From Candidatus Saccharimonadales bacterium (GTDB taxonomy: Bacteria; Patescibacteriota; Saccharimonadia; Saccharimonadales; DASWIF01), in NCBI GenBank assembly GCA_036397795.1, contig DASWIF010000038.1:1-35438 (forward strand): a DNA stretch of 35,438 nt. The letters run 5' to 3'. This document shows, piece after piece, positions 1-35,438 of the stretch. How positions within the stretch are numbered: position 1 is the stretch's first letter; every line of letters begins with the position of its first letter. Below the pieces are notes generated by a model. That model was not told the DNA's origin. It saw only the letters and a list, made by a program, of their open reading frames with translations, and did not search any database. Position numbers and translations under genes: made by a program.

Positions 1-830
1 GCATACATGCTTACGAAGGCAAAGAACGGCTGGCCGGCTTCTGACTTGCGCCGAATGAACGAACGGGTTCGGTTGGTCACGACATCAGTTGCGTAGACCG
101 ACTTGACGTTCTTCTTACGCGTTATCTCGCCGCTGGGCCTAGCCATAGACCTGGTACCATCGGCTTTACCGGCCTTTAGGTAGGGGTTGTCGCTACTCGA
201 GCGCCACCGGACGAACCGGACGCGGCCGTGCTGGTTGAGCACGACCTCATCGTGGTTGAGGTAGCGCTTGTAAAGCAACCCGCCGGAACCGGGAATGACC
301 GGATCCTCGGATGAACTCTTGGCGTAGTTCATGCCGTACCACTCTGTCCAACACGGTGGGACGTATAGGTTCTCCTTGAACGTCTTGGGTTGGCCGAAGG
401 GGTACTCGTTGAGGTACTTGCCAGCCAGCATGGTGCTGTAACCAGCTTCCTCCAACCAGCACGGCAGGTATCTGCCGGTGGACTCGAACAACTCCTTGAA
501 TAGGCCGTGCCCGCCGGAGTTGCCGAGGCTGTCTTTGATGACGTTGACCCAGACCTGATGGTGGCGCGGTAGCAACCCCGTCAGGAAGCTGGCTCGCGCT
601 GGACAGCAGTTTGGGATGTTGCTCACCGCGTTGGTGAACATCATTCCTTCGCTGCTTAGGAGTTCATACGTGCTGGGCATGTACTTTGGGGTAAGCAGGT
701 CGGCGCGCATGTCATCTGTCATGATGACGATGACATTGGGCCGAGTCTCAACCTCTTGAGCTCCGGCTGCCGGGCTAACTACGACAAGCGTAGCGGCGAC
801 GAGTGTCAGGGCTACCATTCTAATCCTCAT
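1..830 (-). CDS. Secreted sulfatase (arylsulfatase family), 3' end outside the window
   Basis: Reading leftward from the ATG at 830, 276 residues are open to the window edge, so the C-terminal part is missing. Residues 1-24 form a signal peptide ending near an AGAQ cleavage site. The mature part opens with PNVIVIMTDD, the N-terminal metal-binding strand of sulfatases. It continues with NCCPARASFLTG at 74-85. Cys75 fits the C-x-P-x-R signature whose cysteine becomes formylglycine, and GKYLNEY at 138-144 holds the usual active-site lysine. The family hydrolyses sulfate esters, often on polysaccharides, and the signal peptide implies action outside the cytoplasm. A GGAG at 837-840 supports the start. 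The first 180 bases are about 56% G+C, slightly richer than the neighbours. Substrate cannot be told, and the maturase needed for formylglycine is not in the window. Confidence 0.9.
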   Translation of the reverse strand, partial: MRIRMVALTLVAATLVVVSPAAGAQEVETRPNVIVIMTDDMRADLLTPKYMPSTYELLSSEGMMFTNAVSNIPNCCPARASFLTGLLPRHHQVWVNVIKDSLGNSGGHGLFKELFESTGRYLPCWLEEAGYSTMLAGKYLNEYPFGQPKTFKENLYVPPCWTEWYGMNYAKSSSEDPVIPGSGGLLYKRYLNHDEVVLNQHGRVRFVRWRSSSDNPYLKAGKADGTRSMARPSGEITRKKNVKSVYATDVVTNRTRSFIRRKSEAGQPFFAFVSMY

Positions 831-986
831 TTTTATCTCCAGACTTCGACTGAAAAAGTACCTAACTACAAGACTTTTCCTGGCCCCGTAATTTGGCGCT
901 ACTCTATAATTTAATCAGATAAATTGCAAGCACAAGCAGTGCACCCCTGGCGACAGGGCTTGGTTAGTAGTATTATTAGGTTGAAG

Positions 987-1376
987 ATGAGCGAGATGTT
1001 TCATAAGATTGCCGCCAAAGTATCGAATTTGGTTGGGTCGCCGCTGGCATTTTTGGTAGCGCTGGTGGCTATTGCTGTTTGGGCGTTCAGCGGACCGATT
1101 TTTGGCTTCTCAGACACCTGGCAGTTGGTAATTAACACCTCCACCACTATCGTCACATTTTTGGTGGTGTTTTTAATTCAGAATACGCAAAACCGTGACG
1201 CCAAGGCCATGCACCTTAAGCTCGACGTGCTGATAAAAGCCATTAAGGGTGCTCGCAATGATTTGGTCGATCTGGAAGATCTGACCGATGAGCAACTGGA
1301 AGAACTTCACCAGCAATTTAAAGACCTGCACGAAAAACTTTCGGCCCGGAACAAGAATTTAACCCCCAGAATATGA
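987..1376 (+). CDS. Small two-helix membrane protein, low-affinity iron permease-like
   Basis: 129 residues from the ATG at 987. Two hydrophobic helices lie at about residues 18-36 and 47-65, followed by a charged amphipathic C-terminal region rich in Leu, Glu and Asp. The pattern (SPLAF, then VWAFSGPIFGFSDTWQLVINTSTTIVTFLVVFLIQ, then NTQNRDAKAMHLKLDVLI) resembles the bacterial low-affinity iron permease family (PF04120). Many members of that family are small membrane proteins of unproven transport activity. An in-frame TTG at 924 would add 21 unlikely residues. I prefer 987 because a TATTAT box at 971-976 sits 10 bases before it, giving an almost leaderless message. The direct function is inferred from family resemblance only. 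Confidence 0.72.
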   Translation: MSEMFHKIAAKVSNLVGSPLAFLVALVAIAVWAFSGPIFGFSDTWQLVINTSTTIVTFLVVFLIQNTQNRDAKAMHLKLDVLIKAIKGARNDLVDLEDLTDEQLEELHQQFKDLHEKLSARNKNLTPRI

Positions 1377-1468
1377 GCTAGGGCCGCTGTTATTGAGCGC
1401 GCAAGTTGAGCCCCGGGGCACCGGTGGCGCTGGTCTGTAACATTCTCTACCAAGGCGCGTTGTATGCT

Positions 1469-2080
1469 ATGAACATGAAACCCTTTCAACTCAAGGCTAT
1501 TATCGATCAAGCCCAGGATGGAGACGAACACAGCTTGGGCCAAATTTATGACGAGTTCTTTTCGAGGATTGTCGGCTACGCCTTTAGGCGGGTACTGGAC
1601 GCCGAGGTGGCGCAGGACATAACCGCCAACGTGTTTTTAAAAGTTTTATTAAACTTGCCAAGGTTCCAGTGGCGGCACGACCAGAGTTTTAACGGCTGGA
1701 TTTTTAGAATTGCCTCGAACGAGGTTAATTCTTATTTTAGAAACCAGCAAAAATATCGATTTTTGGCGCCCGAAGACGCCGAGAATGTCTTAAAGAACTG
1801 GACGTTGGATGAAGATAACCGGGCAAAGATCGAAGCCGAGCTGGATAGCAACCAGCAGTTTATGATGCTGCATAAGGCCGTTCGTCGGCTAAGACCAAAG
1901 CACCAAGAGATAATCCATCTTTATTATTTTGAGCACCTGCCGCACCGGGCAGTAGCCGAGGCGATGGATATGCGGGAAGGAGCGGTCAGAACAGCCATGC
2001 ACCGAGCTCAGAAAGAACTGAAACAGACACTGACGACTGATCCGGAGTTTAAGGCCTATTTTGAAGGGGCGATTTTATGA
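1469..2080 (+). CDS. ECF-type RNA polymerase sigma factor
   Basis: About 203 residues. Region sigma-2 is seen near residues 20-75 (IYDEFFSRIVGYAFRRVLD, then AQDITANVFLKVL). Region sigma-4, a helix-turn-helix, is near 140-190 (LRPKHQEIIHLYYFEHLPHRAVAEAMDM, then GAVRTAMHRAQKEL). Region 3 is absent, which defines the extracytoplasmic-function group. Such factors redirect RNA polymerase to a small regulon and are normally held inactive by a membrane anti-sigma factor. The next gene begins inside this stop codon and encodes a membrane protein of the right kind, so the two look like a co-translated pair. The start could also be the ATG at 1475: TATGCT at 1463-1468 would then be a -10 box six bases upstream, and the message would be leaderless. 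The extra upstream residues from 1406 look non-coding. Confidence 0.9.
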   Translation: MNMKPFQLKAIIDQAQDGDEHSLGQIYDEFFSRIVGYAFRRVLDAEVAQDITANVFLKVLLNLPRFQWRHDQSFNGWIFRIASNEVNSYFRNQQKYRFLAPEDAENVLKNWTLDEDNRAKIEAELDSNQQFMMLHKAVRRLRPKHQEIIHLYYFEHLPHRAVAEAMDMREGAVRTAMHRAQKELKQTLTTDPEFKAYFEGAIL

Positions 2081-3486
2081 AGCAGCCGATCGAACAATTG
2101 CTAAAAAATGCTAACCGCCCCGAACCGGATTTATCAGTTAATGCGGCCAATCTAAGACAGATATATATGACCGCGGCGAAGAATTATAAAAAATACAACG
2201 CCAAAACGATTAAAGGCGGCTGGTTTTATCAAGGCCGGACGGCGGCAACTTTCTTTGCGCTGGGGGCGATGGTAATAATCGGCGGTGGTACCGTTTTAGC
2301 TCAGGCCGGCAAATCAAAACCGGGTGACATTCTTTACAGCTTGGATCGAACCATCGAGCGGACTCGGCTGGCACTGGCTAATAGTACCCACTCTAAGCTG
2401 GATCTTAAAATCGGCTTTGCCGATGAACGGTTGGACGAGCTGGTTAGCGTCGAGGTTGATAATCGCGGCCAGCTCAATCAGGCGATTGAGCAGACAAGCA
2501 ACACACTCGGCGAGCTGGATAATGAATTTGACAATATTAAACTCTCGCTCGAGCTGGACACGAGAGCGGATATTACGAGCGATCAACTAATGGAGCTGAC
2601 GGCCAGGTTGCGCGAGCTGCTGAGCAGATACCGCGACGATTTTGGCCGGTTAAGCATTGAACTAGAGGGGGACGAATTGGAAATCGAACTGGAAGACATC
2701 AACGATATATTTGAAAATGAACTGGATGAAGAACAAAACTCGATTCAAGACGGATTTTTAGTCGAGCTGAGAGGACGAGTCAACGACGACGGCACGGCCA
2801 TCAACGTGTTGGGCCACGATATATCTCTATCACTTAGTGATATCAGCGTCGAACTGTTTGCCGGCCGGACGGTGAAAGTAGAGGGCGTTCTGTCCGGCGG
2901 CAGCTTCTCGGCCCGCGAACTTAAGTTTGGGCTGTTTAAACTGCAAACCGAAAACGGCCGGGTTGAGTTTCGGGCTACTGACTTAATCGAGCAAGATGGC
3001 AGCGGTTATTTTGTCGAGCATGATGGTGTTAGGGTCGAGCTAACCGGTTTAGCCAGCGACAGTAATTTTGCCTCTTTGGTTGGTAGGGTAGCCGAGTTGA
3101 GAGGCCTATTAGACGGGGGCGGCGCGCAGCTATTTAGAGTCAAAGCCGATGATAAAGACGGTGGCGTTAAGATAGAACTGCGCGACCGCGCACTTGATGA
3201 TATTGACGATGACGGCGGAGATAGCAACCGGGGCTCAGACGATGACGACGAGGCCGGTTCGGACCTGGGAGACGACGACGTGCCAGACAACCTCGCTATC
3301 GAGGCCGAGGGCACGCTGGTTTTTAGCGGCGGCAAGTACAAAGTAACCGATGAAGGCGTAGCTTACACTATCCAGACCTCGCAAAATATCGGCCCTTGGG
3401 TCGGCCAAAAAGTCAAAGTCAAAGGCGAGCTGGCCTCAATCGGCAGCACGACAATAGTAGCCGAAGAAATCAGACTGGACGACTAA
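2077..3486 (+). CDS. Membrane anti-sigma-like protein with DUF5667 and DUF5666-like domains
   Basis: 469 residues. The ATG overlaps the sigma factor stop (ATGA), implying translational coupling. A cytoplasmic tail of about 55 residues precedes one transmembrane helix at 56-77. Outside lies a charged helical segment (KPGDILYSLDRTIERTRLAL, then KLDLKIGFADERLDELVSVE) that matches the DUF5667 style seen next to ECF sigma factors. Short beta-rich modules of DUF5666/OB type follow at about 228-290 and 295-356, then a highly acidic linker at about 374-403, then a last module to the C terminus (EGTLVFSGGKYKV, then GQKVKVKGEL). The role is inferred: tether the sigma factor until an envelope signal is sensed by the external modules. 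I cannot see a classic zinc-binding anti-sigma motif in the N-terminal tail, so the sigma-binding part is unproven. Confidence 0.8.
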   Translation: MKQPIEQLLKNANRPEPDLSVNAANLRQIYMTAAKNYKKYNAKTIKGGWFYQGRTAATFFALGAMVIIGGGTVLAQAGKSKPGDILYSLDRTIERTRLALANSTHSKLDLKIGFADERLDELVSVEVDNRGQLNQAIEQTSNTLGELDNEFDNIKLSLELDTRADITSDQLMELTARLRELLSRYRDDFGRLSIELEGDELEIELEDINDIFENELDEEQNSIQDGFLVELRGRVNDDGTAINVLGHDISLSLSDISVELFAGRTVKVEGVLSGGSFSARELKFGLFKLQTENGRVEFRATDLIEQDGSGYFVEHDGVRVELTGLASDSNFASLVGRVAELRGLLDGGGAQLFRVKADDKDGGVKIELRDRALDDIDDDGGDSNRGSDDDDEAGSDLGDDDVPDNLAIEAEGTLVFSGGKYKVTDEGVAYTIQTSQNIGPWVGQKVKVKGELASIGSTTIVAEEIRLDD

Positions 3487-6400
3487 GAGTGTTTTTTGAC
3501 CGAGCGTCTAGTGGCGCCAGCGGTCGTAATCAAGGTTAGCCCGAGTATTAACATAACCCAGGCCGGCTGGCCACTCTTGCCAAGGGTGCCGGTAGTGTCG
3601 GCAAGAACCTGTCCGGGGTCCCGGGTATCGGTAGTACCTTGGACGTTCGGCAGACTGCCAAAGTCATTGGCAACGGATATCGGTGAAGCTAGGCTCAAAT
3701 CGATAGAATAGCAGAAGTTTGCAATAAGGGTATCCAAGGCAGGGTCAGGGTCGCTCCCGATTTGACTGCCGACAGCGATTAAGCTGGCGTCTATGCCTCC
3801 CAGCCCGGCGTTGTTTAGCTCGGTTTGGAACCAACCGTCCTGAATGTCTTGACAGACGTAGTAGGTGCCAGGGACAGATAAGTTCTCAAACAAGTATTCG
3901 CCGCCGGCGTTGGTAGTCGTAACGGCATGCAAGAACCACGGACTGTTGTGGGTCAGAAGCCAAACCGTCCGGTCGGCCAGTGGGTCTTCCGCTGGGTCTT
4001 TCTGCTCGTTGCTGTTAGCGTCGTTATAGACCAAACCTTGGATTTGGCCGGTAACCTCGACGTTCCAAGCCACGCAGTGATAGATATCGCCCGGCTGGAT
4101 GTTGTCAATAAAGTCCCAGTTATCGTAGTTTAGAATGTCTTCGCCGCAATACAGTTCGGCCGAGACGTCATTAGTGGTGTTCTGCCCGCTGAAAGGTATG
4201 TACTCTTCGTTCCAAACTTCGCGGATCCAGACTTTGTCGCTATCTCCTTGATCGGCGGCTGTTAGTTCGACACCGGTAGCGGCGTCAAAGGTGGTCCAGC
4301 CATCACCGGCCGGGCCAGTGTTGTCTCCGGGGTTGTTGGTCGGGTCCATCTTCCACTCAAAGTCCCAAGCGACCTCATCGCAGTGCTCAGAATTATCGCC
4401 GATATTCAGCCACCGGGTGGCAGTGTTGGAAGTTATGAGGTCCGGTCCGGTCTGGCCGTTGCCCCAGTTGGGCAAGCGGTCTTCGCTGTCGCAAACAATC
4501 TTGGTGCCAAGCACCGTAACTGGTTTTTCTACGTTCCAGGCGAGACAGTAGTAATTGCCGCCAGGTTCGACATTATCTAGCCATTCCCAGTTATCGTAGT
4601 GAAGTATGTCGTTGCCACAGTACAACTCGGCCGAAACGTCCTCAGTGGTATTTTGACCGGTAAATGGTATGTAGTTATCGTTCCAAACTTCACGGACACG
4701 AAGGTCGTCGCCAGACTCACCCAGCCATATAGTGGTCGTGTCGTTGAAAGTGTTCCAGCCGGCTATCTCACCGGTGTTATCATCCGGGTCGCCGTTGGCT
4801 GGCGTACCCCACTGGAAATCCCAATCGACTTTTTGGCAATGCTCAGAATTATCATCAGCGTTGAGCCAGCGATCGGCGGTATTACTGGTAATCAAGGCGG
4901 CAGGTTCGCCATCGCCCCAGTTGGGCAAGCGGTCTTCGCTGTCGCAAACAATCTTGACGACGCTTAGTACAGCTGGTTTCAGCACGTTGAACCCGACACA
5001 GTAGTAATCTTCATCTGGTTTAGGATTAAGGATGAAATCGAAGTTGTCGTAGTTGAGTATGTCGGTGTTGCAATACAGTTCGGCGGATTCATGGTTGGTG
5101 GTATTGGGGCCGCCAAAAGGTATGTAGTCGTTGTTAAACACCTCGCGTACCCAGATTCTATCACCCCCAGCCAAATCAGCTTCGGTTAAAGTGGCTGAAT
5201 TAGCAAAGGTGTGCCAAGGATCACCGGCCTCACCCTGATCGTCGCCGGGGTTAGCCGTGTTCGGCGCCCACTGGAACTGCCATCGGGCCAACTGACAAGC
5301 TCCGTCACTGGCATTTACCCAGCGCTGAGCAGTGTTAGCGGTAATAAGCGAAGCTGGTTCGCCATCGCCCCAGTTGGGCAGGTCGGCTTCGGTGTCACAG
5401 ACGACTTTGGCGGCATGGATGTTAAATTCATCGGGCTGTTCGACGTTCCAAGCCACGCAGTGGTAAGACTGGCCCGGCTCGGGGTTATCGATGAAATCCC
5501 AGTTGTCGTAGTTAAGAATGTCGCTGCCACAGTACAACTCGGCCGAAACGTCTTGAGTGGTATTTTGACCGGTAAACGGTATGTAATTATCATTCCAGAC
5601 TTCCCTAATCCAAATCCGGGTACTATCACCCTGCTGAGCCGGGCTTAGTTCGACACCGGTAGCGGCGTCAAAAGGGGTCCAGCCGTCACCGGCCGGGCCA
5701 GTGTTGTCTCCGGGGTTGTTGGTCGGGTCCATCTTCCACTCAAAGTCCCAAGCGACTTTATCGCAGTGGTCGTCGTTGTCATCTTCGGCAAGCCAATCAT
5801 CGGCCGTGGTAGCACCGATTGTAGCCGGTCCAGTCTGGCCGTTACCCCAGTTGGGCAAGCGGTCTTCAGTGTCGCAAACAATCTTGGTGCCAAGTACCGT
5901 AACTGGTTTTTCTACGTTCCAGGCGACGCAGTAGTAGGTTTCTCCCTCCTTGGGGCTGCTTACCCATTCCCAGTTGTCGTAGTTGGCTGCATCGGTATGG
6001 CAATAGAACTCGGCTGAAACACTGTCATCAGAATGCTGTCCGGTAAACGGTATATATCCTTCTGGCAACACTTCTCTTAGCTGGATTGTCGTGTTTCCAG
6101 ACAAAGGAATGTGCTCAGAGTTGGTGAAAGTCTCCCAGCCATCTAGCTCCCCATAACCTGTTGGCTCTGGCGAGCTTGAACCGCTTAAACGATATTGGTA
6201 GTCCCAATTTTCCTCTAGATCACAACCTTCATTCTGATTAACAAAGTCTTGGGCTGTGTCAGGGCCAACTGAACTATAGCCGTCATCAGGCAGTTTTGCT
6301 TCATCATCACATACTATCTTATGGGCGATGACAGTAGCCGCATTCCTAGGAGCCGGCTCGTCACCGCAATTGTCGAGCCAGAAGGCTATGCCTTCATCAC

Positions 6401-7523
6401 TCCAGTTCTGTCCGTCATTTACGCCTGGAACCGGAGGAACGATATCTCCCCAACCACGATTCTGCTGGTTGTGCACATCTGGATCGAAGACCGGCCCGGT
6501 GTGGTTGCTATGGTCGTTACCGCCATCACCGTCAATAGCGCTGGTATCTACTTCTATTGAATTATAGGGATTTTGAGCCGAATCAGTGGCATGGCAAATT
6601 CTAACCTTGCCATCATTATTCACAAAGTTAGATGAGGCCAAACCGACATTATCTATTAAATAACCATTGCCGCTAGTGTCTGGCGCCGAACCTCCGCTTA
6701 CGCGAAACAACAAGGAATCTACTGTTCGGCTCTTATTCTCAAGATTTGAATCGTGCGGATTTCCTTGTGACTCGGTATCAAAGCGGAAGTAATTTTCCCA
6801 ACTAGTGCCAGTGTGCACTAACGTGTCGTCAATATAGATTTTTACGACATCGTTAGACGAGCCAGCAACAAAATCCATGACGAACTTTGCGGTGTGCACA
6901 GAGTTTCTTGAAAGACCAGTAGCGACCGTTGTTCCTACAAAATTAGCTACTTGAAATCCCACATTCTCATCCTGAACATCAAAGAAGATGACGTCGATAC
7001 CACCAACTGTATCTTCGAATCCAAGATAGCTCATGCGAGCACCATCACCTCTATCAGGAGATACGGACATAAACAGTCCGGGTTGGTGGTCTTGCATTGT
7101 TGACGCGAAATCAAACTGAGCTTCAAAATGCGGTTGGCGCGTACCGCCAGACAAGCTGCCGTTTTCTGCTGATGGTTCACCGGCCTCATCAACTAAAGAT
7201 TTAGTAAAAGTCTGATCTCCGAAAGAGCCGCTGGTTACGGCATTTGATATGCGAAATGTTTGAGAACCAAACTCGGAAATACCGTAGGTATTTGTGACGA
7301 CCTCTTGATCAAACGGTCCAGTTGAGCTCCATCCGTCCTGGCCATCAACTGAACCCAGCGAGTAAGATTCAAAATCAATGGGACCCAGATCATCTGCCTT
7401 AGTTGGACTTACAAACAATACCGTCTGTGAAAAAATAAAAATTCCGGCAATCGCCAGAATTATTAACCTCAAATATTTTTGGACAAAGGGCGTTATTACA
7501 CCCCGTTTATAGTGATAATACAT
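3483..7523 (-). CDS. Large secreted repeat surface protein with C-terminal membrane anchor
   Basis: 1346 residues. I place the start at the ATG at 7523 (MYYHYKRG) because it has a GAGGG eight bases upstream and lies downstream of a TTGACA/TATAAT promoter; the ATG at 7553 overlaps that -10 box. Order: hydrophobic signal at about 20-40; a beta-sandwich, lectin-like domain to about residue 270; a CHATDSAQNPYNSIEV module at about 305-385; five repeats of 145-158 residues (about 396-1155); an SdrD B-like Ig module (GLVYNDANSNEQKDPAEDPL) around 1160-1290; and a hydrophobic helix ending in RRSVKKHS. A LADTTG stretch before the helix loosely resembles a sortase signal but is not LPxTG. The protein is surely exported and probably displayed on the cell surface, perhaps for adhesion to a host cell or polymer. 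The stop overlaps the convergent anti-sigma-like gene by four bases. Confidence 0.85.
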   Translation of the reverse strand: MYYHYKRGVITPFVQKYLRLIILAIAGIFIFSQTVLFVSPTKADDLGPIDFESYSLGSVDGQDGWSSTGPFDQEVVTNTYGISEFGSQTFRISNAVTSGSFGDQTFTKSLVDEAGEPSAENGSLSGGTRQPHFEAQFDFASTMQDHQPGLFMSVSPDRGDGARMSYLGFEDTVGGIDVIFFDVQDENVGFQVANFVGTTVATGLSRNSVHTAKFVMDFVAGSSNDVVKIYIDDTLVHTGTSWENYFRFDTESQGNPHDSNLENKSRTVDSLLFRVSGGSAPDTSGNGYLIDNVGLASSNFVNNDGKVRICHATDSAQNPYNSIEVDTSAIDGDGGNDHSNHTGPVFDPDVHNQQNRGWGDIVPPVPGVNDGQNWSDEGIAFWLDNCGDEPAPRNAATVIAHKIVCDDEAKLPDDGYSSVGPDTAQDFVNQNEGCDLEENWDYQYRLSGSSSPEPTGYGELDGWETFTNSEHIPLSGNTTIQLREVLPEGYIPFTGQHSDDSVSAEFYCHTDAANYDNWEWVSSPKEGETYYCVAWNVEKPVTVLGTKIVCDTEDRLPNWGNGQTGPATIGATTADDWLAEDDNDDHCDKVAWDFEWKMDPTNNPGDNTGPAGDGWTPFDAATGVELSPAQQGDSTRIWIREVWNDNYIPFTGQNTTQDVSAELYCGSDILNYDNWDFIDNPEPGQSYHCVAWNVEQPDEFNIHAAKVVCDTEADLPNWGDGEPASLITANTAQRWVNASDGACQLARWQFQWAPNTANPGDDQGEAGDPWHTFANSATLTEADLAGGDRIWVREVFNNDYIPFGGPNTTNHESAELYCNTDILNYDNFDFILNPKPDEDYYCVGFNVLKPAVLSVVKIVCDSEDRLPNWGDGEPAALITSNTADRWLNADDNSEHCQKVDWDFQWGTPANGDPDDNTGEIAGWNTFNDTTTIWLGESGDDLRVREVWNDNYIPFTGQNTTEDVSAELYCGNDILHYDNWEWLDNVEPGGNYYCLAWNVEKPVTVLGTKIVCDSEDRLPNWGNGQTGPDLITSNTATRWLNIGDNSEHCDEVAWDFEWKMDPTNNPGDNTGPAGDGWTTFDAATGVELTAADQGDSDKVWIREVWNEEYIPFSGQNTTNDVSAELYCGEDILNYDNWDFIDNIQPGDIYHCVAWNVEVTGQIQGLVYNDANSNEQKDPAEDPLADRTVWLLTHNSPWFLHAVTTTNAGGEYLFENLSVPGTYYVCQDIQDGWFQTELNNAGLGGIDASLIAVGSQIGSDPDPALDTLIANFCYSIDLSLASPISVANDFGSLPNVQGTTDTRDPGQVLADTTGTLGKSGQPAWVMLILGLTLITTAGATRRSVKKHS
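4262..4385 (-). repeat. 124-bp near-identical segment, copy in repeat unit 5
   Basis: Aligns without gaps to 5645-5768 with five mismatches in 124 bases by eye. It encodes the central part of the unit (the WKMDPTNNPGDNTGP region). The rest of the two units is less similar, so this looks like recent duplication or gene conversion between units 2 and 5. Confidence 0.9.
5645..5768 (-). repeat. 124-bp near-identical segment, copy in repeat unit 2
   Basis: Partner of 4262-4385; five mismatches, no gaps. The two copies are about 1.38 kb apart, enough for recombination to add or remove three repeat units in frame. Confidence 0.9.
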
Positions 7524-7551
7524 AAAAAGTACCCTCGCAGTTACTATAAGC

Positions 7552-7578
7552 ATTATACTACGCCAACACTTTTGTCAA
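7552..7578 (-). promoter_or_regulatory. Promoter of the surface protein gene
   Basis: On the minus strand TTGACA (7578-7573) and TATAAT (7557-7552) are separated by 15 bases, slightly short but both hexamers are perfect. The 5' leader would be about 22-25 bases and carries the GAGGG ribosome-binding site before the ATG at 7523. The -35 box lies eight bases from the -10 box of the divergent sugar dehydrogenase gene. Confidence 0.75.
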
Positions 7579-7585
7579 AACCGGA

Positions 7586-7591
7586 TATAAT
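7586..7591 (+). promoter_or_regulatory. -10 box of the sugar dehydrogenase gene
   Basis: A perfect TATAAT ends eight bases before the ATG at 7600, so transcription would start at or just before the start codon. No Shine-Dalgarno sequence is present. No convincing -35 hexamer is seen at the right distance. Confidence 0.65.
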
Positions 7592-7599
7592 CTTAAAGC

Positions 7600-8835
7600 A
7601 TGAGCGAGGCTTTTAAGCGTCATATTCCGCTGTGGATAATACTTTTGGTTTTGTGCCTGGGCGCGGTGGTAATCGTGGCTAGCAACGACGGCTCGGAATT
7701 GGAACCAGCCGATGAAACGGCTGATGCAAATCAATCAGTCGGCGGGGTTAACTTTCCCAAACTGGATCTAAATTATGTGGCCGGCGGCTTTATCGCGCCG
7801 GTGGGTATCGTCAGCGGCGTGGGGGCTGACACCGAACTCTATATCGTAGAAAAAGGCGGTAAAATCCGGCTGTTAAATCTGAATGATGGCAAAATCGGAC
7901 CAGTTTTTTTGGACATATCTACCAAAGTTATCGATGAGGGCGAGCAAGGTTTACTGGGCTTTGTATTTGACCCGAATTACGAAACTAATAAATACATTTA
8001 TATAAACTACGTCCGGCCGACCAATAGCGGCCGGGAAACCGTAATCGCACGGTATCAAGTCGAGCGGTCGGGCAGCGGTTACAAAACTCAAAAGTCTGAA
8101 GAGCTATTGAGCGTTGCCCAACCGTTTCGTAATCACAACGCCGGCGATTTACACTTTGGCCCCGACGGTTACCTTTATGTGACGTTGGGGGATGGCGGTA
8201 GCGGCGGAGACCCAAACAATAATGCCCAGAATGGTAAATCACTGCTGGGTAAGATCTTGCGGCTCGACGTTAGCGGCGCGGGCGGTTATAAAGTACCGGC
8301 TGATAATCCCTTTATTAAAGACGATGATTACCGGCCGGAAATTTGGAGTCTGGGCTGGCGTAATCCGTGGCGATTTAGTTTTGATCCGTTGAATGGCGAC
8401 ATGTGGGTGGCTGATGTCGGCCAAAACAAAGCAGAAGAAATTAACCATGAACCGGCCAATACCGGCGGGCGCAACTACGGCTGGCGTTGCTACGAGGGCG
8501 CGAACGAACACAACTTGCAATCGGGCTGCAAGAATAAAAGTAATTACACGTTTCCGGTAGCCCAATACCCGCACGAGGGTAGCAGTTGTCGCGGCTCGGT
8601 AACCGGCGGCTATGTTTATAGGGGCGAGGCTTACGCCACGCTGCGAGGGTTTTATATCTACGGTGATTACTGCAAGGGGCGGATTTACCTGTTAGATTCC
8701 TCCCAGGCGACCTACACGGCCAATTTGATAAAGCAAACTGATCTCAGTATTTCGACTTTTGGCCGTGACAGCCGCGGCGAGCTATATCTGGCCGACGCCG
8801 CCAAAGGCCAGGTGTTTAAAGTGGTCGTTCCTTGA
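7600..8835 (+). CDS. PQQ-dependent-type sugar (glucose/sorbosone) dehydrogenase
   Basis: 411 residues with an N-terminal membrane anchor or signal (about 10-28), then a six-bladed propeller of the glucose/sorbosone dehydrogenase family (PF07995). Visible family landmarks are GGFIAPVGI, then GEQGLLGFVFDPNY, then NHNAGDLHFGPDGYLYVTLGDGG, where the His before N-A-G-D is the expected catalytic base region, then ADVGQNKAEEIN, GGRNYGW and SVTGGYVYRG near the end. Members oxidise aldose sugars or related compounds outside the cytoplasmic membrane, usually with pyrroloquinoline quinone. No PQQ synthesis gene is in the window, so the cofactor would be scavenged, or the enzyme may use a different chemistry. 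Transcribed divergently from the surface protein across a 76-base gap. Confidence 0.88.
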   Translation: MSEAFKRHIPLWIILLVLCLGAVVIVASNDGSELEPADETADANQSVGGVNFPKLDLNYVAGGFIAPVGIVSGVGADTELYIVEKGGKIRLLNLNDGKIGPVFLDISTKVIDEGEQGLLGFVFDPNYETNKYIYINYVRPTNSGRETVIARYQVERSGSGYKTQKSEELLSVAQPFRNHNAGDLHFGPDGYLYVTLGDGGSGGDPNNNAQNGKSLLGKILRLDVSGAGGYKVPADNPFIKDDDYRPEIWSLGWRNPWRFSFDPLNGDMWVADVGQNKAEEINHEPANTGGRNYGWRCYEGANEHNLQSGCKNKSNYTFPVAQYPHEGSSCRGSVTGGYVYRGEAYATLRGFYIYGDYCKGRIYLLDSSQATYTANLIKQTDLSISTFGRDSRGELYLADAAKGQVFKVVVP

Positions 8836-8872
8836 AGTAGCTTTCTTTAGTCGCATCGGCTAAAATGCGCTC

Positions 8873-9241
8873 ATGCTTTATTTCTTCGGGCTGTTGTTCT
8901 CCTTGCTGATAGTTGCCGGAAATACAATGTACAAATACGCCGTCGACCGAGCCGGGTTCGAACCGACGCCAGGCTTTATTTTTTCACGGAGAATGCTGGA
9001 CTTATTGTTGTCATGGCAATTTCTATCGGGCCTCGGGACATTTGTCGTCGCGTCGCTTATAAGTTTTTGGATGTTGACGCGGTTTCAATTCAGTGCCATC
9101 CAAGCCGTGACCGTGCCAGTAGTTATGGCGGTCAGCTACATCGTCGGCGCGAGCCTGTTTAAAGATTCAATCAGTTGGATTAATCTGGCTGGCTTGGTGG
9201 TGCTGGTGGCCGGTGTGGTCTTAGCCAGTTACAAGGGCTAG
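8873..9241 (+). CDS. Four-helix membrane protein of the small EamA/SMR transporter type
   Basis: 122 residues almost wholly hydrophobic, with four predicted helices at about 2-18, 45-68, 72-93 and 98-119. The size and the pattern (internal AVTVPVVMAVSYIVGASLFKD, then WINLAGLVVLVAGVVLAS) fit half-size drug/metabolite transporters such as the small multidrug resistance and EamA families, which work as dimers. The conserved membrane Glu of classical SMR exporters near the first helix is not evident, so the substrate is open. A TAAAAT box at 8861-8866 lies six bases before the ATG, suggesting a leaderless message. It lies 37 bases after the dehydrogenase gene but seems to have its own promoter. 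Confidence 0.7.
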   Translation: MLYFFGLLFSLLIVAGNTMYKYAVDRAGFEPTPGFIFSRRMLDLLLSWQFLSGLGTFVVASLISFWMLTRFQFSAIQAVTVPVVMAVSYIVGASLFKDSISWINLAGLVVLVAGVVLASYKG

Positions 9242-9303
9242 CTGTCGCTGGTCAGGTACCAAAAAAAGGTATGCTATGCTAAATCCGAGGTACTTAACAA
9301 TTT

Positions 9304-9500
9304 AACTCGCGCGTTTAACGGAAGCAGGGTGTAATTCCCTCACTGTGCCGCAACCGTAAAGATCAGTGAGAAGAACCAAGGTTTTTCTCATCGGACCTGG
9401 CGAATTAAGTTCGCCGTCACGAAACATAGTCGTGAACCGGTCCGGCTCTTTTTCAAAGTAAAAAGAACCGATCTAAGTCGGATACGTTGGCGTTCGAGCA
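9304..9500 (+). ncRNA. Cobalamin (adenosylcobalamin-type) riboswitch
   Basis: The core matches the B12-element consensus: GGAA, then GGTGTAATTCC, then CTG and CCGCAACCGTAAA (9320-9360), and a 3' segment AGTCGGATACGTTGGCG (9476-9492). Helices can be traced by hand. CTCACTG (9339-9345) pairs with CAGTGAG (9364-9370). A peripheral three-way junction is closed by GGACC/GGTCC (9393-9442) with two perfect hairpins inside. A further hairpin occupies about 9443-9469. CTCG near 9306 can close with CGAG near 9496. The RNA ends about 22 bases before the ATG at 9522, and no U-tract terminator is seen between, so control is probably at translation initiation. A TATGCT box at about 9270-9275 is a possible promoter. 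The ligand class comes from the family; the target gene is unusual. Confidence 0.92.
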
Positions 9501-9521
9501 TCAAAGACTCCCGAGCAGGAT

Positions 9522-10964
9522 ATGAGCTTTTTAGTAGTTGCTCTTCGGCTCGCTAGCAGTCGGAGGGTTTTTAATTTGGAGCGGCCAACAGCAAGTTACG
9601 AAACAATCTCGGCCTGGGATCATCCGGCCTGGCAACAAGCCTGGGCCAAATCAGCCGAGATTATAAACGCTATTGAATATAAAGAAATTCCCGAGTTGGC
9701 TGAGATAACCGACGACGATCCGATCGGTTCTAGCAGACTCTATTGGCAGCAGGTTGAAGTCTATGGCCCCGATTCACCACAAGCCAAGCAAGCAAAGGAC
9801 TACGTAAAAAACGACGCCAGAACCGCCGGCTGGGAGGCACTGATTAAGCGCGGGCACGTGTCAATTGTCCAAGCCCAGATGGATCGGCAGCGGCGCGGCT
9901 TTTGTGTCAATGGCGTCCCGATCGTTGATATCTCGATCCGCGGGCTCGCTAGTTCAAGCTTAAATAATGAAGAATTTATCCGTCGCAGTGTCGAATTAAA
10001 TGTTGGCATACTGGTTAACATACTTGGCGCTCAAGGTGAGTTAAATGAAACCAACGCTATGGTTTGGATTACACCTTACGCTCACGATATGGCTGATGAC
10101 TTGGCTGCCGAGCTGGGCTACGACGCCAAAGAGCGGACATATATGGTTCGTTGGTTTGAGGTGAATGGTGACGAGTTAACGATGAAACAGCTCAACATGA
10201 AGGCCAGTGACACTATCAGGCTGAGTCGGGCCATGAGCCAGTTAGGGGTTAAGGAAGCCTCCGAGGAGCTTTCAGCCACCGGCATCCTGGCTACACCCGT
10301 CATAGTCAAACGCTCAGATTTTAGCAACGGACCGGCCGACATCGCCAAACTGATAGACAACGGCGAACAATGGCTGGGCCAGGAGTTAGCGGGACAGATG
10401 GATTATTTGGAGTTAGAAAGGGTGTCGATCGAGCGCGAGCGGCGATTTGAGGCCAATATCGACCAGCTGGCGGAGACGATCATCAACATCGCCCGTCGGC
10501 CCGATTGGCGGATCGACCAAGGAGATAGATACATGTTGGCGATTCGGGAATTTATCGACCAAGTCGCGGCCGTCGATCCCGAACTGGCCCGAGACGCTAT
10601 TGGCGAGAAAGCCGCCGACTGTTACCGCCGGGCCTACGACGCGTTGGCAGACGGGGACATTAGCGACGCGATTGAACTGCAACGGCAGGGTTATGAATCG
10701 ACCAAAGATATCTATCTTTGCGGCATGGTCATTGCCAGGCAGGCCGACTTGGAACCGCCAAGCAGTCTATTGGTCTGCAGCGAGTTTAAAATTGGCCAAC
10801 ACGTGGTTTGTCCGAACTGCCATAAATCCCAAATCATAATCCGGGCTAATCTCAGTAAGAACCGGCTTTATTGCGCCAACCAAAACTGCGGATTGGCCAA
10901 GATCAAGCGCAAGGCTCCAAAGCGGCTGCAACCAGCCGCTAAAAAATCAGTTATTTATTACTAA
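9522..10964 (+). CDS. Unrecognised 480-residue protein with C-terminal zinc ribbon, under riboswitch control
   Basis: I do not recognise the family. No signal peptide or convincing membrane helix is seen, so it should be cytoplasmic. Residues 40-290 are mixed alpha/beta with segments such as RRGFCVNGVPIVDISIRG and NAMVWITPYAHDMADDLAAELG. Residues 300-400 are charged helices (MDYLELERVSIERERRFEANI). Near the end Cys430, Cys433, Cys451 and Cys456 form a CxxC-17-CxxxxC zinc-ribbon-like knuckle followed by a very basic tail (KIKRKAPKR), suggesting nucleic-acid or protein binding. The ATG at 9522 has only a weak AGGA close by; the first 20 residues look atypical, so the true start may be slightly downstream. 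Known cobalamin riboswitch targets are B12 transport, synthesis and B12-replacing enzymes, none of which this resembles. A regulator or an accessory factor of B12 use are both possible. Confidence 0.85.
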   Translation: MSFLVVALRLASSRRVFNLERPTASYETISAWDHPAWQQAWAKSAEIINAIEYKEIPELAEITDDDPIGSSRLYWQQVEVYGPDSPQAKQAKDYVKNDARTAGWEALIKRGHVSIVQAQMDRQRRGFCVNGVPIVDISIRGLASSSLNNEEFIRRSVELNVGILVNILGAQGELNETNAMVWITPYAHDMADDLAAELGYDAKERTYMVRWFEVNGDELTMKQLNMKASDTIRLSRAMSQLGVKEASEELSATGILATPVIVKRSDFSNGPADIAKLIDNGEQWLGQELAGQMDYLELERVSIERERRFEANIDQLAETIINIARRPDWRIDQGDRYMLAIREFIDQVAAVDPELARDAIGEKAADCYRRAYDALADGDISDAIELQRQGYESTKDIYLCGMVIARQADLEPPSSLLVCSEFKIGQHVVCPNCHKSQIIIRANLSKNRLYCANQNCGLAKIKRKAPKRLQPAAKKSVIYY

Positions 10965-10970
10965 ATAGAG

Positions 10971-10994
10971 CTATATAACTAATTATATAGTTTT
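10971..10994 (+). terminator. AT-rich hairpin after the riboswitch-controlled gene
   Basis: CTATATAA (10971-10978) and TTATATAG (10983-10990) are perfect arms around a four-base loop, followed by TTTT. It begins seven bases after the TAA of the 480-residue gene. The stem is weak because it is AT-rich, so termination is plausible rather than certain. A 15-base core recurs at 16961-16975. Confidence 0.45.
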
Positions 10995-11035
10995 AAGAAA
11001 TAACAGAGAGAAAACATTGTAACATACATAGCAAC

Positions 11036-12721
11036 TTAGCTATATAATTCGTAATGAGACTCAAGGTCGGCGATGTGTTTTTGTCGGAATTTATTAAATT
11101 CGACCTTACTCAGACCTTTCTTCTTGATGAAGTTACCGATTTGCTCGGAGCCGATGTAGTGGGGCATCATGACGTAAGTGGCTCCTAGCTGATAAAGCTC
11201 AGCCGCGTCTTTTGGCGTATCCGACTGACAGATTAATACCGCCCGCTTGTTGAGCTTGACCACCTGCTCCAGCAGGATTTTGTTAGTGTTATGGTCGGTG
11301 ATGGTGGATACCACCAGTTTGGCGTGATTGACGCCGGCTTCTTCCAGCAACTCCAGGTCCAAGGCGTCGCCATAGATGTAGTTCATGCCCCGGTGGTCCA
11401 AATGGTCGATCACCTCGGGGTCGTAATCGATTACCACGAAGGGTTTATTCATTTGTTTGAACGTGCGGATAAACTCGGCGCCGCCTTTTTTGTAACCGAA
11501 CAAAACAATACTGTACTGGGCGGCTGATTCTTGGTCGTAGCGGACCTTACGACGCTCGAATAATTTGAGGTATTTTTCGGTTAATTTATATAACTCGTCG
11601 GAATATAAAATCATATAAGTGCTGGCGGCGATTGTGATCAGGGCTACCAGCGTTATCAGTGACACGATATCCTCGCTTATGTTGCCTAGATCCCGTCCGA
11701 GTAGAATCAGTACCAACGAAAACTCACTGATCTGAGCTACCGCTAAACCAGCCTTAAAGCTGGTTTTTTTGGTATAGCCTAGTACCCCCATAATCATAAT
11801 AACTATCAGCGGGTTGCCGACCAGAACGAATAGCGCTAACAACAAAGCGTGGGGCAAGTTACCCAAAATATTGGACAGACCTAGCTCGGACCCCAGGCTA
11901 ATAAAGAACAGCACGATGAAAAAGTCGCGCAAGGGTCTGAGCCGAGTGCCGATTTCTTGGGCGTAGGGCATCGAGGCCAAAGTTACGCCGGCAAACAAGG
12001 CGCCGACTTCGAGGGAAAACCCCAGCTCGGCGGTGAGCGAGGCGATGCCGAGACCCCAGCCGATGGAGAACAGGAATAAAAACTCCTGGGATGAAGCGAT
12101 GACCTGGTGGGCGCGTGGCAGAAGGTAGGCGCCCAACAGGTAAAAAAAGCTGCCTAAAAACACGCCGCGCATCAGTAGGTCGATTAATCCGAGGTCTGAG
12201 TCGGCACCGGCGCCGAAAGAAGCGGCGAACAACAAAGCGAAAGTCGCGATGATGTCCTGGACCAGCAAAAAACCAATAGAGATTTTGCCGTACAGCCGGT
12301 TTTGTTCTTTGCGGTCGGACAGGAGCTTGAGGATAATAATGGTACTGGAAAAACTCAAAGCGACAGCGATATACAGGCTCTCGATGTTGCTATAACCCAA
12401 GGCCTTGACGATGCCAAAGCCGATAAGACTGGTAAACAACACCTGGCCGATCCCGGTATAGGCCGAAACTTTACCGACCTCTTTTATCACCCGGGGGTTT
12501 AGGCCCAAGCCGATGATAAACAACAGCAAGGCCACGCCGAATTGGGCGAAAATGTTGACGGTGTCTTCGCCCCGGACAAGATTAAAAACGGACGGGCCGA
12601 CTAACACACCGGTTATAATATGGCCCATTATCAGCGGCTGCCTGAGAAGATGCATAACCAGGCCGATAAACGTACCGATCGCGATAATCAGGCTAATCTC
12701 GCTAAAAAGACTAATTTCCAC
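11036..12721 (-). CDS. Kef-type monovalent cation:proton antiporter with TrkA-N domain
   Basis: 561 residues beginning with GTG at 12721. About 12 transmembrane helices fill residues 1-380 in the CPA2 (Na+/H+ exchanger, KefB/C-like) pattern, including LRQPLIMGHIITGVLVGPSV near 26-45 and SLEVGALFAGVTLASMP around 235. A Rossmann regulatory domain of the TrkA-N/RCK type follows from about 400 (SIVLFGYKKGGAEFI, then VVIDYDPEVIDHL, then IYGDALDLELLEEAGV). The nucleotide loop is G-Y-K-K-G-G rather than the usual GxGxxG, so ligand binding may be altered. The protein sits in the cytoplasmic membrane and exchanges K+ or Na+ for protons in pH and osmotic control. A TACAAT box about 30-40 bases upstream on the minus strand may be its promoter. 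Confidence 0.9.
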   Translation of the reverse strand: MEISLFSEISLIIAIGTFIGLVMHLLRQPLIMGHIITGVLVGPSVFNLVRGEDTVNIFAQFGVALLLFIIGLGLNPRVIKEVGKVSAYTGIGQVLFTSLIGFGIVKALGYSNIESLYIAVALSFSSTIIILKLLSDRKEQNRLYGKISIGFLLVQDIIATFALLFAASFGAGADSDLGLIDLLMRGVFLGSFFYLLGAYLLPRAHQVIASSQEFLFLFSIGWGLGIASLTAELGFSLEVGALFAGVTLASMPYAQEIGTRLRPLRDFFIVLFFISLGSELGLSNILGNLPHALLLALFVLVGNPLIVIMIMGVLGYTKKTSFKAGLAVAQISEFSLVLILLGRDLGNISEDIVSLITLVALITIAASTYMILYSDELYKLTEKYLKLFERRKVRYDQESAAQYSIVLFGYKKGGAEFIRTFKQMNKPFVVIDYDPEVIDHLDHRGMNYIYGDALDLELLEEAGVNHAKLVVSTITDHNTNKILLEQVVKLNKRAVLICQSDTPKDAAELYQLGATYVMMPHYIGSEQIGNFIKKKGLSKVEFNKFRQKHIADLESHYELYS

Positions 12722-12767
12722 GGCGAATTATCAGTTTAGGCATTAGCGATATTGTAACAGATGGAGC

Positions 12768-13292
12768 TTAGGTTCTAAGGGCAAAGCCGGCGACAATGCC
12801 GACGCTGATAATGAGACTACCGACCAGCACCATTTCAATGCCGTCACGAAGGGGGCTATTCTTGACCAGTCGTCCTTTAAAAGCACCGATGAGGAAGAGG
12901 AAAAACAGAGTCAGGGCGACAGCGTAGGTCAGCGCCCGGCCGACATCCGCCACCACCACGATCGGCAGGAGAACGATGACACTCATCAAAACGTGAGACA
13001 CGAACTGGGTCAAAGCGTCCCGGATCGGGCCGCCATAGTCGAACCATTTTCGGCGTTGATCCAGTTCCTGATCAGTGTGCTCGGCCGAGAAACGGCCCAT
13101 CGAGCCGTTAAAGGCTTGGACTAAAAAAGATATGGTGGCCGTTAGTACGACCAAATCGGGTTGGTCGGTGCTGATAAGCAGTCCGGCGGTGATAGCGGTC
13201 GTAGTGGCTAGTCCGCCTTCGCTGCCGGAGAGCAGAGCGGCAAACAGCTGGCGGCCAAACGGTAACCGGAGGCGGCGTTTTATTAATGACAT
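12768..13292 (-). CDS. VIT1/CCC1-like membrane protein
   Basis: 174 residues from the ATG at 13292; an earlier in-frame start at 13364 would add 24 basic residues. I prefer 13292 because TATAAT (13310-13305) lies 12 bases upstream. The N-terminal LSGSEGGLATTTAITAGLLIS resembles the first helix of the VIT family (vacuolar iron transporter type), and a Gly-rich last helix (VLVGSLIISVGIVAGFAL) matches its usual end. A charged amphipathic stretch (GRFSAEHTDQELDQRRKWFDYGG written here only by position, about residues 70-92) sits between helices 2 and 3, where VIT proteins have their cytoplasmic metal-binding domain, though shorter here. Metal transport is a family inference. It lies 46 bases upstream of the antiporter gene on the same strand, and the two may be cotranscribed. 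Confidence 0.65.
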   Translation of the reverse strand: MSLIKRRLRLPFGRQLFAALLSGSEGGLATTTAITAGLLISTDQPDLVVLTATISFLVQAFNGSMGRFSAEHTDQELDQRRKWFDYGGPIRDALTQFVSHVLMSVIVLLPIVVVADVGRALTYAVALTLFFLFLIGAFKGRLVKNSPLRDGIEMVLVGSLIISVGIVAGFALRT

Positions 13293-13373
13293 AAATTTTA
13301 AATAATTATAACCGATAATCCTAAGCCGTTGCCGTCCTGATCTGAATAATCGCTTTAAAACCAATTTTTTAGC

Positions 13374-13420
13374 CCGCTCGCTACTAAGGCGGAGGGATAA
13401 CCCGCGGGCGTTTTTTGTAA
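13374..13420 (+). terminator. Orphan terminator-like hairpin
   Basis: A GCCCGC arm (about 13373-13378) pairs with GCGGGC (about 13405-13410), followed by a run of six T. On the plus strand no gene lies upstream for 2.4 kb, so the structure ends no obvious transcript. It may stop antisense transcription or belong to an unannotated short RNA. The 26-base loop is long for a simple terminator. Confidence 0.4.
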
Positions 13421-13463
13421 TAAGGGGCAGCCGAGTTTAGAAGGGTGAGACTCTGATAAGTAG

Positions 13464-13492
13464 TTGACAAAGCATAGGCGGTTTTCTATTAT
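13464..13492 (+). promoter_or_regulatory. Near-consensus sigma-70 promoter bracketed by an inverted repeat
   Basis: TTGACA at 13464-13469 and TATTAT at 13487-13492 are 17 bases apart, one of the best promoters in the window. A perfect 10-base inverted repeat flanks it: AAGTAGTTGA at 13458-13467 overlaps the -35 box, and TCAACTACTT at 13503-13512 lies just past the expected start of transcription. Because one arm is upstream of the transcript, the pair is better read as DNA operator half-sites than as an RNA hairpin. Confidence 0.7.
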
Positions 13493-13543
13493 CAAATCAG
13501 TTTCAACTACTTTGAGGTAGGAAACAAAAATTAAAAACTAAAA

Positions 13544-13684
13544 ATGAGCGACTTGGGATGTATTTCAAGTGGCTTTAAGGGGCAAAAAAGCATGCCTATC
13601 AAGGTAAAATCTGCCAACGGAAAGCCGACGTCGATTGCCGTTCGGACGATCAAACCGTTTTGGCGGGAGTACATCGCGCCATAA
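13544..13684 (+). CDS. Micro-ORF of 46 (or 30) residues behind a strong promoter
   Basis: An ATG at 13544 opens 46 codons ending with TAA at 13682-13684. An internal ATG at 13592 has AAGGGG nine bases before it and would give a 30-residue basic peptide beginning MPIKVKSANGKPTS and ending FWREYIAP. That internal start has the better ribosome-binding site; a GAGGTAGGA upstream of the first ATG is too distant (about 21 bases). No membrane helix or cysteine cluster is seen. The promoter at 13464-13492 makes expression likely. The product may be a small regulatory protein or the region may act mainly as RNA. The rest of the 13293-13716 gap holds only this unit and the orphan hairpin. Confidence 0.45.
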   Translation: MSDLGCISSGFKGQKSMPIKVKSANGKPTSIAVRTIKPFWREYIAP

Positions 13685-13716
13685 ATTTATGAAGCAAAGC
13701 CGGTTAGATTTAGAGT

Positions 13717-14370
13717 CTAGCTGCCGTTAGTCGCGTCGATGGCCGATTGAATCAGCTGTCTCAAATCGTCAATCGTGGCCGGATTTGGGATGACCTCACC
13801 GTTAAGCAGCAGCGATGGGGTAGAGGTCAGTCCCAGCTGATTGCCGCTGTCTTGGAATTTGCTGATCTGATCAAAAACCGTTTGACTGGCGATATCGGTG
13901 CGGTATTTATCCATGTCCAGACCGAGTTCCTGGGCGTAACCTTCAAATAGTTCCGGCGCGTTGGACACGCCGCTCCAAACTTGCTGGGTTTGATAGAGCT
14001 GGTTATGCATTTCCCAGAACTTGCCTTGAAGGCCAGCCGCCTCCGCGGCGCGATGGGCCGCCATGGCGTTAGGGTGGATACTGGTGAGAGGAAAGTGTCG
14101 AAAGATAAACCGAAATTCGTTGCCTAATTCTTGTTTGACCTGTTCCAGAGCGGGAAATAGCGCGGCGCAACCCGGACACTGAAAGTCGCCGTATTCGATC
14201 AGGGTGACTTTAGCGTCGGCTGGCCCCTGGGCCCAATCGTCGGCCTGAACCTGGGTTGGATCGCCCTCAAAAGTGGCGTTAGAAGTACCGGACTTGCCGC
14301 CGCTCAGGGCGAAAACACCGATCATTACCGCAACGACGGCGATCAGAATGGCTATAAACCTCTTATCCAT
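13717..14370 (-). CDS. Membrane-anchored DsbA-like thiol oxidoreductase
   Basis: 217 residues from the ATG at 14370, chosen over the longer frame because AAGGAG lies five bases upstream. One N-terminal hydrophobic helix (about 4-24) anchors or exports the protein. The rest is a DsbA-family thioredoxin fold: LIEYGDFQCPGCAALFPAL with the active-site Cys-Pro-Gly-Cys, a helical insertion, and the cis-proline loop TSTPSLLLNG near the end. The family catalyses disulfide formation or isomerisation in exported proteins. The surface protein in this window carries about 20 repeat cysteines, making it a plausible client. No DsbB/VKOR partner gene is nearby, so the electron acceptor is unknown. Confidence 0.9.
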   Translation of the reverse strand: MDKRFIAILIAVVAVMIGVFALSGGKSGTSNATFEGDPTQVQADDWAQGPADAKVTLIEYGDFQCPGCAALFPALEQVKQELGNEFRFIFRHFPLTSIHPNAMAAHRAAEAAGLQGKFWEMHNQLYQTQQVWSGVSNAPELFEGYAQELGLDMDKYRTDIASQTVFDQISKFQDSGNQLGLTSTPSLLLNGEVIPNPATIDDLRQLIQSAIDATNGS

Positions 14371-14511
14371 AACGACTCCTTGCTTTGGCTTTTTCAGTAC
14401 CATGATAGCAAACCCGCGCAGCCTATGCGCAGCAGACCCCATATATAGGTTCTCGGTGGGTGTCTTTTTTGGCGTCGGACTGATTTGCGTTCAATCGCGG
14501 GGATTCTGACT

Positions 14512-14517
14512 TATAAT
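14512..14517 (+). promoter_or_regulatory. -10 box of aspS
   Basis: A perfect TATAAT ends 11 bases before the aspS ATG. There is no Shine-Dalgarno sequence in the short gap, so the transcript probably starts within a few bases of the start codon. Confidence 0.65.
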
Positions 14518-14528
14518 AGATGTAATTT

Positions 14529-15839
14529 ATGAGGACGTTAGTTCGCGATTTAGCTGAAAAAGCCGATCAGACGGTGACGATTAAGGGTTGGCTGCATAAA
14601 AGCCGCAAGCTGGGCGGGCTTAATTTTATCGTGGTACGGGACCGCTCGGGCTTAGCCCAGGTACTAATCGAAGACGAATCAGAGATCGAAAAGCTTCGGG
14701 GCCTGCAAACCGGTACGGTTTTGAGTTTGACCGGCAAAGTCGTTAAGGATGAACGTGCCCCCGGCGGCGTGGAGTTGCACGAACCAGAACTGGAGATAGT
14801 TACACCGGTTAATGATGTCCCGCCGATCGAAATTGATAAGCCGATTGACCACACGCCGGAAAATTTTGACACATTATTTGAGTATCGACCGCTCAATTTG
14901 CGGAATCTGACCGAGCAAAGCATCTTTCGTATTCGGGCTTTAATAAACCAATACATCCGCGAATACTTGATTGCCAACGAGTTTGTAGAAATCCAGACTC
15001 CTAAGATTCTGGCGGGGGCCACCGAGGGTGGAGCGGAGGTCTTTACCTTCGATTACTTTGGCAAGGAGGCCACACTGGCCCAAAGCCCGCAGCTTTATAA
15101 ACAAATGATGGTTGGGGTTTTTGAACGTGTCTTTGAAATCGGACCAGCGTTTCGAGCCGAGCCGAGTCTGACCGCCCGCCACCTGAGCGAAACCACGATG
15201 CTTGATATTGAGATGGGCTTTATCGAATCGCACGACGACGTGCTGAAAATGACGGAAGGATTAATCACCTTTGTAGTCGAGAGACTGTGGCAGGATAATG
15301 CAGAACTACTCGGCAAGGTCCAGGCGGCTAAGCCGGTTTTAGCTAACAGTTTTCCCCGAATTACGGTGGCGGATGTTCATCATAAATACAGCCAAGCGAC
15401 GGGCGAGGATACAACTGGCGAAAAAGATCTTAAGCCGGCCGAAGAACGCTGGATCTGCGACTGGGCCAAGCAGGAACACGGTTCGGAAGCGGTGTTCGTA
15501 ACCGAGTTTCCGATTGAGGCCATGAAGTTCTATCATCGCGTCAATCCGGACAATCCGCAAACTATCATGTGGGCCGACTTGCTTTTCCGGGGGCTGGAAA
15601 TCGCCACCATCCCGGAGCGAGAACCGAGTCACGACAAAATGACCGACCAAATGAAAGCGGCTGGACTCGATCCCCAGCATCCCGGTTATAGGTATTATTT
15701 AATGGCTTTTAAATATGGCCTACCTCCGCATGGTGGCTTCGGCTTTGGCATTGATCGGTTCGTCGAGAAAATCGTAGGCTTAAAAAACGTCAAAGAAGCC
15801 ACACTCTTCCCGCGTGATATCAATCGTTTGGCGCCGTAG
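14529..15839 (+). CDS. aspS: Aspartyl-tRNA synthetase, archaeal-type
   Basis: 436 residues. An N-terminal OB-fold anticodon-binding domain (about 10-95; VTIKGWLHKSRKLGGLNFIVVRD) precedes a class II catalytic domain. Motif 2 is near 200-230 (VFEIGPAFRAEPSLTARHLSE in part) and motif 3 near 402-436 (GGFGFGIDRFVEKI, then LFPRDINRLAP). The IQTPKILAGATEGGAEVF and LAQSPQLYKQ segments are typical of AspRS. The bacterial GAD insertion is absent, and the length equals that of archaeal-type enzymes. It charges tRNA-Asp with aspartate; whether it also misacylates tRNA-Asn for later amidation cannot be judged here. The ending LFPRD rather than an AsnRS-like IPFPR supports AspRS over AsnRS. The next gene starts on the base after its stop codon. 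Confidence 0.93.
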   Translation: MRTLVRDLAEKADQTVTIKGWLHKSRKLGGLNFIVVRDRSGLAQVLIEDESEIEKLRGLQTGTVLSLTGKVVKDERAPGGVELHEPELEIVTPVNDVPPIEIDKPIDHTPENFDTLFEYRPLNLRNLTEQSIFRIRALINQYIREYLIANEFVEIQTPKILAGATEGGAEVFTFDYFGKEATLAQSPQLYKQMMVGVFERVFEIGPAFRAEPSLTARHLSETTMLDIEMGFIESHDDVLKMTEGLITFVVERLWQDNAELLGKVQAAKPVLANSFPRITVADVHHKYSQATGEDTTGEKDLKPAEERWICDWAKQEHGSEAVFVTEFPIEAMKFYHRVNPDNPQTIMWADLLFRGLEIATIPEREPSHDKMTDQMKAAGLDPQHPGYRYYLMAFKYGLPPHGGFGFGIDRFVEKIVGLKNVKEATLFPRDINRLAP

Positions 15840-16109
15840 ATGGACCGAACGGACATCGACAGATTGCTAAAAGGGCTGGACGGTTGGCATCAAGCCGGCC
15901 AAACTATCAAAAAAACATTTAAGTTTGACGACTTTAAGTCAGCCTTAAAATTTGTTGACCAAGTGGGAGATTTGGCCGAAGCGGTAAATCACCACCCGCT
16001 GATTGAACTTAGCTGGGGACGGGTAGGGCTTTCGCTGACATCGCATGACAGCGGCGGATTGAGTCGGCGTGATTTTGATTTGGCTCAAAAAATTGATCAG
16101 CTAAACTAA
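15840..16109 (+). CDS. Pterin-4a-carbinolamine dehydratase-like protein (PCD/DCoH)
   Basis: 89 residues, starting directly after the aspS stop with no gap, so it is read from the same message. The family signature is present: NHHPLIEL, an aromatic Trp, the second catalytic His in TSHDSGGLS, and the Asp of RDFDLAQ. Classical members dehydrate 4a-hydroxytetrahydrobiopterin after aromatic amino-acid hydroxylation. No hydroxylase or pterin pathway gene is visible, and many bacterial homologues occur without one, so the true role may differ. The active-site His pair and downstream Asp are intact, so catalytic competence is likely. Its stop overlaps the convergent unknown gene by four bases. Confidence 0.85.
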   Translation: MDRTDIDRLLKGLDGWHQAGQTIKKTFKFDDFKSALKFVDQVGDLAEAVNHHPLIELSWGRVGLSLTSHDSGGLSRRDFDLAQKIDQLN

Positions 16110-16624
16110 GCGGCTCGCCACTGTGATAACTCGCCGGCTAAGTCATTGACGAATGCTTCAACGTCATTGGGACTGGCTGTATAAAAGGCGTCTTCTTGAT
16201 CGATTAAGTGGCATTGGCCGTTGACAGAGCGGTATCGGCCATAGGAATAGTGCGGCAGATCGATTTCAATCGTACGCGACTTGTTTTCGGCCAGGACAAA
16301 GCCATACGGCGACCAGCCGGAAGCGGCATCGGCACGAATGATGGTGATGTTGACCTCTGTCAGCTGGACGAAATGCAGCCAACCTTCTTGGCTGAACAAT
16401 AGCCCGATCGACTTATCGGCCGGACAAATAGCTTTTATGGACGGCAGCAGCTTTGTACTTTCTACCATCTCGATTAGTTGTCTTTTTGTACTGACCGGCT
16501 GGGCGGCCAATCTTAAAAAACTGTCAATGCTTTGAGCAGTTTGGAGACTCAGTCTAGACTCTCGGGTTTTCAGAGCTTCAGTGTTTGTTGGGAATTCGTT
16601 TGTTTTGTTTATGCCAGAAGGCAT
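16106..16624 (-). CDS. Hypothetical 172-residue cytoplasmic protein
   Basis: I do not recognise it. It begins at the ATG at 16624 with GAAAGG just upstream. There is no signal or membrane helix. The N-terminal half is helical (SLQTAQSIDSFLRLAAQPV), and the C-terminal half is a beta-rich domain with WLHFVQLTEVNITIIRAD, WSPYGFVLAE and ENKSRTIEIDL, reminiscent of small ligand-binding or regulatory sandwiches. It lies convergent to the pterin dehydratase gene (four-base overlap) and 43 bases downstream of nothing on its own strand except the AbrB-like gene, whose stop is at 16668, so these two could form one minus-strand unit. Confidence 0.7.
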   Translation of the reverse strand: MPSGINKTNEFPTNTEALKTRESRLSLQTAQSIDSFLRLAAQPVSTKRQLIEMVESTKLLPSIKAICPADKSIGLLFSQEGWLHFVQLTEVNITIIRADAASGWSPYGFVLAENKSRTIEIDLPHYSYGRYRSVNGQCHLIDQEDAFYTASPNDVEAFVNDLAGELSQWRAA

Positions 16625-16667
16625 TACCTTTCGAGGCTACGACTGCGCCGGGGATTTGTCAACCCGC

Positions 16668-16853
16668 CTATTGTTGCCAGTCGAGCAAGCTGACCTTGGC
16701 GCCAACTTTCTTGACCACGATTTTTTGACCTTCGCGCCAGCCCAAACTCCGGATGTAGGCTACCGGCAGAGTGACGTAGTATGAATGGTTTTTTTGGCTG
16801 CCGATTTTACCGATTTTCCTGATATATTGTTTATTAATTTTGCGTCGTCCCAT
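16668..16853 (-). CDS. AbrB/MazE-type small DNA-binding protein
   Basis: 61 residues with a GGAGGAGAT ribosome-binding site directly before the ATG. The core (KIGSQKNHSYYVTLPVAYIRSLGWREGQKIVV, split here by position 15-46) fits the swapped-hairpin fold of AbrB, MazE and SpoVT: a conserved TLP-x-x-hydrophobic turn, a GW-x-x-G-Q bend and a final hydrophobic strand. The basic N-terminal tail (GRRKINKQYIRK) would add DNA contact. Such proteins are antitoxins or transition-state regulators. No toxin gene is adjacent: the downstream 172-residue protein does not look like MazF or VapC. A possible -10 box TATATA lies near 16936-16931. Confidence 0.75.
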   Translation of the reverse strand: MGRRKINKQYIRKIGKIGSQKNHSYYVTLPVAYIRSLGWREGQKIVVKKVGAKVSLLDWQQ

Positions 16854-16952
16854 ATCTCCTCCAAAAAACTCTACGTTGCAGAGCGACCGGCCGGCCGCGG
16901 TTATTAGTGGCGCGGCGCCATCGGCTCGTTATATAATGTCGCTAATTGCTCG

Positions 16953-16975
16953 ACTATATTTAATTATATAGTTTT
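16953..16975. repeat. AT-rich inverted repeat sharing a 15-base core with 10980-10994
   Basis: ACTATAT (16953-16959) and ATATAGT (16966-16972) are perfect arms around six bases, followed by TTT. The bases 16961-16975 are identical to 10980-10994. Here no plus-strand gene ends nearby, so a terminator role is less clear; it lies about 100 bases upstream of the AbrB-like gene on the minus strand and could instead be a binding site. Confidence 0.4.
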
Positions 16976-17012
16976 CTGGTTGATTCTTGCAAGTTCCAAT
17001 TTATCGGGAGTT

Positions 17013-17048
17013 AAAAAGCCCGCCGAAGGAGCTCGGCCGGGCTTTTTT
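17013..17048 (-). terminator. Strong, possibly bidirectional terminator
   Basis: AAAAAGCCCG (17013-17022) pairs with CGGGCTTTTT (17038-17047), with a further CCGA/TCGG inner stem. It begins 18 bases past the stop of the minus-strand YggT-like gene and has a T-tract on both strands. Confidence 0.85.
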
Positions 17049-17065
17049 AGCCCACCCTAAGGTTT

Positions 17066-17410
17066 TTAAATCCGGCTTCTCAGCCAGTGACGCCAACCGG
17101 CGTCACGCTCGAGCCGCGGCTTACGCACCCACTCTAGAATGCCCAGAGCAACATAGCCCGCCACGGCGATTACCGCCATACCGAGTAGCGCCCGGAAGTC
17201 TAGCACGAAACGCTGGGTGAACTCGTTAGGGCCGATAAGGTCCTTGACTGGCTCCAGTAGCGGCTCGCTCATAGCGTAAAACCACTGAACCAACGAGTTT
17301 GTTGTATCGGCGTCAATCAGTCTAAATACGACTCGGACACCAAGTACAACTTCAGCTAAGCCGACGAATAGCATCGTCAAGCTGGATGCCGTACCCTTAG
17401 GATCCTGCAT
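17066..17410 (-). CDS. YggT-like small membrane protein
   Basis: 114 residues with GGAGGGGGT directly before the ATG. Two hydrophobic helices at about 12-30 and 74-94 flank a loop containing SEPLLEPVKDLIG and DFRALLGM, the proline-rich and DF-hydrophobic landmarks of the YggT family. YggT proteins are short membrane proteins linked to osmotic tolerance and often found with cell-division genes, but the biochemical role is not settled. A basic tail (RKPRLERDAGWRHWLRSR) lies in the cytoplasm. It is a single-gene unit closed by the terminator at 17013-17048. Confidence 0.6.
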   Translation of the reverse strand: MQDPKGTASSLTMLFVGLAEVVLGVRVVFRLIDADTTNSLVQWFYAMSEPLLEPVKDLIGPNEFTQRFVLDFRALLGMAVIAVAGYVALGILEWVRKPRLERDAGWRHWLRSRI

Positions 17411-17519
17411 ACCCCCTCCTTAAATTGTTAATAATCACAGTATATACCAATTTAAGCAAAATCGTTATGAAACAACATAAGCATAAGCATTTATAAATCT
17501 AAAAAGCCGCTTCGGAGCG

Positions 17520-17528
17520 TGCTACAAT
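17520..17528 (+). promoter_or_regulatory. Extended -10 promoter of the secreted coiled-coil gene
   Basis: TG-C-TACAAT forms an extended -10 element 29 bases before the ATG at 17558; the leader contains an AGAGGA ribosome-binding site. No good -35 hexamer is seen, as expected for extended -10 promoters. Confidence 0.6.
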
Positions 17529-17557
17529 TAACTCCAGATTAAACATAAGAGGAAAAC

Positions 17558-18148
17558 ATGAAAAAGGCCGCATTTTGTCTAAGCTTGATAATGTTAGCCG
17601 GGCTGGTATTGCCAACGGCTTCGTTAGCCCAGGATAACGCCAATGAAGAGACTCGCCAGACCGTTACAGCCAAGCTCAGCGCTGACCGTAAAGAACGGAT
17701 AAAGACTCGTTGTGACGCCGTCAAACAAAGACTGAACCAGCTGCACGACAACTTGCAAGGGTTTAAAGACCGCCGTGATAGTGCCGTTAACCGAACCATA
17801 GAAAAACTCGAGGCCTTTGCGGCCAGGGCTGAAGCCGCCGGATTGGACGTAACTGAACTAAGGGCAAGCATCGCGGACTTGTCGAGCTATGGCAGCGAAT
17901 CAGCCACCGCTTGGGACGAACTTCTGGCCGGCTTGGACGCACTGCTTGAGATTGATTGCGGCACCGACCAGGAAGCTTTTCACCAGGCGTTGGAGGATAT
18001 CAGATTAGCGTTTTTGGACGTTAAGTCCAAAGTTAGGCAACTGGTAGCCCTGTTTGGGCAAGATGGTGTCATTAAAACCAGCCTGGCCGGCATTAGGCAG
18101 CAAATCCAGGAACTAAAAAACAATAATGACACCCAGCAGGAGGGTTAG
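17558..18148 (+). CDS. Secreted coiled-coil protein of unknown function
   Basis: 196 residues with a clear signal peptide (MKKAAFCLSLIMLAGLVL, cleavage after SLAQ near 25). The mature protein is almost entirely helical and charged, with long runs suited to coiled coils (residues 45-100 and 120-190). Two cysteines (about 50 and 135) could form a disulfide. It ends in NNNDTQQEG. The next gene starts two bases after its stop with a GGAGG inside this gene, so the two are cotranscribed. I do not recognise a family. An envelope structural or chaperone-like role next to the acidic membrane protein is a guess. Confidence 0.75.
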   Translation: MKKAAFCLSLIMLAGLVLPTASLAQDNANEETRQTVTAKLSADRKERIKTRCDAVKQRLNQLHDNLQGFKDRRDSAVNRTIEKLEAFAARAEAAGLDVTELRASIADLSSYGSESATAWDELLAGLDALLEIDCGTDQEAFHQALEDIRLAFLDVKSKVRQLVALFGQDGVIKTSLAGIRQQIQELKNNNDTQQEG

Positions 18149-18150
18149 AG

Positions 18151-18681
18151 ATGGACACGGAAAAACCAGCTGACAACAGCACGCCGGATGAAACCAAAAC
18201 CGAACCAGATACCAACCAACCGATGACCGCCGCGACAGGCCAAACCGACGACGCGCCGCCAGCCGAAACTGGAGCTATGTCTGATAGCGAGGGAGATGCT
18301 CCGGTTCCACCGCCAAGCCCGGCCGAAGCCTCGCCCGATGAACTTGCGGATGATCCGGTAACCAGCCCGCCGTCGCCGACAACTGATTCCAGCCCGACGA
18401 TGAAACAACCAAGCGACAAGCACAACGCACCGCTAGCCATTATCATTGCAATTTTGGTCGGGCTATTGTTGGTAGGAATCGGTTATGCTGCTTTTCGGGC
18501 TAGTAACGACGCTGAAAATGCGCCGCCGCCAGAAAATACTGATACCGGCGAGAATGCCGAGGTTAACACCGGAGAAGTGGATAATCTTGAAGCTGAAGTC
18601 GACACTCTCGATCAAGAGCTGGAAGAGCTGGAAGGTGATTTAAGCGGCGCCGACCCCAGCGACGCGAACATCGGTCTTTAG
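18151..18681 (+). CDS. Single-pass membrane protein with acidic disordered domains
   Basis: 176 residues. Residues 1-90 are low-complexity, rich in Pro, Thr, Asp, Glu and Ser, and surely disordered. One transmembrane helix lies at 93-115 (APLAIIIAILVGLLLVGIGY). The C-terminal part is acidic with a short leucine-spaced coiled coil (DNLEAEVDTLDQELEELEGDL). GGAGGG lies seven bases before the ATG. No signal sequence is seen, so the N-terminal region is probably cytoplasmic and the coiled coil outside, where it could pair with the secreted coiled-coil protein encoded just upstream. That pairing is an inference from order and shape only. Confidence 0.75.
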   Translation: MDTEKPADNSTPDETKTEPDTNQPMTAATGQTDDAPPAETGAMSDSEGDAPVPPPSPAEASPDELADDPVTSPPSPTTDSSPTMKQPSDKHNAPLAIIIAILVGLLLVGIGYAAFRASNDAENAPPPENTDTGENAEVNTGEVDNLEAEVDTLDQELEELEGDLSGADPSDANIGL

Positions 18682-18696
18682 ATATTTGGAGGACAA

Positions 18697-18720
18697 AGGT
18701 TTAAGTGTATACTTAAACCT
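18697..18720 (+). promoter_or_regulatory. Palindrome over the -10 box, directly before the DUF427 start codon
   Basis: AGGTTTAAGT (18697-18706) and ACTTAAACCT (18711-18720) are perfect 10-base arms around GTAT. TATACT at 18708-18713 inside it is a likely -10 box, and the palindrome ends on the base before the ATG. It could be a repressor operator. If transcription begins upstream, it would be an RNA hairpin hiding the start. Confidence 0.6.
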
Positions 18721-19035
18721 ATGGCTAAAGCGTTTGTGATCACTAGCAAAGGAGAAGAGATAGTGCTAGCAAAAAGCGATGACACTATTAGGATTGAGGG
18801 TAATTACTATTTTCCACCTGAATCCGTAAACGACGAGTACTTAACAGACAGCCAAACCCACACAACTTGTCATTGGAAAGGCGAAGCCAGCTATAAAACT
18901 GTCAGCGTTGGCAATGAGCGGTGGGCTGACGGAGCATGGTACTATTCAAACCCAACACCTTCATCCCTAGACATTGTTAAAAAAGACTACACAAATTACA
19001 TTGCCTTTTGGCGGGGAGTACAAGTTTCCGAGTGA
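18721..19035 (+). CDS. DUF427 domain protein
   Basis: 104 residues matching the whole DUF427 fold: a VIEG-type strand (IRIEGNYYFPPESVN), the TTCHWKGEASY segment, a strand with GNERWADGAWYY, then NPTPSSLDIVKKDYTNYIAFW. DUF427 proteins are small beta barrels, widespread and without a settled function. The Cys-x-W-K-G signature is intact. No signal peptide, so cytoplasmic. The gene has its own promoter inside a palindrome and overlaps the following metallo-hydrolase gene by four bases, so the two are likely translated together and may act on a common substrate. Confidence 0.88.
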   Translation: MAKAFVITSKGEEIVLAKSDDTIRIEGNYYFPPESVNDEYLTDSQTHTTCHWKGEASYKTVSVGNERWADGAWYYSNPTPSSLDIVKKDYTNYIAFWRGVQVSE

Positions 19036-19667
19036 AAATAACGAAGTTGGTTCATTCTTGTTTGTTGGTCGAGATTGATGAACGGGTGATTCTTATCGAT
19101 CCTGGACAGTGGTCGTGGGAGTCCGGCTTAGTTGATCTAAGCGCGCTGACACACCTTGATCTTATGGTTATAACACACGAGCACGCCGACCACTTCCATC
19201 CGGCCCTTATCCATGCGGTGGTAGAAAAATTCCCCCGGGTAAGGATAGTTGCAAATGAGGCCGTGGCTAACCGGATCAAAGCCGCTGCTATTAAGACTAA
19301 GGTATTGGCGTCGGATCCGCTGATCCAGCCGTTTACGGCGCCGCATGAAGCATTGCCGGCGGGCGAGGCGCCGCTTAATACCGGCTTTCATATCGCCGGG
19401 CGGCTGACAATCCCGGGCGACAGCCTGAGCTTTGACGAGTCAAAACCAATTCTGGCCTTACCTTACGTTGCGCCGTGGGGTTCGCTTAAGCAGGCGGTGG
19501 ATTTGGCGGTTAAGGTTAAGCCTAAGTATATCGTGCCGATTCACGACGCTTTTTTGAGTGAAGCCGGGCAGGCCTGGCATTACAGCCTGCTTAAAAACAT
19601 TTTGGCGGAGCATGAAATAGAAGTTTTTGAAGCGCAAAACGCCAAAATGTTTGAAATCAAGATTTAA
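19032..19667 (+). CDS. Metallo-beta-lactamase fold hydrolase (UlaG/L-ascorbate lactonase-like group)
   Basis: 211 residues from a GTG at 19032 that overlaps the previous stop (GTGA), giving a standard family N terminus (KITKLVHSCLLVEI). A longer TTG start at 19008 is possible but adds eight atypical residues. The metal-binding signature THEHADHFHP (about 46-55) supplies two-metal ligands, and PIHDAF near 180 supplies a late His. The fold hydrolyses phosphoester, lactone or thioester bonds; members of this subgroup are often annotated only as putative. It is coupled to DUF427 and ends two bases before the convergent MscS gene. Confidence 0.85.
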   Translation: MKITKLVHSCLLVEIDERVILIDPGQWSWESGLVDLSALTHLDLMVITHEHADHFHPALIHAVVEKFPRVRIVANEAVANRIKAAAIKTKVLASDPLIQPFTAPHEALPAGEAPLNTGFHIAGRLTIPGDSLSFDESKPILALPYVAPWGSLKQAVDLAVKVKPKYIVPIHDAFLSEAGQAWHYSLLKNILAEHEIEVFEAQNAKMFEIKI

Positions 19668-19668
19668 T

Positions 19669-20502
19669 CTACTTTTTATTGTGAATGACTCGTTGGGGAA
19701 ACGGTATTTCGATCTTGTGCTGGTCAAAGGCCTTTTTCAGCCGTTGTCTCAGTTCGCCCTCGATCATCCATTGCTTGGCTGGTAAAACCTTGCCGAAAAT
19801 CTTAATCACTAGGGCTGAGTCGCCGAAATCGGTTATACGGGCGAAGTACGGCGCTTCGGTAATAAATTTTGAAAAAGCTTCGTCCTTGGATAACTCCAAG
19901 CCGACGTCGTTGATAACCTGCTTGACTTTGTCGATATCCGAGTCATAAGACACGCCGATGTTCAGGTTTACTTTGGCATATTCCATTGTCATATTGGTGG
20001 CCATGTTAATACTGCCGTTGGGGATGTAGTGGACATTGCCGTCGAGGTCTCTAAGGACAGTTATCCGGGTGGTTATTTTTTGAACTTTACCGCCTATATC
20101 GTTGAGCCGGACGATATCACCGACCCGGTATTGATTTTCCAGGACGATATAGATACCGGCGATAAAGTCCTTAATCAAAGATTGGGCGCCAAAGCCAAGC
20201 GCAAAGCCGATGACGCCGGCGCCGGCCAGCAGGGGCCCGATATCCACCGACAGCTCGCTGAGCACAAACATAAACGCCAGGCCGGCAATGCCCACCCGCA
20301 CGATGGTGATAGCCAGCGAGGTGATGGTCTTCTCTCGCAGGCGTTCTTCGCGTTCGCTGGCGTAATTATCGGGGTTAATCGAGCCTTTTACCAGGCGGGA
20401 AACGAACTCCGCGCTGAATCGCTCAACCACCCAGGCGATTAAAATAATAACCGCTATTTTGGTGCCGCTGGTCTGAAGCCAGTCGTAAATTGAATCCCAC
20501 AT
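19669..20502 (-). CDS. MscS-family small-conductance mechanosensitive channel
   Basis: 277 residues. Three helices precede the pore helix, which is the Gly/Ala-rich LLAGAGVIGFALGFGAQSLIKDFIAG (about 90-115, cited in part). The beta domain follows (QYRVGDIVRLNDIGGKVQKI, then TTRITVLRDLDGNVHYIPNG), then the alpha/beta vestibule domain. Length and order match the compact MscS core with few extra N-terminal helices. The channel releases solutes from the cytoplasm on hypo-osmotic shock. Single-gene unit between two convergent or divergent neighbours. Confidence 0.93.
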   Translation of the reverse strand: MWDSIYDWLQTSGTKIAVIILIAWVVERFSAEFVSRLVKGSINPDNYASEREERLREKTITSLAITIVRVGIAGLAFMFVLSELSVDIGPLLAGAGVIGFALGFGAQSLIKDFIAGIYIVLENQYRVGDIVRLNDIGGKVQKITTRITVLRDLDGNVHYIPNGSINMATNMTMEYAKVNLNIGVSYDSDIDKVKQVINDVGLELSKDEAFSKFITEAPYFARITDFGDSALVIKIFGKVLPAKQWMIEGELRQRLKKAFDQHKIEIPFPQRVIHNKK

Positions 20503-20515
20503 GAGTTAGTCTTAG

Positions 20516-20521
20516 TATAAC
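20516..20521 (+). promoter_or_regulatory. -10 box of trmB
   Basis: TATAAC ends eight bases before the ATG at 20530, giving another apparently leaderless start. Confidence 0.5.
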
Positions 20522-20529
20522 AAGTGCTT

Positions 20530-21162
20530 ATGAGCAGACGAGCCAAAACCCCGAGATTCAAAGAATATAGACAGTTGGTCAACACGTTTGATTGGCTGGC
20601 CGGAGACCAACCAGTCTGGCCGCCGGGCAGGTTAACGTTAGAGCTCGGCTGCGGCCGGGGAGATTTTATCGTGGAGTTGGCTCGCCGCTATCCTAACCAG
20701 GGCTTTGCCGGGCTCGATATAAAATCCGACCGAATGTGGTTTGGCGCCAAGCTGGCAACCAGGCAAAAAATACGCAACTTGGTTTTTGTCCGAGCCGCCG
20801 CTGTTGATCTGGCTGATCTGCTCGGTGAAATCGAGTTAAAATGCCTATGGTTGACGTTCCCTGATCCTTACCCCAAAAAGCACCAAGCTAAACACCGGCT
20901 GACCCACCCGCTATATCTGTCGATTTATGGGCAAGTACTCAGTGCCGGCGGCTATTTGTATTTAAAAACAGACGACCGGATGTTATTTGATTGGACAGTC
21001 GAGCAAATCAATGCCGGCTCTGATTTAAAACTGAAAACTGTTAGTTACGATTTGCATGGCCAATATCCCATAGACAGCGATTTTCGGATTGCCACGGCAT
21101 ACGAGAATCGTTTTATGGCCGAAGGAAAAAAAATTAATTTCTTGTCGGCCGTCAGAAACTAG
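20530..21162 (+). CDS. trmB: tRNA (guanine-N7)-methyltransferase
   Basis: 210 residues from the ATG at 20530 (a GTG two codons earlier is in frame). The SAM-binding motif LELGCGRGDFIVELA (about 37-51) and the acidic FAGLDIKSDR strand are typical, as is FPDPYPKKHQAKHRL (about 113-127), the TrmB signature that holds catalytic Asp and substrate contacts. The enzyme makes m7G46 in tRNA. The length is standard for the bacterial family. The TATAAC box eight bases upstream suggests a leaderless transcript. Confidence 0.93.
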   Translation: MSRRAKTPRFKEYRQLVNTFDWLAGDQPVWPPGRLTLELGCGRGDFIVELARRYPNQGFAGLDIKSDRMWFGAKLATRQKIRNLVFVRAAAVDLADLLGEIELKCLWLTFPDPYPKKHQAKHRLTHPLYLSIYGQVLSAGGYLYLKTDDRMLFDWTVEQINAGSDLKLKTVSYDLHGQYPIDSDFRIATAYENRFMAEGKKINFLSAVRN

Positions 21163-21167
21163 CAAGC

Positions 21168-22433
21168 CTAAGGCCGGAAATTTTTCCGAGCCCAGCCATC
21201 CAGATCGCCGGCGCTCATCAACAAGACAAGATCACCCGCCTGAAGATGAACGTCAATACGACGCTTGAGCTCTTCGTCCAGATTTACTACCGTGACGGTC
21301 GTCGGATTCTCCAGACCTTTGATAAGTTCCGCCGGGGCGATCGGCTCGCCGGCTGGGTCTTCCCGGCTTAAATAGGTTGGCAACCAATAGACCCATTTGG
21401 CGTTATTAAAACAGGTTTTATAAGCTTGGTTTTGGGCTAAGTAATGTTGACGCAGATTCTGGTGGGGCTGATAAACGACAACGACGTTTGAATTGTGATT
21501 TTTAGCCAGCTCAATAGTGGACTGGATCTCAACCGGATGATGGGCATAATCGGTATATAGCCCCGGCTTTAGCTGCTCGAACCGCCGGCCGGTGCCGGGG
21601 AAACGGTTTATGGCTTCCAGCAGAGTTTTATCGGGTATCTTAGGCAGCAGGGACTGAACCGCACGAAACGCCAAGTAGGCGTTTAGTTGGTTGTGTCCTG
21701 GCAGGTTTATCTGACCAAGATCGTCACTTGAGCTCAAGGCGTGGACGACGCCAGCCGGAACCGGCTCAATTACTTCTTTATCCTGGCTCCACATAAAAAC
21801 GCAATGACACCGGCTGATAAATTCGGCAAAAGCCGAACGGTAATCGTCGATCGTTTTATAAGTGTCGGGATGGTCATAATCAATCGACGTAATAATACCT
21901 ATTAACGGTTGAAAACCGAGAAAATTGCGGTCGAATTCATCGGCTTCGTATACGAAATATTGGCTACCGGCTTCGTAGTGGCCGCTATCGCCAAAACTGA
22001 TTTCCGTACCGATAGAGTAACTGACAGGTTGGGATAACTGCTTCATTAGCCAAATGACCAGACCGGTAGTGGTGGTTTTGCCGTGAGTGCCGGTAATGGC
22101 GATTAACTTAAGGCGCTTGTCTTTGATCAGATAATTCAGCAGTTCATCGCGTTTGCTGATCTTAAGGCCTAGTTGGTCAGCTCGGAGTAGTTCTAAATGG
22201 TCGGGGCCGATTGCCGAACTATGGACGAACCAGTCGATATTACCGGCTTCATTAGCCTCCTGTAAAAAGCCACCGGATTGGTCTTGGCTTATCTTGCCGC
22301 CGCGTTGCTTGACCGCCTCAGTCATGGCGGTATTAGCGGTGTCAGAACCTAAAACGGCATGGCCCATATCGGCTGCTATTAGCGCCAGCGGCCCAAGGCC
22401 GACCCCGCCAATGCCGGAGAAGTAGATTTTCAT
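21168..22433 (-). CDS. murC: UDP-N-acetylmuramate-L-alanine ligase
   Basis: 421 residues. An N-terminal Rossmann domain (IYFSGIGGVGLGPLALIA), the P-loop GTHGKTTTT at 115-123, the central YEADEFDRNFL segment, and the C-terminal GTGRRFEQL, then TDYAHHPVEIQSTI are diagnostic of MurC; the DYAHHP form separates it from Mpl. It attaches L-Ala to UDP-MurNAc in the cytoplasm, the first amino-acid step of peptidoglycan synthesis. It is somewhat shorter than the common 450-480 residues, with a compact C-terminal domain. Its presence indicates that the organism makes its own peptidoglycan. The gene stands alone, not in an mra/mur cluster. Confidence 0.92.
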   Translation of the reverse strand: MKIYFSGIGGVGLGPLALIAADMGHAVLGSDTANTAMTEAVKQRGGKISQDQSGGFLQEANEAGNIDWFVHSSAIGPDHLELLRADQLGLKISKRDELLNYLIKDKRLKLIAITGTHGKTTTTGLVIWLMKQLSQPVSYSIGTEISFGDSGHYEAGSQYFVYEADEFDRNFLGFQPLIGIITSIDYDHPDTYKTIDDYRSAFAEFISRCHCVFMWSQDKEVIEPVPAGVVHALSSSDDLGQINLPGHNQLNAYLAFRAVQSLLPKIPDKTLLEAINRFPGTGRRFEQLKPGLYTDYAHHPVEIQSTIELAKNHNSNVVVVYQPHQNLRQHYLAQNQAYKTCFNNAKWVYWLPTYLSREDPAGEPIAPAELIKGLENPTTVTVVNLDEELKRRIDVHLQAGDLVLLMSAGDLDGWARKNFRP

Positions 22434-22517
22434 CTAGTCAAAGTCTAGCATGACGACGAAGCTCAAATAGCCGTAAAACCGCCATAAAAGCGTCGAGGCC
22501 AAATTAAGCACAGGCGA

Positions 22518-22523
22518 TATAAT
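22518..22523 (+). promoter_or_regulatory. -10 box for the 22562 membrane protein gene
   Basis: A perfect TATAAT lies 38 bases before the ATG. It is divergent from murC, whose start is at 22433. No clear -35 hexamer is seen. Confidence 0.5.
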
Positions 22524-22561
22524 ACGGAGTAAGACGGTATCGGATCGTTCCAATGGACTAA

Positions 22562-23167
22562 ATGAACAAACGCAGGCTACATCACTACTGGCGGTACATA
22601 AGAGAGCTGAGAACATGGCATATCATTATATTACTGATTGCCAGCAGCTTATTATCAATTTGGGCGCTAAGGCTAAACTCACAAGAACTGGAGCCGTTTC
22701 TTAGGCGGGTAATAGCTGCCGACCAAAATAATCAAGGCATAGATAAAGCCCTAAGGGATCTGGGGAACTATATCACCAACCACATGAATACTATGGTTGA
22801 CGAACCGATTCAACTGGCTTACAGCTACGATCGCGATACCCAAGCCATACTAGACCGGGCCGAGGGTAGTGCTAACGGGGACATTTATAAGAAAGCCCAG
22901 GTCGAATGCGAAGACCCCAGCGTGCTGTTGTCTGTCCGAGCGTTATGCATCCAGGATTACGTCACTAAGCACGCCAAGCCTGGTCAATCGCCACAGGCGA
23001 TTAAATTTCCGGACAAGGCCCTTTACACCTATAGCTTCATCTCCCCAATGTGGTCGCCGGATATGGCCGGATTCCTCATCCTGATAACAGCCGTTTTAGC
23101 GCTGATGCTGATGGCTAGAATTATTGCCGGCTGGCTGGTTAAAAGGACGCTGGCAGCTCACCACTAA
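22562..23167 (+). CDS. Hypothetical bitopic membrane protein with two terminal helices
   Basis: 201 residues with a transmembrane helix near the N terminus (about 20-38) and another near the C terminus (about 168-190). Between them lies an external domain of roughly 125 residues that is helical at first (FLRRVIAADQNNQGIDKALRDLGNYITNHM) and contains two cysteines (about 119 and 131) that could pair. A basic N terminus (MNKRRLHHYWRYIRELR) is cytoplasmic. I do not recognise a family. The gene ends in the strong terminator shared with the convergent 192-residue membrane protein, which also has one helix and an external domain. Confidence 0.75.
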   Translation: MNKRRLHHYWRYIRELRTWHIIILLIASSLLSIWALRLNSQELEPFLRRVIAADQNNQGIDKALRDLGNYITNHMNTMVDEPIQLAYSYDRDTQAILDRAEGSANGDIYKKAQVECEDPSVLLSVRALCIQDYVTKHAKPGQSPQAIKFPDKALYTYSFISPMWSPDMAGFLILITAVLALMLMARIIAGWLVKRTLAAHH

Positions 23168-23209
23168 AAAACCCCGGGCTCTTTCCTTGCCAAATGTGCC
23201 CGGGGTTTT
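23168..23209. terminator. Bidirectional terminator between convergent genes
   Basis: Perfect 12-base arms, AAAACCCCGGGC (23168-23179) and GCCCGGGGTTTT (23198-23209), give A- and T-tracts on both strands. It serves the plus-strand gene ending at 23167 and the minus-strand gene ending at 23231. Confidence 0.9.
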
Positions 23210-23230
23210 GCCTTGATGGTGCTAGCCGGC

Positions 23231-23809
23231 TTAGCCGCCTTGGTTGGCGTCTCCCGGTTCGTTGGTTTCACCGTTAACGAAGTCATCGATAGCCTGCGTT
23301 ACTTGGCCGTCAGTCTTAAGGTTCTCCCAGAACACAACCTTGCTCTTGAGGATAAACATTTCATCCTCCGGACCGTGGAGTTCGTTACCGAGCTTGGCCA
23401 GACTTATCCGAGTCTGCTGGTCTTGGCTGGTCTCGCCCGCTTGCTGTTGGTCGGGCTGGATCTGCTGGTCGACCTGTAAATAATAAATATCCGTCAATCG
23501 GACATAATCACGATTAACGTTGCTTAAATGGCCAAAGTAAACTTGGCCGTTATCAAGAAAAACTGCCTGGAAACGATCATCCTTTACCAAAGAGGAAGTA
23601 CTGAATGTCCGAAAAACATTAATGGCTAACACGGTGGTTACTGCCAGCGCCGCGACAATTAATGACACCACCAGCAATTTGCTAGCTGCTGTCGGGTTGT
23701 CCAGTGTAAACTTGCCAGCGGAATGGGCCGATCTCGGTGCCTGAGTCGAACTGGTTTGTGCGTTTTGCGCGCCTGCATCTGGCGCCGGTTGTCTGGTGAA
23801 TCGCTCCAC
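23231..23809 (-). CDS. Hypothetical single-pass membrane protein
   Basis: 192 residues beginning with GTG at 23809, with AAGGAG about eight bases upstream. Residues 1-40 are low-complexity (Gln, Ala, Ser, Thr), followed by one transmembrane helix at about 45-66 (LLVVSLIVAALAVTTVLAIN). The external part starts with a compact motif (DRFQAVFLDNGQVYFGHLSN, then RDYVRLTDIYYLQV). It ends with a Gln-rich stretch and a second short domain (LAKLGNELHGPEDEMFI). From memory, the D-(N)-GQVYFG and YYLQ pattern occurs in other CPR genomes as an uncharacterised family; I cannot verify this here. No function is known to me. Confidence 0.75.
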   Translation of the reverse strand: MERFTRQPAPDAGAQNAQTSSTQAPRSAHSAGKFTLDNPTAASKLLVVSLIVAALAVTTVLAINVFRTFSTSSLVKDDRFQAVFLDNGQVYFGHLSNVNRDYVRLTDIYYLQVDQQIQPDQQQAGETSQDQQTRISLAKLGNELHGPEDEMFILKSKVVFWENLKTDGQVTQAIDDFVNGETNEPGDANQGG

Positions 23810-23907
23810 TTATCTTCTCCTTCTTATAGACTAGCTGTTAGTTTAGCGCATATGCTTTGTTTCTCGCAATAGGCATAAGAGTTTTGTTATTTTTTTTGTG
23901 TAATCTG

Positions 23908-23937
23908 TTGACAAATTATTCGCCTCAGAGGTATCGT
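23908..23937 (+). promoter_or_regulatory. Promoter of the 66-residue protein gene
   Basis: TTGACA at 23908-23913 is followed after 18 bases by TATCGT (23932-23937). The leader carries a near-perfect ribosome-binding site, AAGGAGG at 23958-23964, four bases before the ATG. This contrasts with the leaderless starts elsewhere in the window. Confidence 0.6.
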
Positions 23938-23968
23938 AGAGGGACAAAGTACTAACCAAGGAGGTGAC

Positions 23969-24169
23969 ATGGCTTATACGCACACCAATTCAAAAGGAGT
24001 GACGTATCATCTGCACAGCAAAATGGTAACGCTACGTGGTGGGAAACAGCAACGCATCTATTTCTTCGCAAAGGACGTCCGTCCGGCGGACGCAGTAGAC
24101 GAGTTGCCAGATGCATACATAGTAATTGAAAACCCGCGAAACGGTTTTTTGACGCTCAAGAAAAAATAA
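23969..24169 (+). CDS. Small 66-residue protein with a very strong ribosome-binding site
   Basis: A small basic beta-rich protein: MAYTHTNSKGVTYHLH, then VTLRGGKQQRIYFFAKDV, then YIVIENPRNGFLTLKKK. The RGGK-Q-x-IYFFAKDV core and the ENPRNGxLTLKK ending look like a conserved small family; I recall similar proteins in Patescibacteria and some other environmental bacteria but cannot confirm here. The combination of TTGACA, AAGGAGG and its own terminator at 24194-24226 suggests high expression as a single-gene unit. Function unknown; size, basicity and expression would fit a nucleic-acid or ribosome-associated protein. Confidence 0.85.
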   Translation: MAYTHTNSKGVTYHLHSKMVTLRGGKQQRIYFFAKDVRPADAVDELPDAYIVIENPRNGFLTLKKK

Positions 24170-24193
24170 TCGTTTCACGGTAAGAGTTAATAG

Positions 24194-24226
24194 ACGGGCC
24201 CGATTTTCGGACCCGTTTATTTTTTG
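24194..24226 (+). terminator. Terminator of the 66-residue protein gene
   Basis: ACGGGCCCG (24194-24202) pairs with CGGACCCGT (24208-24216) with a single mismatch, followed by TTATTTTTT. The T-tract runs into the -10 box (TAGAAT, 24228-24233) of the next gene. Confidence 0.8.
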
Positions 24227-24239
24227 CTAGAATCATTTA

Positions 24240-25007
24240 ATGCCCAAAAAATCAGACATTGTCGTTAAGGCCGACGGCTTGACTAAATCGTACGGTGGCA
24301 AAATCGTTGTCGATAACATTGAGCTTAGCGTCAAGCGGGGCGAAGTGTTTGGTATTCTCGGCCCGAATGGCGCCGGCAAAACGACAACGATCGAGATGAT
24401 AGAAGCCATGCGGCCAATCGACTCTGGTGAAGTTTTGGTTGAGGGCATGAACGTTAAGCAACGACCTTACGATATTCGCCAAATCATTGGCGTGCAACCG
24501 CAATCCTCGGCCTTTCAAGACAAGACGAAATTAAGAGAGATTATAGAAATGTTCGCCGCCGCATATGGCGAGAAGGTCGATCCAATAGTGTTTTTAAAGC
24601 AGGTTCACTTGGAAGAAAAGGCCGACGCTTTTGCCGAAACATTGTCTGGTGGCCAGCGGCAGAGACTTAGTATCGCTACCGCTCTGGTGCACCGACCTAA
24701 AGTGTTTTTTATGGACGAACCGACCACCGGGCTCGACCCGCAGGCCCGCCGCAACCTCTGGGAATTAGTCCAGAACATAAGAGACAAAGGAGTGACTGTC
24801 ATCATCACTACTCACTACATGGACGAAGCGGAGATACTGTGCGACAGGGTGGCGATTATGGACAACGGCAAGATAATTGCCCTCGATACGCCCAATGACC
24901 TCATAAAGCAACTACTAAAGAAGGGTTTTAAAAAGACTCAAGCGGTCGAGCAGGCCAATCTGGAGGATGTCTTTATAGATTTAACCGGGAAGGCTTTGCG
25001 GGAGTAG
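24240..25007 (+). CDS. ABC transporter ATP-binding protein
   Basis: 255 residues. Walker A GPNGAGKTTT (41-50), Q-loop near 86-88, signature LSGGQ (135-139), Walker B VFFMDEP (155-161) and H-loop His192 are all intact. The C-terminal tail is short. It belongs to the ABC-2/DrrA-like exporter group and powers the permease encoded three bases downstream. A TAGAAT box preceded by TG-C (extended -10) lies six bases before the ATG, so the message is likely leaderless. Substrate unknown: drugs, lipids or surface polymers are typical for this group. Confidence 0.93.
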   Translation: MPKKSDIVVKADGLTKSYGGKIVVDNIELSVKRGEVFGILGPNGAGKTTTIEMIEAMRPIDSGEVLVEGMNVKQRPYDIRQIIGVQPQSSAFQDKTKLREIIEMFAAAYGEKVDPIVFLKQVHLEEKADAFAETLSGGQRQRLSIATALVHRPKVFFMDEPTTGLDPQARRNLWELVQNIRDKGVTVIITTHYMDEAEILCDRVAIMDNGKIIALDTPNDLIKQLLKKGFKKTQAVEQANLEDVFIDLTGKALRE

Positions 25008-25010
25008 CCG

Positions 25011-26117
25011 ATGAACAAATCGCTTTTTACAATTTGGATTTTTGCCAAACTCAACACTCGGCGGTTCTTCCGTGATCGATTGGCGATTTTCTTCGTTATC
25101 GTGTTTCCTTTGATCTTCCTGTTTGTTTTTGGCGGGCTGTTTGGTAACGAGGGTGGCGGTTCTTTTAGCGTCGGCTTGGTCAATAAATCGGAAAGCCAAT
25201 TTTCTCAGGAGTTCACCGGCCGGCTGGAGGCCGATGACTTTTTTGAGGTGACCCGATTTGATAGTCGTGAAGCCGCTAGTGACCAGCTTCAGCGGGGCCA
25301 AATCGAGGCGCTCATCATATTGCCCAAGCAGTTTGGAGTTAGCCAAGCTGGAACGAATTACCCCAGCGGCCAAGCCCAGGTGTCGTATACCCAAAACAAT
25401 GAACAGGCCGGGCAAACTCTGACATCTGTCCTGGCCGGAATTTTTGAGACCATAAATGTCGATTTGGTCGGCGTGGAGCGGCCCTTTACGGTTAGCTCTG
25501 AGGCTTCTAACGAACAAGGCTTGTCGCAATTCGACTATACTTTTTCCGGCTTGTTAGGATTTTCGATTATCGGGCTGGGTGTTTTTGGCCCCGTCAACGT
25601 CTTTCCGGAGCTTAAGAAACAGGGTATTTTACGGCGTTTCCACACGACGCCGCTTCGGGTTTGGCAATATTTCCTGTCGAGCGTCATATCCCAAATGGCA
25701 ACGGGGTTAGTCGCGGTCGGTGTGATGTTTGCGGTAGCGTTGACAGTATTTGACTTGCGGATCTTCGGCAATGTCCTGGAACTGGCAGTGTTTATTATGC
25801 TGAGTATCGCCATGATTTATGGCATCGGTTTGGCCATCGGCGGCTGGGCGAAGAATGAGCGCCAGGCGGCACCTTTGGGCAACATCATCGTCTTCCCGAT
25901 GATGTTTCTTTCCGGCACCTTCTTTCCGCGGTTTCTTATGCCGGATTGGCTACAATCGGCCTCGGCATTTTTGCCCCTGACCCCAGTAATCGACGGCATA
26001 AGGCTGATACTGACTGAAGGGCAGTCGCTAATCGACGTCTCGACCCAAATTTGGCAGATTACCGCCTGGTTGGTAGTAATATACGTAATCGCTTTTCGAG
26101 TCTTTCGGTGGGAGTAA
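25011..26117 (+). CDS. ABC-2 type transporter permease
   Basis: 368 residues. The first helix (about 22-42; LAIFFVIVFPLIFLFVFGGLF) is followed by an external domain of roughly 140 residues (FSVGLVNKSESQ, then QARLI-type strands), then five helices from about 175 to the end. GVFGPVNVFPELKKQGILRRFHTTPL is the conserved ABC-2 segment after helix 2 (cited in part). It forms the membrane part of the exporter with the ATPase encoded just upstream (three-base gap). The following gene begins one base after its stop, so three genes are probably one operon. Confidence 0.92.
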   Translation: MNKSLFTIWIFAKLNTRRFFRDRLAIFFVIVFPLIFLFVFGGLFGNEGGGSFSVGLVNKSESQFSQEFTGRLEADDFFEVTRFDSREAASDQLQRGQIEALIILPKQFGVSQAGTNYPSGQAQVSYTQNNEQAGQTLTSVLAGIFETINVDLVGVERPFTVSSEASNEQGLSQFDYTFSGLLGFSIIGLGVFGPVNVFPELKKQGILRRFHTTPLRVWQYFLSSVISQMATGLVAVGVMFAVALTVFDLRIFGNVLELAVFIMLSIAMIYGIGLAIGGWAKNERQAAPLGNIIVFPMMFLSGTFFPRFLMPDWLQSASAFLPLTPVIDGIRLILTEGQSLIDVSTQIWQITAWLVVIYVIAFRVFRWE

Positions 26118-26118
26118 A

Positions 26119-26682
26119 ATGACAGCCGAACACGATCCAACAGAACTAGAACCGTTTGGCATAACTCATGAAGCTCAAAACATCCTCGACTATGAATTTG
26201 GTACCGTTGGCAGACCGTCGGGTATCTACGACCTAGCTTCCTACCAACCCCACGAAGTAGACACGAACCTGCGCCGGTTAAAGCGGGTATTTGGCGATTC
26301 TCGTAATCAACAGGTCATTGCCGGGCTGGCAGTTGGCATTATCGAGCGCAACCAAAACGGCTTACCACCCGATATATCCGGCCGGTTGAACGCCGCCAGG
26401 ATTCGTAGCTTGACCGTGCTGGCGGATACGCTGGTACGGTCGGTCGGTGAAGTTAAAGCCATGGCGCTCTTAACAGCCGATAACGATACTCCCGCGTGTT
26501 TGGCCGAAACAGTCATGGATCTGCAAGCCGTAGAGACGGCGGCTGGCCGCCATGTCCTCGATACCGGCGATCTTAGCGTGCCGGAATACCAGCTAGCGAT
26601 GAAACGCCGGTTCGAGACAATATTAGCTTCAGTCGAAGCCGATGCTCGCCCGGCCCATAATTGGTTTGCTAGTAGTTATTGA
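26119..26682 (+). CDS. Hypothetical helical protein in the ABC exporter operon
   Basis: 187 residues, starting one base after the permease stop. Mostly helical, acidic and without signal or membrane helix; two cysteines are absent except one at about 136. Segments such as NLRRLKRVFGDSRNQQVIAGLAVGIIERNQNG and RIRSLTVLADTLVRSVGEVKAMALL are suited to helical bundles. I do not recognise a family. Its place suggests an accessory factor or a regulator of the exporter, but no direct evidence exists. The 3' end overlaps the convergent phospholipase D-like gene by 14 bases. Confidence 0.7.
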   Translation: MTAEHDPTELEPFGITHEAQNILDYEFGTVGRPSGIYDLASYQPHEVDTNLRRLKRVFGDSRNQQVIAGLAVGIIERNQNGLPPDISGRLNAARIRSLTVLADTLVRSVGEVKAMALLTADNDTPACLAETVMDLQAVETAAGRHVLDTGDLSVPEYQLAMKRRFETILASVEADARPAHNWFASSY

Positions 26683-28135
26683 GCGTGTAGTCGCGAATCT
26701 GTTTCCAATTTTGCTGGAAGGCGTCATACAGCTTGTTGTCAAAAATCCGCTGCATGGCGTCGTCGCTGTAGTACAAACCGTTAACGTTAAAGTTATGCGA
26801 ACCGGCAAAGACGACCTTGTGTTTTTCGCCGGCAAACCAACCGTTAATCAACAGATACTTAGAGTGGATAGTGTCCGTAATAGCGCCGTTTTGGCTTTCT
26901 TTGTTGGTAGGCAGGTGCATTACGTGGGTTTTAACGCCGTTCTCTTCCAGTATGTCCAAGGCTCGATTAGTCGGCTGAGCGTCCATGGTTATAACCTGGA
27001 CGCTGCAACCTTGGGATTTTAGTTCGGCTAATTTTTCGGCCACCGTCATTCGAGTAAAGTACGAGCTGCCCACTCTGATCTGGGTGTGTTTGTTGTCGCC
27101 GTAGCTACATTCCACTCGGTTTAAATTAGTGACAATTGTATCCTGGGTGTCGAGTGTCTTCGGGAAGAAATAAGCCCGGGTGGTTCCGTCGTCGTTGCCG
27201 AGCGAAAGAAAGACTCGCTCAAAGTTTTTGGTATTGGTCCAGTCCTGTCGAAAAGCCTGATAGAGCTTCTTATCCTGCGAAGTGACCAAGGTCGAGTTAA
27301 AGCGGTAACGTTGGCCAGCCGCTACATTGGCCGAACTCAGGATCACGACATTTTTAGCGCCATTTTTTAGCTTGCTGATGGTCATATATTTGTTGTGCAT
27401 CGTCTTTTTGTCATCGCCGCAGCCGCCATAACAGTGCAGCACCCGGTTTTCTCCCAGCTTGTTTTGAAGCTTGGTCAAAACAAAAGCTTCGGTATTACCG
27501 TCAGCCGCCTCGTCCGGGTCGGAAAAACGCTCGGTGCCGATAATAATTTTGACATCGATATTTCGTTTTTCGAACGCGGCTATTAATTTTTTGTGCAGAT
27601 CGGACGATGCCCACTTAAACATAGACAGACGGATTGTCGCGCCGTCGGCAGCTTGTTCGGCGGCCTTAACAAACACCCGCTCATGAACGGCATAGTTTTT
27701 GCCCTTTGGCGTTGTAAAGTAAACTTCACGGACGATTTTTCCGTTTTTGTTATTAGCCGATGAGTGGGCGCCAAGGGTCACTTGGCTGAGTTTTTTGCCG
27801 CTATTAGGATGTTTGGTCTCGGTCACTAAAGTCGGATAATCATCAATCGGGCCCAGGCTGGCTTCCGGCGCGTCGCCGTTACCCTCAAAGGTCTTCTCGA
27901 TCTGGGCTAACCGCTCGGCTTCGTCGGACGGAATCGCGCCATTTTGGGTAGTGTTGGCGATATTGTCCTGACGGTTTAAACCGAACTCTACGCTGGAGCT
28001 TATAATATAGCTGACGGTTATAATCAGGCCGGCGCCCAGCAGCAACAAAAGACCCATAACAAAATGAAGACCTTTGTACTCAATCAGACTTTTTCGATTT
28101 TTGTGTTGGCTCATCTTCAAGTTTTCTGCATGCAT
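26669..28135 (-). CDS. Membrane-anchored phospholipase D-like protein
   Basis: 488 residues. GGAGG lies nine bases before the ATG at 28135. One helix at about 24-48 anchors the protein, with a low-complexity linker to about 100. Two PLD repeats follow: HNK at 247-249 with SSAN at 267-270, and HSK at 424-426 with GSHNFN at 445-450. In both, the usual Asp of the HxKxxxxD motif is missing or shifted (HNKYMTISK, HSKYLLING), as in many diverged PLD-like hydrolases. The domain order and the pair of His/Lys motifs suggest that the two halves still form one active site, cleaving phosphodiesters in lipid or nucleic acid outside the membrane. The substrate cannot be told. Confidence 0.85.
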   Translation of the reverse strand: MHAENLKMSQHKNRKSLIEYKGLHFVMGLLLLLGAGLIITVSYIISSSVEFGLNRQDNIANTTQNGAIPSDEAERLAQIEKTFEGNGDAPEASLGPIDDYPTLVTETKHPNSGKKLSQVTLGAHSSANNKNGKIVREVYFTTPKGKNYAVHERVFVKAAEQAADGATIRLSMFKWASSDLHKKLIAAFEKRNIDVKIIIGTERFSDPDEAADGNTEAFVLTKLQNKLGENRVLHCYGGCGDDKKTMHNKYMTISKLKNGAKNVVILSSANVAAGQRYRFNSTLVTSQDKKLYQAFRQDWTNTKNFERVFLSLGNDDGTTRAYFFPKTLDTQDTIVTNLNRVECSYGDNKHTQIRVGSSYFTRMTVAEKLAELKSQGCSVQVITMDAQPTNRALDILEENGVKTHVMHLPTNKESQNGAITDTIHSKYLLINGWFAGEKHKVVFAGSHNFNVNGLYYSDDAMQRIFDNKLYDAFQQNWKQIRDYTLNNY

Positions 28136-28373
28136 TATATCAATCCTCCTCTTTGGACCAAATTCTTTATCCGTTAGCGGTAATCATTAGGATCGTTCGC
28201 GGCCGCTAGTTTGCCCAGCGGTCTATTTTTAAGCCATAGCCAACCAAGCCTTGTGCCCCATGATCCGTAAAAAGCCGCGACCGGGGCTTTCTTTATAATG
28301 ATATTATAACAAAAAAGAGTAAATGTCAAGAAATACTTGATAATTTGTTTGTTTCTTGGTATAATATACTATC
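28136..28373. other. Divergent intergenic region with promoter elements and a terminator-like hairpin
   Basis: 238 bases between the PLD-like gene and the 28374 gene. It holds the ribosome-binding site of the first and the promoter of the second. It also has a hairpin near 28273-28294 (AAAGCC with GGGCTTT) and a hairpin-capable CCGCT/AGCGG pair near 28204-28222. No coding frame longer than about 20 codons is convincing. Confidence 0.5.
28337..28365 (+). promoter_or_regulatory. Promoter of the 28374 gene
   Basis: TTGATA at 28337-28342, 17 bases, then TATAAT at 28360-28365 with an extended TG-G before it. The -10 ends eight bases before the ATG. This is the clearest complete example of the leaderless arrangement in the window. 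Confidence 0.8.
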
Positions 28374-29147
28374 ATGTTACCTGAATTTCTCACCCGCAAC
28401 CCCGAACAAATGAGATTTTCCTATGACAATCGGCGCGTCATTGATCGTCCTGAAAAAATTGCAGCGGAGGATCTAGAACAAAGTATCGATCGCCAGTTAA
28501 ATTATTTGGAAGCGAAACTTGCAGAGGGCGTGGCTATTTTATACGGCCAACCTGTTAAAGGAGAAATAGTCCGGACAGAACAAAGCATAGGCAGGCTGAT
28601 CACAAGTAATGATTTGGGGCCATATTTGTCTGGGGCTACGGAAGGGAAAAACCTTAGTTCTAAAAAGAAATTAAGAGCTCGACGAGCAGCTGAGGGCGAT
28701 CTTACGGACAAGGTCGGGGGATATTACCAGCAAGTGATGACGGATTTTGAAGATCTATACACGGCCGAAATGCGCCGGCAACAAATTTTGGATAAGCGGG
28801 GCGTTGATCTGGTTGATTGGCATGGGCTAAAGCCGGTACTCGACCGGACGGCCGGAACCTTTTGTGGTTATTTGTTTGAGCAAGCCGGCGAAGGACTAAA
28901 AAGCAACCAGATACAAATAAAGTGGGACAGTGTCAAAGATAAAGAAGTGGTCGAACTATCCGAAACCGATAAACTCTTCATTGAAAAATTATTAGGCGCA
29001 GCGATCAAAAACACCGAAAACCGTAAAAAATTCTGGAAGGAACAGATGAACGGATTTCCGGGGGTGCTTGTGGCTTTGAGGCGGGGTTCACAGGCGGCGG
29101 ACCCCGAACAAAGGGCGGCGGCCGATTTCGTCGACAGTGCTTACTGA
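28374..29147 (+). CDS. Hypothetical 257-residue cytoplasmic protein
   Basis: I do not recognise it. It is highly charged and mostly helical, with a possible coiled coil at about 30-55 (EDLEQSIDRQLNYLEAKL). A basic stretch follows at about 96-108 (LSSKKKLRARRAAEG), then a compact region with WHGLKPVLDRTAGTFCGYLFEQAG. No signal or membrane helix. Starts at the ATG at 28374 with a perfect promoter and no ribosome-binding site. It ends overlapping the convergent 90-residue gene by seven bases. Base composition is slightly more AT-rich at the 5' end than the neighbours. It may be lineage-specific. Confidence 0.75.
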   Translation: MLPEFLTRNPEQMRFSYDNRRVIDRPEKIAAEDLEQSIDRQLNYLEAKLAEGVAILYGQPVKGEIVRTEQSIGRLITSNDLGPYLSGATEGKNLSSKKKLRARRAAEGDLTDKVGGYYQQVMTDFEDLYTAEMRRQQILDKRGVDLVDWHGLKPVLDRTAGTFCGYLFEQAGEGLKSNQIQIKWDSVKDKEVVELSETDKLFIEKLLGAAIKNTENRKKFWKEQMNGFPGVLVALRRGSQAADPEQRAAADFVDSAY

Positions 29148-29413
29148 GACCGGCGCAACCAGCCCATGTCTTGACGGTATAAGCTCGACATATCTCTACC
29201 GGCAGTTCTGTCGGCTGCATCCGGCCGATGTTGAGGCCAGTTCTTAGTAAAGAGTTGCGCTGAACTCATATATTTAGAGACCGCCAATTCAGCCAATACT
29301 AACGCATTTAGCTGCGCATCAGGACTGGCTTGATTCGGATCGTTTAGGTAGTCGCTAAAAACTTCATTTACCATTCTGTGGCCGGGTTTCGGCCAAGGCT
29401 GCTCTGGCGCCAT
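29141..29413 (-). CDS. Hypothetical 90-residue protein
   Basis: A polar helical protein (NEVFSDYLNDPNQASPDAQLNALVLAELAVSKYMSS in its middle, cited by position 16-50). It has no signal or membrane helix. A TACAAC box is just upstream of the ATG at 29413 on the minus strand, and no ribosome-binding site is seen. It converges with the 28374 gene and diverges from pgl. The family is unknown to me, and the coding call rests on length and amino-acid composition, so it is moderate. Confidence 0.55.
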   Translation of the reverse strand: MAPEQPWPKPGHRMVNEVFSDYLNDPNQASPDAQLNALVLAELAVSKYMSSAQLFTKNWPQHRPDAADRTAGRDMSSLYRQDMGWLRRSQ

Positions 29414-29492
29414 ATTGTTGTACCTTTTGATTAAACTAAGTTTTAGCCCTTACTTTTTAAAAAATCAAGCCATAATTGGTTAGAATGTAGAC

Positions 29493-30182
29493 ATGACGGA
29501 GTTGTTTGAGTATAAAACTTGCGCCGACGCGGTTAAAGCGGCGCGCGATTATCTGCTCGAGCAACTTAAAGCTTCAGACGGAAATATCGTGCTGCTGCTC
29601 TCAGGCGGTTCCTCGCTCAATCCGGTCAAGGAAGCTTTTAAGCTATTGGACGATGAAACCGTTGGGCGCATCCAGTTGCTGCAAGTCGACGAGCGTTATG
29701 TCGATCTTAGCTCGTCCGACTCTAATTGGCGGCAAATTAAACGAGCCTTGGGTTCTAAATTTAAACGTCTTGCCAGTTCGGCCGGGATGTTAACGCGCGG
29801 CGAGGACGCCGAAGACATCGCTATAACTTATGAAATGGAAATCAGGGAACTTTTAGCTGGCGCGGACGAGACAATCGGTGTTTATGGGGTAGGGGCGGAC
29901 GGCCATATTGCTGGCATGCTACCGACCAAGCAACCGGAGGAATTTACTAGGTTCTTGGACGGGAGGCTGGTGGTGGATTACCAGGCACATGATTTTGTCC
30001 GGATTACCACCACCGGAGCGCTAGTTACCAAACTGAATGAGCTGATTGTGTTTGCCTGCGGACCGCAAAAAACAGCTGCGGTTGAAAGAATTGACCAGCG
30101 GCTACAGCCGCATGAACATCCCGCCCAAATGCTTAAAGATGCCGCTCGGGTTAAGCTCTTTATCGGGGAAGAGGGAGACTAG
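29493..30182 (+). CDS. pgl: 6-phosphogluconolactonase
   Basis: 229 residues of the glucosamine-6-phosphate isomerase/6-phosphogluconolactonase fold. LLLSGGSSLNPVKEAF (about 33-48) is the phosphate-binding loop and LLQVDERYV (about 62-70) the conserved acidic motif. GVGADGHIAGMLP near 130 carries the GxGxDGHxAxxFP signature with the catalytic His. It hydrolyses 6-phosphogluconolactone to 6-phosphogluconate. First gene of a pgl-gnd-zwf operon. TAGAAT ends six bases before the ATG, giving a leaderless start. The order is reversed relative to the reaction order, which is harmless. Confidence 0.92.
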   Translation: MTELFEYKTCADAVKAARDYLLEQLKASDGNIVLLLSGGSSLNPVKEAFKLLDDETVGRIQLLQVDERYVDLSSSDSNWRQIKRALGSKFKRLASSAGMLTRGEDAEDIAITYEMEIRELLAGADETIGVYGVGADGHIAGMLPTKQPEEFTRFLDGRLVVDYQAHDFVRITTTGALVTKLNELIVFACGPQKTAAVERIDQRLQPHEHPAQMLKDAARVKLFIGEEGD

Positions 30183-30187
30183 TAAGC

Positions 30188-31093
30188 GTGCAACTCGGGT
30201 TGGTTGGCTTAGGTAAAATGGGCTCGCAGATCGGCGAAGTTTTGCTTGGTAACGGCCACCAGTTAGTAGTTGATACCAGGCACCAACTGAACACTGAACC
30301 ACTGGTAAGGTTGGGCGCCGATAGCTTTACCAATTACAATGAACTTGCGGCCAAACTGGCGGATAAACCAATTGTTTGGCTGATGATCCCGCATGAACAT
30401 GTGCCGGCGGAAATTACTAAACTGGTTGAGGTTTTACCACCCGGAAGCCTGATAATTGATGGCGGTAACTCTAATTATAAAAGCACGATTGAACAAGCCA
30501 ACCGGCTTAGGGATAAAGATATTAACCTGGTAGACGTTGGCGTCAGCGGAGGCGTGCGAGGAAAAGAACAGGGCTTTTCGTTAATGGTAGGGGGTGATAC
30601 GGCCAGCGTGAAGACTATTACACCGCTGCTGGACGCCTTGGCCGGTAAACAGGGCGGCTGGCATTATTTTGGCGGCAGCGGAGCTGGCCACTTTGTAAAG
30701 ATGGTGCATAACGGAGTTGAGTACGGACTGATGCAGTCGTTTGCTGAGGGGTACCAAATATTAAAATTTAGCCCATTTAATCTGGATCTGGCGGAGATAG
30801 CCTCAGTCTGGCAAAAAGGCAGTATTAATCAATCGTTTCTAAATGGTTTAATCCTCGATATGCTTAAAAATGACTCGGAATTTACAGCTGTAGAGGGCCG
30901 GGTATCGGAGTCGGGTGAAGCCCGGTGGACCTTAGAAGCAGCCGCCGAAGCCAACTTGCCGGCACCGGCGATTAAAGCTGCGCTTGATATAAGATTGAAG
31001 AGCCAGACAGGGCAGACCAGTTGGGCGACTAAGTTTTTGGCCCAGTTAAGAAACGAGTTTGGCGGCCACAACGTAAACCCCAAGCAAGACTGA
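30188..31093 (+). CDS. gnd: 6-phosphogluconate dehydrogenase, decarboxylating (short form)
   Basis: 301 residues from a GTG start five bases after pgl. The NAD(P)-binding motif GLVGLGKMGSQIG is at the N terminus. DGGNSNYKSTIEQA and VGVSGGVRGKEQGFSLMVGG follow, then the catalytic GAGHFVKMVHNGVEYGLMQ (about 160-178) with the Lys and His-Asn. At 301 residues it belongs to the short GndA/YqeC-like group rather than the 470-residue form; some of these prefer NAD. It oxidises 6-phosphogluconate to ribulose-5-phosphate and CO2. Its TGA stop overlaps the ATG of zwf, so translation is coupled. Confidence 0.93.
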   Translation: MQLGLVGLGKMGSQIGEVLLGNGHQLVVDTRHQLNTEPLVRLGADSFTNYNELAAKLADKPIVWLMIPHEHVPAEITKLVEVLPPGSLIIDGGNSNYKSTIEQANRLRDKDINLVDVGVSGGVRGKEQGFSLMVGGDTASVKTITPLLDALAGKQGGWHYFGGSGAGHFVKMVHNGVEYGLMQSFAEGYQILKFSPFNLDLAEIASVWQKGSINQSFLNGLILDMLKNDSEFTAVEGRVSESGEARWTLEAAAEANLPAPAIKAALDIRLKSQTGQTSWATKFLAQLRNEFGGHNVNPKQD

Positions 31094-32565
31094 TGAAGCC
31101 GGCAGAACCGACCATACTGGTTGTATTTGGCATCACCGGCGACTTGTCCAACCGCATGTTGTTGCCGTCGCTTTATCATCTCGAGTTAGACGAGCTCCTA
31201 CCCAAGTCATTTAAAATCGTCGGTACCTCGCGCCGCAAGGTAGAGACAAAAGACCTAAAACGAGCCGCCGCCAAGTTTATTCGGGAAAAGGATGGACAGA
31301 TCGATGAGCCGGCTCTGGGCCGTTTAATCGAACGGATTTCGATGGTCAAAATGAACCTGACGGACCAGGCGGACTTTAGCCGGTTAGACGACAGGCTACG
31401 TGATCTTGAGCAGCAGCAGAGCGTGTGTATGCGCCGGATGTTCTATTTGGCGGTACCGCCCTCGGTATTTGATGAAATCATTATAAATATCGGTGAAACT
31501 GATTTAGACGAGTGCAGCCACGACCGACCGGGCATATTGATGATCGAAAAACCATTTGGTCACGACACAAAATCGGCCAAGGCCTTGGTCGATTTGCTGG
31601 GTCGCTATTTCCAGGAAAGCCAAATTTATCGGGTCGATCATTTCTTGGCCAAGGAAACCGTCCAGAATATTCTTTATTTTAGGTTTCACAACCCGATTGT
31701 AAAAGACATCTGGAACAGCCAATTTATCGATCATGTCCAAATAACCGTGGCCGAGAGCATCGGGATTGAGGGGCGAGCCGAATTCTACGAGCAAACCGGC
31801 GCGCTCAGGGATATGATTCAGAGCCATTTGTTGCAACTAGTTGCATTAACGACTATGGCCGAGCCGAAATCTCTAAACACGGCCGATATCCGCATGCAAA
31901 GGCAGGCTGCCCTAAAAGCCCTTAAACCGATTTCCGACGTAAATACCCAGGTAGTGCGAGGGCAGTATGAAGGCTACCTGGCGGAAGCGGATAATCCAGA
32001 TTCTCGGATAGAAACCTATGTCGCGCTTAAAATCGAATCAAAATCAAAAAAGTGGCGGGGTATTCCAATTTACCTCCGGACAGGCAAGGCAATGGACGCT
32101 AAGTTGACGGAAATTACGCTTGTTTACGGCAGCGATAAGGAAGCGGCCCAGGATGGCCTCAACATGCTAATTATTAGGATGCACCCCAACGAAGGTATCG
32201 CGCTTAAACTATTGGCCAAAAAGCCCGGGCTCAGCTCGGCGACGGAGCAAATAATTATGGACTGGTGCTACGAAGCGCCAGAAGCGGGCAGGGTGAGGCA
32301 CGATGCCTATGAGAAGCTGCTGGTTGACTCCATGCGGGATGAGCAAACGCTTTTTCCTAGTGCCGAGGAGACGATGATCAGTTGGCAGCTTATCGAGCCG
32401 GTTTTAAACAGCTGGCAAAACTCAAATCGTGTACCCGAGCCATACAAAAAACAGAGTGCCGGGCCCAAAGCGGCTAATAAAATACTAAGTAACGAGCCAA
32501 TTAGCTGGGTGCCGCGCGATCTGAATATCTGCCATCCGAAACTAGAACGCCAACCTAATAAATAA
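31093..32565 (+). CDS. zwf: Glucose-6-phosphate 1-dehydrogenase
   Basis: 490 residues, standard length. The N-terminal VFGITGDLSNRMLLPSLYHL is the coenzyme-binding loop. IEKPFGHD (about 151-158) and RVDHFLAKETV (about 179-189) are the substrate-binding and catalytic signatures, with the active-site His next to Asp. The C-terminal domain carries IPIYLRTGKAM and YEKLLVDSMRDEQTLF. It converts glucose-6-phosphate to 6-phosphogluconolactone with NADP reduction. With pgl and gnd it completes the oxidative pentose phosphate branch, a likely source of NADPH and pentose. The operon ends at the terminator at 32617-32646. Confidence 0.95.
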   Translation: MKPAEPTILVVFGITGDLSNRMLLPSLYHLELDELLPKSFKIVGTSRRKVETKDLKRAAAKFIREKDGQIDEPALGRLIERISMVKMNLTDQADFSRLDDRLRDLEQQQSVCMRRMFYLAVPPSVFDEIIINIGETDLDECSHDRPGILMIEKPFGHDTKSAKALVDLLGRYFQESQIYRVDHFLAKETVQNILYFRFHNPIVKDIWNSQFIDHVQITVAESIGIEGRAEFYEQTGALRDMIQSHLLQLVALTTMAEPKSLNTADIRMQRQAALKALKPISDVNTQVVRGQYEGYLAEADNPDSRIETYVALKIESKSKKWRGIPIYLRTGKAMDAKLTEITLVYGSDKEAAQDGLNMLIIRMHPNEGIALKLLAKKPGLSSATEQIIMDWCYEAPEAGRVRHDAYEKLLVDSMRDEQTLFPSAEETMISWQLIEPVLNSWQNSNRVPEPYKKQSAGPKAANKILSNEPISWVPRDLNICHPKLERQPNK

Positions 32566-32616
32566 GTTGGTTATTTTTAGTCTAGCCAAACAAAAATTTG
32601 GGTGTAAAATAATCGG

Positions 32617-32646
32617 TAGACCGCTCTTTGAGCGGTCTATTTTTTT
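32617..32646 (+). terminator. Terminator of the pgl-gnd-zwf operon
   Basis: Perfect arms TAGACCGCT (32617-32625) and AGCGGTCTA (32631-32639) with a five-base loop, then seven T. It lies 51 bases past the zwf stop. Confidence 0.92.
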
Positions 32647-32749
32647 GAATTTGGTGGAGGAAGATGGAATTGATTATCGTCAAGCCGCCAACTGGCAAAA
32701 TGCCCGACCATTTGGCGTTACTATCGACCAAGACTTTAAAAAACATTTT

Positions 32750-32825
32750 TGGTGGGGGTGGATAGAATTGAACTATCGACCAATCGGTTATGAGCCGACT
32801 GCTCTAACCACTGAGCTACACCCCC
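32750..32825 (-). tRNA. tRNA with CAT anticodon (elongator Met, or Ile2 if modified)
   Basis: 76 bases read right to left. Acceptor GGGGGTG pairs with CACCCCC, discriminator A, and the CCA end is encoded. The D arm is GCTC/GAGC, the anticodon arm GTCGG/CCGAT with loop CTCATAA, the variable loop has five bases, and the T arm GATAG/CTATC encloses TTCAATT. It has G1-C72 and lacks three consecutive G-C pairs in the anticodon stem, so it is not the initiator. A T-run follows the CCA on the minus strand. Confidence 0.95.
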
Positions 32826-32872
32826 AGCTGGCCTATTTTATCTGGGGCAAATGAGAAAAACAAACAGTCTCC

Positions 32873-33289
32873 TTACGGGAGGATGCTCTGATCGGCCCAA
32901 TGAACCAGTGCCGTCAAGCCCAAAAAGCTAAAAAGCAGAAGCATAACCGACAGCAGATTTTCTGAATCGGTGCCGCTGATAATCGACAGTAGAATTGCCG
33001 CAAAAAAGATTGTCACCGCCGCGCCGCCGAGGATGCCGCGAAATACTTCCGTCACCTGGCGGAAGTAAGCGATTGCCAGTCCGATTGCTAAAAACGAGAT
33101 AAAAAGAGCCAGTCCAAGCCGTACTATTTGCCTAAAGTCATCGTTGCCATGCGCCGCAAGGCTGCTCCGCAGCCGGGGTGTTTCAGCCCGGGGGACAAAA
33201 GTGTTGACCATGAAATAAACCAGTATTGGATACATCACGCCGATACCAAAACCTAGGATTCCGCTTATGGTTTTGTCGTTCTTGCTCAT
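32873..33289 (-). CDS. Hypothetical four-helix membrane protein
   Basis: 138 residues. Hydrophobic helices lie at about 10-30, 58-78, 86-106 and 110-130, with a short charged loop after the first (TFVPRAETPRLRSSLAAHGNDD). It starts four bases after the stop of the preceding minus-strand gene, so the two membrane proteins form one unit. Unknown family; they may form a heteromer. Confidence 0.75.
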   Translation of the reverse strand: MSKNDKTISGILGFGIGVMYPILVYFMVNTFVPRAETPRLRSSLAAHGNDDFRQIVRLGLALFISFLAIGLAIAYFRQVTEVFRGILGGAAVTIFFAAILLSIISGTDSENLLSVMLLLFSFLGLTALVHWADQSILP

Positions 33290-33293
33290 AATC

Positions 33294-33752
33294 CTAACCC
33301 TTTTTATCCATTTTCATTGCAGCCACAACCAAACCAATAAAGGCCAGCAGTATGATCAGTAATGAGCCAATATCTCCGAGACTGTCAAACACGCCAAAGA
33401 GGGAAACTACTAGTAGAGAGGCCCCGATGCCCATCAAGATTTTACCGGCCAACTCCTTGATATGTGCCCCGCTCGCCAATAGAATCGCTCCGACGGCAAC
33501 CCGAACAGCAAAACTTAAAGCTTCGTCGCCGTCGAGAAAAATAACCTCAGGCAGCCGATAAAAACCGACCAAACCGGTAGTAATGGCTGCCAGCCCGAAG
33601 AATCCCAAAACGAATTCGCGCTCGGAAATCGATTTACGAGGTTTTTTGTTATTACCGTGAGATCCCATGAGCCAACGGATAACCCAAACCACCACGATAA
33701 TAGGCAATACAAAGCTCAGCAAGAAGCCAAACACGAAAAGGAAAATTTCCAT
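33294..33752 (-). CDS. Hypothetical multi-helix membrane protein
   Basis: 152 residues with four or five helices (about 4-24, 48-68, 80-98, 106-124 and 128-146) and a basic cytoplasmic loop (GSHGNNKKPRKSISERE). First gene of a two-gene unit with the 138-residue membrane protein. TATCCT lies about eight bases before the ATG on the minus strand, which may again be a leaderless promoter. Not recognised. It is divergent from the FtsB/DivIC-like gene, so a link to the cell envelope is plausible but unproven. Confidence 0.75.
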   Translation of the reverse strand: MEIFLFVFGFLLSFVLPIIVVVWVIRWLMGSHGNNKKPRKSISEREFVLGFFGLAAITTGLVGFYRLPEVIFLDGDEALSFAVRVAVGAILLASGAHIKELAGKILMGIGASLLVVSLFGVFDSLGDIGSLLIILLAFIGLVVAAMKMDKKG

Positions 33753-33805
33753 TGGAGACAGGATACAACCAAACTGACAGAAAAAGCAATAAAGCTTACG
33801 TTAGT

Positions 33806-33814
33806 TGGTATAAT
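33806..33814 (+). promoter_or_regulatory. Extended -10 promoter of the FtsB/DivIC-like gene
   Basis: TG-G-TATAAT, with a perfect hexamer at 33809-33814, 25 bases before the ATG at 33840. The leader between is AT-rich and has no Shine-Dalgarno sequence. Confidence 0.6.
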
Positions 33815-33839
33815 GAAGCCGCCTCAATAAAAAATAAAT

Positions 33840-34247
33840 ATGATCAACCGTTTTTTTAAGGATTTGTTTGAAGCCGACCAAGTCGTCCGCATTGCCGGGT
33901 TGTTCTTAGCGGCTACTCTGGTCTGGCAAACCGTTAAAGTTGTCCAAAAAAACTACAATCTTCAGCTCCAAGTCGACCGGTTGAAAGATGAGATCGCTAT
34001 CCTTCAACTCCAAAATGAACGTTATGAGTATGACATAGAGTATTTGAAGACCAAGGAGTACCAGGAGCTTGCCGCCCGGGCTAAATTCAACAAAAAAGCC
34101 GCCGGAGAACACGTTGTGGCGTTATCAAAAAAAGAACCCATAGATCCTTTACCGGTTGAAGATCAAGCAAGACTCGAACCCAAGCCACAATATCAAGAGA
34201 ACCTAGAACAATGGCTATACTTCCTGCTTAAAAAGGAGCCTAGTTAA
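33840..34247 (+). CDS. FtsB/DivIC-like septum formation protein
   Basis: 135 residues. One transmembrane helix at about 14-36 follows a short cytoplasmic tail. A leucine-zipper coiled coil comes next (about 40-66; NYNLQLQVDRLKDEIAILQLQ), then the family ending LKTKEYQELAARAKFNKKAAGE, which matches the DivIC/FtsB domain. These small bitopic proteins join FtsL and FtsQ/DivIB to license septal peptidoglycan synthesis. The 45-residue C-terminal tail (rich in Pro, Glu and Gln, ending in a hydrophobic QWLYFLLKK) is longer than usual and might contact another divisome protein. It stands alone rather than in an mra cluster. Confidence 0.8.
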   Translation: MINRFFKDLFEADQVVRIAGLFLAATLVWQTVKVVQKNYNLQLQVDRLKDEIAILQLQNERYEYDIEYLKTKEYQELAARAKFNKKAAGEHVVALSKKEPIDPLPVEDQARLEPKPQYQENLEQWLYFLLKKEPS

Positions 34248-34289
34248 CAAGCTGTGGCAGTTACCAAAAAACAGACTTAAGACAACCCT

Positions 34290-34319
34290 CGTAGGGGCAT
34301 TTAATAGAATGCCCCTACG
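34290..34319. repeat. Perfect 12-base inverted repeat without T-tract
   Basis: CGTAGGGGCATT (34290-34301) and AATGCCCCTACG (34308-34319) around a six-base loop, 43 bases after the FtsB-like stop. No T-run follows on the plus strand, so it is not a typical terminator. Such short GGGGCAT hairpins resemble dispersed palindromic elements in other genomes. Confidence 0.6.
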
Positions 34320-34357
34320 GATTGGAGTGAGGTAACTCTACTTCGTTAAAAGTTATT

Positions 34358-34465
34358 TTACTTGGGGATAGCGTCTTCAAATCCAATATCGTAGCCAAAG
34401 AAGTAACCTGCTAGCGCGCCGATAGCTAGGCCGATCAGTAAAGCAAAGACTTGTCGTTTGCTCAT
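34358..34465 (-). CDS. Small 35-residue glycine-rich membrane protein
   Basis: From the ATG at 34465 the frame gives MSKRQVFALLIGLAIG and ends GYDIGFEDAIPK: one transmembrane helix with small residues spaced as in a glycine zipper (GLAIGALAGYFFGYDIG). A longer frame from 34612 exists but its first 49 residues are polar, atypical and probably non-coding. TTATAC is 12-13 bases upstream of the chosen start on the minus strand. Coding potential is moderate at this length; function unknown. Between it and the xylanase-like gene nothing else is seen. Confidence 0.5.
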   Translation of the reverse strand: MSKRQVFALLIGLAIGALAGYFFGYDIGFEDAIPK

Positions 34466-34647
34466 ACCATCAATCGTATAATTCCAAGCTGGCCAGGAAG
34501 CAGGATGAGCGTTTGGTAGCCGCAATACACTTTTGAATTGGAACGATATCAACAGGGAATTAGTCTGTTGGTCAAAGCTCCCAAGGGAAAATAAGCTACT
34601 ACCTGACTCCATCGATCAACAGGAAGTTACTTTAATAGTCATCAAAA

Positions 34648-35438
34648 CTATCTCTTAAGTACGTCTTGGAGGGCCGAATAAGCAGATTTGGGTTTCATAT
34701 CTTTATCCCATAGTAAGCTGGTGCCGAGGAGCAACGGGTATCTATCTGCAACGGTTGTCGAGCCGTAGAGATCCGACACGCCCCAGGTAGTGTAAGAGCT
34801 ACAGCTTGGCTCGCTGATACAAAGCGATAAAACCCCTACGTACTGCTCACTTTGGAACTTAGGATCTGTTCCTGTAACGTCAATCTCCGAAATTCTAACA
34901 TCGAGCCCAAGAGCCGCTATTGATCGGATGTGTGAACGCATAATTTTGAAATCAATCTCGTCGGTTGGTTGATAAACATGAGACTCAAAGCCGACACCAT
35001 CGATCGGTACACCGCGGCTCTTCAATCTCTTAACTAGTGCTAAGAAGGCGTCCCAACGTTTATCATCATGCTCTATGCCATAGTCATTGATATAAAGTTT
35101 GGCCGACGGGTCAGCCGCACGAGCCGCGCTGAAAGCTTTGTCGATGTAGGTTTCACCCATGGCTTTCTCCCAGAAATGCTGGCGGAGTCCAGGCCCCCCA
35201 TTTTCGTAATCCTCATCCTTTTCTGACAACGGCTCATTGACTACATCCCATGTGTTAATCCGCCCTTTAAAGTGCTCGACAACGTTGGTAATATGCTCGG
35301 TCATTATTTTGGGTAGATCTTTTTTAGGTGCGTCTGTCATCCAAGACGGATTAGACTTGGCAAAAACCAGCGTATGGCCATGGACAGCTTGGCCATTGGC
35401 TTCGGCCATAGCAAGAATGTTATCGGCATCAGTAAAGT
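34648..35438 (-). CDS. GH10 endo-xylanase-like glycoside hydrolase, 5' end outside the window
   Basis: The frame is open to the right edge, so the N-terminal part (with any signal peptide) is missing. The visible 263 residues start at FTDADNILAMAEANGQAVHGHTLV, a typical GH10 barrel strand. Both catalytic glutamates are present: the acid/base in DVVNEP (codon 35233-35235) and the nucleophile in ISEIDV (codon 34885-34887). The late barrel strand TTWGVSD and the ending KPKSAYSALQDVLKR (cited in part) match the family. GH10 enzymes cut beta-1,4-xylan. The paired cysteines at CISEPSC hint at an exported protein. In the GH10 loop WGVTDxxSW the second Trp is replaced (WGVSDLYGS), so the substrate range may differ. 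Confidence 0.93.
   Translation of the reverse strand, partial: FTDADNILAMAEANGQAVHGHTLVFAKSNPSWMTDAPKKDLPKIMTEHITNVVEHFKGRINTWDVVNEPLSEKDEDYENGGPGLRQHFWEKAMGETYIDKAFSAARAADPSAKLYINDYGIEHDDKRWDAFLALVKRLKSRGVPIDGVGFESHVYQPTDEIDFKIMRSHIRSIAALGLDVRISEIDVTGTDPKFQSEQYVGVLSLCISEPSCSSYTTWGVSDLYGSTTVADRYPLLLGTSLLWDKDMKPKSAYSALQDVLKR

Follow-up and report, generated by a model that had tools for sequence, protein, structure and literature searches.

An AdoCbl-II-type riboswitch in a Saccharimonadales genome precedes a gene of an undescribed patescibacterial superfamily, a candidate accessory factor of the B12-dependent ribonucleotide reductase

What class of RNA element controls a gene of no recognised family in a near-minimal bacterial genome, and what might the encoded protein do? 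The DNA analysed here (the window) is a stretch of 35,438 nt from Candidatus Saccharimonadales bacterium, contig C38 of a 780-kb genome (G000; 80 contigs, 95% complete). A sequence-only reading had proposed a cobalamin riboswitch in front of an unrecognised zinc-ribbon protein. Patescibacteria are thought to be dependent on their hosts for vitamins. The window also encodes a 1356-aa repetitive, signal-anchored surface-like protein with many near-repeats (WDFEWKMDPTNNPGDNTGP) at 3483-7553 and, just upstream of the riboswitch, a small EamA/TMEM234-like gene at 8873-9241; a similar membrane ORF lies upstream of the riboswitch in a related genome (G014, L002).

At gathering thresholds, a tRNA was the sole Rfam match in the window, and no riboswitch family reached its gathering score there. 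At the E-value threshold, the AdoCbl-II family (RF01689) matched positions 9311-9376 of the plus strand with 25.5 bits (E=8.9e-4), below its gathering score of 36.5 bits, which was exceeded in 14 of 100 relatives. A covariance model (R1) was built on an alignment of 44 leaders from other genomes (A1), with the window left out. This model matched the window at 9302-9428 with 47.7 bits (E=2.4e-11), and sites were found in 179 of the 393 genomes of the order that were surveyed. Double-sided changes occurred in 8 of the 12 predicted consensus pairs of A1. The aptamer family and its covariation are thus established computationally, with the aptamer located at approximately 9302-9520 on the plus strand.

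The sequence-only reading had assumed RF00174 and had named the lack of a significant match to it as evidence against a riboswitch. RF00174 indeed gave no match across the genome at E<=0.001, yet the sister family RF01689 and R1 both matched. Judged by its sequence, the window RNA is a cobalamin-family riboswitch of the AdoCbl-II type (RF01689 clan) and not RF00174; the earlier claim therefore holds for the cobalamin family and fails for the class. The window copy shares the core sequence, helices and loops of RF01689, including the covarying helices, and three copies from Levybacteria/Microgenomates pass the gathering score, but the window copy differs in its lower score, a 105-nt insert in P6 and a target gene without known function. 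RF00174 and AdoCbl (RF01482) belong to the same Rfam clan, and among the sister sites L051 scores as RF01482 and L054 as RF00174. The window RNA presumably binds cobalamin. A chance resemblance, with no riboswitch at all, might be suspected from the subthreshold Rfam score and the silence of RF00174, but is computationally refuted by the independent R1 match (E=2e-11), the covariation in the helices and the repeated presence of this element ahead of homologous genes in dozens of genomes.

A search with a short core pattern found four sites only, and this pattern was rejected as too strict. Three EamA-linked loci (L053, L062 and L082) that had matched RF01689 at low score were discarded as AdoCbl-II targets; they carry FMN riboswitches instead, and R1 gives no match. 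These FMN riboswitches score below the RF00050 gathering threshold, and the EamA transporters behind them are possible riboflavin transporters.

The weak Rfam score of the window copy can be attributed to the P6 insert, which pushes the 3' half of the aptamer away from the 5' half. The P6 accessory region is highly variable in cobalamin riboswitches (PMC9600662). The predicted fold of the insert with its closing helix had an energy of -46.0 kcal/mol. In the relatives, the conserved 3' half reads AAGTCCGATACAGC... and is followed by CTCCCGAGCAGGAG; the window equivalent, AAGTCGGATACGTT ... ACTCCCGAGCAGGA at 9475-9520, is displaced by about 105 nt beyond the usual position and coincides with a second, weak R1 match (9452-9526, 10.8 bits, E=0.19). 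The 3' end placed by Rfam (9376) is wrong, the real 3' half being 9470-9520. A CCG/CGG pair in the window corresponds to CGG/CCG and CTG/CAG pairs in the relatives, and a P13/L13-type element was found in nearly all related leaders. The features of the locus are listed in Table 1. Large P6 inserts were also observed at L069, L085, L047 and L051, which have a 32-35 nt near-identical stretch in common, perhaps a dispersed repeat.

Table 1. Features of the riboswitch and the downstream gene, in window positions.
Feature	Position	Strand	Basis
Aptamer 5' half GGAAGCAGGGTGTAATTCCCTCACTGTGCCGCAACCGTAA	9311..9361	+	RF01689 25.5 bits; R1 47.7 bits
Helices	9317-9320/9485-9488, 9326-9329/9337-9340, 9354-9356/9479-9481	+	Read from alignment, hand-placed
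Structured insert of 105 nt, variable P6 arm	9365..9469	+	Closed by 9360-9364/9470-9474 (AGATC/GATCT), hand-placed from alignment
Aptamer 3' half AAGTCGGATACGTT with P13/L13 element CTCCCGAGCAGGA	9470..9520	+	Weak R1 match 9452-9526
Terminator hairpin GCTCTTCGGCT..AGTCGGAGGG with U-tract	9540..9572	+	Terminator scan (9540-9568), alternative folds
Gene for 462-aa soluble protein, TTG start (probable)	9576..10964	+	Starts of relatives; superfamily membership
Codon of invariant lone C382 (YLCGM)	10719..10721	+	Invariant column
C-terminal zinc-ribbon-like module C412-x2-C415-x17-C433-x4-C438	10809..10889	+	Alignment

In its computed anatomy, the switch in the window has P13, an antiterminator and a terminator whose U-tract precedes the start codon, an arrangement that predicts an OFF switch. 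In the predicted alternative folds, P13 is able to pair with the 5' arm of the terminator as an antiterminator, and the Shine-Dalgarno sequence GGAGGG (9562-9567) lies within the 3' arm. Many leaders, including that of the window, use a purine-rich Shine-Dalgarno sequence as the terminator 3' arm. A scored terminator was present in 69 of 120 leaders, the window among them, and was lacking in 51 under the same simple criteria. Pairing between P13 and the terminator region had a mean score of 15.7, compared with 11.4 for shuffled sequences, and a score of at least 15 was obtained for 55% of the leaders versus 11% of the shuffled ones. This antiterminator pairing suggests OFF logic. An ON-switch reading was dropped on account of the many leaders in which P13 has the 5' arm of the terminator as its pairing partner. 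With coenzyme B12 bound, the aptamer would hold P13, so that the terminator forms and the ribosome-binding site would be hidden as well; when B12 is scarce, P13 would open the terminator and the protein would be made.

The leader also bears on the length of the protein. The earlier value of 480 residues depends on ATG 9522, which falls within the switch element. The U-tract in the surveyed leaders starts most often 7 nt ahead of the start codon. Because ATG 9522 is inside the switch and the starts of the relatives directly follow the terminator U-tract, translation most likely begins at TTG 9576, giving 462 aa, and ATG 9522 is most likely wrong.

No Pfam, NCBIfam or PHROG family was found for the window protein, and the members of its superfamily gave just stray weak matches to Pfam and NCBIfam in single proteins. 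Searches of Pfam, NCBIfam, PDB and Foldseek detected no homology over the protein body to known families of B12 transport proteins, biosynthetic enzymes or isozymes. PDB profile matches had E values of at least 0.0099, nearly all to the ribbon, and almost all were ribosomal zinc ribbons. BLAST relatives with 22-32% identity occurred in 15 of 100 genomes, its own genome counted. Among the first set of proteins encoded downstream of the riboswitch, 52 of 57 fell into one superfamily. A jackhmmer search from the window protein reached 124 of 137 riboswitch-downstream proteins and no control protein, although this is not an unbiased rate since the 137 comprise 80 added loci and the 57, which had been preselected from one linked cluster. 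The 13 proteins outside the superfamily were eight DUF4430-like proteins, one of which (L043) matches PF14478, one NrdA and four that resemble unassigned family members. Going by these sequence comparisons, the window protein is a member of an undescribed patescibacterial superfamily; no account of it was found in the open-access literature, with few subscription journals covered. The riboswitch class itself is already known.

The superfamily has a median length of 465 aa, and by hydropathy 122 of the 124 members lack both a signal peptide and a membrane segment, in agreement with the earlier description of a soluble protein. Invariant or near-invariant residues are E87, R136, E140, S/T166, D261, G268, Y277 and the lone C382; a Cys-rich ribbon is present as well. 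The CxxC-17-CxxxxC knuckle described earlier is present (Table 1), and six Cys residues lie within the last 140 residues of 76 of the 124 members. The core tree shows the ribbon types in scattered positions, with 18 changes among the five tail types, indicating that tails have been exchanged between subfamilies. Confident AlphaFold2 models were obtained for the window protein (mean pLDDT 86.4, pTM 0.81) and for a short subfamily (pLDDT 87.9, pTM 0.80). With neither model did Foldseek find anything in the PDB at E<=0.001, the PAS/LasR-like top scores being at noise level, and the window model had no match among viral structures. The protein thus remained unrecognised in profile, PDB and structure searches, as the sequence-only reading had stated.

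Co-occurrence was analysed in 100 related genomes, G000 counted. The protein profile matched in 51 of them, and all 51 had the riboswitch; the pairing of riboswitch and protein proposed for the window recurs across the order. Two of the contigs, G013:C47 and G076:C29, gave profile matches equal in score and aligned range and are possibly shared or contaminant. NrdJ, the class II ribonucleotide reductase (RNR), scored over the curated cut-off in 81 genomes, including that of the window (G000:C24), and the class I small subunit was present in seven. NrdJ was found in 73 of 79 riboswitch genomes and in 11 of 21 others (p=8e-5), where the p-values given here ignore the kinship of the genomes and so overstate their independence, and some NrdJ absences fall in incomplete assemblies. 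Genomes with class I RNR lacked the R1 riboswitch (0 of 7 versus 79 of 93; p=7e-6, with the same bias from kinship) and likewise the protein (0 of 7). Within family f35, NrdJ occurred in 15 of 16 riboswitch genomes and in none of the seven without the riboswitch. The exceptions were six riboswitch genomes without an NrdJ match, including G020 with 98% completeness, and the 11 NrdJ genomes without an R1 match. For the protein alone, the association with NrdJ was not significant (46/51 versus 38/49, p=0.11), because many NrdJ genomes have no profile match. The proposed co-occurrence with a B12-dependent RNR was therefore borne out for the riboswitch and by the class I genomes, but not for the protein by itself.

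The adenosyltransferase showed a similar pattern. PduO was considered for the order but was found in 0 of 100 genomes; the CobA type is present instead, over its cut-off in 85 genomes, that of the window included. It tracks the riboswitch, occurring in 77 of 79 genomes with and 8 of 21 genomes without it. Within the order, the gene was not seen adjoining nrdJ or an adenosyltransferase gene, and the linkage there is by co-occurrence only.

Genomic linkage was observed in Levybacteria/Microgenomates, where nrdR, nrdJ, the AdoCbl-II riboswitch, a PduO cobalamin adenosyltransferase gene and a superfamily homologue occur in this order on 4 of 4 contigs found. The families were identified on two of these contigs and assigned on the remaining ones by gene order and sequence similarity; Pfam support consisted of NrdR and RNR domains on L195, TSCPD on L193 and PF01923 (PduO) on L191 and L193. 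R1 matched in all four named loci and RF01689 exceeded its gathering score in three. The homologue aligned with the superfamily over most of its length (hhalign, 98.3%; E=2e-14). A phylum-wide search of 380 genomes found three further genomes outside the order, in which the C-terminal part alone was matched; their loci, like the named copies, are of Levybacteria/Microgenomates. The protein is thus tied to PduO by operon in Levybacteria and to CobA by co-occurrence in the order, but it has no sequence match to either enzyme. Two other contexts of the riboswitch were noted: at L016 and L073, in two genomes, it also precedes a long acidic low-complexity protein, and at L032 (1638-2921) a partial riboswitch precedes a protein weakly matching the RNR all-alpha domain and TauD, both below the Pfam cut-offs.

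We consider it rather probable that the protein works in the cytosol as an accessory factor for the adenosylcobalamin-NrdJ axis and is produced at low B12 under an AdoCbl-II OFF switch. The earlier suggestion of an accessory factor of B12 economy, perhaps acting on the B12-dependent RNR, gains support from the riboswitch-NrdJ co-occurrence and the Levybacteria/Microgenomates synteny. The favoured job would be the handling of cobalamin between the adenosyltransferase and the class II RNR. The biochemical step, as we infer it, may be cobalt salvage or reduction, or the loading or reactivation of NrdJ, and the outcome would be that dNTP synthesis goes on at low B12. A bolder and more tentative version, which we regard as possible but doubtful, is that a new fold and function are involved: the protein would be a switch-controlled (re)activator or reductant of an NrdJd-type class II RNR in episymbiotic bacteria, supplying an electron donor or loading the cofactor, with rapidly diverging, exchangeable zinc-ribbon tails.

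A redox partner, which would re-reduce the Cys-rich C terminus of NrdJ or cob(II)alamin with the lone Cys and the mobile Cys-rich tail as electron carriers, is an attractive idea, because the NrdJ tail here is of a type whose native reductant is unknown. The NrdJ of the window genome, a 946-aa frame, ends in a linker and a six-cysteine tail that resemble NrdJd, for which neither thioredoxin nor glutaredoxin is the reductant (PMC5704485). The superfamily itself has the invariant lone Cys, a linker and the Cys ribbon, with six cysteines near the C terminus in most members. The protein and the class II RNR C-terminal domain both have a flexible linker that leads into a Cys-rich zinc ribbon, but hhalign aligned the ribbon only (27 columns, 7.5% probability), the remaining protein is unrelated and there was no fold match. 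On this alignment, homology of the protein to RNR was rejected, and a matching of its tail with that of the NrdJ encoded in the same genome was discarded as well, the tails not co-varying by eye. Moreover, a housekeeping reductant needs no shut-off when B12 is plentiful, and thioredoxin, flavin and Fe-S signatures are absent from the protein. A redox role of this kind is unlikely.

Uptake genes are the classical targets of cobalamin riboswitches, and the protein might instead capture or import cobalamin from the host cell. The same riboswitch controls DUF4430 genes, which in the cases examined are followed by DUF6580, and five genomes whose single switch is on DUF4430 had no superfamily match. 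Because DUF4430 takes the same regulatory slot in these genomes, an uptake-related job is conceivable. Against it, nearly all superfamily members lack a signal peptide or membrane segment, one genome (G141) carries both DUF4430 and the superfamily protein, and Levybacteria pair the homologue with a cytosolic adenosyltransferase. We judge B12 acquisition to be quite improbable.

A B12-independent bypass, in which the protein would supply deoxynucleotides by salvage or new chemistry when NrdJ is starved of its cofactor, is very improbable. In one genome (G334), one switch controls class I nrdA-nrdB, a B12-independent isozyme, and the next controls the adjoining superfamily gene, NrdJ being encoded elsewhere, and the invariant E, R, E, D, Y and C residues suggest an active site. 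However, the window protein has no Pfam RNR domain, no RNR barrel and no other significant fold match; the Levybacteria homologue is placed with the adenosyltransferase, and genomes that do without NrdJ lack the protein.

Riboswitches are a reliable guide to gene function. In this case they point to a superfamily that had gone unrecognised and connect it with the B12-dependent RNR pathway of Patescibacteria. As a probable accessory factor of the adenosylcobalamin-NrdJ axis, the protein is a candidate for a missing step, either in cobalamin handling or in NrdJ reduction. The finding suggests that even bacteria with near-minimal genomes may actively sense their coenzyme B12 economy.
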